From positions 34,574 to 98,573 of the forward strand of contig JAHBYU010000017.1 of the NCBI GenBank assembly GCA_019635775.1: a DNA stretch of 64,000 nt, written 5' to 3'. Below the pieces are notes generated by a model. That model was given only the letters and a program-made list of their open reading frames with translations, was not told the origin of the DNA and did no database searches. The position numbers and the translations under genes were made by a program. Source of the stretch: Rhizobiaceae bacterium. GTDB lineage: Bacteria; Pseudomonadota; Alphaproteobacteria; Rhizobiales; Rhizobiaceae. Position 1 is the stretch's first letter, and each line of letters begins with the position of its first letter. Below are positions 1-64,000 of the stretch, in pieces.

Positions 1-130
1 TGTCACGGTCGACCATCCCCTTGCGCCACGGTCAGGCCCACACAGCCGCCGAACGGGGCCGGTTGATGGTTCAATTTTTCACAACTTGCTGAACGGTCTG
101 TTAACGCTGCCCGCCAGCCGCCCGTCAGGC

Positions 131-541
131 TTACAAAAGGTCGATCAGATAAGGGATCAGCGGCAGATCGGCCGGAGGCATCGGGTAGTCGCGCATGTCG
201 CGCGGGCGCACCCATTTCAGCGTCTGTCCCTCCCTTGGCTGGGGAATGCCCCAGAAGCGCCGGCAGACGTAGAGCGGCATGAGGAGATGAAACGTCTCGT
301 AGGAGTGGCTGGCGAAGGTCAACGGCGCAAGGCAGGCGATCTTCATCTCGACGCCGATCTCTTCCTCGATCTCGCGCACGAGGGTTTCTTCGGGCGTCTC
401 GCCAGGCTCGACCTTGCCACCCGGAAATTCCCAGAGACCCGCAAGGGTCTTGCCCTCAGGACGCTGCGCCAGCAGCACGCGACCGTCGGAATCGACGAGG
501 GCGACGGCGGCGACGAGCAGGAGCTTCTTTCCAGTATCCAT
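131..541 (-). CDS. mutT: (deoxy)nucleoside triphosphate pyrophosphohydrolase MutT (8-oxo-dGTP diphosphatase)
   Basis: A 136-residue Nudix hydrolase. Family knowledge: MutT hydrolyses 8-oxo-dGTP to the monophosphate and so prevents A:T to C:G transversions; it is cytosolic and needs Mg2+. Seen: a complete Nudix box at about residues 41-64 (GGKVEPGET, then REIEEEIGV), following a beta-strand core (VALVDSDGRVLLAQRPEG) and a substrate-side LWEFPGGK segment typical of MutT. The length matches the family. It is the last gene of a minus-strand run argJ-GNAT-mutT: the preceding GNAT stop lies only 3 bp before its ATG. The 130 bases downstream to the window edge show no supportable gene. Other Nudix dNTPases remain possible, but the residues around the box favour MutT. 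Confidence 0.92.
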   Translation of the reverse strand: MDTGKKLLLVAAVALVDSDGRVLLAQRPEGKTLAGLWEFPGGKVEPGETPEETLVREIEEEIGVEMKIACLAPLTFASHSYETFHLLMPLYVCRRFWGIPQPREGQTLKWVRPRDMRDYPMPPADLPLIPYLIDLL

Positions 542-544
542 CGG

Positions 545-1321
545 TCAAGCGGTCCCCCGGCGGCGATAGTGATACCGGTAGAGTTCGGAAAACCCGAGCG
601 CTTCGTATAGCTTGCGGGCCGACAGATTCTCCGCCTCGACCTGCAGCCATGCCCTGCGCGCTCCGCGCAGGCGGGCCCATTTCAGCGCCGACATCAGCAG
701 CCGCCGTCCGTGTCCCCTGCCCCGCTCGGTCTCGACGGTCGCGACCTCGAACAAACCGGCGAGGTCACCTTCATGAACGCAGATGGCGGTGGCAATGGGC
801 CTGCCCTCTTCTTCGAGTGCGAACAGTCCGACCTCCGGCTGGATCCCACCGATGACCTCTGAAAGCCCTGGCCGAAGCGCTGCGTCGACGCCGTGCGTGA
901 CCAGAGAGGCAGAGACAAACCGCCCCATGTCCTTGAGCGGTATCTGGTCCATCGCGTCCTGCACGGCCATGCTTTCGATATCGGCCTGCATGACAAGCGA
1001 TTCTCCGAATACGGACCAGCCGTCCGCATCCAGATGACGGGCAAGCGCGGAACCGGCGAGCGGCGAAAGGCGAAAGGTCAGCGGCCGGCCATACGCCTCG
1101 AAGCGCCGCTCGGCGCGCACGATACGCTCGCCAATGTCCTTCATGTCGTCCGGATCGAGAGGGTTTACGGAATTGAGCCGCTTGGCCGGATGGCCGGCCG
1201 TCAGCCTGATGACCCATGTGCCGTCATAGTGGACAGCAGAGGCCGGCCAGGCACGGAAGCCTGCCGCCTCGAACTGGCGTACGGCCGCAAGTGCCATCGG
1301 TTGCGGCCGCCCTGCCATCAC
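545..1321 (-). CDS. GNAT family N-acetyltransferase
   Basis: About 257 residues; the acceptor substrate is unknown. The C-terminal third carries a GNAT fold: an acetyl-CoA pyrophosphate loop ([11 protein letters not shown], about residues 197-207), followed by the beta5/alpha4 signature [15 protein letters not shown] near residue 230. The N-terminal half is more divergent, as in two-lobed GNAT proteins. The start is either GTG at 1321 or ATG at 1318. Both overlap the TGA stop of argJ (GTGA or TGATG), so translation is probably coupled to argJ. Position between argJ and mutT is a recurrent rhizobial arrangement (from memory), but it does not reveal the substrate. Confidence 0.85.
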
Positions 1322-2559
1322 GAACGGTAATCGCCATTGATGGCGACATACTCCTTGGTGAGGTCGCAGGTCCAGACCGTCGCCTTGCCCCGGCCGATGC
1401 CGATATCGGCGCGGATCCGTATGTCCTCGCCCTTCATGTAGATGGAGGTGCGCTCTTCCGAATAGCCAGGATCGCGCTCGCCTTCGAAGGCAAGGCGGTT
1501 GTCGCCGAACCAGATCGACAAGCGGTCGCGGTCGGCCGGCTCACCGGACTTCCCAACCGCCATGACCACGCGACCCCAGTTGGCGTCCTCGCCTGCGACC
1601 GCCGTCTTGACCAGCGGTGAATTGGCGATCGAAAGCGCGATCTTCTTGGCCGAGCGTGAAGATTTCGCGCCGGTGACAGTGACCTCTACCTGCTTGCGGG
1701 CGCCCTCGCCGTCCCGCACGACCTGGAGCGCGAGCGACTTCAGCACCTTGCCCAACCCGCGCTTGAAGGCCGCAAGGCGCGGATCCTTCGCCGAATCGAT
1801 GCGTGGCGCACCACGCTCCGCCGCCGCGCCGGTGGCGAAAAGCAGCAGCGTGTCACTGGTCGAGGTATCGCTGTCCACGGTGATGGCGTTGAAGGTCTTG
1901 CCCACCCCACCTGACAGAAGCGCCTGCAGGACCGGCGCGGCAATGGGCGCGTCGGTTGCCACGAAGGACAGCATCGTCGCCATGTCGGGCGCGATCATGC
2001 CGGCGCCCTTGGCGATGCCGTTGATCGTGACGTCGGTGTCGCCAAGCTTCACCGTCACGGTCGCGACCTTGGGATAGGTATCGGTGGTCATGATGGCGCT
2101 GGCGGCCTCACGCCAGAAATCCGGACGCGCGTCCTTCACCAGGCCGGCAAGCAGATGCGAAAAGCGCGACGCGTCGAGCGGCTCGCCGATGACGCCGGTG
2201 GAGGCGAGGAAGACCTCACCCTCCGCGCACTTGGCAGCCTTCGCGCCGGCCTTGCCGGTCATTGCCGTCGTCTCGCGACCCTTTTTGCCCGTAAAGGCGT
2301 TGGCATTGCCGGAATTCACGACAAGCAGCCGAGCCTTGCCGCCGGCAAGGTTCTGCCTGCACCAGTCAACCGGCGCTGACGGGCATTTCGACTTCGTGAA
2401 GACGCCGGCGACCTCGGTTCCCGCATCGAAAACCATTGCCAGAAGATCGGTGCGGTCCTTGTACTTTATTCCGGCCTCGGCGGTCGCCATGCGGACACCC
2501 TCGATGGCAGGCATCCTTGGGTATTTCTTCGGGGCGAGCGGTGAGACGGTCGTGGACAT
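1318..2559 (-). CDS. argJ: bifunctional glutamate N-acetyltransferase / amino-acid N-acetyltransferase ArgJ
   Basis: ArgJ (413 residues) transfers the acetyl group from N-acetylornithine to glutamate, and in bifunctional forms also from acetyl-CoA; it runs the cyclic arginine pathway in the cytosol. Seen: the conserved self-cleavage segment [15 protein letters not shown], where the family is cut just before the Thr of ATML to yield alpha and beta chains; NGIAKGAGM before it; and the C-terminal [15 protein letters not shown] typical of the family. The ATG at 2559 ([14 protein letters not shown]) was chosen over an in-frame start 22 codons upstream because homologues begin here. A terminator (2610-2650) separates it from the upstream isomerase gene, so argJ probably has its own promoter and leads the argJ-GNAT-mutT run. 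Confidence 0.96.
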
Positions 2560-2609
2560 GGGGCCTCTGTGCGGATGACCTGTGCTGCGATGGCTTCGTT
2601 TGCCCCATG

Positions 2610-2650
2610 AAAAAAGGCCGCGCAAGCCAATTTCAGGGCTGCGCGGCCTT
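2610..2650 (-). terminator. rho-independent terminator after the peptidylprolyl isomerase gene
   Basis: Read on the minus strand, AAGGCCGCGCAGCC and GGCTTGCGCGGCCTT form a long GC-rich stem with a short AT-rich loop, followed by six T (2610-2615). It begins 8 bases after the stop of the isomerase gene (2658). It should end that transcript before argJ. Confidence 0.85.
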
Positions 2651-2657
2651 CATCAGG

Positions 2658-3584
2658 TCAGGGGTTTGCCGCATCCATGGCTTCGACGGCCGTCTTCAGC
2701 TCGGGATCGGTGATGTCGACATTGCCGGCCTTGCGGAGCTGGTCCACCAGCGCGAAATACTTCTCGCGGAAGACGAGATTGCGGATCTGGTCCTTCACCG
2801 CGTCGAAGGCCGGGGGCTGCTGTGCTCGCTTGTCCTCGACCTTGATGACGTGCCAGCCAAACTGGCTCTGGATCGGCTCCTTGGTGTAGCCGCCGACATC
2901 GAGCGCAAACGCTGCCTTCTCGAACTCCGGCACCATCTGGCCGGGGCCGAAATAGCCAAGGTCGCCGCCGCTGGTCTTGCCGCTGGGGTCCTTGGTATGC
3001 TCGTTGGCCAGCGCCACGAAATCCGCGCCCTCGTCAAGCTGCTTTATGATGGCCTCGGCCTCTTCCCTGGTCTCGACCAGGATATGGCGCGCATGGACTT
3101 CGTTGACGGGCGGCGTCTCGGAAATCTGCTTGTCGTAGCGCGCGCGAATCTCCTCATCGGTAATCTTGGCGGCGATGTCCTTGTCGATGACCTCGCTGTG
3201 CAGCGCGCGGTCGCGAAGGAAAGCCACGCGGCGCTCGAACTCCGGATCCTTGTCGAGCCCCTCGGCCACGGCCCTGGCGGCCAGAAGCTTGATCTCCAGC
3301 ACGGCCATGAACGCCGCGGCGCGGCGTTGTTCGGGCGGAAGCTGCGAATATTGCTGATCGACGCTGGCCAGGGCGAGCGCCATGTCGGCCTCGGTGACAG
3401 GCTGACCCGCGATCGTGGCGACGACCTTGTTCGGGTCCGGCTGTGCCGGCGCAACGGCCTCGGCCGGCGCCGCTTCGGCCGGCGCGGTGGTTTCCTGAGC
3501 GCCAACCGACGCGGTCAAGCCTGCCATGAGCGAAACGGAAAGCGCCAGCCTTGCAAGCACGACGCGTCGGAACGAAAGGGACAT
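2658..3584 (-). CDS. periplasmic peptidylprolyl isomerase, parvulin (PpiC/SurA) type
   Basis: 308 residues. Residues 1 to about 30 are a Sec signal peptide (SFRRVV, hydrophobic core, cleavage near VGAQ), followed by a low-complexity Ala/Pro/Glu linker. A SurA-like N-terminal helical part comes next, then one parvulin domain from about residue 140 (HARHILV, GGDLGYFGPG, FGWHVIKVED). Family role: cis-trans isomerisation of prolyl bonds and chaperoning of exported outer-membrane proteins. Start: ATG at 3584 has GGAG seven bases upstream; a TTG four codons earlier lies inside that ribosome site. It is divergent from secA, an arrangement that fits a shared export theme. Its own terminator follows. 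Confidence 0.93.
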   Translation of the reverse strand: MSLSFRRVVLARLALSVSLMAGLTASVGAQETTAPAEAAPAEAVAPAQPDPNKVVATIAGQPVTEADMALALASVDQQYSQLPPEQRRAAAFMAVLEIKLLAARAVAEGLDKDPEFERRVAFLRDRALHSEVIDKDIAAKITDEEIRARYDKQISETPPVNEVHARHILVETREEAEAIIKQLDEGADFVALANEHTKDPSGKTSGGDLGYFGPGQMVPEFEKAAFALDVGGYTKEPIQSQFGWHVIKVEDKRAQQPPAFDAVKDQIRNLVFREKYFALVDQLRKAGNVDITDPELKTAVEAMDAANP

Positions 3585-3670
3585 GTATTTCTCCAATCGG
3601 GGGAATCTGAAGGGCTTTCAACGCGCCGGATTGTGGCGGAATTGCGCGCCATCCGGCGTCGATCGGCGCG

Positions 3671-3699
3671 TTGACATCGATTGAGGCCCCTCTTATCTG
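3671..3699 (+). promoter_or_regulatory. sigma70-type promoter, probably for secA
   Basis: TTGACA at 3671-3676 and TATCTG at 3694-3699, separated by 17 bases, in the divergent gap between the isomerase gene and secA. The match is good for both boxes. The predicted transcript would carry about a 120-base leader before the secA ATG. Confidence 0.6.
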
Positions 3700-3826
3700 T
3701 CCTGCGTCTTTGCGTCCAGGAGCGTTTCCGGGCGCTTTTTGCTGTTTTCCGGTTCGCCGCCCTCTAACGGGTCGAGCGGATTTAAGCCGGCGAGAGCCGG
3801 TCAAACACGGTTGAAAGGACCATTTG

Positions 3827-6559
3827 ATGGTCAGTCTCGGCGTTCTCGCCCGCAAGATTTTCGGATCCGCAAACGATCGTCGCATCAAATCCACCCGACC
3901 CCGCGTCGAGTCGATTAACGCGATGGAGAACGAGCTTCGCGCTCTTTCCGACGAGCAGCTCGCTGCGCGCACGGAGCAGTTCAAGGCGGATGTCGCCAAC
4001 GGAGCGACCCTTGACGATCTGCTGGTTCCGGCATTCGCCACGGTGCGCGAGGCCGCCCGCCGCGTGCTCGGGCTTCGTCCCTTCGACGTGCAGCTTGTCG
4101 GCGGCATGGTGCTGCACAATGGCGGCATCGCGGAAATGCGCACCGGCGAGGGCAAGACATTGGTCGCAACCCTCCCCGTCTACCTCAACGCGCTTTCCGG
4201 CAAGGGCGTGCATGTCGTCACCGTCAACGACTACCTCGCCAAGCGCGACGCCGAATGGATGGGTCGCGTCTACCGCTTTCTCGGCCTGAGCGTCGGCGTG
4301 ATCGTGCACGGCCTGTCAGACGAGGAGCGCCGCGAAGCCTACGCCGCGGACGTGACCTACGCGACCAACAACGAGTTGGGCTTCGACTATCTTCGCGACA
4401 ACATGAAATATGATCGTGCCTCGATGGTGCAGCGCGGTCACAACTATGCGATCGTCGACGAAGTCGACTCGATCCTCATCGACGAGGCACGCACGCCACT
4501 CATCATTTCCGGACCGCTCGAAGACCGCTCCGAAATGTACAACACGATCGATGCCTTCATCCTCAAGCTCGATGCGGCCGACTACGAAGTCGACGAGAAG
4601 CAGCGTACCGCGATCTTCACCGAAGGGGGCACGGAGAAACTCGAGAACCTGCTGCGCGAAGCCGGGCACCTGAAGGGCGACGGGCTTTACGACGTCGAAA
4701 ACGTGGCCATCGTCCACCACGTGAACAATGCCCTGAAGGCGCACCGCCTGTTCCAGCGGGACAAGGACTACATCGTGCGCAACGGCGAGATCGTCATCAT
4801 CGACGAGTTCACCGGGCGCATGATGCCGGGCCGCCGCTATTCGGAAGGCCTGCACCAGGCGCTGGAAGCCAAGGAACACGTGGCCATCCAGCCCGAGAAC
4901 CAGACGCTGGCCTCCGTTACCTTCCAGAACTACTTCCGCATGTACAAGAAGCTCGCCGGCATGACCGGCACGGCCCTTACGGAAGCCGAGGAGTTCGGCA
5001 ACATCTACGGCCTCGAGGTGACCGAGGTGCCGACCAACCTGCCCGTCAAGCGCATCGACGAGGACGACGAGGTCTACCGGACCGTCGAGGAGAAGTACAA
5101 GGCGATCGTCAGGGATATCCGCGAGGCAGCGGAGAAGGGCCAGCCCATTCTCGTCGGCACGACGTCGATTGAAAAGTCGGAGCAACTGGCCGAGCGCCTG
5201 CGCAAGGAAGGCATCAAGGAATTCCAGGTCCTGAACGCCCGCTACCACGAGCAGGAAGCGGCAATCGTCGCCCAGGCCGGACGGCCAGGAGCGATCACCA
5301 TCGCCACCAATATGGCTGGTCGCGGCACCGACATCCAGCTCGGCGGCAACGCGGACATGCGCATCGCCCAGGAACTTGGCGAGCTTGAAGCCGGACCCGA
5401 GCGGGAGGCAAAGGAAAAGGCGATTCGCGAGGACATCCAGCGGCTCAAGGAAAAGGCGCTCGCCGCCGGCGGTCTCTACGTGCTGGCAACCGAACGCCAT
5501 GAGAGCCGCCGCATCGACAACCAGCTGCGCGGTCGTTCCGGCCGCCAGGGCGATCCCGGCCGATCCAAATTCTACCTGTCCCTTCAGGACGATCTCATGC
5601 GCATCTTCGGCTCCGACCGGATGGACGGCATGCTGCAGAAGCTCGGTCTCAAGGAAGACGAGGCGATCATCCATCCCTGGATCAACAAGGCGCTGGAAAA
5701 GGCCCAGAAGAAGGTCGAGGCGCGCAACTTCGATATCCGCAAGAACCTGCTGAAATATGACGACGTCGCCAACGACCAGCGCAAGGTCGTTTTCGACCAG
5801 CGCCTGTCGCTGATGGATGGCGAGAACCTTTCCGAAACCGTTGCCGAGATGCGCAACGACGTCATCGAGGATCTGGTCGCCAAGCACATCCCCGAAAACG
5901 CCTATGCAGAGCAGTGGGATGCGGCCGGCCTCAAGGAAGGCGTGCGTCAGAGCCTGAATCTGGACCTGCCCATCGACGAGTGGGTCAAGGAAGAAGGTAT
6001 CGCCGAAGAGGAAATCCGCGAGCGCATCACGACGGCGGCCGACGCCGCGGCCGCCGATCGCGCAGGCCGCTTCGGACCGGAGGTCATGACCTATGTCGAA
6101 CGCTCCATCATGCTGCAGACGCTCGATCATCTCTGGCGCGAACATCTCGTCAATCTCGATCACCTGCGCTCGGTCGTCGGTTTCCGTGGCTATGCGCAGC
6201 GCGACCCGCTGCAGGAATACAAGCAGGAGAGCTTCGAGCTCTTCCAGTCCATGCTTGGCAGCCTGCGCCAGAACGTGACGTCGCAGCTGATGCGCGTCGA
6301 ACTCGTTCGCGAGGCCGCCGAAGCGCCACCCCCGCAGGCGCCGGAAACCTTCGGCCACCACATCGACGAGAGCACGGGCGAAGACGAGTTCGCTGGTTTC
6401 GGCGATTCCCAGACCGCAACGCTGGCCGACAGCCGCACCGTCCCGCCAGAGCAGCGCGATCCGAACAACCCTGCATCGTGGGGCAAGGTCGGACGAAACG
6501 AGCCCTGCCCATGCGGCTCCGGCAAGAAGTTCAAGCACTGCCACGGCGCATTCGCCTGA
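3827..6559 (+). CDS. secA: preprotein translocase ATPase SecA
   Basis: SecA drives export of unfolded preproteins through SecYEG by ATP hydrolysis at the inner membrane. The 910-residue length is normal. Seen: Walker A GEGKT at residues 107-111 within [11 protein letters not shown]; the [11 protein letters not shown] Walker B; the preprotein-crosslinking part with [18 protein letters not shown]; the second helicase lobe with [14 protein letters not shown] and [11 protein letters not shown]; the helical scaffold/wing region; and a C-terminal zinc/SecB-binding tail [14 protein letters not shown]. The ATG at 3827 was preferred over TTG at 3824; AAAGGA lies a few bases upstream. A terminator-like hairpin follows the stop. 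Confidence 0.99.
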
Positions 6560-6595
6560 GCGATTGAACGCCGAAGGTCCGGAAGACCGAAAAGT

Positions 6596-6630
6596 GCCCC
6601 CGTCCTTGGCCGGGGGCCGAACCGTTTTTT
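6596..6630 (+). terminator. probable rho-independent terminator after secA
   Basis: GCCCCCG (6596-6602) pairs with CGGGGGC (6611-6617) across an 8-base loop. T6 follows at 6625-6630 after a 7-base spacer, which is longer than ideal. Confidence 0.6.
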
Positions 6631-6919
6631 AAAGACTCCATCCTATGTTGGAGGCCCAGACCGAAAACGGAGACAGGGGCGTGCGCTTTTGGGCGGCGAA
6701 AACCGCTGACAAGCTTTTGCCGCAGCGCCAGGCGCTGCGCATCGCGCTATCGGCCGTCGACTTAACCATGTCGCGAAGCCGGTACGTCGGCACTTTCTTA
6801 CGTGCGTCCCGGGTGGCATTGCCCTTGGCGCGCGGAATAATCCCGGTCGAGCTATCGAGCCTGTCGGGCCGGCCTTGCACCGGCATGAGAAAGTACGCTC
6901 GGGCGGGACACACGGTCTG

Positions 6920-8203
6920 ATGGCAGCAATTCCGCTTCTCGAAGAAACCAATGGCGGCCCTTCCGGCACGATGATCGCCGGACTGGTGGGCGCGTCGGAC
7001 CGGCCAGTCGATCCGGCGCTGGTCGAACTGCTCGAAAGCAAGCGGCAGCCGCGGCGGCTCGCCATCTATCCGGCTGCAGCCGGGTTCGACCTTGTCGAAG
7101 AACTCGATTATCTGTGCGTGCGCACGGTGGAACCCAACATCTTCTTCAATCCCCACTTCCTTGCGCCGGCAATGCCGCGACTGGAAGACCGCGAGGTTCG
7201 CCTTGCGGTGATCCGTGACGGCGACGAGCACAAGAATCGGCTACGCATGCTTATGCCCTTCTCGATCGAGCGGCCGCCGGTACCGCTCGGCATATCCGTG
7301 ATGAGGACATGGGCGAATCCGTTCGCTCCGCTCGGAACGCCCCTGCTTGACCGCGACGACCCGGTCGGCGTCGTCGAGGACTTTCTCGCCATGCTTTCTC
7401 GGCCGCATCTGAAGCTGCCGAAGGTCATGATGCTGCCGGACATCAGGCTCGACGGGCCGGTTGCCTCGATCCTGCGCACCGTTGCCGAGACACGCGGGCT
7501 GCCCCTTATCGCGACCGGCCAGACGGAGCGGCCTTTCCTCGAGAGTCCGCTCGACGGGGAAGCCTATCTGAAGAAGACGCTGAGCAAACACCACCTCGGC
7601 GAGTACAGGCGGCTGAGGCGCCGCCTTGCCGAACAAGGCGCACTCGTCCACGAGGTGGCGCGCGGACCTGAAGACATCCGGCCGGCGATCGAGGGTTTCC
7701 TGGCGCTCGAGGCATCCGGCTGGAAGGGACGCAAGCGCACGGCGATGGCGACCGACCGCTATCGTGCGGCCTTCGCGCGGGAAGCCGCAAACGGCCTTGC
7801 CGAACAGGACCTGTGTCGCGTCCATTCCCTGACGCTGAATGGAAAGCTGATCGCCAGCCTGATTGTTTTCGTGGAAGCCGGCGTCGCCTATACGTGGAAG
7901 ACCGCCTATGATGAGAACTACGCGTCGTTCTCACCCGGCATGCTGCTGATGATCGACGTGACCATGCAGCACCTGGAAGACCCCAACATAGACCGGACGG
8001 ATTCCTGCGCCGTGCCTGATCATCCGATCGCCTCGCGCCTCTGGAGCGAGCGCAGGCCGATGGGCACGATGCTGATCGGCATGACGCCAGCCACCGACCG
8101 GATCACGCGGCAGGCGGCGACGCAGTTGCACTTCTACCGCGAAACGCGCAATTTCGTTCGCCTGGTGCGCACGCGGGTGCGCGGCCTGCTCAAGCGCCGG
8201 TAG
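6920..8203 (+). CDS. GNAT-fold acyltransferase, CelD/BcsL-like (Acetyltransf_6)
   Basis: 427 residues. The central to C-terminal part (roughly residues 195-370) has the features of CelD/FemAB-like GNAT acyltransferases: KKTLSKHHLGEYRRLRRRL, then FLALEASGWKGRKRTAM, AYTWKTAYDENYASFSPG and the C-terminal SCAVPDHPIASRLWSERRPMG. Relatives act in exopolysaccharide or cellulose biosynthesis and in cell-wall peptide formation, but the substrate here is unknown. The ATG at 6920 overlaps the stop of a preceding 91-codon frame (TGATG), so coupling is conceivable. It converges with the acyl-CoA synthetase gene and overlaps it by 14 bp at the 3' ends. Confidence 0.85.
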   Translation: MAAIPLLEETNGGPSGTMIAGLVGASDRPVDPALVELLESKRQPRRLAIYPAAAGFDLVEELDYLCVRTVEPNIFFNPHFLAPAMPRLEDREVRLAVIRDGDEHKNRLRMLMPFSIERPPVPLGISVMRTWANPFAPLGTPLLDRDDPVGVVEDFLAMLSRPHLKLPKVMMLPDIRLDGPVASILRTVAETRGLPLIATGQTERPFLESPLDGEAYLKKTLSKHHLGEYRRLRRRLAEQGALVHEVARGPEDIRPAIEGFLALEASGWKGRKRTAMATDRYRAAFAREAANGLAEQDLCRVHSLTLNGKLIASLIVFVEAGVAYTWKTAYDENYASFSPGMLLMIDVTMQHLEDPNIDRTDSCAVPDHPIASRLWSERRPMGTMLIGMTPATDRITRQAATQLHFYRETRNFVRLVRTRVRGLLKRR

Positions 8204-9842
8204 CCACACCAGTAACAGACACTGCCTCGCGACGTGCCCGATCGCGGAAAATCCTGCGGATTACCTTCCCCGTCGTGGTCAGCGGCAAGGAATCGACAAA
8301 TTCAACCTCGCGTGGATATTCGTGCGCGGACAAGCGCTCGCGGACCCACCGGCTGATCTCGCTGGCCAGTTCCGGACTGCCCGCCACGCCATCCTTCAGC
8401 ACCACATAGGCCTTGACGATCTCGGTCCTCACCAGATCGGGCTTTCCGACAGCCGCAGCCAGCGCAACGGCTGGATGCCCGGTCAGGCAGTCCTCGATCT
8501 CGCCCGGCCCGATCCGGAAACCAGCCGAGGTGATCACGTCGTCGTCCCGGCCGAAGAACTGGACGTACCCATCCTCGTCCTTGACGCCCTGATCGCCCGT
8601 GGTCATCCAGTCGCCGACGAACTTGTTGCGCGTCGCCTCCGGACTGTCCCAATATTCAAGGAACATGACAGGGTCCGGACTGCGAATGGCGATCTGCCCG
8701 ACCTCCCCACGCTTTACCGACCTTCCGCCGCCATCGATGATCGCGACCCGATGGCCGGGAACCACCTTGCCGATCGTGCCGGCACGGCTGACGCCGAGGA
8801 CCGCGCAGGATCCAAGCACCAGGTTGCATTCGGTCTGCCCGTAGAACTCGTTCGGCGTCACGCCGAAAGCCTCCTTCGTCCATTCGTAAGTCTCGCGGCC
8901 AAGCGATTCGCCAGCCGACATCAGGCTTCGAAGGTCGATGCGAAACCGCCGGCGAATGTCCGGGACCGACCGCAGCATGCGCAGGGCCGTCGGGGGAATG
9001 AAGGCGTTGCGCACCTGCATCTTTTCCATCAGCACAAGTGCGTTTTCGGGGTCGAATTTCTCGAACCGGGCAGCGATCGCCGGAATGCCGAGATAGAGGG
9101 AGGGAAGCAGCGCGTTGAGCAGGCCTCCCGCCCAGGCCCAGTCGGCGGGCGTCCACATTATATCATCCTGCCTTGGCGGAAATTCATAGGCCATCTGGAA
9201 ACCGGGCAGATGGCCAAGCAATACGCGGTGCGGCAGCAGCGCGCCCTTGGGCGGACCCGTCGTGCCGGACGTAAAGATCATCAGCGCCGGATCGTCCGGA
9301 CTAGTGTCCTCGGCTGCGAAATCCTGCGAATGGCTCGAGACCAGCCTGCTGAAATCGTCCGCGCCCGAACCGTCGACCACGACCATACCGGAAAGCCCCG
9401 GAAGCCGGCCGCTGATCGGCGCAAGCTTCGACGCACCCAGCGGATTGGTCACCACCAGCTTCACGCCGGCGGTCTGAAGGCGATATTCCAGTGCCTCGAC
9501 GCCGAAAAGCAGGGCCAGAGGCACCGCGATCGCGCCCAGCTTGTAGATGGCGATATGCGCGACGACCGTCTCGAAACGCTGCGGCAACAGCAGCGCGACG
9601 CGGTCGCCGCGCGAAATCCCCCGCGCCCGCAACGCGTTCGCGAACGCGTTGGACCGACGCGCAAGTTCGTCAAAACTTAGCCTGTCCGGCGATCCGTCCG
9701 CGCGATAGTCAAAGAGCGCCGTCCGACCGGGATCCTGCGCGGCCCAGCGATCGGCAACCGCTACCCCGATGTTGAAGCGGGCGGGTATCTTCCAATCGAA
9801 ATCGCGATAGAGAGAAGAATAGTCATCGCGCCATTCGAGCAT
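8190..9842 (-). CDS. acyl-CoA synthetase, AMP-forming (MACS/acetyl-CoA synthetase-like)
   Basis: 550 residues; an ANL-superfamily adenylating enzyme that activates a carboxylic acid as acyl-AMP and transfers it to CoA. Seen: the P-loop-like MIFTSGTTGPPKG at about residues 188-200; the A5 motif with EFYGQTECNLV; the A7/A8 hinge MTTGDQGVKDEDGYVQFFGR then DDVITSAGFRIGPGEIE; and the A10 lysine in PLTTTGKVIRR near the C-terminus. The N-terminus (RDFDWKIPARFNIG) resembles medium-chain/benzoate-type ligases. The ATG at 9842 was chosen because upstream codons are not homologous and GGAG precedes it. The acid substrate cannot be told from sequence. Confidence 0.92.
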   Translation of the reverse strand: MLEWRDDYSSLYRDFDWKIPARFNIGVAVADRWAAQDPGRTALFDYRADGSPDRLSFDELARRSNAFANALRARGISRGDRVALLLPQRFETVVAHIAIYKLGAIAVPLALLFGVEALEYRLQTAGVKLVVTNPLGASKLAPISGRLPGLSGMVVVDGSGADDFSRLVSSHSQDFAAEDTSPDDPALMIFTSGTTGPPKGALLPHRVLLGHLPGFQMAYEFPPRQDDIMWTPADWAWAGGLLNALLPSLYLGIPAIAARFEKFDPENALVLMEKMQVRNAFIPPTALRMLRSVPDIRRRFRIDLRSLMSAGESLGRETYEWTKEAFGVTPNEFYGQTECNLVLGSCAVLGVSRAGTIGKVVPGHRVAIIDGGGRSVKRGEVGQIAIRSPDPVMFLEYWDSPEATRNKFVGDWMTTGDQGVKDEDGYVQFFGRDDDVITSAGFRIGPGEIEDCLTGHPAVALAAAVGKPDLVRTEIVKAYVVLKDGVAGSPELASEISRWVRERLSAHEYPREVEFVDSLPLTTTGKVIRRIFRDRARREAVSVTGVATGA

Positions 9843-10315
9843 GGACAGTTGTCTCCGCTCCTCCGCGACAGCCTCCGTTCTTGGTGCCCTGGCCCATACC
9901 GTCGCCAGAACACCGCTTGCGCCCAACACGTTCGTGCAGCGGGCTATCTTGGCCCGTAACAGTACGACTCCAAGGGTGCTCTTCCCAGTCCCCTGGAACA
10001 GTCCGCCCTGCCCGGTCCCGGTAGGCCCGGTAGGACGCGACCATGCATGTTCACGCGTATGTTGGGCTCGAATTGCCACCGGCACTACGGCACGTCAAGT
10101 CCCTTGCCACGGGGCCTGCCCGGCACCGATAGGGCCGCTATCACCGACGATCACGTCCACCGAGTTTCGCTTGCGTCGTCCATGCAGGTCGGGGCGACCA
10201 CCGTTCCTGGTTGCTCAGGTTCAGATGGTTGCCCCAAAATTGACACTGGCCCGAAAATAGACAGAGCCGGCGCGTTGGCCGGCCCTATTGGCGTTGCGGC
10301 GATGACGATGGTGAG
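9843..10315. other. 473-base gene-free gap, probably a degraded insertion site
   Basis: No reading frame here has a family signature, a ribosome site or a convincing start. The gap holds an 18-base tandem repeat resembling IS21-family ends (10228-10263). It also holds a GCCGGC dyad (10266-10271 with 10278-10283) downstream of the small S74 gene, which may be a weak minus-strand terminator followed by a T-rich stretch. It looks like accessory DNA beside tRNA-Leu rather than a lost gene. Confidence 0.4.
10228..10263 (-). repeat. two tandem 18-bp repeats resembling IS21-family terminal repeats
   Basis: Two directly adjacent 18-base units (10228-10245 and 10246-10263) match at 14 of 18 positions. 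On the minus strand they read TGTCTATTTTCGGGCCAG and TGTCAATTTTGGGGCAAC. IS21-family elements carry multiple such TGTCAATTTT-type repeats at their ends. No istA/istB genes are present, so this would be only a relic. The similarity is judged by eye from memory of the family. Confidence 0.35.
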
Positions 10316-10639
10316 TCAGTGAACTCGCGTCATCTCCATCCCGAGCGCGCCATAGTTCACGGCCATGAATCCGTTCGGCATCGTCTGGACAGCCTCAGGG
10401 AAGACCTTCAGGACGTCTTGCGCCATGACGCCCCGATAGACAACATCGCTCCAGAAGTATCGGAATTGATACAGAGGCAGGCCGTTCGAAGCGACGCCCA
10501 CCTGCTCGATGTTCGTCTTCAGTCTGATGTCGCTGGCCGTGCCGCCATTGTCGCCGTCGTCGCTGGATACGCTGAAGGCGGTTACAAGCGACAGCGTTCC
10601 GCATTTGGTGAGTGACGGTTTCGCATACTGCTTCTTCAT
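10316..10639 (-). CDS. small protein with lasso-type leader motif fused to a peptidase S74 (intramolecular chaperone) domain
   Basis: 107 residues. Residues 5-20 (YAKPSLTKCGTLSLVT) match the lasso-peptide leader rule YxxPxLxxxGxxxxxT exactly. A Ser/Asp/Gly-rich linker follows (about 22-35). The rest (36-107) is a compact S74 domain: SDIRLKTNI at 36-44, GLPLYQFRY, GVMAQDV and a C-terminal AVNYGALG. In the S74 family, used for maturation of phage tail spikes, a Ser-Lys dyad in an SDxRxK context cuts just before that Ser, here between A35 and S36. This would free a 35-residue peptide. Start ATG at 10639 has GGGGGA six bases upstream; a TTG six codons earlier lies upstream of that site. No lasso maturation enzymes are nearby. 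The function is unknown; the self-cleavage is inference. Confidence 0.8.
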   Translation of the reverse strand: MKKQYAKPSLTKCGTLSLVTAFSVSSDDGDNGGTASDIRLKTNIEQVGVASNGLPLYQFRYFWSDVVYRGVMAQDVLKVFPEAVQTMPNGFMAVNYGALGMEMTRVH

Positions 10640-10783
10640 GTGTTCCCCCGTGAGCAATATCGCTGCCGAGACTGCCCGAGCAGCGACCCACCGTCAACCA
10701 TCAGGACAGACTCACGGTCGCCTGCAGTCTTGAGGGTCGCGAAGCAGATCGGGAACATCAAAACCCCGCACCCTGACCCGGTG

Positions 10784-10800
10784 AGGGGAAAACGTCCCCT
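10784..10800. other. small hairpin between tRNA-Leu and the S74 gene
   Basis: AGGGGA (10784-10789) pairs with TCCCCT (10795-10800) over a 5-base loop. It lies 34 bases beyond the 3' end of tRNA-Leu and could mark the end of the tRNA precursor, but no T-run follows on the minus strand. Confidence 0.3.
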
Positions 10801-10833
10801 AAAGCGTTGATTTCATTAGCGCTATACTGAGCT

Positions 10834-10918
10834 TGGTGCCCCTGGCCGGGATCGAACCAGCACTCCTTGCGGAACTCGATTTTGAGTCGAGCGCGTCTAC
10901 CAATTCCGCCACAGGGGC
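10834..10918 (-). tRNA. tRNA-Leu (anticodon CAA)
   Basis: An 85-base tRNA. The acceptor stem is GCCCCTG/CAGGGGC with discriminator A and an encoded CCA (10834-10836 on the plus strand). The D-arm is GGCGGAATTGGTAGACGC, the anticodon stem CTCGA/TCGAG encloses loop CTCAAAA (anticodon CAA), there is a class II variable arm, and the T-arm is GGTTCGATCCC. The long variable arm and sequence are typical of tRNA-Leu. A 7-bp hairpin (10929-10946) lies in its 5' leader. Confidence 0.97.
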
Positions 10919-10953
10919 CAAGCAGTTCCACCCCGGAAGCGGGGTGCGACGGA

Positions 10954-10980
10954 ACTATACGGTACGCGCGAATGCGTCAA
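10954..10980 (-). promoter_or_regulatory. probable tRNA-Leu promoter
   Basis: On the minus strand, TTGACG (10980-10975) and TATAGT (10959-10954) are separated by 15 bases, slightly short. They lie 36 bases upstream of the tRNA 5' end, a sensible position. Confidence 0.45.
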
Positions 10981-11061
10981 GGACGGGAGGCCTGCGGCTG
11001 ACAGCATCATTGCGCCAGGCGATATTTCTTTCTACGACAGGCGCGCAAATCGGGGGTAGTC

Positions 11062-11643
11062 ATGCTTCGCCGCCTTTACGACTGGACGATGGCGCTTGCG
11101 CGCACACGGCACGCCGAACGTTCGCTGGCCGGCATCTCCTTTGCAGAAAGCTCCTTCTTTCCCATTCCGCCGGATGTCCTGCTGATCCCAATGGTTCTCG
11201 CGGAACCGAGGAAGTGGTTCCGTTTCGCCCTGGTATGCACGGTTGCTTCGGTGCTGGGTGCGCTGCTCGGCTATTTCATCGGCGCTGTGCTGTTCGATAC
11301 GATCGGGCAACGGGTGATCGCGTTCTACCGAGCCGAGAACGCCTTCCAGAGCATCCAGCAATGGTATGACAACTGGGGCGCCTGGGGCATCCTGTTCGGC
11401 GCGGTGACGCCCTTCCCCTACAAGATACTGACAATCTTCTCGGGTTTCGCGGGTTTCAACCTGCTGACCCTCGTTGTCGTATCGATCATCGGACGCGGCT
11501 TCCGATTCTTCCTCGTTGCCTGGCTGCTCAGGAAATTCGGCGAACCCATCCGCCTCTTCATCGAGAAGCATCTCGGCCTTCTTTTTACCCTTTTCATGGT
11601 TCTGCTGATCGGCGGTTTCATAGCAGTCCGCTACGTTTTCTGA
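11062..11643 (+). CDS. YqaA/DedA-family membrane protein
   Basis: 193 residues with about four hydrophobic segments. Seen: an early FAESSFFPIPPDVLLIP motif (about residues 27-43), the re-entrant loop signature of the YqaA branch of the DedA/SNARE-associated family, and the later GAVTPFPYKILTIFSGF segment. Family proteins sit in the inner membrane; DedA relatives have been linked to lipid flipping and proton-motive-force homeostasis, but the role of YqaA types is undefined. ATG at 11062 has GGGGGT just upstream. It is followed 10 bp later by dsbB, probably as one operon. Confidence 0.88.
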   Translation: MLRRLYDWTMALARTRHAERSLAGISFAESSFFPIPPDVLLIPMVLAEPRKWFRFALVCTVASVLGALLGYFIGAVLFDTIGQRVIAFYRAENAFQSIQQWYDNWGAWGILFGAVTPFPYKILTIFSGFAGFNLLTLVVVSIIGRGFRFFLVAWLLRKFGEPIRLFIEKHLGLLFTLFMVLLIGGFIAVRYVF

Positions 11644-11653
11644 GGTCACGACA

Positions 11654-12163
11654 ATGGGGTTGAAGAGTCCAGCCGGCCGGACGCAGACGATCGGCGCAAC
11701 GCTCGGCCTTCTGGGCATGGCCGTCACCGTGGGGGGCGCGCTCGGCTTCCAGCACCTGGGCGGCTACATACCATGCAAGCTCTGCCTCGAGCAGCGGATA
11801 CCCCATTATATCGGCATACCGGTAATGGCGCTCGCGCTGATATCCTCGCTGCTCAGGTTACCGCCGGTCGTTACGCGCGGATTGCTGCTCGTGGGCACCG
11901 CGCTGATGCTGTGGAGCATCTGGCTGGGTGGCTTTCATTCCGGCGTCGAATGGGGCTTCTGGGCGGGTCCGACCGATTGCGGCGTCGTCTCGGCTCCGCA
12001 GGACGGCAACCTGCTCGACCAGCTCGACACGCTCATACCTCCATCCTGCGACCAGGCCGCGGGCCGTTTCCTCGGCCTCTCTTTTGCCGGATGGAATGTC
12101 GTCGCCAGCGGCGTGATCGCGATCATCACCGCGGTTGCGGCCCTGAAGAAAAAGCAGGTCTGA
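11654..12163 (+). CDS. dsbB: disulfide bond formation protein B (DsbB)
   Basis: DsbB (169 residues) reoxidises periplasmic DsbA and passes electrons to quinone. Seen: four hydrophobic helices; the first periplasmic CxxC, IPCKLCLEQRIPHY (C41 and C44), with the conserved arginine after it; and a second loop between helices 3 and 4 carrying the other two cysteines (TDCGVV and PSCDQ), in the expected arrangement. The four-helix topology and length fit. It follows a YqaA gene closely; the next gene (HNH) is on the opposite strand, converging with an 11-bp gap. Confidence 0.92.
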   Translation: MGLKSPAGRTQTIGATLGLLGMAVTVGGALGFQHLGGYIPCKLCLEQRIPHYIGIPVMALALISSLLRLPPVVTRGLLLVGTALMLWSIWLGGFHSGVEWGFWAGPTDCGVVSAPQDGNLLDQLDTLIPPSCDQAAGRFLGLSFAGWNVVASGVIAIITAVAALKKKQV

Positions 12164-12174
12164 CAAGCCCCGGC

Positions 12175-12732
12175 TCAGGGCTCCAGTTCGACATCCCAGT
12201 AGAGATAGTCCATCCAGCTTTCATGCAGGTAGTTGGGCGGAAAGAGCCTGCCATTGTTGTGCAGGTCCTGCACGGTAGGCTTGAAGGGTTTCTGCAGCGG
12301 CCACATCTTGGCGTGCGCAGGCATCATGCCGCCCTTCCTCAGATTGCAAGGCGAGCAGGCGGCGACCACATTTTCCCATGTCGTCGCACCGCCGCGATGA
12401 CGCGGGATCACATGGTCGAAGGTAAGGTCCTCCGGCGTTCCGCAATACTGGCACTGGAAACGGTCGCGCAGGAACACGTTGAACCGTGTGAAAGCCGGGT
12501 GCCGCGACGGCTTCACATAGGCCTTCAGGCTTACCACGCTCGGCAACTTCATCGAGAAAGAGGGGGACGAAACCTCGTGGTCGTATTCCGCGACGATGTT
12601 CACGCGATCCAGGAATACGGCCTTGATGGCATCCTGCCAGGACCACAGTGACAGGGGATAGTAGCTGAGCGGCCGATAGTCCGCGTTCAGCACCAGCGCA
12701 GGCAGCCCGTCCGGGGATACCGCGATCGTCAC
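12175..12732 (-). CDS. HNH endonuclease domain protein
   Basis: 185 residues. The C-terminal half holds a zinc-stabilised HNH motif: CQYCG (about residues 94-98), DHVIPRHRGG (about 106-115), then N and CSPCNLRKGG. The N-terminal part (LVLNADYRPLSYYPLSLWSW) is characteristic of a widespread bacterial HNH subfamily that is chromosomal rather than restriction- or phage-associated; its cellular role is not established. Start is GTG at 12732 with a strong AAGGAGGG about 9 bases upstream. It stands alone between dsbB and the DNA glycosylase gene. Confidence 0.9.
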   Translation of the reverse strand: MTIAVSPDGLPALVLNADYRPLSYYPLSLWSWQDAIKAVFLDRVNIVAEYDHEVSSPSFSMKLPSVVSLKAYVKPSRHPAFTRFNVFLRDRFQCQYCGTPEDLTFDHVIPRHRGGATTWENVVAACSPCNLRKGGMMPAHAKMWPLQKPFKPTVQDLHNNGRLFPPNYLHESWMDYLYWDVELEP

Positions 12733-12856
12733 CTGCGATTCCCTCCTTGGACCTCAATGCGATGCGCGGGGATATTGTAAGCAGGAGGTGACATGAATGT
12801 GAAGCTGGTCCCGCGCCGGCAGACGCAGGAAAATTTCACGAATTCTGCCGTTTTCG

Positions 12857-13504
12857 CTATCGTAGTGAAGGCGGCGCATCCTCTCGGCTTTTGATTTCGC
12901 GATAGTATGCCCAGAACAGGCGGGACGCTACCCCCCGATGTGGCGCCCATGATTCGGCTATTCTGACTAGCGATTTTTCCGCTGGCCTGGGGTCGATGCC
13001 CAGTGCATGCCCGACAGCTGTCTGCAGGGCGACGTCGCCGGCGGGAAAGATGTCCGGGTGGCCGGCGGCGGTGAGCAGATAGACCTCCGCGGTCCAGCGA
13101 CCGATGCCCGACACCGCCGTCATGGCCGCGATCGCCTGCTCCGCCTCAAGGTTGCAAACCCCTGACAGGTCGAGGCCGTTCAGCACCGCTTGGGATATGG
13201 CACGAAGCGCCTTTTGCTTCGGCCGCGAAAGGCCCGCCTGCCTGAAAAGCGCATCGTCGGCTGCCAGCAGCCCATCCGGCGACAGGGGATCAGCAAGGCC
13301 CGAAAGGCGGGCAAAGATCGCATCCGCGCTGGCCCGCGAGACCTGCTGGGAGACGACGATGGAAACGAGACCTGCAAATCCGGGCGCGCTGCGGCGCAAC
13401 GGGATGTCACCCGCTGCGCGGCGCACCCGCTCCAGGCGCGGATCAAGCGCGCAAAGTGCGTCGAGGCCAGTGCGGATGTCGTCGAGTGTCGAAATGATCG
13501 GCAT
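12857..13504 (-). CDS. DNA-3-methyladenine glycosylase II family (AlkA-like, HhH-GPD)
   Basis: 215 residues. It removes alkylated bases from DNA in base-excision repair. Seen: SQQVS near residue 60, the helix-hairpin-helix VSGIGRWTAEVYLL (about 122-135), and the catalytic aspartate in FPAGDVAL about 20 residues later. There is no iron-sulphur cluster, as expected for this branch. Length fits the short bacterial AlkA-type enzymes without the E. coli N-terminal domain. ATG at 13504 (MPIISTLDDIRTG) was chosen over a much longer in-frame upstream extension that lacks conservation. It is divergent from the GluQ-RS gene with a 97-bp gap. Confidence 0.92.
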   Translation of the reverse strand: MPIISTLDDIRTGLDALCALDPRLERVRRAAGDIPLRRSAPGFAGLVSIVVSQQVSRASADAIFARLSGLADPLSPDGLLAADDALFRQAGLSRPKQKALRAISQAVLNGLDLSGVCNLEAEQAIAAMTAVSGIGRWTAEVYLLTAAGHPDIFPAGDVALQTAVGHALGIDPRPAEKSLVRIAESWAPHRGVASRLFWAYYREIKSREDAPPSLR

Positions 13505-13601
13505 TGGCGACGGGTTCACTTGTGTCGTTGTCGGCCGACAGCTAGCAATCGGGACATGACGGCGACAACCCGAAAACCGCGCAACGCCTGAATCCGGCCA
13601 G

Positions 13602-14492
13602 ATGACCAGACCCGTATTCCGCTTTGCTCCGAGCCCCAACGGGCAACTGCATCTCGGCCATGCCCTTTCCGCGCTCCTCAACCGCCGGATGGCGGACCGT
13701 GTCGCAGGAAAGCTGCTGCTGCGCATTGAGGACATCGACGTCTTGCGCTGCACGCCCGAATTCGAGGCAGGCATCTACCGCGACCTCGAATGGCTGGGCA
13801 TCACGTGGGACCAGCCCGTTCGCCGCCAGTCGGAGCATTTCCCCGACTATGAAGGGATGCTCGGGCGGCTGATTGCCGACGATCTCGTCTATCCCGCCTT
13901 CATGAGCCGCGCGGAAGCGCGCGCCCACATCACGGAGGTGCAATCGCCCGGCCACGCATGGCCGCGCGATCCCGACGGCGTTCCCCACTATCCCGGCGTG
14001 GAAAAGCACCTGTCCGCACGGAAGCGACAAATGCGTATCGATGCAGGCGAACCTTTTGCGTGGAGGCTCGATACCGCTCGCGCGCTGGCCGGAATGAAGG
14101 CGACGCTGTCCTGGGCCGAATTCGCAAACGAGCAGATGTCTTCAATCCGCCCAGTCGCGGCCCAGCCGGAACTCTGGGGCGATGTGGTGCTGGCACGCCG
14201 CGACGTGCCGACCAGCTATCACCTTTCGGTGGTCGCGGACGACGCGCTCCAGAGCGTCACGCATGTCGTGCGCGGCATGGACCTCTTCGCCGCCACGAGC
14301 ATTCATCGCCTGTTGCAGGAACTGCTCGGACTGCCCCAGCCGGCCTATTTTCACCACAGGCTGATCGAGGGGCCGGATGGACGCAAGCTCTCGAAGAGCG
14401 AGCGGGACACGGGACTGGCTCAGTTGAGGGAAGCAGGAAAGACGCCGCAGGACATCTTTCATGCTATCGGACTTCCCGGAAATCGCGGCTGA
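13602..14492 (+). CDS. gluQRS: glutamyl-Q tRNA(Asp) synthetase (GluQ-RS, YadB-like)
   Basis: 296 residues, a truncated glutamyl-tRNA synthetase without an anticodon-binding domain. The family glutamylates queuosine-34 of tRNA-Asp. Seen: FAPSPNGQLHLGHA (HIGH region, residues 8-21), LLLRIEDID, and KLSKS (KMSKS equivalent, near residue 263). Oddity: the zinc site of the E. coli enzyme (Cys-x-Cys after the YP pair) is absent. The equivalent is YPAFMSRAEARAH, and the whole protein has a single Cys elsewhere, so it is probably zinc-free. A queuosine precursor transporter is encoded near 44.9 kb. Confidence 0.93.
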   Translation: MTRPVFRFAPSPNGQLHLGHALSALLNRRMADRVAGKLLLRIEDIDVLRCTPEFEAGIYRDLEWLGITWDQPVRRQSEHFPDYEGMLGRLIADDLVYPAFMSRAEARAHITEVQSPGHAWPRDPDGVPHYPGVEKHLSARKRQMRIDAGEPFAWRLDTARALAGMKATLSWAEFANEQMSSIRPVAAQPELWGDVVLARRDVPTSYHLSVVADDALQSVTHVVRGMDLFAATSIHRLLQELLGLPQPAYFHHRLIEGPDGRKLSKSERDTGLAQLREAGKTPQDIFHAIGLPGNRG

Positions 14493-14495
14493 CAA

Positions 14496-14783
14496 TCAGA
14501 TCCGCGCGACGACGGCCTTGAACATCGCCATTACGCTGACGGTGGCGAACGCGCCTCCCAGCCCGTATGCCATGGCCAGCTTCAGATCCCGCAGGTTGAT
14601 GCCGAGGGTGTTGGCGATAATGATGGCCGCAAAGAAGCCGACGGTGAAAAGCACCATGTTGCCGAACGGGCCGAATCCGTCCTCACGCATGATCGCGTCG
14701 AGCGCGGCACCGAAGAACATGGCCATGACCGCGACGGCGGCAATCGCCATCATCAGCCAGCCCGTATCGAGGTTCCAGATCAT
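14496..14783 (-). CDS. small conserved-looking membrane protein of unknown function
   Basis: 95 residues from ATG at 14783 (MIWNLDTGWLMMAIAAV). Three predicted transmembrane segments lie at about 8-27, 42-62 and 70-90, joined by short polar loops (MREDGFGPFG, NLRDLKL). No family is recognised with certainty. The first ATG further upstream (14834) would add a basic stretch and is less likely. It converges with the GluQ-RS gene, with 3 bp between the stops. Confidence 0.65.
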   Translation of the reverse strand: MIWNLDTGWLMMAIAAVAVMAMFFGAALDAIMREDGFGPFGNMVLFTVGFFAAIIIANTLGINLRDLKLAMAYGLGGAFATVSVMAMFKAVVARI

Positions 14784-14925
14784 GCGCAGCCCTCTATGCC
14801 GCTCACGGCGGATCGAACCGGAGACCCGCTTCAACGGAGTTCATGATATGGATCAATCGTTTAGTTTTGCTTGATGGGATGTCGTGCATTAGAGCAAACG
14901 CCTTCCTCTTGCCCCGCACTCGCAT

Positions 14926-15810
14926 ATGCCCTCGTTCAGAAGTCTGATCCCTGCACTTTTCGTCTTCCTCTGGGCGACCGGATTCATTGGCGCGCGCTAT
15001 GCCATGCCGTGGTCGGAGCCGTTCAGCTTCCTGGCGGTGCGCTTCATCCTCGCTTTCGCCATACTTGGGGTCGCGGCTGGTCTGCTGCGCTCGCTGAGCT
15101 TGCGCCCGCGCGACATGCTGATGTCGGCGATTGCCGGTGTGCTGATGCACGGCATCTATCTCGGGGGCGTGTTCTGGGCGATCCGGCACGGCATGCCATC
15201 GGGCCTTTCCGCTTTGATCGTCGGATTGCAGCCACTGATCACGGCGTTTCTGGCAGGCTGGCTGCTCGGCGAGAAAATCCTGCCGCGACACTGGACCGGG
15301 CTGGCTGCTGGTTTCGTCGGCATCGCCATCGTACTGGCGCCGAAACTGGGCGACATCCACGGCGGGGTCAACGCTTCAACGCTGTCGGCCTCCTTCATCG
15401 CCGTTGCTGCGATGAGCGCCGGGACGATCTGGCAAAAACGCTTCCTGACAGGGGGCGATCTGCTTTCGGGGACGTGCTGGCAATATGCCGGCGGGGCGCT
15501 TTTCGTCTGCCTCCTGTCGCTGGCCTTCGAGACCCGCGAGTTCACGCTGACCGGAGAACTCGTCTTCGCCATGGCCTGGGCGGTTCTCGTGCTGTCCATC
15601 GGGGCGATCGTGCTGCTGATGATCATGATCCGCGACGGCGAGATGTCGAAGGTGGCATCGCTGTTCTATCTCGTACCGGCGGTGACCGCGTTGATCGCAT
15701 GGCCACTCTTCGGAGAAACACTGACCTGGATACAGATCGGCGGCATGGCGCTGACGACATTCGGCGTCGCGCTGGCCACTGGCAGGCGATGGCCTGGGAC
15801 GGCGGCCTGA
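14926..15810 (+). CDS. EamA/DMT-family transporter (RhaT-type)
   Basis: 294 residues with ten hydrophobic segments in two EamA repeats, the drug/metabolite transporter fold of the inner membrane. Seen: an N-terminal FLWATGFIGARYAMPWSEP (first helix and loop, typical of the repeat), GLQPLITAFLAGWLLGE ending repeat one, and FYLVPAVTALIAWPLFGETL ending repeat two. Substrate unknown; family members export amino acids or metabolites. It converges with the YihY gene, 7 bp apart. Confidence 0.88.
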   Translation: MPSFRSLIPALFVFLWATGFIGARYAMPWSEPFSFLAVRFILAFAILGVAAGLLRSLSLRPRDMLMSAIAGVLMHGIYLGGVFWAIRHGMPSGLSALIVGLQPLITAFLAGWLLGEKILPRHWTGLAAGFVGIAIVLAPKLGDIHGGVNASTLSASFIAVAAMSAGTIWQKRFLTGGDLLSGTCWQYAGGALFVCLLSLAFETREFTLTGELVFAMAWAVLVLSIGAIVLLMIMIRDGEMSKVASLFYLVPAVTALIAWPLFGETLTWIQIGGMALTTFGVALATGRRWPGTAA

Positions 15811-15817
15811 ACGCCGA

Positions 15818-16669
15818 TCATTTGGGTACGCGGGCGCGTGCCTCGAAATAACGCCTTATGGCCGCGTTCAGTTCGCCTCCCAGGATGAACACCATCGATA
15901 TGATGTAGAGGAAAACAACGGCGACCATGATCGATGCAAGGCCCGCATAGGTGGTGACGTAGGAGGAGAAATTGTCGATGTAGGAGGCAAAGACCGTCGA
16001 CCCCACGAGCCACCCGATCAGCGTGAAAATGATGCCTGGCACGATATCGACGAAGCGTCGCCGGCCGGCGGGAAGCCAGACATGGACAGCGATCAGGCCA
16101 AGCACGATAACCGTGGAGGCGATCGCGAAACGCCACACAGTGATCGTGCCTAGATAGGGCTCCAGCCACTCGAAATTGGCGACCAGCACGCGCACGATCA
16201 GCGGGGCGAAGACGAGAAGCACGCTGATGACAACGCATCCGACCGTTGCGATGAAGACGAAAGCCAGGCTCTGCAAGCGCCGGAAAACGAAGGACCGCGT
16301 CTCGGTGACGCGGTAGGCCCGGTTGAGCGACGTGCGTAGGGCCTCTATCCCGTTCGACGCGAAAAACGCCGCAAGCACCACACCATAGGTGAGGAGATCG
16401 GTGCGCGGGACAGTCAGCACGTTGATGACCTCGCTCGCGATCGGTTCGGCGATCTGCTCCGGCCATGTGTCAAAGACGATATGGACGATATCCTCGGTGA
16501 AGGAATCCGCACCCAGAAAGCTTCCCAGCGTGGTGGCGAAGATGAGAAACGGAAACAACGCCATGAGAGCGCTGATCGCGAGATGACTGGCCATTGACCA
16601 GCCGTCGTCATCATTGAAGTGACCAAGTGCATCGTAGAGGACGCGCTTCAGGGCGACGATCTTGCGCAT
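15818..16669 (-). CDS. YihY/BrkB-family inner-membrane protein
   Basis: 283 residues, six hydrophobic segments. Seen: the N-terminal DDDGWSMASHLAISALMALFPFLIF, with the ALxALFPFL core typical of YihY/BrkB (formerly mis-assigned as RNase BN); a central SNGIEALRTSLNRAYRV motif that is highly characteristic of the family; and C-terminal FILGGELNAAIRRYFE. The function is not known; membership is clear. Start ATG at 16669; divergent from the SDR gene with about 130 bp between. Confidence 0.92.
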   Translation of the reverse strand: MRKIVALKRVLYDALGHFNDDDGWSMASHLAISALMALFPFLIFATTLGSFLGADSFTEDIVHIVFDTWPEQIAEPIASEVINVLTVPRTDLLTYGVVLAAFFASNGIEALRTSLNRAYRVTETRSFVFRRLQSLAFVFIATVGCVVISVLLVFAPLIVRVLVANFEWLEPYLGTITVWRFAIASTVIVLGLIAVHVWLPAGRRRFVDIVPGIIFTLIGWLVGSTVFASYIDNFSSYVTTYAGLASIMVAVVFLYIISMVFILGGELNAAIRRYFEARARVPK

Positions 16670-16802
16670 TCACCCCGCTTTCGCGAGCGACAGAATTTTA
16701 CACAAAAGCGCTGTCCTCCACCAATGCCGGCATCATTGTTTCGTGACCGCGAATATGGGAAGGGTTTTCTGGAAATGACAAGTCCGCACGAAAGGCCGGG
16801 CG

Positions 16803-17636
16803 ATGAATGGGTTGCGCATGATCATCGTGACCGGGGCCTCCTCCGGCATCGGAGCCTACTGCGCCCGCGCCCTCAAGACCGAAGGGTGGCGGGTCTTCGC
16901 CACCGCGCGCAAGCCTGAGGATATTGTCGCGCTCGAGGCCGAAGACATAGAGGCGTTCTACCTCGACTACCGGGAACCGGATTCGATAGCCGCGCTGGTC
17001 GAGAAGGTTCTGGCCAGATCGGGCGGCAGACTGGACGCTCTTTTCAACAACGGCGCCTACGCTCAGCCAGGGGCAGTCGAGGACGTCACGGTCGAAGCGC
17101 TGCGCGAGCAGTTCGAAGCCAATTTCTTCGGCTGGCACGACCTTACCCGCCGTATCGTGCCGGTCATGCGCGAACAGGGACATGGCCGAATCGTCCACTG
17201 CTCATCGATCTTGGGCCTTGCGCCATTCCGGTATCGCGGGCCCTATGCCGCCTCCAAACATGCGCTCGAAGGGTTGATGCTGTGTATGCGTTCGGAACTT
17301 CTCGGCACAAACATCCACGTATCTCTGATCGAGCCGGGGCCGGTGAAATCCAAAATCGCAAGCAACTCGCTGCCGTGGTTCCTGCGAAATGTCGACTACG
17401 AGAAGTCGGTTCACCGGGAGCAGTACCGCCTGCAGCTCAACCGGCTGAAAGGCGGCGGCAGCGTCTCCAGATTCAAACCGGGTCCGGAGATCGTCCACAA
17501 GGCTTTGCGTCACGCCCTCCTTTCCACGCGGCCCAAGCCGCATTATGTGGTCACTTGGCCGGCGAAGATCGGCGCAACGATGAAACGTCTTCTGCCCGCA
17601 GCGATCGTCTACCGCATCCTGGCGGCACGCTCCTAA
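16803..17636 (+). CDS. SDR-family NAD(P)-dependent oxidoreductase
   Basis: 277 residues. Classical short-chain dehydrogenase: TGASSGIGAYCARAL (about residues 10-24) binds the dinucleotide; FNNGAYAQPG replaces the usual NNAG; the catalytic Ser is in HCSSILGL (about 138), and the YxxxK pair in YAASKHALEG (about 148). The C-terminal part (RPKPHYVVTWPAKIG) is typical of the subgroup that includes YdfG/retinol-type enzymes. Substrate unknown. ATG at 16803 has AAAGG 7 bases upstream; an internal ATG at 16818 is an alternative. It starts a run with the twin-helix protein, adenosyltransferase and rhomboid genes. Confidence 0.88.
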   Translation: MNGLRMIIVTGASSGIGAYCARALKTEGWRVFATARKPEDIVALEAEDIEAFYLDYREPDSIAALVEKVLARSGGRLDALFNNGAYAQPGAVEDVTVEALREQFEANFFGWHDLTRRIVPVMREQGHGRIVHCSSILGLAPFRYRGPYAASKHALEGLMLCMRSELLGTNIHVSLIEPGPVKSKIASNSLPWFLRNVDYEKSVHREQYRLQLNRLKGGGSVSRFKPGPEIVHKALRHALLSTRPKPHYVVTWPAKIGATMKRLLPAAIVYRILAARS

Positions 17637-17655
17637 CGCGAAACTGGATCAGCCA

Positions 17656-17850
17656 ATGTCTACCGTCTTCAACATGCTCGCCCTTGTCGTCATGGTCGCC
17701 GTGGTCGTCGTCCTGATCCGCGGCCTCGTCAACATGATGCGCGGCGGCTCGGGCAACACGTCGAACAAGCTGATGCAGATGCGTGTCTTGCTGCAATTCA
17801 TTGCGCTCGTCCTCATCCTGCTCGGGGCGTACGTCGCCGGCAGGTTCTGA
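17656..17850 (+). CDS. twin transmembrane helix small protein (HIG1-like)
   Basis: 64 residues: helix one at about 6-24, a short basic loop (NMMRGGSGNTSNKLMQMR) and helix two at about 44-62. This matches the conserved alphaproteobacterial twin-helix family related to HIG1, which in mitochondria associates with respiratory complexes; the bacterial role is not shown. It lies 19 bp after the SDR gene and 1 bp before the adenosyltransferase ATG. Confidence 0.85.
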   Translation: MSTVFNMLALVVMVAVVVVLIRGLVNMMRGGSGNTSNKLMQMRVLLQFIALVLILLGAYVAGRF

Positions 17851-17851
17851 G

Positions 17852-18433
17852 ATGGTCAAGCTCAACAAGATATATACCCGGACCGGCGACGACGGCACGA
17901 CCGGGCTTGGCAGCGGCGAAAGGAGGCTGAAGTCCGACCTGAGGGTCGAGGCCTACGGGTCCGTCGACGAGGCCAACTCCTGCGTCGGACTGGCCCGGCT
18001 TCACACCGCCGCTTCGCATCCGGAACTTGATGCGATGCTCGGCCGTATCCAGAACGACCTGTTCGACCTCGGCGCGGATCTGAGCGTGCCCGACACGGGC
18101 CAAAAGCTCGACTATGAGCCGCTGCGCATCATCGCTGCGCAGACGGCGCGCATCGAGGCCGACATCGACTCGTTGAACACCAAGCTGCAGCCGCTGAAAT
18201 CCTTCATCCTGCCAGGCGGGTCGCCTGCAGCGGCTGCGCTTCATCTCGCCAGGACGGTGACGCGGCGCGCCGAGCGGATGATGGTTGCCCTGACGCAGAT
18301 GGAAGGCGAACATGTCAACCCGGAAGGCGTTCGCTACATAAACCGGGTCTCGGATTTCCTGTTCGTCGCTGGCCGCGTGGTCAATGACAACGGAAAGGCC
18401 GACGTGCTATGGGTTCCCGGTCAAAACAGATAG
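17852..18433 (+). CDS. cob(I)yrinic acid a,c-diamide adenosyltransferase, PduO type
   Basis: 193 residues. It adenosylates cob(I)alamin with ATP to make the coenzyme B12 form. Seen: the N-terminal ATP-binding YTRTGDDGTTGLGSGER (residues 7-23), the helical core with EAYGSVDEANSCVGLAR, FILPGGSPAAAALHLARTV, and the C-terminal YINRVSDFLFVAGRVVN with the conserved RxSD. ATG at 17852 is one base after the twin-helix stop; an earlier in-frame start would overlap that gene. It joins the cobS/cobT genes at 47-50 kb as evidence that this organism makes adenosylcobalamin. Confidence 0.95.
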   Translation: MVKLNKIYTRTGDDGTTGLGSGERRLKSDLRVEAYGSVDEANSCVGLARLHTAASHPELDAMLGRIQNDLFDLGADLSVPDTGQKLDYEPLRIIAAQTARIEADIDSLNTKLQPLKSFILPGGSPAAAALHLARTVTRRAERMMVALTQMEGEHVNPEGVRYINRVSDFLFVAGRVVNDNGKADVLWVPGQNR

Positions 18434-18464
18434 CCGCCAAAGGCGTTGAGCGAGACACCGACAG

Positions 18465-19235
18465 ATGTTCATCCCGCTCCACGACGCCAACAGCCTGAAG
18501 CGCATCCGGCTGCAATATGTCACCATCGGTTTGATCGTTTCGAACGTTCTCGTCTATTTCCTCACCGCCTTCGGCTCCGAAGAAGCCCAGATCGCCACCG
18601 TCTACGGCCTCGGCTACATACCGTCGGTGGTTTTCGACACTGTCGAACTGCCGGCGAACCTCGAGATCATTCCCGAAGACCTGACATACATCTCCTATGC
18701 CTTCCTGCATGGGGACATCTTCCACCTTGGCGGCAACATGCTGTTTCTCTGGGTGTTCGGCGACAATGTCGAGGACGCGATGGGGCACATCAAGTTCCTG
18801 ATCTTCTACATGCTGTGCGCGGTTGCTGGCGCGTTGCTGCACGGTCTTCTGGCCCCGGCGTCGCAGGTGCCGCTGATCGGCGCGTCGGGCGCGATCGCAG
18901 GCGTCGTAACGGCTTATCTGATCCTGCATCCGCGCGTGAAGATCTGGATCCTGGCATTCGGGCGCATTCCCCTGCGCATACCCGCCTACATAGCGCTGGT
19001 GCTCTGGATACTCTTCCAGTTCGTGATGTTCGGAGCGGGCGGCGAAGAGCAGATCTCCTGGACCTGCCATATCGGCGGGATAATCGCCGGCGCGTTCCTT
19101 GTCGTCATTCTGCGCGACCGCAGCGTTCCCCTGTTCGACCGGGAAATCGTGACGCCGCGAGCCGTGGTGGTGGAGCAGCCCAGCGCCGTACGGCCCGTCG
19201 GGGCCGAGCCGGCGCCACGCTGGGGACGGCAGTAA
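18465..19235 (+). CDS. rhomboid-family intramembrane serine protease
   Basis: 256 residues with six to seven hydrophobic segments. The catalytic dyad is visible: Ser141 in LIGASGAIAGV and His202 in SWTCHIGGIIAG; the oxyanion-side HLGGNMLFLWVFG (about 87-99) precedes them. Rhomboids cut transmembrane substrates inside the membrane; the target here is unknown. A disordered, Pro/Ala-rich cytoplasmic tail follows the last helix. ATG at 18465; it is the last gene of the run from 16803. Confidence 0.93.
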   Translation: MFIPLHDANSLKRIRLQYVTIGLIVSNVLVYFLTAFGSEEAQIATVYGLGYIPSVVFDTVELPANLEIIPEDLTYISYAFLHGDIFHLGGNMLFLWVFGDNVEDAMGHIKFLIFYMLCAVAGALLHGLLAPASQVPLIGASGAIAGVVTAYLILHPRVKIWILAFGRIPLRIPAYIALVLWILFQFVMFGAGGEEQISWTCHIGGIIAGAFLVVILRDRSVPLFDREIVTPRAVVVEQPSAVRPVGAEPAPRWGRQ

Positions 19236-19263
19236 CTGAACCGATTTGACGCATCCGGCGATA

Positions 19264-19292
19264 TTGACGCCCGCCGCAGCCCCCACTAGGGT
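19264..19292 (+). promoter_or_regulatory. possible promoter for etfBA
   Basis: TTGACG (19264-19269), a 17-base spacer and TAGGGT (19287-19292), in the gap between the rhomboid gene and etfB. The -10 match is only moderate. Confidence 0.35.
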
Positions 19293-19429
19293 CCGCGCGC
19301 TTTGCGGGCTTAAAGGTCCCAAAAATCGCTAAAGAGGTCTATTTTCGCGCCAGGAATGTCGGGTACCGACAACCGAGCCGAAAGCAGCGCTGCTACATGC
19401 GCAACAAATCCACGGAGAGGCTGCAAGCA

Positions 19430-20179
19430 ATGAAGGTTCTGGTCCCGGTGAAGCGGGTTGTCGATTACAACGTCAAGATCCGGGTGAAGTCGGACGGCTC
19501 GGGCGTCGAGTTGGCGAACGTGAAGATGTCGATGAACCCGTTCGACGAGATCGGGGTCGAGGAAGCGATCCGTCTGAAGGAAGCCGGCAAGGCGGACGAG
19601 ATCGTCGTGGTTTCGATCGGGCCTGCACAGGCTGCCGAGACGCTGAGGACGGCGCTTGCGATGGGCGCGGACCGCGCGATCCTGGTGAAGGTGTACGATC
19701 TTGTCGAACCACTCGGCGTGGCGAAGGTTCTGAAGGGTGTTGTCGAGGCGGAACAGCCCGGCCTTGTGATCCTTGGCAAGCAGGCGATCGATGACGACGC
19801 CAACCAGACCGGCCAGATGCTTTCGGCGCTTCTGGGCTGGAGCCAGGCGACGTTTGCCTCGAAGGTCGAGATCGAGGGTGACAAGGCGAAGGTGACACGC
19901 GAGGTCGACGGCGGTCTGCAGGTTGTCGAGGTTAAGCTGCCGACCATCGTGACGACCGACCTGCGCCTCAACCAGCCGCGCTATGCGTCGCTGCCCAACA
20001 TCATGAAGGCGAAGAAGAAGCCGCTTGACGAGAAGACGCCGGCCGATTTCGGAGCTGACGTGACGCCGAGGCTGAAGGTCGTGAAGACCGAGGAGCCGGG
20101 TGGCCGCAAGGCGGGCGTGAAGGTCGGTTCGGTTGCCGAACTGGTCGAGAAGCTGAAGACCGAAGCCGGCGTGCTTTAG
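19430..20179 (+). CDS. etfB: electron transfer flavoprotein beta subunit
   Basis: 249 residues. EtfAB carries electrons from acyl-CoA dehydrogenases to ETF:quinone oxidoreductase and holds FAD and AMP. Seen: [19 protein letters not shown] start, [26 protein letters not shown], and the recognition/AMP region [23 protein letters not shown], ending in the family signature region [24 protein letters not shown] at 19430 has GGAGAGG upstream, which favours it over an earlier ATG at 19397. It is 24 bp before etfA. Confidence 0.97.
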
Positions 20180-20203
20180 GCGATCGGGAAAGGGACAAAG
20201 ACA

Positions 20204-21133
20204 ATGGCAATTCTCCTCATCGCCGAACACGACAATGCGAGCCTCTCGGACCAGACGGCCAAGGCGCTGTCGGCCGCGCAGAAGATCGGCCCGGACATCG
20301 ACGTGCTGGTTGCCGGAAATGGCGCGAAGGCGGCGGCCGACGCGGCCGCGAAGCTTTCGGGCGTACGCAAGGTGCTGCTCGCCGAGGCCCCGGCGCTGGA
20401 AAACCGGCTCGCCGAGCCGCTCGCGGCCACCATCGTTTCGCTTGCAGGCGGCTACGACACGATCATCGCCCCGGCCACGACCTCAGGCAAAAACGTGATG
20501 CCCCGCGTGGCGGCCCTGCTGGACGTGATGCAGGTGTCGGAAATCATCGAGGTGGTGTCGCCCGACACCTTCAAGCGCCCGATCTATGCCGGCAACGCGA
20601 TCCAGACGGTGCAGTCCACCGATGCCAAGAAGGTCATCACGGTGCGCACCGCCTCCTTCGCTGCTGCCGCCGAGGGCGGTTCGGCTTCGGTCGAGACCAT
20701 CAATGCCGCGGCCGACCCGGGCCTGTCCTCCTTCGTGGAGAACAAGCTGTCTGCCTCAGAGCGCCCCGAACTCACTTCGGCAAAGATCATCATCTCGGGT
20801 GGTCGTGCGCTGGGCTCCTCGGAGAAGTTCCAGGAGGTCATCCTGCCGGTCGCAGACAAGCTGGGCGCAGCCGTCGGCGCCTCGCGCGCCGCCGTCGACG
20901 CCGGCTATGCCCCGAACGACTGGCAGGTCGGCCAGACGGGCAAGGTCGTCGCGCCCGAGCTCTACATCGCCGTCGGCATCTCCGGCGCGATCCAGCATCT
21001 CGCCGGCATGAAGGATTCGAAGGTCATCGTCGCCATAAACAAGGACGAGGAAGCCCCCATCTTCCAGGTCGCCGACTACGGCCTCGTCGGCGACCTCTTC
21101 ACAATACTGCCCGAACTCGAAAAGGCGCTTTGA
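20204..21133 (+). CDS. etfA: electron transfer flavoprotein alpha subunit
   Basis: 309 residues. The N-terminal domain ([13 protein letters not shown]) pairs with EtfB; the C-terminal FAD domain carries [11 protein letters not shown] (about 197-207), [40 protein letters not shown] and [21 protein letters not shown]. All are standard EtfA FAD-binding motifs. ATG at 20204 is preceded by a GGGAAAGGGAC purine stretch. A strong terminator (21164-21201) ends the etfBA transcript before the dehydrogenase gene. Confidence 0.97.
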
Positions 21134-21163
21134 CCTTTCAAGCTGTATCGCATTAAATTCCAG

Positions 21164-21201
21164 GGGCCGGGGTGGACGAAATCGCCCCGGCCCTTTAGTT
21201 T
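21164..21201 (+). terminator. rho-independent terminator after etfA
   Basis: GGGCCGGGG (21164-21172) pairs perfectly with CCCCGGCCC (21185-21193) over a 12-base loop, followed by TTTAGTTT. It lies 30 bases after the etfA stop. Confidence 0.75.
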
Positions 21202-21251
21202 GCACTGCACAAAAACAAGGCGACAACAGCCTGCGACGGGATCAGTGTAAA

Positions 21252-22127
21252 ATGGCAATCGAGACTGTAGGCATCATAGGTGCGGGGCAGATGGGCGGCG
21301 GCATCGCCCAGGTCAGCGCGACTTCAGGCTACAAGGTACTGCTCTACGATATCTCGACGGACCGCATCGAGAAGGGTCTGGCGACCATCAGCGGCAATCT
21401 CGCGCGCATGGTCTCCTCCGGCAAGCTGACCGAGGATGCCCGCCGGCAAGCGCTTTCACTGATCGCGCCGGCCAACGACATGCAGGCCCTTGCGGGCGCT
21501 GATCTGGTGATCGAGGCGGCCACCGAAGACGAGTCGGTCAAGCGCAAGATCTACACGCAGCTATGCCCGGTGCTGAACCCGGAGGCGATCCTCGCCACCA
21601 ACACGTCGTCCATCTCGATTACGCGCCTCGCGGCAGCCACGGACAGGCCGGAGCGCTTCATGGGCGTGCACTTCATGAACCCGGTTCCGGTGATGAAGCT
21701 TGTCGAACTGGTGCGCGGAATCGCCACGGACGACGCGACGTTCGAGGCAGCCAAGATCTACGCCGCCAAACTCGACAAGACGGTCACGGTTTCGGAGGAT
21801 TTCCCCGCCTTCATCGTCAACCGCATCCTCCTGCCGATGATCAACGAGGCGATCTACACGCTCTATGAGGGCGTCGGCACGGTCGAGGCGATCGACACGG
21901 CGATGAAACTCGGCGCCAATCATCCGATGGGCCCGCTACAGTTGGCGGATTTCATCGGCCTCGATACCTGCCTCTCGATCATGCAGGTGCTGCACGACGG
22001 CCTGTCGGACTCGAAGTACCGGCCATGCCCACTGCTGGTGAAATATGTCGAGGCGGGCTGGCTCGGCCGCAAGACAGGCCGGGGCTTCTACGACTATCGC
22101 GGCGAGCACCCGGTCCCGACGCGATAA
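21252..22127 (+). CDS. 3-hydroxybutyryl-CoA dehydrogenase
   Basis: 291 residues. It interconverts acetoacetyl-CoA and 3-hydroxybutyryl-CoA with NAD(P), in fatty-acid or polyhydroxybutyrate metabolism. Seen: Rossmann [14 protein letters not shown] (about 7-20), the catalytic His in [17 protein letters not shown] (about 137-153), the Asn/Glu pair region, and C-terminal domain motifs [19 protein letters not shown] and [14 protein letters not shown]. The single-domain length of about 290 fits the Hbd/PaaH type rather than multifunctional FadB/FadJ. Though downstream of etfBA, a terminator separates it; the linkage still fits beta-oxidation electron flow. Confidence 0.95.
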
Positions 22128-22163
22128 ATCTTATGGCGGCCGTCAGGCGCGTCCGGCTCCCGT

Positions 22164-22850
22164 TCAGGGTGCCGTCGCGGCCGAGATAAGCGTTCTCGCG
22201 TCGCTTCCGGCCCAGTCTGCCGGCCCGTTCATGTGGGCCAGGAGACACCCCTCCGCGTCGACGAGCAAGGTGACAGGCAGGCCAAGCGCAAGTCCACGTG
22301 TCTTGAGCTCGTTGAAAAGCGCCAGGGTGTTGTCGCGATAATAGCCGAGCGACTGGATATTCGTCTCCGAAAGGAAGCGCTTCGGCTTGCTGTCGTCGCC
22401 GGTGTCGACGTTGACGGCAATGACTTCGAACGCTTCGCCGCCGGCGTCCTTCTGAAGCGCATCGAGCGCCGGCATTTCCTCGCGGCACGGCGCGCACCAG
22501 GTCGCCCAGAGGTTGAGCAATACGGTCTTGCCCGACCTGTCGGCAAGCGTCATGGGCTTTCCGTCAGGTGCATTGAAGGCGAGCGAAGCGAGCGATTGCG
22601 GCGGATCGGCTGGCAGCATTGCCGCTACCGCGCCGGTGGCGGACGCGGAGAGCTTTTCGGCCGTTTGCGCCTTTGCGGCGCACATGTCGGTCCCGTCCTC
22701 GGCCATCGCCACGGGCGGTGTTTCGGCCTGCTTGTTGCCAGCCATGCGGCTGGTGGCATATACCGCCACGGCGCCGGCGAGCGCACCGGCAACCCCCGCG
22801 ATGAGGATCGGACGCAACGTCGGAAACATCGATCTTTTCTTTTCGGACAT
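22164..22850 (-). CDS. tlpA: TlpA-family thiol:disulfide interchange protein
   Basis: 228 residues. Membrane-anchored periplasmic thioredoxin: a signal-anchor at about residues 11-33, a long linker with an extra Cys57, and a thioredoxin domain with [17 protein letters not shown] (active-site Cys119 and Cys122), then [12 protein letters not shown] and the cis-Pro region GLPVTLLVD. Rhizobial TlpA reduces cytochrome oxidase copper-centre assembly factors (known from Bradyrhizobium). ATG at 22850 ([10 protein letters not shown]) was chosen because the longer upstream extension runs antisense into argH. It diverges from argH with 36 bp between the starts. Confidence 0.9.
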
Positions 22851-22886
22851 GGAACCACTCACCTCACTCAGGGCGCCCGGTACACG

Positions 22887-24311
22887 ATGAGCAGCGACAA
22901 GACCAGTAACATGCCGGAGAGGACGTCGGGCAACCAGATGTGGGGCGGCCGTTTTGCGTCGGGTCCGGCGGCCATCATGCAGGCGATCAACGCCTCGATC
23001 TCCTTCGACAAGAAACTCTTCGCCGAGGACATCAAGGGATCGATCGCACATTCCGAGATGCTGGCCGAACAGGGGATCATCACCAAGGCCGACCAGAAGA
23101 AGATCGCCAAGGGCCTGAAGACCATCCTTGGCGAGATCGAAATCGGGGCCTTCGAGTTTTCGGAGAAGCTCGAAGACATCCACATGAACGTCGAGGCCAG
23201 GCTTGCCGAACTGATCGGACCAGCGGCCGGCCGGCTGCACACCGCGCGCTCACGCAACGACCAGGTGGCGGTCGATTTCCGGCTCTGGACGAAAAACGAG
23301 TTCCTGCGCGTGGCCCATGCGCTGAAGGAACTGATCGCAGCCTTCCTCGAAAGGGCGGAGGAACACGCGGCAAGCGTAATGCCCGGCTTCACCCACATGC
23401 AGGCGGCGCAGCCGGTGACCTTCGGACACCACTGCATGGCCTATGTCGAGATGTTCTCGCGCGACCTTTCGCGCGTCAGGGACGCAGTGGAGCGCATGAA
23501 CGAAAGTCCGCTCGGCGCGGCCGCACTCGCCGGAACCGGATTCCCGATCGACCGGCACATGACCGCAAAGGCGCTCGGTTTTCGCGAGCCTACGCGCAAC
23601 TCGCTGGATTCCGTATCGGACCGCGACTTCGCGCTGGAGTTCCTGTCGGTCGCCGCGATCTGCGGAACGCATCTTTCCCGGCTGGCGGAAGAGATCGTGA
23701 TCTGGTCGACTCCGCAATTCGGTTTCGTACGGCTTTCCGACAGCTTCTCGACGGGCTCGTCGATCATGCCGCAGAAGAAGAACCCCGACGCCGCCGAACT
23801 GGTGCGCGCCAAGACGGGCCGCATCAACGGCGATCTCGTAGCGCTGCTGACGGTCATGAAGGGCCTGCCGCTGACCTATTCAAAGGACATGCAGGAAGAC
23901 AAGGAAGCGGTTTTCGACGCCGCCGAGACGCTTGACCTGATGCTGGCCGCCATGAGCGGCATGGTGCGCGACATGAAGATCGAGACCGCCGCCATGAAGA
24001 AGGCAGCGGGCGCGGGCTTCTCGACAGCGACCGACCTTGCAGACTGGCTTGTGCGCACGCTGAACCTGCCGTTCCGCGAGGCGCACCACGTCACTGGCCG
24101 CGCAGTCGCTCTCGCGGAATCGAAGAAGCTCGGGCTGGAGAAACTCACCCTGCCCGAACTGCAGTCGATCCATCCGGGCATCACGCAGGATGTCTTCTCT
24201 GTCCTGTCGGTCCAGAACTCGGTCAGGAGCCGCACCAGCTATGGCGGAACAGCTCCATCGGAAGTGAAAAAGCAGGTCCGCGCATGGAAAAGGAAGCTGG
24301 CGAAGCTTTGA
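22887..24311 (+). CDS. argH: argininosuccinate lyase
   Basis: 474 residues. Last step of arginine biosynthesis: argininosuccinate to arginine and fumarate. Seen: [11 protein letters not shown] near the N-terminus, [34 protein letters not shown], and the superfamily signature [12 protein letters not shown] with the catalytic Ser loop. Start ATG at 22887 is adjacent to the divergent tlpA promoter; an alternative ATG lies at 22911. A much longer frame extends upstream, but it is antisense to tlpA and unlike ArgH. It heads argH-lptM-lysA-TIGR02302, a common rhizobial order. Confidence 0.97.
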
Positions 24312-24387
24312 TCGCGGCGTCCGAATTGCCGGGTGCAAAGGCAACAAAACTTCGCTACAAGCGGCGGACGGATTTCTGAGCGTACGG

Positions 24388-24603
24388 ATGGGCTTCATGA
24401 ACGGCAGCAGGATCTTCGCGGCGGTCACCCTTGTCGTGGCGGCGTCGGTCATAGCGGGCTGCGGACGCAAGACCGGCCTCGATACGCCCTACGAGGCGCA
24501 GGTGGACGCACGCAAGGAAGCAGAGCGGACAGGCGCGCCACTTCCGCCGGAGCCGGAAAAACCGGACCAGGACAAGAGGTTCGTTCTCGACCCACTCCTG
24601 TAG
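24388..24603 (+). CDS. lptM: LPS translocon maturation chaperone-like lipoprotein LptM (YifL-like)
   Basis: 71 residues: a type II signal peptide (basic start, hydrophobic core AAVTLVVAASV) and lipobox VIAGC with the lipid-carrying Cys at residue 25. The short mature part begins CGRKTGLDTP, matching the CGxKGPL-like LptM/YifL family. E. coli LptM helps LptD oxidative maturation at the outer membrane. The position between argH and lysA is the usual one for this family. The mature tail is Pro/Glu-rich and probably disordered. Confidence 0.85.
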   Translation: MGFMNGSRIFAAVTLVVAASVIAGCGRKTGLDTPYEAQVDARKEAERTGAPLPPEPEKPDQDKRFVLDPLL

Positions 24604-24624
24604 AACCCGGTTGCCCGTACGGCC

Positions 24625-25890
24625 ATGAACCATTTCCACTACCGTGACGGCGTGCTGCACGCCGAAGATGTCGCCATCCCGGCTATCGCAGCTGTGGTCG
24701 GCACGCCCTTCTACTGCTATTCAACGGCGACCCTGACCCGGCACTACCGGGTGTTCGCCAAGGCGTTCACCGACATGGACAGCCTTATCTGCTACGCGAT
24801 GAAGGCAAACTCCAACCAGGCTGTGATCCGTACGCTGGCGAAACTCGGCGCGGGCGCCGATGTCGTCTCCGAAGGAGAGATGCGACGCGCGCTGGCAGCC
24901 GGTATTCCGGCGAGCAAGATTGTCTTTTCGGGCGTCGGCAAGACGGCGCGCGAAATGGATTTCGCCCTCGACGCGGGAATCCTGTGCTTCAACGTCGAGT
25001 CCGAGCCTGAACTGGAACTGCTCTCGGCACGTGCCATGCGGCTTGGCGTGACCGCAGCCGTGTCGTTGCGCATCAACCCGAATGTCGACGCCAAGACGCA
25101 CAAGAAGATCTCGACCGGAAAGAAGGAGGACAAGTTCGGCATCCCCTTCGAGCGCGCGCGCGAAGTCTATGGCCGTGCCGCGCAGCTTCCGAATCTGGAA
25201 GTAGCCGGCATCGACATGCATATCGGCAGCCAGATTACCGATCTGGAGCCCTTCGACGCTGCGTTCACGCTCCTGGCCGAACTGGTCGCAACGCTGAAAG
25301 ACGACGGGCACGACATCAGGCACGTCGATCTGGGAGGCGGCCTGGGCGTACCCTACCGGACTGACAACGATCCGCCCCCTCTCCCAGACGCCTATTCGGA
25401 CATCGTACGCAAGCGGGTCGCTCCGCTGGGGCTGAAGGTGCTGTTCGAGCCGGGCCGGATGATCGTCGGCAATGCCGGCATACTGGTGTCGGAAGTCATC
25501 TACGTGAAGGAAGGCGACGCGAAGAACTTCCTGATCGTGGATGCCGCGATGAACGATCTTATCCGGCCGACCCTTTATGACGCCTTCCACGATATCAGGC
25601 CGGTGCTGGAAGCAGCCCCTGATACGCCACGCATCGTTGCTGACGTGGTGGGCCCGGTTTGCGAGACGGGCGACTTCCTCGGCCTCGACCGCGACCTGCC
25701 AAAGCTCAGCCCGGGTGATATGATCGCCGTGGGAACTGCCGGAGCGTACGGAGCGGTCCAAGCCGGCACGTACAATTCCCGCCTGCTCGTGCCGGAGGTG
25801 CTTGTGGATGGCGAGCGTTTCCACGTCGTGCGGCCACGCCCCACCTATGACGACCTGATCGGCCTCGATTCCCTACCGGACTGGCTGTAG
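24625..25890 (+). CDS. lysA: diaminopimelate decarboxylase
   Basis: 421 residues, PLP-dependent. It decarboxylates meso-diaminopimelate to lysine, the last step of lysine synthesis. Seen: YAMKANSNQAV with the PLP lysine (residues 55-65), the DMHIGSQITDL signature (about 197), DLGGGLGVPY, EPGRMIVGNAG, and the substrate-binding PVCETGDFLG with the active-site Cys. Length is typical. It sits 21 bp after lptM in the same operon. Confidence 0.97.
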   Translation: MNHFHYRDGVLHAEDVAIPAIAAVVGTPFYCYSTATLTRHYRVFAKAFTDMDSLICYAMKANSNQAVIRTLAKLGAGADVVSEGEMRRALAAGIPASKIVFSGVGKTAREMDFALDAGILCFNVESEPELELLSARAMRLGVTAAVSLRINPNVDAKTHKKISTGKKEDKFGIPFERAREVYGRAAQLPNLEVAGIDMHIGSQITDLEPFDAAFTLLAELVATLKDDGHDIRHVDLGGGLGVPYRTDNDPPPLPDAYSDIVRKRVAPLGLKVLFEPGRMIVGNAGILVSEVIYVKEGDAKNFLIVDAAMNDLIRPTLYDAFHDIRPVLEAAPDTPRIVADVVGPVCETGDFLGLDRDLPKLSPGDMIAVGTAGAYGAVQAGTYNSRLLVPEVLVDGERFHVVRPRPTYDDLIGLDSLPDWL

Positions 25891-26019
25891 GCCAGCAGAA
25901 TCCCCGGAAAGCCGGGTATCGAAGCCAATCACGATTTCTCGACCGCCTCGCCTTTGCCGCGATTGCTGTTATGGTGCCATTGCTGAGGCTGCGTGTCTGC
26001 GCGGCGGCAGGACGAGCGG

Positions 26020-28668
26020 ATGACGGAACAAAACGCGGCAAGAAGTACTCCAGCTTTGACGGCCTTGTTGGCCTCGCCCCTGGCGCGGACTCGGCTTGCC
26101 GTCGGCGCGACGATGATCGTCGAACGCGGCTGGCCCGTCGTCCTTCCCCTTCTGGTCGTCCTCGGTCTTTTTCTGAGCCTTTCCTGGCTTGGCCTGTTTC
26201 GCGTCGTCCCCGATGCGGCGCGGCTTGCCCTTGTCGCAGGCTTTGCGCTTGCCGCGATCGCGGCGCTCTATCCGCTTCGCTTTTACCGGCACCCGACCGC
26301 CACGGAAATCGACCGGCGCATCGAGCGCGCCAACCGCCTCGCCCACACGCCGGTTTTGGTCCAGACCGACAAGCTTTCCGGCGAAGGCCGCGGCGGGGCA
26401 TTTGCCGAAGCTCTGTGGCACGAGCACCAGCGCCGCATGGCCGCAAGCCTTGATGGCATAAGCGGCGACATGCCACATACGCGGGTACCGGAGCGAGACC
26501 CGTGGGGCCTGCGCGCAGCGGTTGCGCTGCTTCTGGTCACTGCCTTTGCCTTTTCCTTCGGGCCTTTGGGCGGCAGGATCGCCGACGGCTTCCGCTCGCA
26601 CAGCTGGCTGGAAGCGATCCCTCCGCGTATCGACGCCTGGGTCACCCCGCCGGCCTACACCGGCAAGCCACCCGTGTTCCTGACGACGCTGCCGGACGCA
26701 CAGTCGCGCGACACTGCAGCAGACTCGGCAGAGACTTTTTTCACGGTGCCCGAAAACAGCGAACTATCGCTGCGCGTGACCGGCGGATCGGGCGAAGAAA
26801 CGCTTTCCTTCCTGGATGCGGACGGCAACTCGCGGGAGATTGCTCCTGAAGGCGCCCAAGACCCGGCAGCAGAAGCCCAATCAACCCCTGCGGCGCCGCT
26901 ACTTGCCGGTACGACTGTGCGGCAGTTCTCCGGCAGTTTGACAGGACATGGCGTGCTGACGCTGAAATCCGGGACGCGGGATATTTCCAGCTGGACCTTC
27001 ATGGTCACGCCCGACAACCCCCCGGTCATCCGCTTCGCCGATGAGCCAAAGCGTGCGGTGAACGGCGCGCTGGAGCTTGCCTACGAAGTCGAGGACGATT
27101 ATGGGCCGACAGAGGCCTACGCCCAGTTTGAACTTGAGGCATCGCCTGCGCCGGACACGCGACCGCTATATCCGGTGCCCGAGATGAAGCTTTCGCTGCC
27201 TCGCCGCGACGCCAAGGGACCAGCCGCAAAGACGTCGCGTGATCTGACGGAGCATGTCTGGTCGGGATCAAGGGTGAAGCTGACGCTGAAGGTCAAGGAC
27301 GCCGCCGGTCAGGAAGCTTCAAGCGAGACCAAGACCTTGGTCATGCCAGAAAAGATCTTCACGAACCCGCTCGCAAGGGCCGTGGTCGAGCACCGCCAGA
27401 TCTTCTCGCTCGACGCCAACCGCAAGCAGGATGTGCTGAACCTCATAGACGCGATCACGCTGCGGCCCGAAGACACGTTCGACAACCCGTCCCACTATCT
27501 GGGAATCATGACCGGGCGCACCAAGCTCGTGATGGCACAGAGCGACGAGCAGTTGCGCGACGTGGCCGACTATATGTGGGCAATGGCTCTGTCGATCGAA
27601 GACGGAGATCTATCGGCGGCGGAACGGCGGCTGCGACAGGCCCAGGAAGCCTTGCAGCAAGCGCTGGAAAACAATGCCTCAGACGAGGAAATCGACCGCC
27701 TGATGGCCGAACTCCGTCAGGCCATGGACGAGTTCCTGCGCGAGTTCGCGGAGCGCGCGATGCAGAACCCGAACATGGCGCAGCAGATGCCGCAGAACAG
27801 CCAGGAGCTTCGGCAGAACGACCTGCAGCGCATGCTCGACCAGATCGAGAACCTTGCCAAATCCGGCAATCGCGACCAGGCGCGCGACCTGCTCTCGCAG
27901 CTTCAGAACATGATGAACAACCTGCAGGCCGGGCGCCAGCAGCAGAATGGCAACAGCCAGCAGAACTCGGAAATGCGCCAGCAGATGGACAAGCTGGGCG
28001 AGATCATGCGCCGCCAGCAGGAAATGATGAACGAGACATTCCGTCTCGACCAGATGCAGCGCGACCAGATGCAGCGCGGTCAGGACCGGTCACAGCAGCG
28101 CGGCGAGAACGGCCAGGGCCAGCAGCCGGGCGAAGGACAGCAGCCCGGCCAGGGCCAGCAGATGACGCCGCAGGAATTGGCTGACGCGCTGCGCCAACTG
28201 CAGGAAGGACAGGGACAGCTTCAGGGCGACCTGGAAGCCCTGATGAAGGGACTTGAAGGCATGGGCATGCAGCCCGGCGAAGGCCTCGGCGAAGCTGGTG
28301 AAGCGATGGGACAGGCAGAGGGATCGCTGGGGCGCGCCGAAGGCGGGCGGGCGGTCGGCGAACAGGGCCGCGCGCTGGAAGCCTTGCGGCGCGGCGCGCA
28401 GGACATGATGAACCAGATGATGCAGGCCCAGCAGGGCGAGGACGGACAGGGTCAGCAAGGCGGCCGCCAGCAAAACGCCGACCGGGACCCGCTTGGTCGG
28501 CCGCGCGCCACCACCGGCCCCGACTTCGGCGATACGGTACGGGTGCCGGATGAAATCGACGTACAGCGTGCCCGCCAGATCCTGGAGGCGATCCGCAAGC
28601 GGCTTGGCAACGCGTTGAGCCCAGAACTGGAGCGCAATTACCTCGAGCGCCTGCTGGAGATGCGTTAG
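26020..28668 (+). CDS. TIGR02302-family (DUF4175) membrane protein with Gln-rich C-terminus
   Basis: 882 residues from ATG at 26020; a GTG nine codons earlier is an alternative. Seen: two membrane helices near residues 40-85, a third near 165, then a large extracytoplasmic part with an Ig-like PPRIDAWVTPPAYTGKP module (about residue 200), as in DUF4175 proteins. From about 600 the chain is extremely rich in Gln, Met, Asn and Gly (QQPGEGQQPGQGQQ and similar) with amphipathic helices, ending in a conserved IDVQRARQILEAIRKR and RNYLERLLEMR. The family is widespread in Alphaproteobacteria and its function is unknown. It lies downstream of lysA and converges with the GST gene (2-bp gap). Confidence 0.88.
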   Translation: MTEQNAARSTPALTALLASPLARTRLAVGATMIVERGWPVVLPLLVVLGLFLSLSWLGLFRVVPDAARLALVAGFALAAIAALYPLRFYRHPTATEIDRRIERANRLAHTPVLVQTDKLSGEGRGGAFAEALWHEHQRRMAASLDGISGDMPHTRVPERDPWGLRAAVALLLVTAFAFSFGPLGGRIADGFRSHSWLEAIPPRIDAWVTPPAYTGKPPVFLTTLPDAQSRDTAADSAETFFTVPENSELSLRVTGGSGEETLSFLDADGNSREIAPEGAQDPAAEAQSTPAAPLLAGTTVRQFSGSLTGHGVLTLKSGTRDISSWTFMVTPDNPPVIRFADEPKRAVNGALELAYEVEDDYGPTEAYAQFELEASPAPDTRPLYPVPEMKLSLPRRDAKGPAAKTSRDLTEHVWSGSRVKLTLKVKDAAGQEASSETKTLVMPEKIFTNPLARAVVEHRQIFSLDANRKQDVLNLIDAITLRPEDTFDNPSHYLGIMTGRTKLVMAQSDEQLRDVADYMWAMALSIEDGDLSAAERRLRQAQEALQQALENNASDEEIDRLMAELRQAMDEFLREFAERAMQNPNMAQQMPQNSQELRQNDLQRMLDQIENLAKSGNRDQARDLLSQLQNMMNNLQAGRQQQNGNSQQNSEMRQQMDKLGEIMRRQQEMMNETFRLDQMQRDQMQRGQDRSQQRGENGQGQQPGEGQQPGQGQQMTPQELADALRQLQEGQGQLQGDLEALMKGLEGMGMQPGEGLGEAGEAMGQAEGSLGRAEGGRAVGEQGRALEALRRGAQDMMNQMMQAQQGEDGQGQQGGRQQNADRDPLGRPRATTGPDFGDTVRVPDEIDVQRARQILEAIRKRLGNALSPELERNYLERLLEMR

Positions 28669-28670
28669 GG

Positions 28671-29312
28671 TCAGCCGGAAGGCAGACCGGGATCGCTCGC
28701 GCGCAACGAATGCCAAGACGACATCGAGGCCCACCATGTCGCCAGCCGATCATGTCGGGCGAGTTCGGCAGCGCCCTCCCCTGCCATGACGAAATAGGCC
28801 ATCATCGCCCCCAGGTGGAGATCGGCAAGCGTCAGGCTGCTGCCGACCAGAAAAGCCTCGCCGGCCACCAGCCTGTCCAAGGCAGCCAGGACCGTGGCCG
28901 ACTTCTCCAGCCCCTCGGCGATCGTCTTTTCATCGGCGTGATGCCCCGTAGCCGGCGCGAAAACGCGCTGCGCAAAGACCTGCCGCACCATCGGCCAATA
29001 GCCGTAGGAATCTGCAACCGCGATGATCTGGTTCATGCGTGCACGATGTGCTGCCTCGGCCGGTTGCAGCGCCTTGCCCGGAAACGCTTCGTCGATGTAG
29101 CGCGTGATCGCGGTCGTTTCGTAGATGGCGAACCCGTCATGCACCAGCGTCGGTACGCGACCGAACGGATGCAGCTCACGGTAATAGTCAGGCACCGGCT
29201 CGTTGAAAGGATTGACTTCGACATGCGTCCAGTCGAGCCCCTTCTCCGTCAGCGTCATGGCGGCAATGCGCAGGTAAACGCTGAAGCGATAGCCATGCAG
29301 ATGCAGGGCCAT
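28671..29312 (-). CDS. glutathione S-transferase family protein
   Basis: 213 residues. The N-terminal thioredoxin-like domain has a Ser in the usual catalytic position (HGYRFSVYLRIAAM) and the cis-Pro GRVPTLVHDGFAIYETTAITRYID (glutathione-binding PxL and the E/T pair). The C-terminal all-helical domain contains the capping segment FLVGSSLTLADLHLGAMM. Substrate unknown. ATG at 29312 was chosen because sequence upstream belongs to hpt. Its start is 5 bp beyond the hpt stop, so the two are probably co-transcribed. Confidence 0.9.
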   Translation of the reverse strand: MALHLHGYRFSVYLRIAAMTLTEKGLDWTHVEVNPFNEPVPDYYRELHPFGRVPTLVHDGFAIYETTAITRYIDEAFPGKALQPAEAAHRARMNQIIAVADSYGYWPMVRQVFAQRVFAPATGHHADEKTIAEGLEKSATVLAALDRLVAGEAFLVGSSLTLADLHLGAMMAYFVMAGEGAAELARHDRLATWWASMSSWHSLRASDPGLPSG

Positions 29313-29317
29313 GTGGC

Positions 29318-29860
29318 TCAGGCGTCGCCCTTGACGATCCCGACGAAAGGCAACTCGCGAAAAGCGTGCGCCACATCCATGCCGTAACCGACCACGAAAT
29401 AGTCCGGGCAGTCGAAACCGACATAGTCTGCGTTGAGATCGGTCTGGCGACGCATGCGTTTGTCCAGAAGCACCGCGATGGAACAACTTTTGGCTCCGCG
29501 CGACAGCATCAGTTCACGCGTGAACTTCAGCGTTTTCCCGGATTCCAATATGTCGTCGATGAGCAGCACATCGCGCCCGGCGACCTCGTTGTCGATGTCA
29601 CGCAGAACCCTGACCTCGCCGCTGGTCGTGCCGGTGCCGTAGCTGGAGATGAAGATGAACTCCACCTCGGGCGACAGCCCAACGTCGTGCATGGCGCGGA
29701 TCAGGTCGGCCGCGAAGATGAAGGAACCCTTCAGCACCGAGATGACGAGCAGATCCTGATAGTCCTTGCCGGCGATATCCTTGGCGAGTTCGAGATTGCG
29801 CCGGGCAATCGCCGACGCGGAGAACAGAACCTCGATCTGCTTGCCCCTTACAACAGGCAT
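29318..29860 (-). CDS. hpt: hypoxanthine phosphoribosyltransferase
   Basis: 180 residues. Purine salvage: hypoxanthine (and guanine) plus PRPP to IMP/GMP. Seen: the PRPP-binding motif DVLLIDDILESGKTL (about residues 96-110), the flexible loop with ISSYGTGTTSGEVR, LKGSFIFAADLIRAM earlier, and DYVGFDCPDYFVVGYGMD near the C-terminus for base binding. ATG at 29860 has GGGGGAAGG closely upstream. It is followed by the GST gene. Confidence 0.96.
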   Translation of the reverse strand: MPVVRGKQIEVLFSASAIARRNLELAKDIAGKDYQDLLVISVLKGSFIFAADLIRAMHDVGLSPEVEFIFISSYGTGTTSGEVRVLRDIDNEVAGRDVLLIDDILESGKTLKFTRELMLSRGAKSCSIAVLLDKRMRRQTDLNADYVGFDCPDYFVVGYGMDVAHAFRELPFVGIVKGDA

Positions 29861-29869
29861 GCCTTCCCC

Positions 29870-30541
29870 CTACTCCGAGAAACTGACCGTGACGGTCTTC
29901 ACTCCGCTTTTAGGGGCATCGAGACGGCTGGAAAAGGCGAATGTTTCGCCCGGAGAGAGTGGACGGCCCGATGTCCCCAGCCGATAGCGGGTCACGACAC
30001 TGTCGTTTCCGATCACGGATATCTCGAGGGCTGGCAGGTGCTCGGTCGCCTTCCCGTCATTGGCGACCTCGCCGTCAACCAGAAGCAGTTGGCGCACACC
30101 CGAGGCGTCTATGCGGGAGGTCACTCCGGATATGCGCAGAGCACCCTGTGATGCCTGAGTGCCGACAGAAGCGAGCTCACGCACAAGCGCATGGCCGCCC
30201 GAAACCCAGAAAGATGCAATCACCAGCGCGATACCGGTCGTCCAGAAAAGCGGACCGCCCCGTACCGGGCCGGTTGGCTGGCCGGCATCCTGGCGCCGCA
30301 GCATCTCAAGCCCGGCAGCCGGCGCGGCGGACGATCCTATTGCCGCCGAAGCACCACCCGCAGGAGGTGACGAAGTGATCCGCTGGCTGCCTGCCGAGGC
30401 GGGCGGCACACTTATGTAGTCTGCATCGACGATATCGTCGGAAGGTTCGATCCTGGCTGCTTCCCTGCCGGTCGCAGAAGATTGAGCCGGGCCGGCCATG
30501 ATGTCGCCGGAAACGGCGCGAGGCTTCGTGTCGTCAGCCAT
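29870..30541 (-). CDS. membrane-anchored protein with a DUF3426-like C-terminal domain
   Basis: 223 residues. The first 95 or so are a Pro/Ala/Ser-rich, probably disordered cytoplasmic stretch; one transmembrane helix lies at about 100-118 (FWTTGIALVIASFWVSGG). The periplasmic rest has the pattern LLLVDGEVANDGKATEHLPALEIS seen in DUF3426 proteins. The N-terminal zinc ribbon (MJ0042 type) that usually accompanies DUF3426 is absent here, so assignment rests on the C-terminus. The function is unknown. It is 9 bp upstream of hpt, and divergent from ftsE. Confidence 0.7.
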   Translation of the reverse strand: MADDTKPRAVSGDIMAGPAQSSATGREAARIEPSDDIVDADYISVPPASAGSQRITSSPPAGGASAAIGSSAAPAAGLEMLRRQDAGQPTGPVRGGPLFWTTGIALVIASFWVSGGHALVRELASVGTQASQGALRISGVTSRIDASGVRQLLLVDGEVANDGKATEHLPALEISVIGNDSVVTRYRLGTSGRPLSPGETFAFSSRLDAPKSGVKTVTVSFSE

Positions 30542-30712
30542 CCGGCGGGCATCCTGTGGATGTTGTCCGTCCGGGTTAAGCCCAAATGGTTAATGTTTCA
30601 CAACTTCCGCCCGAATCAGGCGCGAAATTAACCCGCGATTAACCATCCCGACCCGATGGTCATCCGGCCGGACGGCGGGGCAGCCGAAGCCGCAAAGAAG
30701 GTATTCCAGCAC

Positions 30713-31372
30713 TTGATCCGCTTTGAAAATGTAGGGCTGCGATACGGGATGGGCGCGGAAATCCTGCGCGATCTTTCGTTCGAGATCCCTGCGCGATCCT
30801 TCCAGTTCCTGAGCGGCCCCTCGGGCGCGGGCAAGACCTCGCTCCTCAGGCTGCTGTTTCTCTCGCTGAAGCCGACGCGCGGGCTGATTTCGGTCTTCGG
30901 CAAGGATCGGTCGCGTATTACGCGGCGCGAGTTGCCGCATATCCGGCGGCGCATCGGAGTCGTCTTCCAGGATTTCCGCCTGCTCGACCATCTGACCACC
31001 TACGAGAACGTGGCGCTTCCGTTGCGCGTGCGCGGACGCGAGGAATCGAGCTACCGCAGCGACGTGGAGGAATTGCTGAAATGGGTCGGACTCGGCGAAC
31101 GCATGCATGTCCTGCCGCCGGTTCTCTCGGGCGGCGAAAAGCAACGTGCGGCGATCGCGCGCGCCCTGATCGAACAGCCGGAGATCCTGCTGGCTGACGA
31201 GCCGACCGGCAACGTCGACCCGCCGCTGGCGAGACGGCTGCTGCGGCTTTTCATCGAGATGAACCGGCTGGGTACGGCAGTCGTGATCGCGACACACGAT
31301 CTCGGCCTCATGGAGCAGGTCGACGCGCGGCGCATGATCCTGTCGGGCGGAAGGCTGGATATCTATGACTGA
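30713..31372 (+). CDS. ftsE: cell division ATP-binding protein FtsE
   Basis: 219 residues from TTG at 30713 (M/LIRFENVGLRYG). An ATG at 30656 would add 19 residues, but it lacks a ribosome site, while AAAGAAGG lies 11 bases before the TTG, and FtsE proteins begin at this point. Seen: Walker A GPSGAGKTS, Q-loop VFQDFRLLDHLT, signature LSGGEKQR, Walker B ILLADEPTGNVD and H-loop ATHD. FtsEX is an ABC-type complex at the division septum that controls peptidoglycan hydrolases through periplasmic partners. It overlaps ftsX by 8 bp. Confidence 0.95.
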   Translation: MIRFENVGLRYGMGAEILRDLSFEIPARSFQFLSGPSGAGKTSLLRLLFLSLKPTRGLISVFGKDRSRITRRELPHIRRRIGVVFQDFRLLDHLTTYENVALPLRVRGREESSYRSDVEELLKWVGLGERMHVLPPVLSGGEKQRAAIARALIEQPEILLADEPTGNVDPPLARRLLRLFIEMNRLGTAVVIATHDLGLMEQVDARRMILSGGRLDIYD

Positions 31373-32357
31373 CACGATTTCCGGCGACAGCTTCACCGAG
31401 GACGGCATCGCCGAAAGCGAGGCGACGCCCCGCGTGCGCCGCCGCATGTCGCCCATCGTGCCGGCGCAGAACGTCGTTGGCCGCGCACTCGTCTCGGTCA
31501 TAGCCATCATGACCTTCCTGTCCTGCCTGACGCTCGGAGCCGTCACGCTTGTGCGCGACACGGCAACGGTATGGGAAAGCCAGATTTCGCGCGAAGCGAC
31601 GATCCAGATCAAACCGCAAGACGGCATGGACATGGAAGCGGCGCTGGAAAGCGCCTCGCTGATCGCGCGTGGCTTCCCCGGCATCACGGGCGCGCGTATC
31701 GTCGACCGGGAGGCCACGTCGCGACTGCTGGAACCCTGGCTCGGAAGCGGGCTCAACATCGACGAACTGCCGGTGCCGCGCCTCATCGTCGTGACCATCA
31801 ACGAAGACTACCCGCCGAACTTCCAGCGCCTGCGCGAGGCGATCGTGGCGGAAGTGCCGCAGGCTTCGCTGGACGACCATCGGACCTGGGTCGACAGGCT
31901 CGTGACCATGGCGCGCACGACCGTGGCGATTGGGATGGCCGCACTGGTGCTGATGTTGGCCGCGACGATTCTATCGGTTGTGTTCGCAACGCGCGGCGCC
32001 ATGGCCGGAAACGGTCATATCATCGAGGTGCTGCACTTCGTCGGCGCCGAAGGGCGTTTCATAGCGCGGGAGTTCAGACGTCACTTTCTCGCCACGGGCA
32101 TGAAGGGCGCAGCAGCGGGCGGCGTTGCAGCCATCCTGGTCTTTCTCGTCGTATCCTTCTGGTCGGCGCGCAACCTTGCAACGCCGGAGGCCGATCAGGC
32201 CACGGCACTGTTCGGAAATTTCGCGATCGGCCTTAGTGGATATGGCGGGGTGGCCCTCATCGTGCTGCTGATCGGCGCGCTGACGGCGGCGACGTCGCAC
32301 GTCACGGTCGTGACCTACCTGACGGATATCGAGAACCGCCAGACGGATGCGGGATAA
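31365..32357 (+). CDS. ftsX: cell division protein FtsX
   Basis: 330 residues. A polar, cytoplasmic N-terminus ends in a cluster of prolines and arginines; TM1 is at about 47-67 (ALVSVIAIMTFLSCLTLGAVTL). A periplasmic domain follows (WESQISREATIQIKP to about 175), then three more helices near 185-207, 245-265 and 290-312, the FtsX/MacB permease pattern. It pairs with FtsE; the overlapping start (ATGACTGACACG region) implies translational coupling. The next gene (YdcF) begins 40 bp later. Confidence 0.95.
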   Translation: MTDTISGDSFTEDGIAESEATPRVRRRMSPIVPAQNVVGRALVSVIAIMTFLSCLTLGAVTLVRDTATVWESQISREATIQIKPQDGMDMEAALESASLIARGFPGITGARIVDREATSRLLEPWLGSGLNIDELPVPRLIVVTINEDYPPNFQRLREAIVAEVPQASLDDHRTWVDRLVTMARTTVAIGMAALVLMLAATILSVVFATRGAMAGNGHIIEVLHFVGAEGRFIAREFRRHFLATGMKGAAAGGVAAILVFLVVSFWSARNLATPEADQATALFGNFAIGLSGYGGVALIVLLIGALTAATSHVTVVTYLTDIENRQTDAG

Positions 32358-32397
32358 TGACGCGCCTTCTACCATTCGCCTCAATTGACGGCTAATC

Positions 32398-33126
32398 ATG
32401 CTCGCGATGAAGGGACATCAAATCGAAGACGCGTCTGGCACGGGGCCCGGACGCGAGGTCGAGGCTGTCGCGCGTCCGCGCCGGCTGCCTATTCCCTTTC
32501 GCATGGTCGGGACGCTAGCCGCCTGCTGCCTGATCATTTTCCTGGTAGGTTTCGCGCTCTTCGCCACGCATGTCGGACGCCTGTCGACACCCACCAACCC
32601 TGCCCAAGCAGACGCCATCATCGTCTTGACCGGCGGCCAGGCAAGGCTCGATGCTGCCGTGGACCTGCTTAAATCGGGCAAGGGCCAACGCCTGCTGATC
32701 AGCGGTGTGCACCCCTCGACGACGAGAAAGACCCTCCAGGCCGCCACTGGCGGCGACGAGCAATTGTTTTCCTGTTGCGTCGATATCGACCGCGATGCGC
32801 TGAACACAATCGGCAACGCAGCGGAAAGCGCGAAATGGGTGCGCAGCCACGCCTATGAGAAGGTGATCCTCGTCACGAACAACTACCACATGCCGCGCAG
32901 CCTGCTCGAGATGCAGCGGCTTCTCGACAAGGCCCAACTGGAGCCCTATCCCGTCGTCAACAGCAACATCGACAAGGGCGGATGGATCGCGCAGCCAAGC
33001 GTGGTTCGCGTACTTCTGACCGAATATGGCAAATATCTCGTGGCGCTAGCGCGCAGCGCGCTGCCGATTGCATCTTCCGACGATGACGCGATTTCGATGA
33101 ACGCGTCGGCTGCCGCCAAGGACTGA
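32398..33126 (+). CDS. YdcF/SanA/ElyC-family protein (DUF218)
   Basis: 242 residues: one N-terminal membrane helix (about residues 38-60), then a DUF218 domain with AIIVLTGGQARLDAAVDLL (about 76-94), RLLISGVHPSTTR, NTIGNAAESAKWVR and ILVTNNYHMPRSLLEMQRLL. Relatives ElyC and SanA act in envelope integrity and vancomycin sensitivity in E. coli; the biochemical activity is not settled. It lies within the ftsEX-plsC run typical of rhizobia. Start ATG at 32398; ATG at 32407 is an alternative. Confidence 0.9.
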   Translation: MLAMKGHQIEDASGTGPGREVEAVARPRRLPIPFRMVGTLAACCLIIFLVGFALFATHVGRLSTPTNPAQADAIIVLTGGQARLDAAVDLLKSGKGQRLLISGVHPSTTRKTLQAATGGDEQLFSCCVDIDRDALNTIGNAAESAKWVRSHAYEKVILVTNNYHMPRSLLEMQRLLDKAQLEPYPVVNSNIDKGGWIAQPSVVRVLLTEYGKYLVALARSALPIASSDDDAISMNASAAAKD

Positions 33127-33198
33127 AGACGCGTCGGACTTTCCTTACTGCCACCTACTGGTGTAACGAACGCGGGCGTTTTCATCGGACTGTCGCGC

Positions 33199-33993
33199 AT
33201 GCTCCATATCCGCTCGCTGGCGTTCAACTTCGCCTTCTACGTCAGCCTGATTGTCCAGATGATCTTCTGGAGCCCGTTCTATTTCCTGTCGCCTCGCGCT
33301 CAGGCGTGGTTCGTGCCGCGCTTCTGGTCGAAAAGCAGCATGTGGCTGTACGACAAGATTGCCGCGACGAAGAGCGAAATCACCGGAATGGAGAACCTGC
33401 CGGAAGGCTCGTTCATACTTGCCCCCAAGCACCAGTCGTTCTGGGACACGATCGCCTTCTATCCATATCTCAATGACCCGATCTACATTCTGAAGCGGGA
33501 ACTGACATGGATCCCCTTCTTCGGCTGGTACATCATGAAGATGCGCATGATTCCGGTCGACCGCGGCAGCCGGGCGAAGGCGCTCAAGGCGGTGATCGCG
33601 GCGACCAAGGAAGAGCTTGCGCGCAATCCGCGCCAGCTCATCATCTATCCAGAGGGTACACGCAGGCCACCGGGCGCCGAACCGGCCTACAAATACGGCA
33701 TTGTCGAGCTCTATGCGCAGCTTGGCCTGCCCGTGGTGCCGGTCGCCCATGTCGCCGGCCTCTACTGGCCACGCCGGAAGTTCCTTCGTTTTCCCGGCAC
33801 GATAAAGGCGCGCTTCCTGCCGCCGATCCCACCTGGCCTGCCCAAGGACGAGTTCATGCAGCGGCTGATTTCCGAAACCGAGGCTGCCTGCGACCAGTTT
33901 CTGGTCGAAGCGGCACGGGCACCAAACGCGCCGCCGCTGCCACCAACGGCCGTCAAGCGCCTGGAGGAACTCGGAGCGCTGCCAAAGCGCTGA
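33199..33993 (+). CDS. plsC: 1-acyl-sn-glycerol-3-phosphate acyltransferase (PlsC-like)
   Basis: 264 residues. It acylates lysophosphatidate to phosphatidate in phospholipid synthesis. Seen: an N-terminal membrane segment, the catalytic HX4D as HQSFWD (residues 77-82), LKRELTWIPFFGWYIMKM, and the glycerol-phosphate-binding IIYPEGTRRPPGA (about 150-162). The C-terminal region is as in PlsC. Rhizobia often have several paralogues (including ornithine-lipid OlsA), so specificity is inferred. It is 3 bp from the convergent aldo/keto reductase stop. Confidence 0.93.
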   Translation: MLHIRSLAFNFAFYVSLIVQMIFWSPFYFLSPRAQAWFVPRFWSKSSMWLYDKIAATKSEITGMENLPEGSFILAPKHQSFWDTIAFYPYLNDPIYILKRELTWIPFFGWYIMKMRMIPVDRGSRAKALKAVIAATKEELARNPRQLIIYPEGTRRPPGAEPAYKYGIVELYAQLGLPVVPVAHVAGLYWPRRKFLRFPGTIKARFLPPIPPGLPKDEFMQRLISETEAACDQFLVEAARAPNAPPLPPTAVKRLEELGALPKR

Positions 33994-33996
33994 CTA

Positions 33997-34947
33997 TCAG
34001 GGGGCGCTGGCCGTATCGAGCTCTTGGAGATCGACAGGCGTCAACTGAAGCCGGGCCGCCCGAACGAGGCTGTCGGTCTGCTCGATCGAGGTGGCGCTGG
34101 CAATCGGGGCGGTAACGCCTGGCCGAGCAATGATCCATGCCAGCGCAACTTCCGCCGGCTTCGCGTCATGCCTGGCCGAAACGCTGTCCAGCGCAGCGAG
34201 AATGCGTGTGCCACGCGCATTGAGATAGTCGCGGATACCCTCGCCGCGCGGGCTTTTGCCGAGATCGGCCTCGCTGCGGTATTTGCCGGACAGGAACCCC
34301 TTGGCGAGCGCAAAATAGGTGATCACGCCAATGTCCTCGCGCATGCACAGGTCACGCAAAGGCCCGTCGAATGAAGACCGGTCGTAGAGATTGTATTCCG
34401 GCTGCAGGACGTCGTAGCGCGGCAGCTTGCGCTGGCTGGCGACCCTGAGCGCAGCCTCGAGTTGGCCTGCATCGAGATTGGAGCAGCCGCACCAGCGAAT
34501 CTTGCCCTGTTCGATGAGGCGCTGGTATGCGCCGAGCGTCTCACCGTACGGAACGCTATCGTCCGGCCAATGGGAGAGATAGAGATCAATCGCGTCGGTC
34601 TGAAGGCGCTGAAGCGATGCCTCAACCGCCCGCGCTATATAGGCAGCGGAGAGGTCTTTCCTGCCCTGGCCCATGTCGGAACCGACCTTGGTGATGACGA
34701 TCACCTTGTCGCGGTTGCCGCGGCTCTTCATCCACTTGCCGATAATGGTCTCCGATTCGCCGCCCTTGTTGCCGGGAACCCAGCGTGAATAGGCGTCGGC
34801 AGTGTCGATGGCATTCAGCCCCGCATCCACGAAACGGTCGAGAATTTGGAAAGACGTTTTCTCATCGGCGGTCCAGCCGAACACATTGCCGCCCAGAACG
34901 AGTGGAGCGATTTCGAGGTCGGTTCTTCCCAGGCGACGTTTCTGCAA
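33997..34947 (-). CDS. aldo/keto reductase
   Basis: 316 residues from TTG at 34947, which has GGAGAAG five bases upstream; an earlier TTG at 34962 is possible. TIM-barrel NADPH-dependent reductase. Seen: RRLGRTDLEIAPLVLGGNVFGW start, DTADAYSRW (catalytic Asp and Tyr), VIVITKVG (Lys), DLYLSHWPDD (His), AYQRLIEQGKIRWCGCSN, and VTAPIASATSIEQ near the end for cofactor binding. Substrate unknown. It resembles YajO/Tas-type family members. Confidence 0.9.
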   Translation of the reverse strand: MQKRRLGRTDLEIAPLVLGGNVFGWTADEKTSFQILDRFVDAGLNAIDTADAYSRWVPGNKGGESETIIGKWMKSRGNRDKVIVITKVGSDMGQGRKDLSAAYIARAVEASLQRLQTDAIDLYLSHWPDDSVPYGETLGAYQRLIEQGKIRWCGCSNLDAGQLEAALRVASQRKLPRYDVLQPEYNLYDRSSFDGPLRDLCMREDIGVITYFALAKGFLSGKYRSEADLGKSPRGEGIRDYLNARGTRILAALDSVSARHDAKPAEVALAWIIARPGVTAPIASATSIEQTDSLVRAARLQLTPVDLQELDTASAP

Positions 34948-35064
34948 GGCGCTTCTCCGCAATCAGCAATTTTCCGTCATGGCCACCATCTCGACGGCGA
35001 CCGGCGGCACAGTAGAGCCGTGATCACTGAAGTTCAAATGACGCAGCCGAGACGCAACGGAAGG

Positions 35065-35580
35065 TCACGATACGCGCCTTGCGACGTCTTCCAGCCAGTG
35101 GTCGCGGATACCCAGTGCCTTGAGGTGTCCAACCGTGTTGTGGACATACTCTTCGTTAGGGCCGGCCCGCCCCACCGCACCCGAGACGATTCGGGCGGCG
35201 GTTTCCTGGTCCAGCGCCCCGGCGTACTGCCCATGCGTGCGATCCACGACATAGGTCACCGCCTCGACGTTGCCGCCATCTTTCAAGCGGACCGGCACCA
35301 TGCGCTCCCTATAGACATTGGTGACGAGTTCCCGACCGCGAAGATAGTCCAGAACCTCATCGCGGAGTTCCTGCGGTACCCGGAAGGCAAGTCCCACACA
35401 GGACCCTCCGCGGTCGAGACCCAGCACAAGACCGGGACGCTCGGGCGAGCCGCGATAGATGACCGAGGTCACGCAAAGCGAGCGATGGAAGCCGTTGAGG
35501 CGCGCCCGGCATGTCTCGACATGAGCAAAACCGGGTCGCCACATCAGGGAACCATAGCCAAAAACCCAAAAATCGCCCAT
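35065..35580 (-). CDS. gamma-glutamylcyclotransferase (ChaC family)
   Basis: 171 residues. The start FWVFGYGSLMWRPGF (residues 4-18) is the glycine-rich substrate-binding loop of the ChaC family, followed by VYRGSPERPGLVLGLDRGGSCVGLAFRV and YVVDRTHGQYAG with EYVHNTVGHLKALGI at the end. ChaC enzymes cut glutathione to 5-oxoproline and Cys-Gly. ATG at 35580. It is a single gene downstream of which the aldo/keto reductase starts about 118 bp later. Confidence 0.9.
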   Translation of the reverse strand: MGDFWVFGYGSLMWRPGFAHVETCRARLNGFHRSLCVTSVIYRGSPERPGLVLGLDRGGSCVGLAFRVPQELRDEVLDYLRGRELVTNVYRERMVPVRLKDGGNVEAVTYVVDRTHGQYAGALDQETAARIVSGAVGRAGPNEEYVHNTVGHLKALGIRDHWLEDVARRVS

Positions 35581-35695
35581 ATCGCCGAGCCAATGTCCTT
35601 TTCACAACAATTCCAGACAGCGTAAACGAGTAGCGCATGATTCCCGAAAGGTTGAGGCCTTTCGTCGATCGAGTGAAGAAAGCGGGGGAGACGAT

Positions 35696-36679
35696 ATGAA
35701 CTCAGCGCAGGAAAGGACGCCGAACTATGGCCGGCGCATCGCCTGGCTGGCGGTTTTTATCGTCGTCCTCTTCGGAGCCTATTCCGCCGGCTGGTACTAT
35801 CTCGCCGGAGGCGTCGTGGCGCGCACAAAGGCGACGATCGCCGAGCTCAACCAGCAGGGCGTCACGGTCGAATGCGCCAATCCCGTCGCGCGCGGCTTCC
35901 CATTCAGGCTTGGCATCTATTGCGACAGCGTCGCATATGCCAACGCAACCGACGCAATTGGGCTGACCGCCGGAAACCTCCGCACGGCCGGCCAGATCTA
36001 CGACCCCCTGTTTTTTATCGCTGAGCTCGACGGCCCGGCAACGGTGGCCACGCCCAACAGCGGACTGGTGAACCTTGAATGGGACAAGCTGCGCGCCAGC
36101 GTGCGCTGGGCCCGTCCGCTTCCGGAAAGAATATCCCTTGAGGGAGGACAACTCCGGGCCTCCACCGCTTCCGGCACGGCGCTCGCGACCGTCGGCACCT
36201 TCGAGGCGCATATGCGCCCAAGCGGACAGGATCTCGACCTAGCCAGCACGTTCAGCGACGTCACGCTTGATCCGGCGTTGGCCGAGGGCCGCACGCTGCC
36301 CGTCCTGTCCGGACAATACGACCTGACGATCAAGGACGGGGTAGGATTGCGCGGTCTGCGGGCAGACGATCTGCGCGGGCGCTCTGGGACCATCCGCGAT
36401 GCGTCCCTGAACATCGGACCTAGGGGCGGGTTTACCGTGACGGGCCCCTTTTCTGTGGCCGAGGACGGCCTCATCGACGCCGATCTTCGCGTGACGGTGC
36501 GCGATCCTCAAGGCCTGTCCACTGTCCTCGAGGAGGCGTTCCCTGAGAAGCGCCGGGAAATCCGCAACGTCGCATCGGCGCTGACCTTCATGGGCAGCAA
36601 CCCGACATTGCCCCTCGTGGTCGAGCGGGGCCGCGCGAAGATCGCCTTCTTCGAAATCGGCAACATCCCGCCGCTCTAA
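35696..36679 (+). CDS. DUF2125 domain-containing protein
   Basis: 327 residues. One N-terminal transmembrane helix (about 15-37, IAWLAVFIVVLFGAYSAGWYY), then an extracytoplasmic DUF2125 domain beginning VVARTKATIAELNQQGVTVEC with the typical ARGFPFRLGIYCDSVAY, where two cysteines (C60 and C76) may form a disulfide. The function is unknown; the family is largely alphaproteobacterial. The GGGGGAGACGAT just before ATG 35696 is a good ribosome site. Its TAA stop overlaps the TAG stop of the convergent GNAT gene. Confidence 0.88.
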   Translation: MNSAQERTPNYGRRIAWLAVFIVVLFGAYSAGWYYLAGGVVARTKATIAELNQQGVTVECANPVARGFPFRLGIYCDSVAYANATDAIGLTAGNLRTAGQIYDPLFFIAELDGPATVATPNSGLVNLEWDKLRASVRWARPLPERISLEGGQLRASTASGTALATVGTFEAHMRPSGQDLDLASTFSDVTLDPALAEGRTLPVLSGQYDLTIKDGVGLRGLRADDLRGRSGTIRDASLNIGPRGGFTVTGPFSVAEDGLIDADLRVTVRDPQGLSTVLEEAFPEKRREIRNVASALTFMGSNPTLPLVVERGRAKIAFFEIGNIPPL

Positions 36680-37176
36680 TCCGGGAAATCTTCCCAGGCC
36701 TCGTGGAAAACCCTGAAACCGCTGCGTTCATAAGTGGATTTCGCCTTGGGGTGGTCGTTTGTATCGGTGTGAAGCCATATGCGATCGGGATTTTGCAGCC
36801 ATACGGCCCGAACGGCGCGGTCCAGCAGATACGGTCCGAGCCGCTTGCCTTGGGCCTCGGGCGTGAGTCCGAAGTGCTTCAACTCGACCTCACGTCCTGC
36901 AAAACCATCAAACTCGCACAGCCCGACCGGCTTTCCACTTTGCCGCAGTATGAATAGCGCAGTCGAAGGACTCGAGAGAAAGTGCTTCAATTCGCAATCG
37001 GACATCCGGAGCCGCTCGTCCCACATCAAGGGACCGCCAATCGCGCGATAGAGCTCCAGATATGTCTCGGTGGCTGGCATTTCCCTGGCGAAGGAAACTG
37101 CGTCCAGCGGCGGCGACAGCGGGCTGCCGTCGGGCGGCGCGACTTGCTCCATGTATGTGACGAAAAGCGGGCTCAT
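36676..37176 (-). CDS. GNAT family N-acetyltransferase
   Basis: 166 residues from ATG at 37176. Seen: CELKHFLSSPSTALFILRQSGKPVGLCEFDGF (beta strands of the GNAT core), LKHFGLTPEAQGKRLGPYLLDRAV with the acetyl-CoA loop Q/RxxGxG-like QGKRLG (about residue 116), and a C-terminal YERSGFRVFHEAWEDF. The substrate is unknown. An upstream in-frame extension overlaps the tyrC gene and is not conserved-looking. Convergent with DUF2125. Confidence 0.85.
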   Translation of the reverse strand: MSPLFVTYMEQVAPPDGSPLSPPLDAVSFAREMPATETYLELYRAIGGPLMWDERLRMSDCELKHFLSSPSTALFILRQSGKPVGLCEFDGFAGREVELKHFGLTPEAQGKRLGPYLLDRAVRAVWLQNPDRIWLHTDTNDHPKAKSTYERSGFRVFHEAWEDFPD

Positions 37177-37213
37177 GGCATTCGGGAAGGCTTTGCCTGA
37201 TACCGGTCTGAAA

Positions 37214-38146
37214 TCAGCTCTTCGGGTGCTCGACCGCCTGACGGCCGAAGTCCGGCGCGTCGATGTCCTGACCGGCCTCGATGATTGAGCGGCGAATCGC
37301 CCGGGTCCTGGTGAAAAGCTCAAACAGCTTGTCGCCTTCGCCCCACCGGATCGCTCGCTGCAGCGAGGCTAGGTCCTCGGAAAAGCGCGCCAGCATTTCG
37401 AGAATCGCCTCGCGATTGTGCAGGCAGACGTCACGCCACATCGTGGGGTCGGAGGCGGCAAGGCGCGTGAAATCGCGAAAGCCCGAGGCGGAATACTTGA
37501 TGACCTCCGATTTGGTCACGGTCTCCAGATCGTCCGCGGTGCCGACGATATTGTAGGCGATGATGTGCGGCAGGTGCGAAACGATGGCGAGCGTCCGGTC
37601 GTGATGTTCCGCATCCATCGTGTCTATATTGGAACCGCAGCGCCTCCAGAACTCGGAAAGCTTCTCAAGCGCCTGCGGATCGGTGTCCGCAAGCGGCGTG
37701 AAGATGCACCAGCGATTCTCGAACAACTCGGCAAAGCCGGCGTCGGGGCCGGATTTCTCGGTGCCGGCCAGCGGATGGCCCGGAATGAAATGGACGCCTT
37801 CCGGGACGTGGGGCGCCATCTGCGCGATCACGGAAGACTTGGTCGAGCCCACGTCCGTCAGGATCGCGCCGCGTTTCAGCGCAGGAGCAATCTCTTCGGC
37901 CACCGCGCCCGATGAGCCAACCGGCACCGATACGACAACAAGGTCGGCGTCGGCGACCGCGGCTGCTGGATCCGTCGTGTAGCTGTTGCCAAGGCCGAGT
38001 TCCTCGGCCCGCTCGAGCGTCTTCGCACTGCGGGTCGAGATGGCGATGTGGCGGGCGAGATTCTCGCGGCGCACGACACGCGCCAGCGAAGAGCCGATCA
38101 GGCCAATGCCGATAAGGGCGATCCGGTCCAAGAGAGGTTCAACCAT
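37214..38146 (-). CDS. tyrC: prephenate/arogenate dehydrogenase
   Basis: 310 residues. Tyrosine biosynthesis: oxidative decarboxylation of prephenate or arogenate with NAD(P). Seen: the Rossmann motif IALIGIGLIGSSLAR (residues 9-23), [44 protein letters not shown] with the catalytic His, and a helical C-terminal dimer domain (AIVSHLPHIIAYNIV). Paired with hisC (4-bp gap), as in rhizobia, where a HisC-type aminotransferase can also act on aromatic acids; this fits an arogenate or prephenate route. Confidence 0.94.
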   Translation of the reverse strand: MVEPLLDRIALIGIGLIGSSLARVVRRENLARHIAISTRSAKTLERAEELGLGNSYTTDPAAAVADADLVVVSVPVGSSGAVAEEIAPALKRGAILTDVGSTKSSVIAQMAPHVPEGVHFIPGHPLAGTEKSGPDAGFAELFENRWCIFTPLADTDPQALEKLSEFWRRCGSNIDTMDAEHHDRTLAIVSHLPHIIAYNIVGTADDLETVTKSEVIKYSASGFRDFTRLAASDPTMWRDVCLHNREAILEMLARFSEDLASLQRAIRWGEGDKLFELFTRTRAIRRSIIEAGQDIDAPDFGRQAVEHPKS

Positions 38147-38150
38147 CAGG

Positions 38151-39260
38151 TCAGCTTTTCAGGAATTCCGATAAGGCTGCGACGACACCGCGATTGGCCT
38201 CTTCGGTTCCCACGGTCATGCGCAGGGCATTGGGGAAACCATAAGCGGCAACGCGGCGCAGCACATAGCCACGCGCGGAGAGATATGAGTCGGCATCGGC
38301 CGCCGTGCGCCTGCCTCCGTCCGGGAAATGGATCAGCACGAAATTGCCGACGCTGGGCGTCACGCGAAGCCCCAGCTTCGGCAGTTCCTCCGACAGCCAG
38401 GCCAGCCAGCGGTCGTTGTGCTCGATGGTGCGTTCCACATGGGCGCGGTCCTTCATTGCCGCGACACCTGCCTCGATCGCTGTTGCATTGACGTTGAACG
38501 GGCCGCGCATGCGGTTGATGGCGTCGACAACGTGTGCGGGAGCATACATCCAACCCAGGCGCACGCCACCAAGACCGTGAATCTTCGAGAAGGTGCGGGT
38601 CATCACGACATTCTGCGCATTGCCGACCAGTTCGACGCCCGCCTCATAGTCATTGCGGCGGACATACTCCGCATAGGCTGCGTCCAGCACGAGCAGCACA
38701 TGCTTCGGCAGGCCTGCATGAAGGCGTCTTATCTCCTCAAAGGGAAGATAGGTTCCCGTCGGGTTGTTGGGGTTGGCAAGAAAGACGATCTTCGTCCTTG
38801 CGGTCACCGCAGCGAGGATTGCGTCGACATCGGCGCGTTCCTCGATTTCCTTCACGGAAACCGGGATCGCACCAGCCGCCTGTATGTAGATCTTGTAGAC
38901 CAGAAAACCGTGCTCGGTGAAAATCGCCTCATCGCCGGCAGAGAGGTAGGTCTGCGCAAGGAGGCCCAGAACCTCGTCCGAGCCGTTCGAGCAGACGATG
39001 TTTGCCGGGTTCAGGCCATGCGCCTCGCCGATTGCCTCGCGCAGACGCGCCGCCGAACCGTCCGGATAGAATTCAAGCCTGCCGGCGACTTCCCTGGCTG
39101 CCTCGATCGCCTTGGGCGAGGAGCCGAGCGGGTTCTCGTTGGAGGAAAGCTTGTGGACCTTGGCAGCACCGGGAGCCCCGCTCTTGCCCGGCACATAGGC
39201 CTCGATGTCCATCACGCCTGCGCGCGGCTGGGGACGGGAAAGATCGGCTGCGTTGGTCAT
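38151..39260 (-). CDS. hisC: histidinol-phosphate aminotransferase (HisC family)
   Basis: 369 residues, class I/II PLP aminotransferase. Seen: [13 protein letters not shown] (substrate loop), [28 protein letters not shown], the DAAYAEY pair, and the PLP lysine in [20 protein letters not shown] at 39260 ([11 protein letters not shown]) was chosen; an extension of 39 codons upstream has no support. It precedes tyrC in a two-gene unit. Because of that pairing it may also, or mainly, act as aromatic-amino-acid aminotransferase. It diverges from metA, with the SAM-II riboswitch in the gap. Confidence 0.94.
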
Positions 39261-39376
39261 GACTTGATCCGGAAAAAGCCCAAAAACCGCGGGTCGGCAG
39301 CGGAATACAGGCGGGAGACGGCAATGTCGAGAGCTTGCTGGTCCAGCCGTCGGGCGGCGCAGCCTGCGCAGCGCCA

Positions 39377-39405
39377 TTGACGCGGCCGCCGGGCAGGATT
39401 ATTTG
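39377..39405 (+). promoter_or_regulatory. probable metA promoter
   Basis: TTGACG at 39377-39382 with a TATTTG-like -10 at 39400-39405 (17-base spacer). Transcription would then start about ten bases before the SAM-II aptamer. Confidence 0.45.
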
Positions 39406-39417
39406 AAAGTCAATATC

Positions 39418-39473
39418 CGTGGTGATTTGGCCGGTCGGCTTGCAGCCACGTTAAACAACTCGCTAAAGAGGCC
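39418..39473 (+). promoter_or_regulatory. SAM-II riboswitch (metA leader)
   Basis: The conserved SAM-II core is present: CGTGGTGATTTGGCCGG, then GGCTTGCAGCCACGTTAAA and CGCTAAAGAGGCC. P1 is CGTGG (39418-39422) with CCACG (39446-39450). The P2 pseudoknot is GGCC (39429-39432) with GGCC (39470-39473), overlapping a purine-rich AAAGAGG. SAM-II aptamers are known upstream of metA in Alphaproteobacteria; SAM binding stabilises the pseudoknot and represses. Here the aptamer ends 65 bases before the metA ATG, so control may not be by direct Shine-Dalgarno masking. Confidence 0.93.
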
Positions 39474-39538
39474 GTGGCTGACAAGCACGTCGGGACCGGT
39501 CGCTATTCGCCGCCGGTCTATTGTCTGGAGCTTGTGCC

Positions 39539-40468
39539 ATGCCGATCAAGATCCCCGATCAGCTTCCCGCCCGCGAGATCCTCGTGCGCGAAGGCGTGTC
39601 CATCATGGACGAGCGCACGGCGATGCGGCAGGACATACGTCCGCTGCAGATCGGGCTTCTCAATTTGATGCCTAACAAGATTCGCACCGAGACGCAGTTC
39701 GCCCGGCTTATGGGCGCTACCCCTTTGCAGGTCGAGTTGACACTCGTGCGTGTGGGGAACCACAAATCCAAGAACACGCCGGAAGAGCATCTGATTTCCT
39801 TCTACCATACCTGGGAAGAGGTGCGGGACCGCAAGTTCGATGGCTTCATCACCACAGGAGCGCCGATCGAGCTGCTGCCGTTCGAGCAGGTCGACTACTG
39901 GAAGGAACTGGAGCAGATCCTTGATTGGACGGCGACCAACGTGCATTCGTCCTTCTTCATCTGCTGGGGGGCGATGGCAGCCGCGTGGCATTTCCATCGC
40001 ATCCCGAAATACACGCTCCCCAAGAAGGCCTTCGGCATCTACCGGCACCTCAACAATGCCCCGACGTCACCTTATCTCGCCGGATTCTCGGACGATTTCG
40101 CAGTGCCCGTCTCACGCTGGACGGAAGTCCGCAGTGCCGACATTCCCGCAGAGTCAGGGCTGGAACTGCTGATGGAATCGAACGTGACCGGGCCGTGCCT
40201 GCTGTCGGAAGTCACGGGCAACCGGCTCTATATGTTCAACCACATCGAGTATGACTCGACGTCGCTCAAGGAAGAGTACGACCGCGACATCGCCGCAGGG
40301 ACAGCAATAGAGGTGCCGCATGACTACTACCCGAAGGACGATCCGAGCCGGCCGCCGCTCAACCGCTGGCGCTCCCATGCGCATCTGTTGTTCGGCAACT
40401 GGATCAACAGGGTCTACCAGACAACGTCGTTCGAGCTGAGCAAGGTCGGCACCGCGCCCCGGCCCTGA
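39539..40468 (+). CDS. metA: homoserine O-acyltransferase MetA (homoserine trans-acetylase/succinylase family)
   Basis: 309 residues. First committed step of methionine synthesis, acylating homoserine. Seen: [15 protein letters not shown] start, [37 protein letters not shown] with the catalytic Cys, and [15 protein letters not shown] carrying the catalytic His and Glu. The family sequence does not by itself decide between acetyl-CoA and succinyl-CoA; many alphaproteobacterial members use acetyl-CoA. ATG at 39539 has GGAG nine bases upstream. SAM-II riboswitch control from 39418. Confidence 0.96.
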
Positions 40469-40497
40469 GTACCCGGGATCGCGAGCCGCCGACCGAG

Positions 40498-41265
40498 CTA
40501 CGTTTCCTTCGACGAGCCGGTCTCGCGCCGGATGCCAAGCCTCGTAGCGCCCTGCGGCGACAGCACAGGAACGAAGACGCGCCGGGAGGCGCGCTTGGCA
40601 ACCGGAACGCCCTGGTAGACCCGTTTCTGGGCCTCGACGATGATGACGCCGGAAAACATGGGCCAGCACCTTCGGCCGGTGCGCTCCAGTATGCCGTGGA
40701 AGCGCATCATGAAGCGGCGCTTGGAAGGTGGGAAAAGCAACGCCTCGGACCATGCCGACGGCGTGAAGTTCGCTTCGCGCAGCAACGCGGCAATCTGGCC
40801 GCGCGAGAACGGGCGACCGGTGCCGAACGGGGTATGTTCGAAACGCGCCCATATGCCGCGCCGGTTTGGCACGACGATCACGATGCGACCGTTTGGCGAT
40901 AGCACCCTCCAGATCTCCTTCAGGGTCTCGCGAGGGTTTTCGGCATGCTCAAGCGAATGGACAAGCAGCATGCGGTCGATGGACGAGTCGACCAGAGGCA
41001 GTTCCTCGTCGAACACCAGCGCGGTCGCGGAAGGTCCGCCGGCAGGCCAAGCCACCGCGCCCTGCGTCGCCGGCATGAAGGCGAACACACGCTCGCAATC
41101 CGTGCCGAAACGATCGAGCCATGGAAGAACATAGCCCAGGCCGACTAGCCTTTCATTGGGCAGCTTGGTCCAGATCGACGACAGGGCCATGGCGATCGAC
41201 CTCTCGGCCAGACGTCCGAGCAGCGACGAATAGAAGGAACGCAGGTCCACGATGTCCGAGTTCAT
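40498..41265 (-). CDS. class I SAM-dependent methyltransferase
   Basis: 255 residues. Methyltransf_11-type: the acidic end of motif I is weak, but [38 protein letters not shown] (motif post I to III) is clear, and [20 protein letters not shown] follows. A basic C-terminal tail ends the protein. The substrate is unknown; the group is annotated as a generic methyltransferase beside gloB in rhizobia. ATG at 41265 ([14 protein letters not shown]). Upstream in-frame codons are antisense to gloB and were excluded. It is divergent from gloB. Confidence 0.85.
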
Positions 41266-41373
41266 GGGAAGAACGTAACCTTTCGGGCCCGATTTTTGAA
41301 GCAACGTCTCCTCGATGTGATGACAGGGCAGGACTGTCACCCTATGTTCCGCCCAACAGATTGGAGTATCCAG

Positions 41374-42141
41374 ATGACATTGCAGATTGACCAGTTCATG
41401 TGCCGCGAGGACAATTTCGGCGTTCTCATTCACGACCCGGAGAGCGGCGAGACTGCGCTTATCGATGCACCTGAGGAACGGGCAATCCTGGCCGCGGTCG
41501 AACGCACGGGCTGGACGCCGACAGTGATCCTGACAACCCATCACCATCCAGACCACGTCGAGGCCAACCTGGCCTTGAAGAAGCGGTTCAGGCTCAAGAT
41601 AGTCGGACCGAAAGCTGAAGCCGCCAAGATTCCCGGCATAGACGTCGAGGTTGAGGAAGGGTCTAAGCTCGAATTCGCTGGACAGCCCGTCGAGGTTATC
41701 GAGACGCCCGGCCATACTGCCGGCCACATCTGCTACTACCTGCCGCAATCGAATGTCGCCTTCGTTGCCGATACGATTTTCGCCATGGGCTGCGGCCGGC
41801 TGCTCGAGAAGCCGGCACCGGTCATGTTCCAATCCCTGACCGAGCTCGTTGCCCTGCCGGCCGCGACAACGCTCTATTGCGGCCACGAATACACGCTTTC
41901 CAATGCACGCTTCGCGCTTTCCGTGGACCCCACCAATTCGGCATTGAAGGAACGTGCGGCCAAGGTTGAGAAGCTGCGGGCCGAGGGCAAGCCGACCCTG
42001 CCGACGACCCTGGCCGAGGAACTGGCGACCAATCCCTTCCTGCGCTGGCACGATCCGGCGATCCGCAGGAACCTCGGAATGGAAAAGGCTTCCGACGAGG
42101 AAGTGTTCGCTGAAATCCGCAAGCGCAAGGATGTCTTTTGA
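41374..42141 (+). CDS. gloB: hydroxyacylglutathione hydrolase (glyoxalase II)
   Basis: 255 residues, metallo-beta-lactamase fold. It hydrolyses S-D-lactoylglutathione to D-lactate and glutathione. Seen: the zinc motif [12 protein letters not shown] (about residues 54-65), [13 protein letters not shown] (His), [12 protein letters not shown] (bridging Asp), [13 protein letters not shown] (His), and a C-terminal substrate-binding domain with [15 protein letters not shown] at 41374 has GGAG eight bases upstream. The stop overlaps the TTG start of the next gene (TTGA). Confidence 0.96.
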
Positions 42142-42575
42142 CACCCGGCGAAATCATCGCAACCCTTGGCATGACGCGCCACCCCGAGGGCGGGTGGTAT
42201 GTGGAAACCTTCCGGGACAATTCAGCAGAAGGCGGTCGCGGCCACTCCACCGCGATCTATTTCTTGCTCGAGGAAGGCGATGTCTCGGCATGGCATCGCG
42301 TGAAGGACGCAGCCGAGGTCTGGCACTTTCATGCCGGATCGCCGCTTGAACTTCGTGTCATTGACGAACGGGGGCACGAGATACCGTCGGTGCTCGGCAT
42401 CGATCTCAACCTTGGCGAGCGACCTCAGGTCGTCGTGCCGGCAGGGTGTTGGCAGACGGCCCGCAGCCTCGGACAATGGACGCTGGTCGGCTGCACGGTC
42501 GCTCCCGGCTTTGAATTTTCCGAATTCGAACTTGCGCGCGAAGGCTGGACGCCTCGCAGCGGCGCGCCGTCCTAG
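42138..42575 (+). CDS. cupin domain protein (DUF985)
   Basis: 145 residues: a compact cupin of the DUF985 type, with [15 protein letters not shown] at the N-terminus, [34 protein letters not shown] (metal-binding His pairs around residues 52 and 62), and the C-terminal [29 protein letters not shown]. The reaction is unknown. The start is TTG at 42138, overlapping the gloB stop (TTGA); there is no better start downstream that keeps the family N-terminus. Its TAG abuts the convergent EamA stop. Confidence 0.88.
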
Positions 42576-43460
42576 TCAGCCTTCCCAAGGGTTAACCTTG
42601 CGGCCGAACAACATGGACTTGGCGGCCAGCACCGCGCCAACCGTGATCAGCAGGCAGGCAGCAAGGATACGCAGGGACGGTTGCGCCACGCCGGCCGCAA
42701 TCAGGATCAGCGTCGAAAGCAGCGGCGCAGCATAGCTCGCAGCGCCTAGGACCTGGATATTGCCGCGCTTGACGCCGATGTCCCAGGCATAGAAGGCGGC
42801 CCCCACCGGCATGAGGCCGAGGCCGACAACCGCCAGCCATTGCGAGGGCGTTGCGGGCAAGACTGTCTCTTCCAAAGCGATGTGGCAGAGCAGGGAGAGT
42901 GCAGAGGTGGCTGCGCAGAACCATGTCACGACGCTCGTTGGAACTGCCGGAAACCTTCGCGACAGAAGCGAGTAACCCGACCAGAGGAAGGCGCAGACCC
43001 CGGCCATCGTGTAGCCGAAGGCATAGCGGCCTTCAAACGAGAGGCCACCGCCGCGCGTAACGATCAGGGCGGTTCCGGCAAGGCCGAGAAAAGCGCCTGC
43101 CACATGAAACCAGCGCAATCGTTCTCCGGGCATCAGCGCCGATCCCAGCACGATGAACAGCGGCCACAGATAGGCGATCAGGCTTGCTTCGACAGCCGGG
43201 GCGTTTCGCAAGGCCGTGAAATAGAAGAAGTGGTAGCCGAACAAGCCTCCGATCCCGATCAACCAGACCTGGAGTGGAACCCTGACTGGCTCCGCCGCCG
43301 AAGGTACGAACAGCCGGGCGACCAGCCCCACGGCCGTACCTATGGCAAAAGTGATTGCGGCAAGCAGGAAGGGCGGAACCTGACCTGACGCGTCCGTCAG
43401 AAGCGCAAGCAGCGCCCACATCGCTATTGCCGAAAAGCCGATAAGAGTCGCGCGCGCCAT
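42576..43460 (-). CDS. EamA/DMT-family transporter
   Basis: 294 residues, about ten hydrophobic helices in two EamA repeats. Seen: YHFFYFTALRNAPAVEASLIAYLWPLFIVLGSALMPGERL (repeat-one end), and ASYAAPLLSTLILIAAG in repeat two, with the usual short cytoplasmic arginine-rich loops. It resembles the aromatic amino-acid exporter YddG group because of YLWPLF, but substrate is inferred only. ATG at 43460. A separate EamA transporter lies at 14.9 kb and is not a close copy. Confidence 0.87.
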   Translation of the reverse strand: MARATLIGFSAIAMWALLALLTDASGQVPPFLLAAITFAIGTAVGLVARLFVPSAAEPVRVPLQVWLIGIGGLFGYHFFYFTALRNAPAVEASLIAYLWPLFIVLGSALMPGERLRWFHVAGAFLGLAGTALIVTRGGGLSFEGRYAFGYTMAGVCAFLWSGYSLLSRRFPAVPTSVVTWFCAATSALSLLCHIALEETVLPATPSQWLAVVGLGLMPVGAAFYAWDIGVKRGNIQVLGAASYAAPLLSTLILIAAGVAQPSLRILAACLLITVGAVLAAKSMLFGRKVNPWEG

Positions 43461-43486
43461 GCCAGCCTCCGGCGCGAGCCCTTGGC

Positions 43487-44278
43487 TCAGGACGCCCGTG
43501 TTGCCTCGAAACGCCGTGCGCGAACCGTGATCGTGCCGATCTGGGTTCCGATCGTGGCGTGGATTGGCGCGTATATGCTGGTTTGGCCGATCTGGGCAAA
43601 TGTCACCATGATCCGGCTTTTGGTCCTGAGATATTCGAGAGCGCGTCTGCCCTTGCGATAGCCGGAAGACGGCGTGAATTTGAGCCTGCAGGTCACCGTT
43701 GGCCCTTCGAAGCCGGGCACCGACATTTTACCTATCTCCACGAAGGAAAGCGTGAGGTTCGCGCGGAGCTCGCCATCAAACATGCGCGAGCTGCCCGCGC
43801 ACACATCTTCGAGCCTGTCGGCCTTGACCAGGCTCGCGGCAAGAGGGTCGACGACCGATTTGAGGTCCACCGGCGGGATCGGAACCCAGTCCGCACCCCG
43901 CTTCTTCAGGGGCGGCTCATTGACGACCTTGACCACATTTCCGTCCGCAAAGCCGATGTCCACAAGCGTCGGCTTGCCATCGTAACTGTATTCAGCGCGG
44001 AAACTCTCGGCCACGATCCGGTCCCCTATCCGGCCGGAAGCCGTGAGCACGCCGCTGGTATCGTAGAAAAGGGCTCCAAGCCCGGCGCTTTCGACATTGC
44101 CTTCCACGCGATAGCGATCGCCCTCCATACGGCTGTCGAAATTCAGGTGAGCAACAGTGAGACCAAGGAAGGAAATCGTGAACTCGCTTCGATAGCCGGG
44201 CGTTTCTGCGTGGGTAGAAGCCGCAGCAAGTGCCAGAACCGGCAAGGCAAAAGCCAAAAGACGGAAAGATTTTGCCAG
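43487..44278 (-). CDS. DUF3108-containing periplasmic protein, probably with a CTG start
   Basis: About 263 residues from CTG at 44278; the first ordinary start is TTG at 44257. From the CTG the N-terminus reads AKSFRLLAFALPVLALAAASTHA, a textbook signal peptide with two basic residues, and AGGA lies seven bases upstream. From TTG the basic residues are lost and no ribosome site precedes it. The mature part (ETPGYRSEFTISFLGLTVAHL, then LVDIGFADGNVVKV) is a DUF3108 domain, as in secreted proteins of unknown role. An in-frame TAG lies just upstream, so no longer version exists. Confidence 0.8.
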   Translation of the reverse strand: MAKSFRLLAFALPVLALAAASTHAETPGYRSEFTISFLGLTVAHLNFDSRMEGDRYRVEGNVESAGLGALFYDTSGVLTASGRIGDRIVAESFRAEYSYDGKPTLVDIGFADGNVVKVVNEPPLKKRGADWVPIPPVDLKSVVDPLAASLVKADRLEDVCAGSSRMFDGELRANLTLSFVEIGKMSVPGFEGPTVTCRLKFTPSSGYRKGRRALEYLRTKSRIMVTFAQIGQTSIYAPIHATIGTQIGTITVRARRFEATRAS

Positions 44279-44420
44279 GATCAGATCCTATTTCTCAGGC
44301 TACGAAACTCCCGGTATAAGGCTCGGGATTGAAGGCCTGCTTGCCCGGCTCGAGATTGGCATTTGAAATCCGGCCATTCTGTGAAAAAGAACGCGCGGGG
44401 CACGCAGGCTTCCGCAAAGC

Positions 44421-44449
44421 TTGACGCCAAAGACAAATGCCACTATGGA
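44421..44449 (+). promoter_or_regulatory. sigma70-type promoter for rpmB
   Basis: TTGACG (44421-44426), 17-base spacer, TATGGA (44444-44449), within the 263-base gap between the DUF3108 gene and rpmB. A good match, giving a leader of about 85 bases. Confidence 0.6.
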
Positions 44450-44541
44450 ACGCCAACTTTTCCATAAGGCCGCCTGCAGCACTGCGCGCCAATATTCGGG
44501 TGCGCTGTCAGGTTGCCGTTGAAGACCCAAAGGTAAGTAAG

Positions 44542-44835
44542 ATGTCCCGTACTTGCGAACTGACTGGCAAGGCCGTTCTCACAGGCAACAATGTCAGCCA
44601 CGCCAACAACAAGACGAAGCGCCGCTTCCTGCCGAATCTTGTCAACGTTACGCTGATCTCCGAAGCGTTGAACCAGAATGTGCGCCTGCGCATTTCGGCC
44701 AACGCCCTGCGTTCTGTCGAGCATCGCGGTGGCCTCGACGCGTTCCTGGCCAAGGCCGATGCAGCCGAACTGTCGCAGCGCGCCCGCCTGCTGAAGAAGC
44801 AGATTGCCAAGAAGGTCGCCGAACAGGCTGCCTGA
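44542..44835 (+). CDS. rpmB: 50S ribosomal protein L28
   Basis: 97 residues. Seen: [29 protein letters not shown], the family N-terminus with the SHAxNKTKRRF core, then [40 protein letters not shown]. Alphaproteobacterial L28 is longer than E. coli's, and this length fits. AAGG is about 10 bases before ATG 44542. In rhizobia it is monocistronic or paired with cobT neighbourhood genes, as here. Confidence 0.97.
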
Positions 44836-44847
44836 TCGAATTGATCC

Positions 44848-44865
44848 GGGCGGTGCAAGCCGCCC
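44848..44865 (+). other. hairpin in the rpmB-transporter gap
   Basis: GGGCGG (44848-44853) and CCGCCC (44860-44865) pair over the loop TGCAAG. No T-run follows, so it is a weak terminator at best; it lies directly before the preQ1-I-like element. Confidence 0.45.
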
Positions 44866-44896
44866 GACTGGTTCCATCACCCAGGATAAAAAAATG
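44866..44896 (+). promoter_or_regulatory. candidate preQ1-I-like riboswitch at the transporter start codon
   Basis: CTGG (44868-44871) pairs with CCAG (44881-44884). The loop starts TTCCATCAC, and an A-rich tail GATAAAAAAATG follows, ending in the start codon. Loop CAT (44875-44877) could pair with ATG (44894-44896) to make an H-type pseudoknot. GGTTC, CACCC and ATAAAAAA all appear in known preQ1-I aptamers. One loop is about three bases shorter than in the Bacillus aptamer, so this is a candidate only. The gene it would control transports queuosine precursors. Confidence 0.35.
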
Positions 44897-45577
44897 CTTC
44901 GCCTAAAAGCTTATTTGCCTTTCGTGGCAGCCATGGCGCTTGTCGTAGTGGCTTCCAATGTGCTCGTGCAGTTTCCGGTCAACGGGCACCTTGGCGACAT
45001 CGCGCTCGCCGACATCCTGACCTGGGGCGCTTTCACCTACCCGTTCGCATTCCTCGTGACCGATCTTGCCAACCGCCGGCACGGGCCACAGGCCGCGCGG
45101 CGCATCGTCTTTGTCGGCTTCATGCTGGCGGTCATCTGCTCCATCGTCGTTCCGCCATTGCTTTTCCGCCACGGTCTGATCGAGTTCGAGATGGCGGCAA
45201 ACCGGCTTGTTCGCATCGCCATTGCTTCGGGCGCGGCCTTCCTGATCGCCCAGCTTCTCGACATCACCGTGTTCAACCGGCTGCGCCGGCAGTCCTGGTG
45301 GCGGGCTCCGGTTTTTGGCTCACTTGCCGGATCGGTCCTCGACACCGCGATCTTCTTTTCGGTAGCCTTCTCCGCCACATTCTCCTTCGTAGGGCCCAAC
45401 GATGCATTTGCGCTGGAAGGCGCGCCTCTTCTGGGCTTCCTTTCGCTCGAAACCGCGCGGTGGATATCCTGGGCCGCCGGGGACCTTACAGTGAAGCTCC
45501 TGATCGCGATCTTTGCGCTAATCCCCTACCGGCTGATCGCCGCGAGATGGGCGCAACCGGCCGCGGCGACGTCTTGA
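44894..45577 (+). CDS. queuosine precursor transporter (YhhQ/VUT family)
   Basis: 227 residues with six hydrophobic helices. Seen: VASNVLVQFPVNGHLGDIALADILTWGAFTYPFAFLVTDLANRRHG, with the FxYPFxFLVTDL signature of COG1738/YhhQ proteins, which import queuosine precursors (preQ0/preQ1). The genome encodes a GluQ-RS at 13.6 kb that acts on queuosine-modified tRNA, which is consistent. ATG at 44894, with AGGA about eight bases upstream. The stop overlaps the next gene's start (TTGA). Confidence 0.92.
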   Translation: MLRLKAYLPFVAAMALVVVASNVLVQFPVNGHLGDIALADILTWGAFTYPFAFLVTDLANRRHGPQAARRIVFVGFMLAVICSIVVPPLLFRHGLIEFEMAANRLVRIAIASGAAFLIAQLLDITVFNRLRRQSWWRAPVFGSLAGSVLDTAIFFSVAFSATFSFVGPNDAFALEGAPLLGFLSLETARWISWAAGDLTVKLLIAIFALIPYRLIAARWAQPAAATS

Positions 45578-46242
45578 TACCCTGGGTCCATCTGGACAGC
45601 GCCCCGATTCCCGGCGGCGGGGAATTGCGTCTGAAGCGACGCGGCGATGAATTCTCAATCATGCTCGGTGCGAACGAGCTCATGAACAGCCGGCTCTCCG
45701 GATCGGAGGAAGCGCTGGCACGGCTTTCCATAGCAAAGCTGAATGGCCCGAAGGCGCCGCAGGTGCTGATCGGCGGACTTGGCATGGGGTTCACGCTCCG
45801 TGCAGCGCTGAAAGCCCTTGGTCCCGATGCACGCATCACGGTGGCAGAACTTGTGCCTGAGGTTGTGGCCTGGGCCAGAGGCCCGATGGCTCCGGTCTTT
45901 GCGGGATGCCTCGACGATCCGCGACTGAGCTTGCTTGAGGACGATGTAACCGCGCCGATCCTCAAGGCAGTGTCGGCCTGGGATGCGATCCTGCTGGACG
46001 TCGACAATGGACCCGAAGGCCTTTCGCGGGAGGCAAATGACAGCCTCTACGATGCGCGCGGGCTGGCGCAGGCGCATCGCGCGTTGGCAAAGGGCGGCGT
46101 GCTGGCCGTCTGGTCGCAAGGCCCCGATCCGCGCTTTACAAAGAGACTCAAAGCCGCTGGCTTCTCCGTCGATGAAGTCAAGGTCCGCGCCAATGCCGGA
46201 AAAAGCGGAGCTCGCCATACCATCTGGCTCGCAACGAAATAG
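45574..46242 (+). CDS. spermidine synthase-like (class I SAM-dependent) protein
   Basis: 222 residues from TTG at 45574 (IPWVHLDSAPIPGGGEL), which overlaps the transporter's TGA as TTGA; an in-frame ATG at 45547 would overlap it further. Seen: MLGANELMNSRLSGSEEALARL, the SAM-binding LIGGLGMGFTLRAAL (motif I, about 67-81), the acidic strand end VAELVPEVVAW, WDAILLDVDNGPEGL (DxxDGP-like), and GGVLAVWSQGPDPRF. It resembles polyamine synthase-like proteins but lacks a typical polyamine pocket, so the substrate is open. Confidence 0.85.
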   Translation: MIPWVHLDSAPIPGGGELRLKRRGDEFSIMLGANELMNSRLSGSEEALARLSIAKLNGPKAPQVLIGGLGMGFTLRAALKALGPDARITVAELVPEVVAWARGPMAPVFAGCLDDPRLSLLEDDVTAPILKAVSAWDAILLDVDNGPEGLSREANDSLYDARGLAQAHRALAKGGVLAVWSQGPDPRFTKRLKAAGFSVDEVKVRANAGKSGARHTIWLATK

Positions 46243-46286
46243 CCGTCCAACCCAGGCGATGCGCGTCTGCGTCGTGGCACTGGAGG

Positions 46287-47351
46287 CTACGGCGTGCGGC
46301 TTGCCTGAGGCTCCGCCTCGTCGTGCAGCACGAACTCCAGATAGAGAGTGCGCTGCAGGATCGACTGGTTGTCATCCGACATGAGCGATACCATCTGGGC
46401 GCCATCGTCGCGGGTCCAGATGTCCAGAGCTTCCATATTGTCGATCTGGTTAAGCATGTCGGCCTCCATGATCACCGGGCCGTCGGCCACCGAACCTTTA
46501 GAGATGCTCTCCCCATAGATCCGTCTCAGTCTCATCTTGACGCCCGAGAGCATCGAGAAGCTGCGTTCGAGAAGCAGAAGGTCTCCGTTGGGCAGAAACG
46601 CACCGTCAGTGATATCGAACTCGCCGTGGCGCTTGACCGTGAAGATGCCCTTGTTCGGGCCTTCGATGATGGCCGCAAAGACGTTGCCATGCCGGTCCAG
46701 GCTTTTTTCCGTGACGACAACCAGCCCACCCTCATGCTGCCCGTAGGGATAGGAATAGGCGACGGTTTCAAAGCTCCGGTTCTGGCGCAACTCACGCTTT
46801 GGAATCAGGAAATCGAGTTCCCTGAAGGCCGGCTTCATCGCATCTGGCGCAATCCTGAACTGCGAGACACGGTGATCCCGTTCGAAACCGACGGTCGCGA
46901 TGCCATCCTTCACGGCAAGTCCTTCAGCGTCGACTTCCCGTTTGCTGCCGGAGCGCTTGCCGGAGCGGTCGAACATCTGCTCCATGCGGAAATGGCCGAA
47001 CCCCTCTGGCTTCCCCTCCGGACCTCGCTCGACCGATCCGAAAAACCACAAGCCGTTATCGGATACGCCGATGAAGTCGCTGCCGGGCTTCAGGAAGCGG
47101 AACGACGAAAACCCGCCGAAGTCACGCGACGACGACGTCATTTCCAGGCCACCAACGAATTCGAGAGGCCCGAAACGAGTCTCTGAACTTCCTATCCGGA
47201 AATTGCTGATGGGACGGGCCGAGACTTCGATTTGTCCGGGGGCGCCCGCTTCGGCACGTAACTGCTGATGGCTGGTAAGATGAGCGACAAGGCTCAGCCC
47301 GGCCGCGACGAAGACGAGCCAGAACAGCCCCCTCCGCATGGCTTGGCTCAT
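46287..47351 (-). CDS. esterase-like activity of phytase family protein
   Basis: 354 residues. A membrane/signal helix (about 8-25) is followed by a beta-propeller-like phytase-like domain: [52 protein letters not shown] and [10 protein letters not shown]. These are the repeated blades of the PF13449 phytase-like family. Its actual activity is not known; despite the name these are not proven phytases. The ATG overlaps the cobT TGA (ATGA), so it is translationally coupled and probably the third gene of cobS-cobT-phytase-like. Confidence 0.87.
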
Positions 47352-49246
47352 CCGCCGCGTCTCAACGAACCTCGCCGCGTTTCGCGAACCGTCTCTTCAC
47401 CGAACAGCGAAGCCAGCTGTTCCGTCATCGCTCCGGCAAGCTCTTCCGCATCAACAATGGTCACGGCGCGCCTGTAGTAGCGCGTGACATCGTGGCCGAT
47501 GCCGATGGCGAGCAGTTCCACCGGGGAGCGCGTCTCGATTAGTTCGATGACGCCCCGCAGGTGGCGCTCGAGATAATTGCCGGGATTGACCGAAAGGGTG
47601 GAATCGTCGACCGGGGCGCCGTCCGAGATCACCATCAGGATCTTGCGCTGTTCGGGGCGAGCAATCAGGCGCTGATGCGCCCACAGCAGCGCCTCGCCGT
47701 CGATGTTTTCCTTGAGCAGACCTTCGCGCATCATCAGCCCGAGATTGCGTCGGGCTCGACGCCAGGGCGCGTCGGCTGACTTGTAGATGATATGGCGCAG
47801 GTCGTTCAGCCGTCCCGGATTCGGGGGCTTGCCGTCCTTCAGCCACTTCTCGCGCGATTGGCCACCCTTCCATGCACGGGTCGTGAAGCCGAGAATCTCG
47901 ACCGAAACCCCGCAGCGTTCCAGCGTGCGCGCAAGGATATCGGCGCATGTCGCTGCAACCGTGATAGGTCGACCGCGCATCGACCCCGAATTGTCGAGCA
48001 CGAGACTGACGACGGTATCACGGAATTTGGTATCGCGCTCCTGCTTGAACGACAGCGGCTGCATCGGGTCGATGACGACGCGCACAAGCCGGGCCGGATC
48101 GAGATAACCTTCCTCCAGATCGAAGTCCCAGGAACGGTTCTGCTGTGCCATGAGGCGTCGCTGCAGCCTGTTGGCAAGGCGCCCCACGACGCCCTGCAGG
48201 TTCGCGAGCTGCTTGTCGAGGAAGGCTCTTAGCCGGTCGAGTTCTTCTTCCTCGCAAAGCTCCTCGGCGCCGACGGTCTCATCGAATGCGGTGGTGAAGA
48301 TCTTGTAGTCGACCTGCCTGGGCAGATCATCGAACGGATTGTCCTTGCGCTTGGCCTCTCCCGGCGTTTCGGCGTCCGGGTCGTCCTCGTCGGAAAACTC
48401 ATCTGATGTGGCGTCTGCCGCCTCCATCTCGCCGGCCTGTTCCTCCTCAGCGGAGGTATCCTGATCCTCGGACTGGGACTGATCAGCGCCCGAATCGTCC
48501 TCGCCGCCATCGTCGGACTGCTCATCGCCCTGCGGCTGGGGGTCTTCGCTGTCTTCCGATTCGTCCGACTGTTCCTCGTCGCCGAAATCCTCGGCCATCT
48601 CCATGGAAGCCAGCATCTCGCGAACAACACGCGCAAAGGCCTGCTGGTCCTCCACATTGCCCGCAAGATGGTCCAGATCGGCTCCGGCTTTCTCCTCGAC
48701 CCAGTCGCGCCAGAGATCGACCACGCGCTCGCCACTCTTTGGCGTTGCGCGGCCGGTGAGCTTTTCGCGAACCATCAGGGCCAGCGCCTCCTCGATAGGC
48801 GCATCAGTGCGGTCGCGCACATCCGCCAGGCTGGCCTTGCTGTATTTTTCCTCCAGCATGTGGTCGATATTGTCGGCCACGCCGGCCATGCGCAACGAAC
48901 CGATCGCCTCGACGCGAGCCTGCTCCACCGCGTCGAAGACGGCGCGGGCCTGCTTGCCCTCCGGGGCGAACTTCGTATGGACGCGCATGTCGTGGCAGGC
49001 GCGCTTCAGCGCCATGGAATCGCCAAGACCGCGCGTCACCGCTATGTCATTGCTGGTCGGTTTTTTGGGCAATTCGGGCAACCGCGCACGATTGCCGGCC
49101 AGCGCGGGCTTGTCCTTGGCGAACCCCACCTCCATCTCGTTGTCGCCCGAGATGGCGCGCATGCATACCGTCACCGCCCGCTTGAAAACGTCGGTGTCTG
49201 GGCCGCTCTTCGACCTGTTGCGCGTGTTGTCGCCGGGACCGGCCAT
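47348..49246 (-). CDS. cobT: aerobic cobaltochelatase subunit CobT
   Basis: 632 residues. With CobS and CobN it inserts cobalt into hydrogenobyrinic acid a,c-diamide in aerobic cobalamin synthesis. Seen: an N-terminal domain, a very acidic central segment (many Glu/Asp/Ser runs such as [13 protein letters not shown], about residues 210-320), and a C-terminal von Willebrand A domain with the MIDAS motif [13 protein letters not shown] and [12 protein letters not shown]. Length fits rhizobial CobT. It starts 12 bp after cobS. Confidence 0.96.
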
Positions 49247-49258
49247 CGATGCCCCGTA

Positions 49259-50245
49259 TCAGCCCAGCACGACGTTGGCCGCCGATTCAGGAAGATCCTG
49301 GCCGAAGGCGCGCTGGAAGAACTCGGCGACGATGGACCGTTCCAGTTCGTCGCACTTGTTGAGGAAAGTCAGCCGGAAAGCGAGCCCGATATCGCCGAAG
49401 ATTTCGGCGTTTTCGGCCCATGTGATCACCGTGCGCGGGCTCATGACCGTCGAGAGGTCGCCATTGATGAACGCCTGCCGGGTCATGTCGGCAACGCGCA
49501 CCATCTTGTTGACGATATCCCTGCCCTTGGCGTCGCGATAATGCTTCGCCTTGGCCAGAACGATGTTCACCTCGTTGTCGTGCGGCAGGTAGTTGAGCGT
49601 GGTAACGATGGACCAGCGGTCCATCTGCGCCTGGTTGATCTGTTGGGTGCCGTGATAAAGGCCCGTCGTGTCGCCAAGACCGACCGTGTTGGCCGTTGCG
49701 AAGAGGCGAAATGCCGGATGCGGGCGGATGACGCGGCTCTGATCCAGAAGGGTCAGGCGGCCGGAGGACTCAAGCACTCGCTGGATAACGAACATGACGT
49801 CAGGCCGGCCTGCGTCATACTCGTCGAAGCACAGTGCGATATTGTGCTGATAGGCCCATGGCAGGATGCCGTCGCGGAACTCGGTGATCTGCTGCCCGTC
49901 CTGCAGGACGATAGCATCCTTGCCGACTAGGTCGATGCGGCTGACATGGCTGTCGAGATTGACGCGGACACAAGGCCAATTCAGGCGGGCGGCCACCTGC
50001 TCGATATGGGTCGACTTGCCGGTACCATGATATCCGGAAACCATGACACGCCGGTTGAAGGCAAAGCCGGCAAGGATGGCAAGCGTTGTCTGCTTGTCGA
50101 ACAGATAGTCAGGATCGACATCGGGCACGTGTTCCGTCGCCACCGAATAGGCGGGCACCACCATGCTGGATTCGAAGCCGAACGTATCCTTGACCGAAAC
50201 GGTCGTGTCGGGAAGGTTGGCTATGTCGCGGTCGACCTTGTTCAT
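49259..50245 (-). CDS. cobS: aerobic cobaltochelatase subunit CobS
   Basis: 328 residues, an AAA+ ATPase of the MoxR/CobS type. Seen: Walker [10 protein letters not shown] (about residues 67-75), LCFDEYDAG as Walker B, the sensor segment [12 protein letters not shown], and a C-terminal lid. It forms a hexameric motor with CobT for cobalt insertion. ATG at 50245 follows a short leader; no B12 riboswitch is visible in the 100 bases upstream. Operon with cobT and the phytase-like gene. Confidence 0.97.
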
Positions 50246-50345
50246 AACATCCTCACGCGCGGCACATCATGCGCCGGCAAATACCTCGATCTGTCCGGGG
50301 GCGTCTTAGCAGACCCTGCGGCAAGCACAAACGGGCTTTATTGCC

Positions 50346-50963
50346 TCAGCATAGCCCCGCTTGCTTCAGCACTCGATAGGCCTGCAGCACATCGCGAAAC
50401 CGCTCTTCAGAACCCCTGTCGCCACCATTCGCATCTGGATGGTGCCTCTTGACCAGCTCCTTATAGCGCGACTTGATTTCCGCGCCAGTCGCCTTCGTAT
50501 CAAGGCCAAGCGTTTCCAGCGCCTTGGCCTCAAGAGGCTTGGCCTTGCGCTCGCGCGGCTGGCGCTGGTCCTTCGGTCCGCCAAACAGATTGAACGGATC
50601 GCGCATGCGATTGTAGTAGCCGGCGCGACCGGAACGCATCTGCGCCATATCAGGGGATGAGCGCGTACCGCCGCCTGTGCCCATCTTCCAGGTCGGCCGA
50701 TGCCCGGTGAGCGCCTCCTTCTGGAAACGTGCGATGTCTGAGTCCGGCACGCCCGAGAAGTAGTTGAAGCCCTTGTTGTACTCGCGCACGTGGTCGATAC
50801 AGAAACGAAAATACTCGCCTTCCTTCATCCGGCCGACAGGCGCGCGGTGTGTGCCGGCCTCCTTGCAGCCATCCCACTGGCAGGCCGGCGCGCGCGACTT
50901 CAGCTCCGCATCCTTTTCCGGGCGGATTCGAATCTTCTCGAAATATTTCGGATACGGCTTCAT
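50346..50963 (-). CDS. DnaJ-domain protein with N-terminal Cys/His region
   Basis: 205 residues. The C-terminal 60 residues form a J-domain: LETLGLDTKATGAEIKSRYKELVKRHHPDANGGDRGSEERFRDVLQAYRVL, with the HPD signature. The N-terminal half is typical of a conserved rhizobial J-protein: CQWDGCKEAGTHRAPVG with cysteines and a later FCIDHVREYNKGFNYF, perhaps binding a metal. J-domain proteins stimulate DnaK ATPase; the client is unknown. Alone between cobS and bolA. Confidence 0.9.
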   Translation of the reverse strand: MKPYPKYFEKIRIRPEKDAELKSRAPACQWDGCKEAGTHRAPVGRMKEGEYFRFCIDHVREYNKGFNYFSGVPDSDIARFQKEALTGHRPTWKMGTGGGTRSSPDMAQMRSGRAGYYNRMRDPFNLFGGPKDQRQPRERKAKPLEAKALETLGLDTKATGAEIKSRYKELVKRHHPDANGGDRGSEERFRDVLQAYRVLKQAGLC

Positions 50964-51119
50964 CTGGCAGCGTTATGAGCGCATCGGCAATGCGATACAA
51001 GAATTGACATTTCCGGGAAACGCTCCCAACCCGGTGCAAATCACCGGATCGTGTACGAGGCCATGATTGCGACTGGCGCACGCGAGCGACCGGACCATAT
51101 ATGGGCAAAGGAGACGCCG

Positions 51120-51422
51120 ATGTCGATACAGGCCGTGATGGAAGAAAAACTGAGGCGCGCTCTGTTGCCCGATCGCCTCATCATCATCAACGAGAGCCAT
51201 CTCCATGCCGGCCACCATCACGCTGACTCCGGCCATCATGCGGAATTCGACGGGACCGGCGAGACGCATTTTCGCGTCAGGTTGGTCTCTCCCAAATTCT
51301 CCGGGATGAGCCGGATTGAACGCCATCGAGCGATCAATGAGTTACTGAGCGACGAGCTGAAGGGCGGCGTACACGCGCTGGCGATCGAAGCCGCCGCCCC
51401 TGGAGAAGCCACGCGCTGGTGA
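51120..51422 (+). CDS. BolA family protein
   Basis: 100 residues. BolA proteins work with monothiol glutaredoxins in iron-sulphur traffic and in stress-related morphology. Seen: MEEKLRRALLPDRLIIINESHLHAGHHHADSGH (helix, then the conserved NESHxHxGH region), GETHFRVRLVSPKFSGMSRIERHRAINELL, and AIEA. ATG at 51120 has AAAGGAG about seven bases upstream; the earlier in-frame start at 51051 was rejected. The name bolA as a precise orthologue is not certain. Confidence 0.95.
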   Translation: MSIQAVMEEKLRRALLPDRLIIINESHLHAGHHHADSGHHAEFDGTGETHFRVRLVSPKFSGMSRIERHRAINELLSDELKGGVHALAIEAAAPGEATRW

Positions 51423-51426
51423 TTTA

Positions 51427-51446
51427 GGGCCCGACCTCATGGGCCC
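51427..51446. terminator. possible bidirectional terminator hairpin between bolA and aroB
   Basis: GGGCCC (51427-51432) and GGGCCC (51441-51446) can pair over an 8-base loop in the gap between convergent bolA and aroB. No T-run follows on either side, so this is uncertain. The segment cctcatgggc occurs twice nearby. Confidence 0.3.
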
Positions 51447-51460
51447 GTCCTCATGGGCAG

Positions 51461-52573
51461 TCAAGCTTTCAGGCTGACATCCAGGAAAGACAGGACTTCC
51501 GAAGACGGCACATTCTTCGCGATAAAGCTCTTGCCGACGCCATGCGTGAGGATGAAGGTCAGTTCCCCACGGGAAACCTTCTTGTCCTGTGCGATGTAGG
51601 AAAGAAGCCGTTCGGCATCGGGCAAGCCACCCGGAATGTCAGACATCCGCCAGGGCAATCCGACTGCCCGCAGATGCGTCTCGACCCGCAGTGCGTCGTC
51701 CATGCTGCAAAGATTGAGGCGCGAGGAGAAACGATGGGCGAGCGCCATGCCGATCGCAACCCCTTCGCCATGGACGAGCCTTGCGCTGTCATAGCCGGTC
51801 GCGGCCTCCAGCGCATGGCCGAACGTATGTCCGAGGTTGAGAAGCGCGCGGTCCCCGGTCTCGAACTCGTCACGCGCGACGACATCGGCCTTTGCGCGAC
51901 AGGATTCGGCTATGGCCCGCGTGCGAGCCGGGCCACCAGAAAAAACTTCCCGCCAGTTGCCCTCGAGCCAGGCGAAGAAATCAGGCCGATCGATCAGCCC
52001 GTATTTCGCAACCTCCGCGTAGCCTGCGCGAAACTCGCGTTCCGGCAGCGTGTCGAGGACGCCGGTATCTGCAAGGACCAGTTGGGGCTGATGGAACACT
52101 CCGACGAGGTTCTTTCCGTGTTCGCTGTTGATGCCTGTCTTGCCACCGACGGAAGAATCGACCTGCGCCAGCAAGGACGTCGGAATCTGAACGAAGCGCA
52201 TGCCGCGCCTGACTATGCCTGCAGCGAAGCCAGCCAAATCCCCTATCACACCGCCGCCAAGCGCAATCACCGCATCGCCACGCTCCAGTCGCGCTGACAA
52301 GATGCCGTCCACGACCTGCTGCAAGGACGCGAAGCTCTTTGTCCTTTCACCCGGAGGCAGTGTGATGACGGCATATTGCGTGCCGATCCTGTCCAGGCTG
52401 CCAGTCAGCGCAGCAAGATGCGCACGCGCCACGTTTTCATCGGTCACGATCGCAACACGCGCGCCGGGCAGGACCTTTGCAATCTCATCCCCTGCCTGCT
52501 CCAAAAGACGCCCGCCAATGCGGATATCGTAGGTTCGTTCGCCGAGGCTGACCGGCACGATCTCCATGTTCAT
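51461..52573 (-). CDS. aroB: 3-dehydroquinate synthase
   Basis: 370 residues. Shikimate pathway step two, making 3-dehydroquinate with NAD and a divalent metal. Seen: [30 protein letters not shown] (NAD loop), [21 protein letters not shown], and metal-ligand histidines in [13 protein letters not shown]. Start ATG at 52573 overlaps the aroK TGA (ATGA), with a second ATG two codons later. A hairpin follows the stop. Confidence 0.96.
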
Positions 52574-53172
52574 GAAGCATTCCCGTCGGTTGCTGGAGGC
52601 CTCTGCAGGTACCGTGACAGCGAGTCGATGACTTCGCCCGCGATTATTTCCTTGCGCTCGTCACGTGTCGGAACAGTCACGTCCGACAGCGCATATACCG
52701 GATAGCGTTCATCCATGAGCTTTTCGAGAACCGCCCGCGGGTTTGCCGTTTTCAAGAGAGGTCGGTTCTGCTTCTTCGATACCCGGCCGAACAACGTGTC
52801 CAGGTCGGCCTTCAGCCAGACCGAGACGCCCATTTCCGAGATCGCCTGCCGGGTATGCTCGTTCATGAACGCACCGCCCCCGGTGGAGAGCACCTGAGGC
52901 CCGTTTTCCAGCAAGCGCAGGATCACCCGCTGCTCCAGCGCACGGAACTCGGCTTCGCCATATGCCTCGAACAGTTCCGGGATCGTCATCCGCGACACGC
53001 TTTCTATCTCATGGTCGCTGTCGGCGAACCGCAGTCCAAGCATGGTCGCCACTTTCCGTCCGATAGCGGTTTTTCCTGCCCCCATCAGGCCGACGAAAAC
53101 GACCGAACGGGAACCCAACGCGCCCATCAGGCCGCGAACCTCATCGTCGGTGATCGAAGGACTCCCCGTCAT
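52570..53172 (-). CDS. aroK: shikimate kinase
   Basis: 200 residues. It phosphorylates shikimate with ATP. Seen: Walker [19 protein letters not shown] (about 27-44), substrate Asp in [34 protein letters not shown], and the lid with [13 protein letters not shown] at 53172 ([14 protein letters not shown]); the earlier in-frame start adds a non-conserved stretch. It is the first gene of aroK-aroB, an ATGA-coupled pair as in other Alphaproteobacteria. Confidence 0.95.
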
Positions 53173-53300
53173 CGCCGCGTTTCGACACAAAAGCGGAGTT
53201 GCGTCAAGCAAGCGATTCGGACCATCGCCCTTGTCTTGTCCAGATTCGCACCGCATAAGGGCCCGGGACGAAAAACAGAGGCGGGCGAGTCGGAAGATCG

Positions 53301-53453
53301 ATGCCGACGCTATTCAGATTTGTCATAACACTCTGCATTCTGGCGGCACTCGGCTACGGTGCAATGCTGGCGCTTGTCATTCTGGTCGAACCCAGAACCG
53401 CCGAGATAAGTGAACGCATCCCCGCCGAAAGGCTCAACATCCAGCGACAATGA
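53301..53453 (+). CDS. 50-residue single-pass membrane protein upstream of xerD
   Basis: From ATG at 53301: [20 protein letters not shown], one transmembrane helix to about residue 31 ([10 protein letters not shown]), then a short polar tail [15 protein letters not shown] ending IQRQ. The TGA overlaps the xerD ATG (ATGA), so the two are translationally coupled. I recognise the pattern as a small protein (helix, then a VEP...RIP motif) found before xerD in Rhizobiales; this is from memory and the role is unknown. The gene lies 128 bp beyond the divergent aroK start. Its small size makes it easy to miss. Confidence 0.7.
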
Positions 53454-54367
53454 ACAGCGCGGCGCTTATCGAGGCTTTCCTTGAGATGATGAGCGTCGAG
53501 CGCGGTGCATCCGACAATACGCTGTCGAGCTATCGACGCGACCTCGAGGACGCCTCGGACACATTGGGCGGGAAGCTTGCCGACGCGGACAGCGCGAGCA
53601 TCAGGTCTTATCTCGAAGGCATCACGGCGCGAGGCTTTGCAGCATCGTCGCAGGCCCGCCGGCTTTCGTCCCTGCGCCAGTTCTTCAAGTTCCTTTATGC
53701 CGAAAACCTGCGGCCCGACGATCCCACCGGCACGCTGGACAGTCCCAAGAGAGAACGCTCGCTACCCAAGACGATGTCGGAAGCCGAAACAGGGCAACTG
53801 CTCGACCGCGCAGCGCTTGAGGCCGCCGAAGACGGCGGCGACAAGGGGCGCGCGATGCGCCTGCATGCTTTGGTGGAGGTGCTCTATGCGACGGGATTGC
53901 GGGTTTCCGAACTCGTAAGCCTTCCGGTGACTGTCGCATTGCGCGACGACCGTTTTTTCGTCGTCCGGGGCAAGGGCAACAAGGAAAGAATGGTTCCGCT
54001 GTCGCCCAAGGCACGGCAGGCGATGCAGGCATGGCTGGAGCTAAGAGGCAGGAACGCAGCCTTCGCGCAAAGTCCCTTTCTATTTCCGGCGAACTCGGAA
54101 AGCGGCTACCTGACCAGACAGGTTTTCGCACGTGACCTGAAAGATCTCGCCGCACGAGCCGGAATTCCTGCCGCCAAGGTGTCTCCACACGTGCTGAGGC
54201 ATGCCTTCGCAAGCCATTTGCTGCAGAATGGCGCCGATCTCAGGGCGGTACAACAACTGCTCGGCCACGCCGATATATCGACAACGCAGATATATACCCA
54301 TGTGCTGGAGGAGAGGCTTGTGAGGCTGGTCAATGACCACCATCCGCTTGCCGACCCGTCCCCGTAA
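53450..54367 (+). CDS. xerD: site-specific tyrosine recombinase XerD
   Basis: 305 residues. It resolves chromosome dimers at dif with XerC and FtsK, and acts as a core-genome gene here. Seen: an N-terminal SAM-like DNA-binding domain ([27 protein letters not shown]), catalytic Arg in [12 protein letters not shown], Lys in [13 protein letters not shown], HxxR in [14 protein letters not shown], His in [11 protein letters not shown], and Tyr in IYTHV. The length is normal. It is coupled to the small membrane protein by ATGA. Confidence 0.94.
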
Positions 54368-54457
54368 GGTTATGTGAAGCTTGATTTCGCGACCCGGGGT
54401 CCCGATCTGGTGGTCTCGCGCGTTCCTTAAGCTCCCGTGCAGCGGTTCGTCCAAGCA

Positions 54458-55408
54458 ATGTATAATTACCTCGATTTCGAAAAGCCTGTTCAGGACCTCG
54501 AAGGAAAAATCCTCGAGTTGAAGAAACTTTCGGAAGGCGGCGAGGCGGTCGATGTCGCCGACGAGATCGCGCGGCTTGAAAAGCGCTCGTCCGAGGCGCT
54601 GCGGGAAGTCTACAAGTCGTTGACCCCATGGCAGAAGGTGCAGGTGGCACGCCACCCCGACAGGCCGCACTGCCTTGACTATCTCAAAACCCTCTTCACC
54701 GACTTCACCGCGCTCGCAGGCGACCGCAAGTTTGGCGAGGACGCCGCAATCGTGGGCGGGTTCGCCCGTTTTCGCGGTCAGCCGGTAGCGGTCATCGGCC
54801 AGGAGAAGGGCTCCGACACGAAAAGCCGCCTAAAGCACAATTTCGGCTCGGTCCGTCCGGAGGGCTATCGCAAGGCCGTGCGCATCATGGAACTGGCCGA
54901 CCGGTTCAAGCTGCCGCTCGTCACGCTGGTCGACACGGCCGGCGCCTATCCCGGCATCGGTGCCGAGGAACGGGGACAGGCTGAGGCGATTGCGAGATCA
55001 ACTTCGGCTTGCCTCGCGCTGAAGGTCCCGTCCATGTCGATCGTCATAGGCGAAGGCGGGTCCGGCGGCGCGATCGCGATTGCGACGGCCAACCGCGTCT
55101 ATATGCTGGAACATGCGATCTACTCGGTTATTTCGCCGGAAGGCGCGGCCTCCATTCTTTGGCGCGACACGACGCGTTCGAAGGAAGCGGCGACCAACAT
55201 GAAGATCACAGCGCAGGACCTTCTCGACCTGAAGATCATCGATGGCATCATTCCTGAACCGGTCGGGGGTGCACACAGGGCTCCTGAAGCCGTGATTCAG
55301 GCTGCCGGCGACCTGATTGCCAAGACGCTGGGCGAATTCGCACAGTCCAGTTCGGACTTCCGGGAGCATCGGCGCGAAAAATACCTCGCGATGGGGCGTT
55401 CCCTCTAG
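54458..55408 (+). CDS. accA: acetyl-CoA carboxylase carboxyltransferase subunit alpha
   Basis: 316 residues. With AccD it transfers CO2 from carboxybiotin to acetyl-CoA, making malonyl-CoA for fatty acids. Seen: YLDFEKPVQDLEGKILELKKL, KVQVARHPDRPHCLDYL, VAVIGQEKGSDTKSRLKHNFG, the oxyanion-hole/CoA-binding GEGGSGGAIAIA, and SPEGAASILWRDTTRSKEAA. ATG at 54458 was preferred to GTG 54437. The gap of 90 bp from xerD is unremarkable. Confidence 0.97.
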   Translation: MYNYLDFEKPVQDLEGKILELKKLSEGGEAVDVADEIARLEKRSSEALREVYKSLTPWQKVQVARHPDRPHCLDYLKTLFTDFTALAGDRKFGEDAAIVGGFARFRGQPVAVIGQEKGSDTKSRLKHNFGSVRPEGYRKAVRIMELADRFKLPLVTLVDTAGAYPGIGAEERGQAEAIARSTSACLALKVPSMSIVIGEGGSGGAIAIATANRVYMLEHAIYSVISPEGAASILWRDTTRSKEAATNMKITAQDLLDLKIIDGIIPEPVGGAHRAPEAVIQAAGDLIAKTLGEFAQSSSDFREHRREKYLAMGRSL

Positions 55409-55592
55409 AATTGTGGCGAGCGGGCAGCATTTTGCCACAAAATCGCCGAAGGATGATTGTGTGGTGCCGCGGGGCCGGGACAGCCGTCGAGATTTACGGT
55501 AATCAGTTTTCAAGGTTAACCGGACTAGTCTGATCACCTGTTTCGCAGGCAGATGCCGGCCAGACACGACGAAACGCAAACGCAGCAACCGT

Positions 55593-56861
55593 ATGATTGC
55601 CAATATACTCCGAGCAGGAATGTTGATCGCCGCTGTCGCGCTTGCCGGGTGCAACGCGTCCGACATCGAACAGGTCACCACCATTGGCAACATCAAGGCC
55701 GAGAAGCAACTGTCGCCGAAAAGGCTCGCAGAAATCCAGAAGCGCGGGATGACACGGACTTCCCCAGTCATGGCCCGCATCTTCAAGGAAGAAGGCAAGC
55801 TGGAGATCTGGAAGCAGAAGCAGAACGGCCGCTACGACATCATAGCGAGCTACAATATCTGCAAGATGTCCGGCAAGCTCGGACCGAAGTTCGTCGAGGG
55901 CGACCGCCAGGCGCCCGAAGGCTTCTACACGGTTCGCCCGTCCCAGATGAACCCGAACTCAAGCTATCACCTTGCATTCAACATCGGCTACCCCAACGCT
56001 TACGACCGGGCGAACGGACGCACCGGATCTCACCTGATGGTGCACGGGGCCTGCTCGTCTTCCGGCTGCTACGCCGTGACCGACCAGGAAATAGAGGAAA
56101 TCTACGCATTCGGCCGCGATGCCTTCCGCGGCGGCCAGACAGAATTCCAGATCCAGGCATTCCCCTTCCGCATGACCGCGGCGAACATGGCGCGATACCG
56201 CAACGACCCGAACTACGAGTTCTGGACGATGCTCAAGGAAGGCTACGACCAGTTCGAAATCACAAAGGTTCCACCCAAGGTTGACGTGTGCGAGAAACGC
56301 TACGTCTTCAACCGCACGCCTGAAAGCGGTGCAACCTTCAACCCTACAGGCCCCTGCCCAGCTTCGGCACAGCCCGAGACGCTTACGACCGCCTATCAGT
56401 CCTATCAGAAGGACTATGATGCCGCCTTCGCCTTGGCCACGAAGAAAAGCGAAAAGTTGCCGCGAAAGCCTTCAATCGCCGGGCTGAACGAAGCCAATCT
56501 CGTTTCAGAATGGACCAAGAAGCGCGCTCGCGGCGAACGCATCCCGATCGAGCCCCCCTCCCTGAACGCGGACGGAACGGTTACCCAGACCGCTCAGATG
56601 GGCCGTATTGATTCTCCGGCCGGTCGCCGTCAGGCGGCGCTCGATGAAGCTGCGGCGAAAAAGGCCAAGGAAGAGGCCGAGAAAAAGGCGACGGCACTCG
56701 CCCAGGCTGAGGAAAAGAAAAGGCTTGCGGAGCAGGCAAAAGCTGCCGAGACGGCACCCGTGGTTGCGCAGGAAGCACCAGTGGTGGAAGCTGCTCCCGA
56801 GGCAAAGACTGGCTTCCTCAGCGGTGCCCGCAAGCGCATCGTCAATATTTTCGGCAGCTGA
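55593..56861 (+). CDS. L,D-transpeptidase (YkuD) lipoprotein with charged C-terminal tail
   Basis: 422 residues. A lipoprotein signal peptide (lipobox VALAGC, Cys20), then a YkuD domain: GPKFVEGDRQAPEGFYTV and the catalytic MVHGACSSSGCYAVTDQEIEEIY (HGx..SSGC with the active Cys near residue 156). L,D-transpeptidases crosslink peptidoglycan or attach proteins to it, in the periplasm. After about residue 270 comes a long linker with charged, Ala/Lys/Glu-rich helix (KKAKEEAEKKATALAQAEEKKR) and a basic end, probably disordered or coiled-coil. It is followed 5 bp later by the TusA-like gene. Confidence 0.92.
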   Translation: MIANILRAGMLIAAVALAGCNASDIEQVTTIGNIKAEKQLSPKRLAEIQKRGMTRTSPVMARIFKEEGKLEIWKQKQNGRYDIIASYNICKMSGKLGPKFVEGDRQAPEGFYTVRPSQMNPNSSYHLAFNIGYPNAYDRANGRTGSHLMVHGACSSSGCYAVTDQEIEEIYAFGRDAFRGGQTEFQIQAFPFRMTAANMARYRNDPNYEFWTMLKEGYDQFEITKVPPKVDVCEKRYVFNRTPESGATFNPTGPCPASAQPETLTTAYQSYQKDYDAAFALATKKSEKLPRKPSIAGLNEANLVSEWTKKRARGERIPIEPPSLNADGTVTQTAQMGRIDSPAGRRQAALDEAAAKKAKEEAEKKATALAQAEEKKRLAEQAKAAETAPVVAQEAPVVEAAPEAKTGFLSGARKRIVNIFGS

Positions 56862-56866
56862 ACTGC

Positions 56867-57103
56867 TTGGCAGATGTGGGGATCTACGATCTGAGGGGGC
56901 TGAAATGTCCCCTTCCTGTGCTGCGTGCCAAGAAGCGGCTGGCAGCCATGCCCCCGGGCAGCACGCTGTGGCTGGAAACAACTGACCCGCTGGCGGTGAT
57001 CGACATTCCGGCCTTTTGCGCCAAGGAGGGACACTCACTGATCCAGACGGAAGTCGCCGGAGACGGCAATCGCTTCCTTGTCGAAAGGGGTCCCTCCGGC
57101 TGA
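56867..57103 (+). CDS. TusA-family sulfurtransferase
   Basis: 78 residues. TusA-like proteins relay sulfane sulphur for tRNA thiolation, molybdenum cofactor or sulphur oxidation. Seen: YDLRGLKCPLPVLRAKKRL with the CPxP-type persulfide Cys (residue 14), then a beta-alpha-beta fold with VIDIPAFCAKEGHSLIQTE. Start is TTG at 56867. Its 5-bp gap after the transpeptidase suggests the same transcript; a terminator follows at 57208. Confidence 0.9.
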   Translation: MADVGIYDLRGLKCPLPVLRAKKRLAAMPPGSTLWLETTDPLAVIDIPAFCAKEGHSLIQTEVAGDGNRFLVERGPSG

Positions 57104-57176
57104 GATCAAGCTATCATCTTTTCGACGGAACCTTTTTCGACCCGGCTCGTTGATTGCACGCGACAGGCCGTCCCCG

Positions 57177-57185
57177 CCCCCCCCC
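57177..57185. repeat. nine-C homopolymer
   Basis: A run of nine cytosines in the non-coding gap between the TusA gene and the terminator. It is prone to slippage or sequencing error; no coding consequence is visible. Confidence 0.6.
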
Positions 57186-57207
57186 GATCGGCTTGTCGTC
57201 CAACATT

Positions 57208-57232
57208 AAGCCGGCCGAAAGGCCGGCTTTTT
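57208..57232 (+). terminator. rho-independent terminator after the TusA gene
   Basis: AAGCCGGCC (57208-57216) pairs perfectly with GGCCGGCTT (57221-57229) across a GAAA tetraloop, followed by T5 and a T-rich stretch. It also lies beyond the convergent CobW stop, but the T-run supports the plus strand. Confidence 0.9.
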
Positions 57233-57244
57233 CTTTGGCGGCGC

Positions 57245-58354
57245 TCAGCGCATGCCGGCAATGGCAAGAGGATTGCTTTGCAGTGCCGCCCAATCCGGCG
57301 TGTCTATGGACGGGGTATCGGTGAAGGCCGAAAAAAGCCGCCTGACATAGTCCTCGGGCATGTCCTGCGTGATGAGGACCAGACGCGTCCCCCGCGCTTC
57401 ATCCGGCCACCGCTCCAGCCGAACCGGAGGATGCAGCAGCCTCTGCACCCCGTGGACAACCAGCGGCCTGGATGGGTCCTCCGCGATTTCCACGACGCCC
57501 TTCATGCGGAGCAGTTTGTCGCCGTGCGCCGAACGGATCAGGTCCAGGAACATTTCTATCGCGGAAAAAGGCACCGGGCGGTCATGCACCAGCGAGAACG
57601 TCCTGATACGGGGATCGTGATTATGGTGATGATGATGCTCATGGCGCTCATGGGACGCATCTTCATGCTGACGCATATGCTCAGCTTCCTCTCCCAGCCA
57701 GCGGCGGACGTCGGGCGTCTTTGTGGCGGGATCGTAGAGGCCGCATTCAAAAAGCGCCGCATAGCCGGCTTCTTCGGCAATACCATCGAGGATCGGCGCA
57801 GACGGGTTCAGTTCCCTAAGGCGCCGCTTCACTGCAACCAAGGCTTCCTGATCAGGAACAAGGTCCGTCTTGGACAGAACGATCCGATCGGCGACAGCAA
57901 CCTGCCGGACTGCCTCGACGTGGTTGTCCAGTGTCGTCTCGCCGTTGATCGCATCCACGAGCGTGATGACCCCGTCGAGCCTGTACGCCTGTATGAGCGC
58001 GGGATGACCCATAATCGACTGCAGGACGGGCGCCGGGTCCGCGAGGCCCGTCGTTTCGATGATGACCCGTTTCAGCACGGAGATCTGCCCGGTCTGCATG
58101 CGGTCGACCAGATCGGCGAGCGTATCGACCAGATCTCCGGGCACTGTGCAGCAGAGGCAGCCGTCGGCAAGCTGGATCACGCCGTCCGAAGAGCTTTCGA
58201 CAAGCAGATGGTCAATGGCAACTTCACCAAACTCGTTGATGATGACGGCCGTATCGGCAAGCGCCGGATCTTTCAACAGCCCGTTGAGAAGCGTCGTCTT
58301 GCCGGCGCCCAGAAACCCGGTCAGCACCGTGACCGGGGTAGGAACCGTCATCAT
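57245..58354 (-). CDS. CobW/ZNG1-family GTP-binding metal chaperone
   Basis: 369 residues. CobW-family (G3E) GTPase. Seen: P-loop [10 protein letters not shown] (residues 11-20), the metal motif DGCLCC (CxCC, about 69), SKTDLVPDQ (NKxD-like), and a histidine-rich linker [13 protein letters not shown] near residue 235, followed by the CobW C-terminal domain. Such proteins deliver Zn or Co to client enzymes; a zinc role is most likely for His-rich types, but cobalt is possible. Its ATG overlaps the dacA-like TGA (ATGA). Confidence 0.93.
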
Positions 58355-59610
58355 TGCTCGACCGTGGCCTCATCCTGGACCGCCGTATCGGCATCCAGCG
58401 CTGCCGAGTCCCCAAGGGCGACGGGCTCCGAGCCTTCTGGCAAGGGCTTGTCGGGACGCCAGGATGGCAAAGGTATGTCGGGATCGTAACCTGCCGCCGC
58501 AGCCGCCTGCTTCCTCGCCTCCTCGGCAAGCTGGGCGGCCTTCTCCGCTGCGTCCTGTACCAGCAAGGCTGCTACTGCGGGCGTCGCCGGGCCAGTCGCG
58601 GACCCTATGCTGACGGGTACGAGGTCTCGCGGCCCGTCACGCTTGGCAAGAAACGAAGCCGGTTCGGGCTTGCCCTCCTTCTTGCGCTGCGCCGCAAGCT
58701 CCCTCTCCTTCTTGCGGAGTGCTTCGCTGCCGGCCTTGGTGCAGAGAGCCGTCCGCATGTTGGTAGCCTGATCCAGTCCGGCACCAGACGGCTTCATCGC
58801 TGCAAGCGTGAGGCTGCTAGCGGTCGGCTCTGAGAAGCCTTTCGCCAGGAGCGCGGCAGCCCTCTCGTTGCGCGCCTTGACCGACGTAGCGCCGATCACA
58901 ACCGCCATCAGGGTCCGGCCTTCTCGCGTCGCGGAGGCGACCAGATTGTATCCGGCAGGGCATGTGTAGCCGGTCTTCATACCATCGGCGCCCTCAAAGC
59001 GGCCAATGAGGTTGTTGTGGTTTGGAAGCACCTGCTTGCCGAAGGAAATCCCTTCAATGGAGAAATATGCGGCATATTGGGGGAATTCGTCACGAAGCGC
59101 GGAGGCGAGAATGCCAAGGTCGCGGGCAGTCGTGTATTGCTCGTCATTGTGGAGGCCATGCGCGTTGACCCAATGGGAGCCAACCATGCCGAGACGCTTC
59201 GATTCCGCATTCATACGGGCGGCAAAAGCCTCCTCGGACCCGGCGACGCTCTCGCCTATCGAGGTGGCTATGTCGTTTGCCGACTTCACCATTATGATCT
59301 TTATGGCGTCATCCAGCGTCAGAATCGTTCCGACTGGGAAACCCATCTTGCTGGGCGGCTCGTTGACCGCATTCTTTGAGACTCTCACAGGCGACTGGAG
59401 CGTCATCTCGCCGGCCTGAACCGCGCGGAATGCCACATAGGTCGTCATCAGCTTCGTGAGCGAGGCCGGATACCAGCGCGCGAAGGGTTCCTCGCTCTCG
59501 ATCACCTGTCCGGTCTTGGCATCGAACAGCAGCGTTGGTCCGGCATTCGCCGAAGCCGCCATTGCCACAAAAGCCAGTGTCGCGATACCCAAAGAAAGCA
59601 TGCGCCGCAT
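58351..59610 (-). CDS. D-alanyl-D-alanine carboxypeptidase (DacA/PBP5-type, peptidase S11)
   Basis: 419 residues. Signal peptide at residues 1-22 ([20 protein letters not shown]). Active-site motifs: PASLTKLMT (SxxK), KSANDIAT (SxN), and [13 protein letters not shown] (KTG). It trims the terminal D-Ala from peptidoglycan pentapeptides. The C-terminal extension after about residue 270 is Ala/Lys/Glu-rich ([21 protein letters not shown]) rather than a PBP5 anchor helix. ATG at 59610. It is upstream of, and translationally coupled to, the CobW gene. Confidence 0.94.
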
Positions 59611-59796
59611 CGATAATCCGCCTTCCGACAGCAGTCCGTCACCTGAACTGCAAGCATTTGAACAAAAAGGAAAACTCCCGGCCAGCCGCCTCACAAGCCA
59701 AGGAGTCCTTCCTTGCTATCTAGCCTATGTGACCTCAAGATGGCAAAAAGCCTGGAAACGGGCAACCGCCCGCGTTTCGAAGCAACAGGAAGATCC

Positions 59797-60966
59797 ATGC
59801 CGATTCTGAACCGCGCTGCCGAGATGCAGGACGAGATCACTGCATGGCGGCGTCATCTCCACAGGGAGCCGGAAATCGGCTTCGAGGTCCAGAAGACAGC
59901 GGCATTCGTCGCCGAAAAGCTCAAGGAATTCGGCTGTGACGAGGTAGTAACCGGGATCGGCCGCACCGGCGTGGTGGGTACCATTGTTGGGCGACGGGGT
60001 GACGGACCGGCAATCGGCCTGCGCGCCGACATGGATGCGCTGCCCATCCGTGAGACAAGCGGCGTGCCGCATGCTTCGACCATAGAAGGAAGAGCCCATG
60101 CCTGCGGCCATGACGGGCATACCGCGATGCTGCTCGGTGCGGCGAAATACCTGGCCGAAACGCGCAACTTCTCAGGCACGGTAGCTGTGATCTTCCAACC
60201 GGCGGAGGAAGGCGGCGGCGGCGGCCGCGAGATGGTGCGCGAGGGCATGATGGAACGCTTCGGCATCGGCCGGGTGTTTGGAATGCACAACCTGCCGGGG
60301 TTGCCCGTCGGGCAGTTCGCCATAAAGCCTGGCCCCATCATGGCCGCAACTGCGGAGTTCGACATCCGCATCCGTGGCAAGGGCAGCCATGCGGCGATGC
60401 CAAATCGCGGCATTGACCCCATCGTCGTCGCCAGCCAGATCGTGCTTTCCTTCCAGTCAATCGTTTCGCGCAACGTGGATCCGATCGACTCGGCAGTGCT
60501 TTCGGTCACGAAGATCAAAGGTGGAGACGCCTATAACGTGATACCCGAATATATCGATATGTCCGGCACTGTCCGGGCCCTGAAGATGGCCGTGATGTCG
60601 GAGACCGAAGATCGCATGCGCGCGGTCTGTATCGGGATCGCTCAGGCAAACGGAGCGGAAGCTAATTTTCACTTCAAGGCGAATTATCCCGTGACGGACA
60701 ACAACCCGGACGAGGCGCTATTTGCCGGGGACGTTGCAGCAGCTGTGGTTGGCGAGGCGGGTATTGACCGATCAGCCCTGCCTCTGATGGCCGGCGAGGA
60801 TTTTTCGTACATGCTCAACGCCCGGCAAGGCGCCTTCATCTTCGTTGGAAACGGAGATACTCCGAACCTCCACAACCCGGGCTACGATTTCAACGACGAG
60901 ATAACACCGTATGGCGTCAGCTATTGGGTGAGGCTCGCTGAGACGGCCCTTGCTCCAAGATCATAA
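59797..60966 (+). CDS. M20-family aminoacylase/hippurate hydrolase (amidohydrolase)
   Basis: 389 residues. Seen: LHREPEIGFE, GLRADMDALPIRETSG, the metal-binding HACGHDGHTAMLLGAAKYL, FQPAEEGGGGGREMV with the catalytic Glu, GMHNLPGLPVGQFA, and the lid-domain RIRGKGSHAAMPNRGIDP. It hydrolyses N-acyl amino acids or related amides; the substrate is unknown. ATG at 59797 has AGGAAG about seven bases upstream. It is the last ordinary chromosomal gene before the tRNA-Arg junction. Confidence 0.93.
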   Translation: MPILNRAAEMQDEITAWRRHLHREPEIGFEVQKTAAFVAEKLKEFGCDEVVTGIGRTGVVGTIVGRRGDGPAIGLRADMDALPIRETSGVPHASTIEGRAHACGHDGHTAMLLGAAKYLAETRNFSGTVAVIFQPAEEGGGGGREMVREGMMERFGIGRVFGMHNLPGLPVGQFAIKPGPIMAATAEFDIRIRGKGSHAAMPNRGIDPIVVASQIVLSFQSIVSRNVDPIDSAVLSVTKIKGGDAYNVIPEYIDMSGTVRALKMAVMSETEDRMRAVCIGIAQANGAEANFHFKANYPVTDNNPDEALFAGDVAAAVVGEAGIDRSALPLMAGEDFSYMLNARQGAFIFVGNGDTPNLHNPGYDFNDEITPYGVSYWVRLAETALAPRS

Positions 60967-60984
60967 AAGTTGGATGCAAGAGTG

Positions 60985-61013
60985 TTGGCGAAGACCAAGG
61001 AAAACGCTATGTG
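60985..61013 (+). promoter_or_regulatory. probable tRNA-Arg promoter
   Basis: TTGGCG (60985-60990), 17-base spacer, TATGTG (61008-61013), placed 11 bases before the tRNA 5' end, a sensible distance. Confidence 0.5.
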
Positions 61014-61024
61014 TGCTTCCGGTT

Positions 61025-61101
61025 GGTCCCGTAGCTCAGTAGGATAGAGCGGCAGATTCCTAATCTGTAGGTCACAGGTTCGATTCCTGTCGGGATCACC
61101 A
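61025..61101 (+). tRNA. tRNA-Arg (anticodon CCT)
   Basis: 77 bases, acceptor stem GGTCCCG/CGGGATC (one G-U pair) with discriminator A and encoded CCA (61099-61101). D-arm TAGCTCAGTAGGATAGAGC, anticodon stem CAGAT/ATCTG with loop TTCCTAA (anticodon CCT), T-arm CAGGTTCGATTCCTG. tRNA 3' ends are common integration targets, and a mobile-type module begins 220 bases further on. Confidence 0.97.
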
Positions 61102-61134
61102 TTCAGTCCGGCAATTTTTCAGTCTCCAGCCTAG

Positions 61135-61161
61135 CACGGGAAATACCACGTTATTTCCGTG
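61135..61161. repeat. inverted repeat downstream of tRNA-Arg
   Basis: CACGGGAAATA (61135-61145) and TATTTCCGTG (61152-61161) form an inverted repeat around a 6-base centre, with one unpaired G in the left arm. It lies 34 bases beyond the tRNA end, and could be a recombinase site or a terminator; function not shown. Confidence 0.5.
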
Positions 61162-61193
61162 ACTTAGCATCGTCAATCGGCGAACTGTTGGGA

Positions 61194-61245
61194 GAGAGAC
61201 GCGGTGAGACGCCGGGATTTCGGCCTATTCGCCGGTTCGTCTCTC
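61194..61245. repeat. inverted repeat in the recombinase-tRNA gap
   Basis: GAGAGACG (61194-61201) and CGTCTCTC (61238-61245) are complementary, and an inner GCCG/CGGC dyad (61211-61224) sits between. It lies about 75 bases beyond the recombinase stop. It may end the recombinase transcript, or be part of an element end. Confidence 0.45.
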
Positions 61246-61321
61246 CTGGCGGGGGAGCGTGTCCAATAGATTTCGGCAGCGATGGTCGTGACGTGCCATT
61301 TAAGAACTATTGAAGCGCGCT

Positions 61322-62995
61322 TTAAACGCCGAACTGCTGGAGCTGATCCCTCCAGAGGTGGGGCAGGTCGTCGCGCATCAAAGCGCGGGCTGTGAGTTCG
61401 ACCGGCTGGCGGCCCCGCAGTATTGCGTCGGTGATCTTGGGCGCCAGGAAAGCGAGCGGAAGGATCCGGCTGACATCTGCGACATGGATGCCCGTTTCGT
61501 TCGCTACGTCGGCGATGGTTCTGGCTGAGCCGTCGGTCAGCATGCCCAGCATCATATGAGCTTTGGCGAGAGCTTCAACGAGACCATCATCGGGTTTCCT
61601 GCTGGCCGATTGGCCTTCCAGAACAAGCTTTGCCTCCGCACCCCTGCGCCTCAGCGTCATCGGCACCGAGATGGTGACTGGGTCGACTTCGGGTTGGCTG
61701 GCATCATCAGTATTGCCTGCCTCGCCAATCGCGGCGCGCGGATCGATCTCGAAGACCAATTCGCCGGGTTTCACGTGGACGGCGCGAACCAGACGCCTCA
61801 ATGACTTGGCTTGCTCAGGGGATGAGGTCTGGAGTTTATCGCGGAGCGCCCCTGCCCAGGCGATGGCGGTATGCACCGGTATTGCAGGCACCATCATGCC
61901 GGCCCACTCGGACAGCCTGACGTTATCCCGAAGCATCGCCTCCAGTTGATGCAGGACGGTCCGCTCCAGCTCGTCAGCCGGCAAGCGCCAACCGGAAGGA
62001 TCGTTTCGGGTTGTAGTCTCTAGCCGGTTGGAGATGTAGTAGCGGTAGCGCTTGCCATCCTTGACGGTAAAGACGGGGCTCAGCCGATCGCCGGTCTCGT
62101 CAAACAGGAGGCCGGTCAGCATATGCCGGTTCCGGACGTTGGAGCCATTCCTGCGGTTTGGGGCCTGACCCTTCAGGAGAGCCTGCACTGCAGCGAACCT
62201 TTCTTCGTCGATGATGGGCTCGTGCTCGCCGTCGTAGATGCGGTCCTTGTGCCTGGCCTTGCCGATGTAAACGACGTTGGAGAGCAGGTGATAGAGCTTG
62301 CCGCGCGTGAAGGGCTGATGGCTTTGCCGGGATGGTGACGAATCATGGTCTACACCGCTCTCGCCATTCAGTTCGTCGACCAGTATAGGAACCGACTTCA
62401 CTTCCAGATAGCGATTGAAGATCCCGCGGACCTTGTTGGCAGCCTCGGGGTCGACCACCAGCTTCTTGTCGACAGCCTTGTAGCCGAGCGGCACCGTACC
62501 TCCCATCCAGATGCCCTTCTTTCGGGAGGCAGCAATCTTGTCACGGATGCGTTCCGCCGTGACCTCGCGTTCGAATTGCGCGAAGGACAGGAGCACGTTC
62601 AGAGTGAGCCTGCCCATTGACGTTGTGGTGTTGAACTGCTGCGTCACCGAGACGAAGGAGACGTCGTTGGCATCAAAGACCTCGACGATCTTCGAAAAGT
62701 CCATCAACGACCGAGTCAGGCGGTCGATCTTGTAGACGACGACCACGTCGACCTTCCGGTTGCGGATATCCTGCAGCAGGCGTTTTAGAGCCGGCCGCTC
62801 CATCGTACCGCCCGAGATGCCGCCGTCATCATAGTGATCGGCGATCAGACGCCACCCCATCCCGGCCTGTGATGATATGAAGGCAACACAGGCTTCACGT
62901 TGCGCATCCAGCGAGTTGAATTCCTGGTCGAGCCCCTCCTCGGTCGATTTACGGGTGTAGACCGCGCAACGCAGCTTTATCTGATGCGTGCTCAT
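61322..62995 (-). CDS. large serine recombinase (resolvase/invertase domain, phage type)
   Basis: 557 residues. N-terminal catalytic domain: CAVYTRKSTEEG with nucleophile Ser17, DDGGISGGTMERPALKRLL, VYKIDRLTRSLMDF and FEREVTAERIRDK. A recombinase (PF07508) domain follows (GYKAVDKKLVVDP). The usual zinc-ribbon cysteines are missing: the corresponding MLTGLLFDETGDRLSP has none. A C-terminal HTH-like RTIADVANETGIHVADVSRIL ends in LAFLAPKITDAI. It is coupled to DUF2924 by ATGA and faces away from the window edge toward tRNA-Arg. Confidence 0.93.
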   Translation of the reverse strand: MSTHQIKLRCAVYTRKSTEEGLDQEFNSLDAQREACVAFISSQAGMGWRLIADHYDDGGISGGTMERPALKRLLQDIRNRKVDVVVVYKIDRLTRSLMDFSKIVEVFDANDVSFVSVTQQFNTTTSMGRLTLNVLLSFAQFEREVTAERIRDKIAASRKKGIWMGGTVPLGYKAVDKKLVVDPEAANKVRGIFNRYLEVKSVPILVDELNGESGVDHDSSPSRQSHQPFTRGKLYHLLSNVVYIGKARHKDRIYDGEHEPIIDEERFAAVQALLKGQAPNRRNGSNVRNRHMLTGLLFDETGDRLSPVFTVKDGKRYRYYISNRLETTTRNDPSGWRLPADELERTVLHQLEAMLRDNVRLSEWAGMMVPAIPVHTAIAWAGALRDKLQTSSPEQAKSLRRLVRAVHVKPGELVFEIDPRAAIGEAGNTDDASQPEVDPVTISVPMTLRRRGAEAKLVLEGQSASRKPDDGLVEALAKAHMMLGMLTDGSARTIADVANETGIHVADVSRILPLAFLAPKITDAILRGRQPVELTARALMRDDLPHLWRDQLQQFGV

Positions 62996-63462
62996 AGCCC
63001 AAAGAACCTCGGGCCGGACCAGTGGGCACCGGTGATCTGATGGGCAATCGCCGTCAGCGATTTGTGCAGCCTGCCCTCGAACGCAAACCCCTCCTCCAGC
63101 ACATCGACGACATGAGAGCGTCCATTCCAGTCACGCACCAATCGTGTGCCAGGCGAGAGCTGCTTGCGAGTCACCGGGGATGCCGGGGGATCCAGTTCCG
63201 AAGCGGCCTTACCGGATCGCGTCTCCGCTGGCTTCTCCTTGACCTGGGCTGTGGCCGCACGAAGCATCCTGCGCGTGTCGGGCGATAAGCCGCCGAGCCT
63301 GCTTGCCTGAAGATGCCAGGCGGCAGCACGCAGGAGAAAATCGCGCCGTGCGCCCTTCGGCGGTGGATGGCCATAAGTCTTTGTCCATCTCTCTGCGAGT
63401 TCTTCGCGAGAGAGGTCGCCGAGCGCGGCGACCTCCCGATCAACCAATATCCTGTTCGACAT
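62992..63462 (-). CDS. DUF2924 domain protein
   Basis: 156 residues from ATG at 63462 (MSNRILVDREVAALGDLSREELAERW). The pattern RREELxxRWxxxYGHPPPKGARRDFLLRAAAWHLQ is the DUF2924 signature, followed by a linker and a C-terminal small beta domain LSPGTRLVRDWNGRSHVVDVLEEGFAFEGR. The family is nearly always next to a serine recombinase in alphaproteobacterial elements and might act in its control. The function is unknown. Its TGA overlaps the recombinase start (ATGA). Confidence 0.88.
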   Translation of the reverse strand: MSNRILVDREVAALGDLSREELAERWTKTYGHPPPKGARRDFLLRAAAWHLQASRLGGLSPDTRRMLRAATAQVKEKPAETRSGKAASELDPPASPVTRKQLSPGTRLVRDWNGRSHVVDVLEEGFAFEGRLHKSLTAIAHQITGAHWSGPRFFGL

Positions 63463-63466
63463 GAGG

Positions 63467-63874
63467 TCAAGCCTTCGCATCGCTGGCGATGCGGTAGCGG
63501 CGTGCACCATCCTTCCCGCTCTCGCTGACCAGATCGAGCGCCAGTTTCTTCTTCACGACCGCAGAGAGAAAGCCGCGAACCGAATGTGCCTGCCAGCCGG
63601 TCTCGGTGATCAGCATATCGATGCTGACACCCTTCGACGTGCGCAGCTTCTTGAGAATCAGCTCTGCCTTGGTGTTCTTGGAAGTCTCGGACTTTGTTGC
63701 CGGCTTCGACTGCTGGGTGGCATTCGCGACCTTCTTACGCTTGGTCGGCTTCGGCTTTTGCCTTGCGGGAGTGCTCGCGCCGCTTATCTTGGCAGGAACT
63801 TTCCGTTGGACGCTTTCTTCCAGCGCGCCCTTTTCGATGCCCGGCACTGCGGTGCTGCCGAGTTTGCTTGCCAT
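63467..63874 (-). CDS. DUF3489 domain protein
   Basis: 135 residues from ATG at 63874 with GGAGACG upstream. The first half is a Lys/Pro/Thr/Ser-rich basic linker (KPKPTKRKKVANATQ), the second a winged-helix-like DUF3489 domain: SKNTKAELILKKLRTSKGVSIDMLITETGWQAHSVRGFLSAVVKKKLALDL. It probably binds DNA; the role is unknown. First gene of a three-gene run DUF3489-DUF2924-recombinase, 4 bp before DUF2924. The 126 bases upstream to the window end show a CCCGC/GCGGG hairpin and no further gene. Confidence 0.87.
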   Translation of the reverse strand: MASKLGSTAVPGIEKGALEESVQRKVPAKISGASTPARQKPKPTKRKKVANATQQSKPATKSETSKNTKAELILKKLRTSKGVSIDMLITETGWQAHSVRGFLSAVVKKKLALDLVSESGKDGARRYRIASDAKA

Positions 63875-64000
63875 TGTTCGTCTCCAGTTCAAGTCCGGCC
63901 AATCCGGTCCTGTACTGGGACAAGCCCGCAATTCAGGCGGGCCGATAGTCGCGACTGGCTATCGCTCAGCCGCGAACCAAGCAATGCGCGCTTTGAGGAA

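Follow-up and report, generated by a model that had tools for sequence, protein, structure and literature searches.

A putative lasso-type RiPP precursor with a short Peptidase_S74 domain in a Rhizobiaceae genome and its alphaproteobacterial relatives

Results

Anatomy of the gene and leader

The minus-strand gene at positions 10316-10639 of the window (the whole 64,000-nucleotide stretch of Rhizobiaceae DNA that was analysed) probably encodes a lasso-type RiPP precursor composed of a leader (residues 1-21), a core-like stretch (residues 22-35) and a Peptidase_S74 follower (residues 36-107). Similar fusions were detected in relatives, and those that occupy the position of a lasso precursor point to peptide precursors of a new kind. 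The open reading frame codes for 107 aa, with the ATG at 10639 and the stop codon at 10316-10318, and a GGGGGA stretch is immediately adjacent upstream of the ATG. The following features were distinguished:

10577..10639, minus strand: lasso-type leader MKKQYAKPSLTKCGTLSLVTA, residues 1-21 (motif match, leader-type spacing, leaders of the same type on contig C1)
10535..10576, minus strand: core-like variable stretch FSVSSDDGDNGGTA, residues 22-35 (14 aa; length compared with that of stand-alone peptides)
10319..10534, minus strand: short Peptidase_S74 domain, residues 36-107, with the Ser36/Lys41 dyad (Pfam, PDB profiles, AlphaFold2)
10261..10288, minus strand: terminator-like stem-loop downstream of the gene, hardly above chance since one was found for a mean of 0.4 in shuffled sequences

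No promoter-like site was found by a scan around the gene.

Residues 5-20 are an exact YxxPxLxxxGxxxxxT, with YxxPxL at residues 5-10, as indicated in the preliminary description of this DNA. The motif occurs once in the six frames of the window, for a mean of 0.0 in 40 order-1 simulations. In lasso leaders, the cut position described in PMC10368454 is 17 residues after the Tyr; the same spacing places Thr20 at -2 and Ala21 at -1, with a predicted cut at A21/F22. When this cut was placed in the eight fused leaders that were collected, Thr was found at -2 in seven, the exception being a leader of genome G225 with Ala, and Ala or Gly at -1 in all eight. Two properties of the window protein count against the proposed reading: its leader matches an NCBI curated lasso model (lasso_cyano, residues 1-22) with 13.9 bits, below the cut-off of 33, and its core FSVSSDDGDNGGTA, in which Asp7 and Asp9 are present (an Asp or Glu at 7-9 would be the partner of residue 1 in a ring), has Phe at position 1.

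For four of the fused leaders, the nearest neighbours are stand-alone leaders, either of the same genome (Hyphomicrobium and G600) or of the same genus (the window genome, G000, and G001). Two leader-only peptides of 32 aa each were also observed in genome G002 (L050, contig C84, 8162-8478), where they come, by eye, after glycosyltransferase- and GtrA-like genes. The leader of the first is the closest to that of the window protein (72%), and the G002 trio of RRE, B2 and kinase-like genes (L057: 8933-10694) is on a different contig.

Comparison with the closest relative indicated purifying selection on both the leader (20 codons; pN 0.30, pS 0.87) and the S74 domain (72 codons; pN 0.11, pS 0.70), with synonymous sites near saturation, and the stretch between them differs in both length and sequence. 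In the AlphaFold2 model, built from an 18-row alignment, pLDDT is below 50 at residues 1-3 and 8-32, and residues 41-107 are folded, with block means of 84-91.

A tRNA gene lies about 200 bp from the fusion gene in the window genome (tRNA-Leu, window 10834-10918) and also in G001 (tRNA-Thr, L020 6520-6594). No shared flanking DNA was found between the window and G001, the alignment covering the fusion gene alone. The fusion gene is perhaps a mobile gene landing near tRNAs.

The S74 domain and its possible self-cleavage

The S74 domain with its SDxRLK dyad, also proposed in the preliminary description, was confirmed by a Pfam Peptidase_S74 match at residues 36-84 (37.9 bits, cut-off 22), which opens with SDIRLK and in which Ser36 and Lys41 are kept. 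The best PDB profile match is MyRF (E 0.0003), weaker ones being the distal subunit of a long tail fibre (E 0.011) and a neck appendage protein (E 0.045). The chain continues for 23 residues beyond the Pfam match and ends at residue 107; the AlphaFold2 model shows a short helix near the end (residues 96-99) and no long C-terminal helix.

Self-cleavage before Ser36, coming on top of a cut by B2, could free the precursor or core peptide; this two-cut release is considered rather doubtful. Both dyad residues, Ser and Lys, occur in all eight fusions, and the stretch from the leader cut to the Ser is of a size expected for a core: 7, 11, 12, 13 and 14 aa in the fusions of Hyphomicrobiales, where the stand-alone peptides (n=14) have comparable cores of 8-16 aa, and 16, 23 and 25 aa in those of the alphaproteobacterial family f64, where a plain precursor has 21 aa. 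Against it stand the 23 residues and the model without a long C-terminal helix mentioned above, and the length of the chain after the aligned part, which is 59 residues in the neck appendage chain 3gud and 7 in the window protein. In addition, MyRF carries the same Ser-Lys dyad and, as described in PMC8326128, its domain cleaves itself exclusively as a trimer whose formation is driven by the C-terminal helix. The earlier suggestion that the peptide is freed by its own chaperone instead of a dedicated peptidase is unsupported, because a peptidase exists (a B2 match in seven of seven fusion genomes, with the predicted cut at A21/F22) and the S74 domain is without trimerising helix.

Many Hyphomicrobiales proteins carry, by eye, the same short S74 at the C-terminus of secreted-looking proteins, often with Gly-rich linkers; these proteins (loci L017, L025-L027, L061, L063-L065, L067 and L069-L071) lack the leader.

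Recurrence of the leader-S74 fusion

The leader and the S74 domain were found together in eight proteins from seven alphaproteobacterial genomes: the window genome, G001, Hyphomicrobium sp. 12-62-95 (L022, G101) and G225, which has two copies, and in family f64 G778, G600 and G1046. The second G225 copy (L089, 1811-2300), the one with Ala at -2, has a diverged tail after the S74 and is possibly decaying. At the thresholds used, genomes with any match numbered 13/101 among relatives (one leader-only), 63/397 in the order, 17/385 in the class and 15/298 in family f64. The leader is present in 8 of the 69 distinct S74 domains from the loci fetched by then. Conservation of the motif among homologues, on which the preliminary description relied, thus fails for S74 domains at large and holds in a sub-group with lasso-type machinery.

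A B2 match was detected in all seven leader-S74 genomes (one of them, that of Hyphomicrobium, truncated at a contig end and below the cut-off) versus 9 of 60 S74-only genomes (Fisher p = 1.3e-5, a test that ignores kinship, G000 and G001 being two of the seven and of one genus). The figures are 4/4 versus 2/48 in the window's order (p = 5.5e-5) and 3/3 versus 7/12 in family f64, where B2 is common anyway (p = 0.26); the f64 case therefore rests on gene neighbourhood and not on this count. The control set consists of 60 of the 73 S74-only genomes from the order and f64 searches, 13 order-search genomes and the class-search matches outside the order and f64 lists having been left out beforehand. 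No leader was found before the S74 in any of the 60 control genomes, by profile search and reading of the S74 frames. An S74 frame was recognised in 118 of 119 loci, covering all 60 genomes, and the remaining locus is the leader-only one of G002. A loose leader pattern, sought in the 60 residues before the S74, retrieved only fusions already known and two long proteins with the pattern far from their start. No further fusion was found in the family of G225 (6 genomes). Among the matches listed, plasmid records had the S74 part alone, and 18 of 20, with a related S74, bear the name 'tail fiber domain-containing protein'.

The eight fusion domains fall in four places on an S74 tree (54 domains). 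An AU test rejected a single clade of the eight (p = 0.001) and also one of the five Hyphomicrobiales proteins (p = 0.002), and a single ancient fusion was rejected on this basis. Since the S74 domains are not one clade, the pairing arose repeatedly; in this quick tree (75 columns, 54 rows, 15 of 69 rows, mostly near-copies, having been dropped beforehand) a gain of the leader is indistinguishable from a swap of the S74.

These data bear on the alternative that the protein is a phage-derived S74 fragment whose N-terminus resembles a leader by accident. S74 domains are common in phages (at least 80 viral loci) and nine phage records match the S74 part of the window protein. Nevertheless, of the 73 viral S74 frames that could be recognised in the 80 viral loci listed (seven unrecognised), not one is preceded by the leader, the motif is not expected even once in the window, the leader is under purifying selection, and seven genomes have the fusion, in three cases within or beside lasso-type clusters. 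A chance resemblance is thus very improbable. The candidate identification as a phage tail gene was rejected on the same viral frames, and because the matches in the nine phage records start at residue 33 or later.

Maturation genes in the genome of the window

The preliminary description had reported neither lasso B or C genes nor an RRE in the window and had supposed that maturation enzymes might be encoded elsewhere. Both points held: the window belongs to contig C9, and the single lasso-type B2 match of the genome (NF033537, 58.4 bits, cut-off 33) and, adjoining it, the single PqqD-family RRE match (44.9 bits, cut-off 23.4) are on contig C1. The window gene is hence unlinked to this cluster. 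The locus (L049, C1:178001-198000, genes at 9306-16465 of L049) also contains an AMP-ligase, a GNAT, an acyl carrier protein, a nucleotidyltransferase (PF14907, 69.8 bits) and a kinase-like protein with a weak HprK-related match (26.8 bits, cut-off 200). On the minus strand, opposite to the enzymes, ten ORFs of 29-37 aa carry leaders, e.g. MKKAYNKPTLDKREKLSLVTA, three of which would need a GTG start; the window leader MKKQYAKPSLTKCGTLSLVTA is of the same type as these ten. L049 may be a multi-precursor cluster making acylated or phosphorylated linear peptides.

The window genome yielded no lasso cyclase, and a lasso peptide proper was rejected there for that reason. The search with PF00733 (Asn_synthase) gave two matches, both outside C9: a protein that is MnmA-like by eye (31 bits) and an N-acetylglutaminylglutamine amidotransferase (TIGR03104, 1002 bits, cut-off 570).

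A set like that of L049 (AMP-ligase, GNAT, acyl-carrier-like protein) was observed in Hyphomicrobium (L058). Between the two genomes the AMP-ligases are 49% and the GNATs 33% identical, and the B2 of G000 shares 48% identity with that of G225.

Gene neighbourhoods in relatives

In G225 (L088), the fusion is followed by one gene and then by RRE (PqqD, 49.1 bits), B2 (47.6 bits, cut-off 33), kinase-like and nucleotidyltransferase (80.4 bits) genes; the intervening gene is weakly lipid-A-acyltransferase-like (24.7 bits, cut-off 22.3). In Hyphomicrobium, a leader-only peptide, MKKHYETPTITTREVLSDITAQVAPVSNPGKIG, comes 41 bp after the fusion, and a separate contig carries one further leader peptide together with an RRE, a B2 interrupted by the contig end, an acyl-carrier-like protein (18.7 bits, cut-off 20.8), an AMP-ligase and a GNAT. 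The B2 of G001 is solitary, and an RRE candidate on another contig shows 30% resemblance to the RRE of the window genome.

No lasso-type cyclase was found in the four Hyphomicrobiales fusion genomes (G000, G001, G101 and G225). G001 and G225 gave weak Asn_synthase matches (21.6-31.5 bits), the one frame read in each being MnmA-like by eye, and G101 gave an ordinary asparagine synthase (470 bits, cut-off 267) plus one weak Asn_synthase match.

Lasso-type clusters occur in family f64. That of G600 consists of B2, a cyclase-like gene, a leader-only precursor (lasso_leader_L3, 23 bits, cut-off 19), a methyltransferase, a kinase-like gene, RRE, an ABC transporter and a nucleotidyltransferase, and its S74 fusion is about 190 kb away. 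G1046 has a G600-like gene order without the methyltransferase and with an S74 fusion in the precursor position. The last 4 bp of the cyclase-like gene of G778 are shared with the fusion, after which come methyltransferase, kinase-like, RRE and nucleotidyltransferase genes; B2 is near the fusion in G1046 but elsewhere on the contig in G778. In both genomes, the fusion thus comes directly after the cyclase-like gene, the position of the leader-only precursor in G600. The best model of the f64 cyclase-like proteins is the lasso cyclase NF033535, at 254-329 bits (328.6 for G778 and 292 for G1046), below the cut-off of 525. The G600 kinase-like protein shares 45% identity with its counterparts in G778 and G1046, and the three score 18.6-29.7 bits with HprK-related kinase A (cut-off 200). 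The f64 cores read GSVGGTND... (plain precursor), GSTGTQND... and GSLGDVGD..., and the core of the unlinked G600 fusion GSSGPGND..., with Gly1 and Asp8 throughout; these are the ring positions of Bsf-type lasso peptides as given in PMC10368454.

Two observations made here count against the proposed reading: the leader-S74 proteins are linked to the maturation genes mostly by genome and not by locus, and the kinase-like proteins are far under the curated cut-offs of kinase models.

By eye, from ORF lists, the RRE/B2 or lasso-type clusters of L057, L088, L113, L142 and L144 stand beside polysaccharide-like genes (chain-length determinant, polymerase-like, nucleotide-sugar).

Discussion

Proposed maturation

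The leader of a lasso precursor is bound by B1 and is required for the cut by B2, as described in PMC5067487 and PMC10368454. By analogy, the PqqD-type RRE (B1) of C1 would bind the YxxPxL leader of the window protein and hand it to B2, which would cut after Ala21 and yield FSVSSDDGDNGGTA joined to the S74. The kinase-like protein and the nucleotidyltransferase of C1 may then decorate the freed core or the S74 part. The resemblance of the AMP-ligases and GNATs of G000 and Hyphomicrobium prompts one more guess, that the freed N-terminus is acylated. Because no cyclase was found in its genome, the window product would remain linear, as the linear polyphosphorylated peptides (LPP) of Bacillota do. 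For family f64, the Gly1/Asp8 cores and the clusters that include a cyclase-like gene suggest that a fusion could become a true lasso on S74.

According to another interpretation, which we regard as improbable although it deserves consideration, the S74 is the cargo, the leader serves as a mere address for B1 and B2, and the product is an S74 with a short, perhaps phosphorylated, N-terminal tail. The S74 is indeed the best conserved part (pN 0.11 versus 0.30 for the leader), and since related short S74 domains of the order follow signal-peptide-like stretches (by eye, often with Gly-rich linkers), the leader would here replace a signal peptide. On the other hand, leader-only peptides whose cores are equal in size adjoin the same enzymes, which argues that the enzymes do not need the S74.

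The precursor reading is retained as the probable one. A more elaborate version, somewhat less likely than either the two-cut release or the cargo interpretation, would make the S74 a built-in chaperone and releasing protease: B2 would free the N-terminus, the S74 would hold the tail during tailoring or cyclisation and then cut before its Ser to let the finished peptide go. This would be a novel precursor architecture (leader, core, S74) for both lasso-type and linear phospho-RiPPs, acquired more than once.

Significance

Lasso-type precursors are mostly sought as very short ORFs. A precursor that has a folded domain and measures 105-131 aa could be taken for a 'tail fiber domain-containing protein' and overlooked. 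The natural fusions would show lasso ring closure around a tail bearing a folded protein and would offer a testable self-releasing carrier. The idea of linear phospho-RiPPs, derived from Bacillota, would be extended to Alphaproteobacteria by the cyclase-free version, in which a lasso B2 would be the peptidase.

No published fusion of a lasso peptide to S74 was found by targeted full-text literature search, nor among the papers listed by a looser one that included leader peptides, most subscription papers being outside these searches. Literature on cyclase-free B2 systems and on Hyphomicrobiales lasso peptides was searched without result.

Comparison with known systems

The phosphorylated lasso peptides of the Bsf/paeninodin type (A, B1, B2, C, D, K, N) share with the present systems the YxxPxL leader, the Thr at -2, a discrete RRE, B2, an HprK-related kinase-like protein and a nucleotidyltransferase, to which the f64 clusters add a cyclase-like gene, Gly1-Asp8 cores and an ABC transporter (G600, G1046). 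They differ in the C-terminal S74 domain of the precursor, for which the literature searched gave no counterpart, and the four Hyphomicrobiales fusion genomes gave no lasso-type cyclase.

The LPP of Bacillota are described in PMC13381572 as having an RRE, an HprK-like kinase, a nucleotidyltransferase, a lasso-like YxxP leader and no cyclase, with precursors of 35-200 aa that have variable C-termini and are often in polysaccharide loci; a signal-peptidase-like LppS and the leader YxxPxVLxHQxIxFETxxS are also reported there. The window genome likewise combines an RRE, a kinase-like protein (its match under the curated cut-offs) and a nucleotidyltransferase without cyclase, and the putative polysaccharide-gene neighbourhood of RRE/B2 clusters is as reported for LPP and paeninodin in Bacillota. 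In contrast to LPP, the window leader YAKPSLTKCGTLSLVTA does not fit YxxPxVLxHQxIxFETxxS and ends with LSxVTA, a lasso B2 adjoins the RRE, S74 fusions are present and the hosts are Alphaproteobacteria.

The Pfam match and the Ser-Lys dyad are common to the autocleaving Peptidase_S74 domains of endoNF, MyRF, the long tail fibre distal subunit and the neck appendage protein, whereas the window protein lacks their long C-terminal helix and upstream beta-helix and possesses a RiPP leader. Finally, astexin-1 or pandonodin has been fused to GFP or A1, and the work described in PMC8498205 indicates that a C-terminal protein is tolerated by the processing enzymes. Unlike these man-made lasso-protein fusions, the leader-S74 fusions are natural and recurrent.
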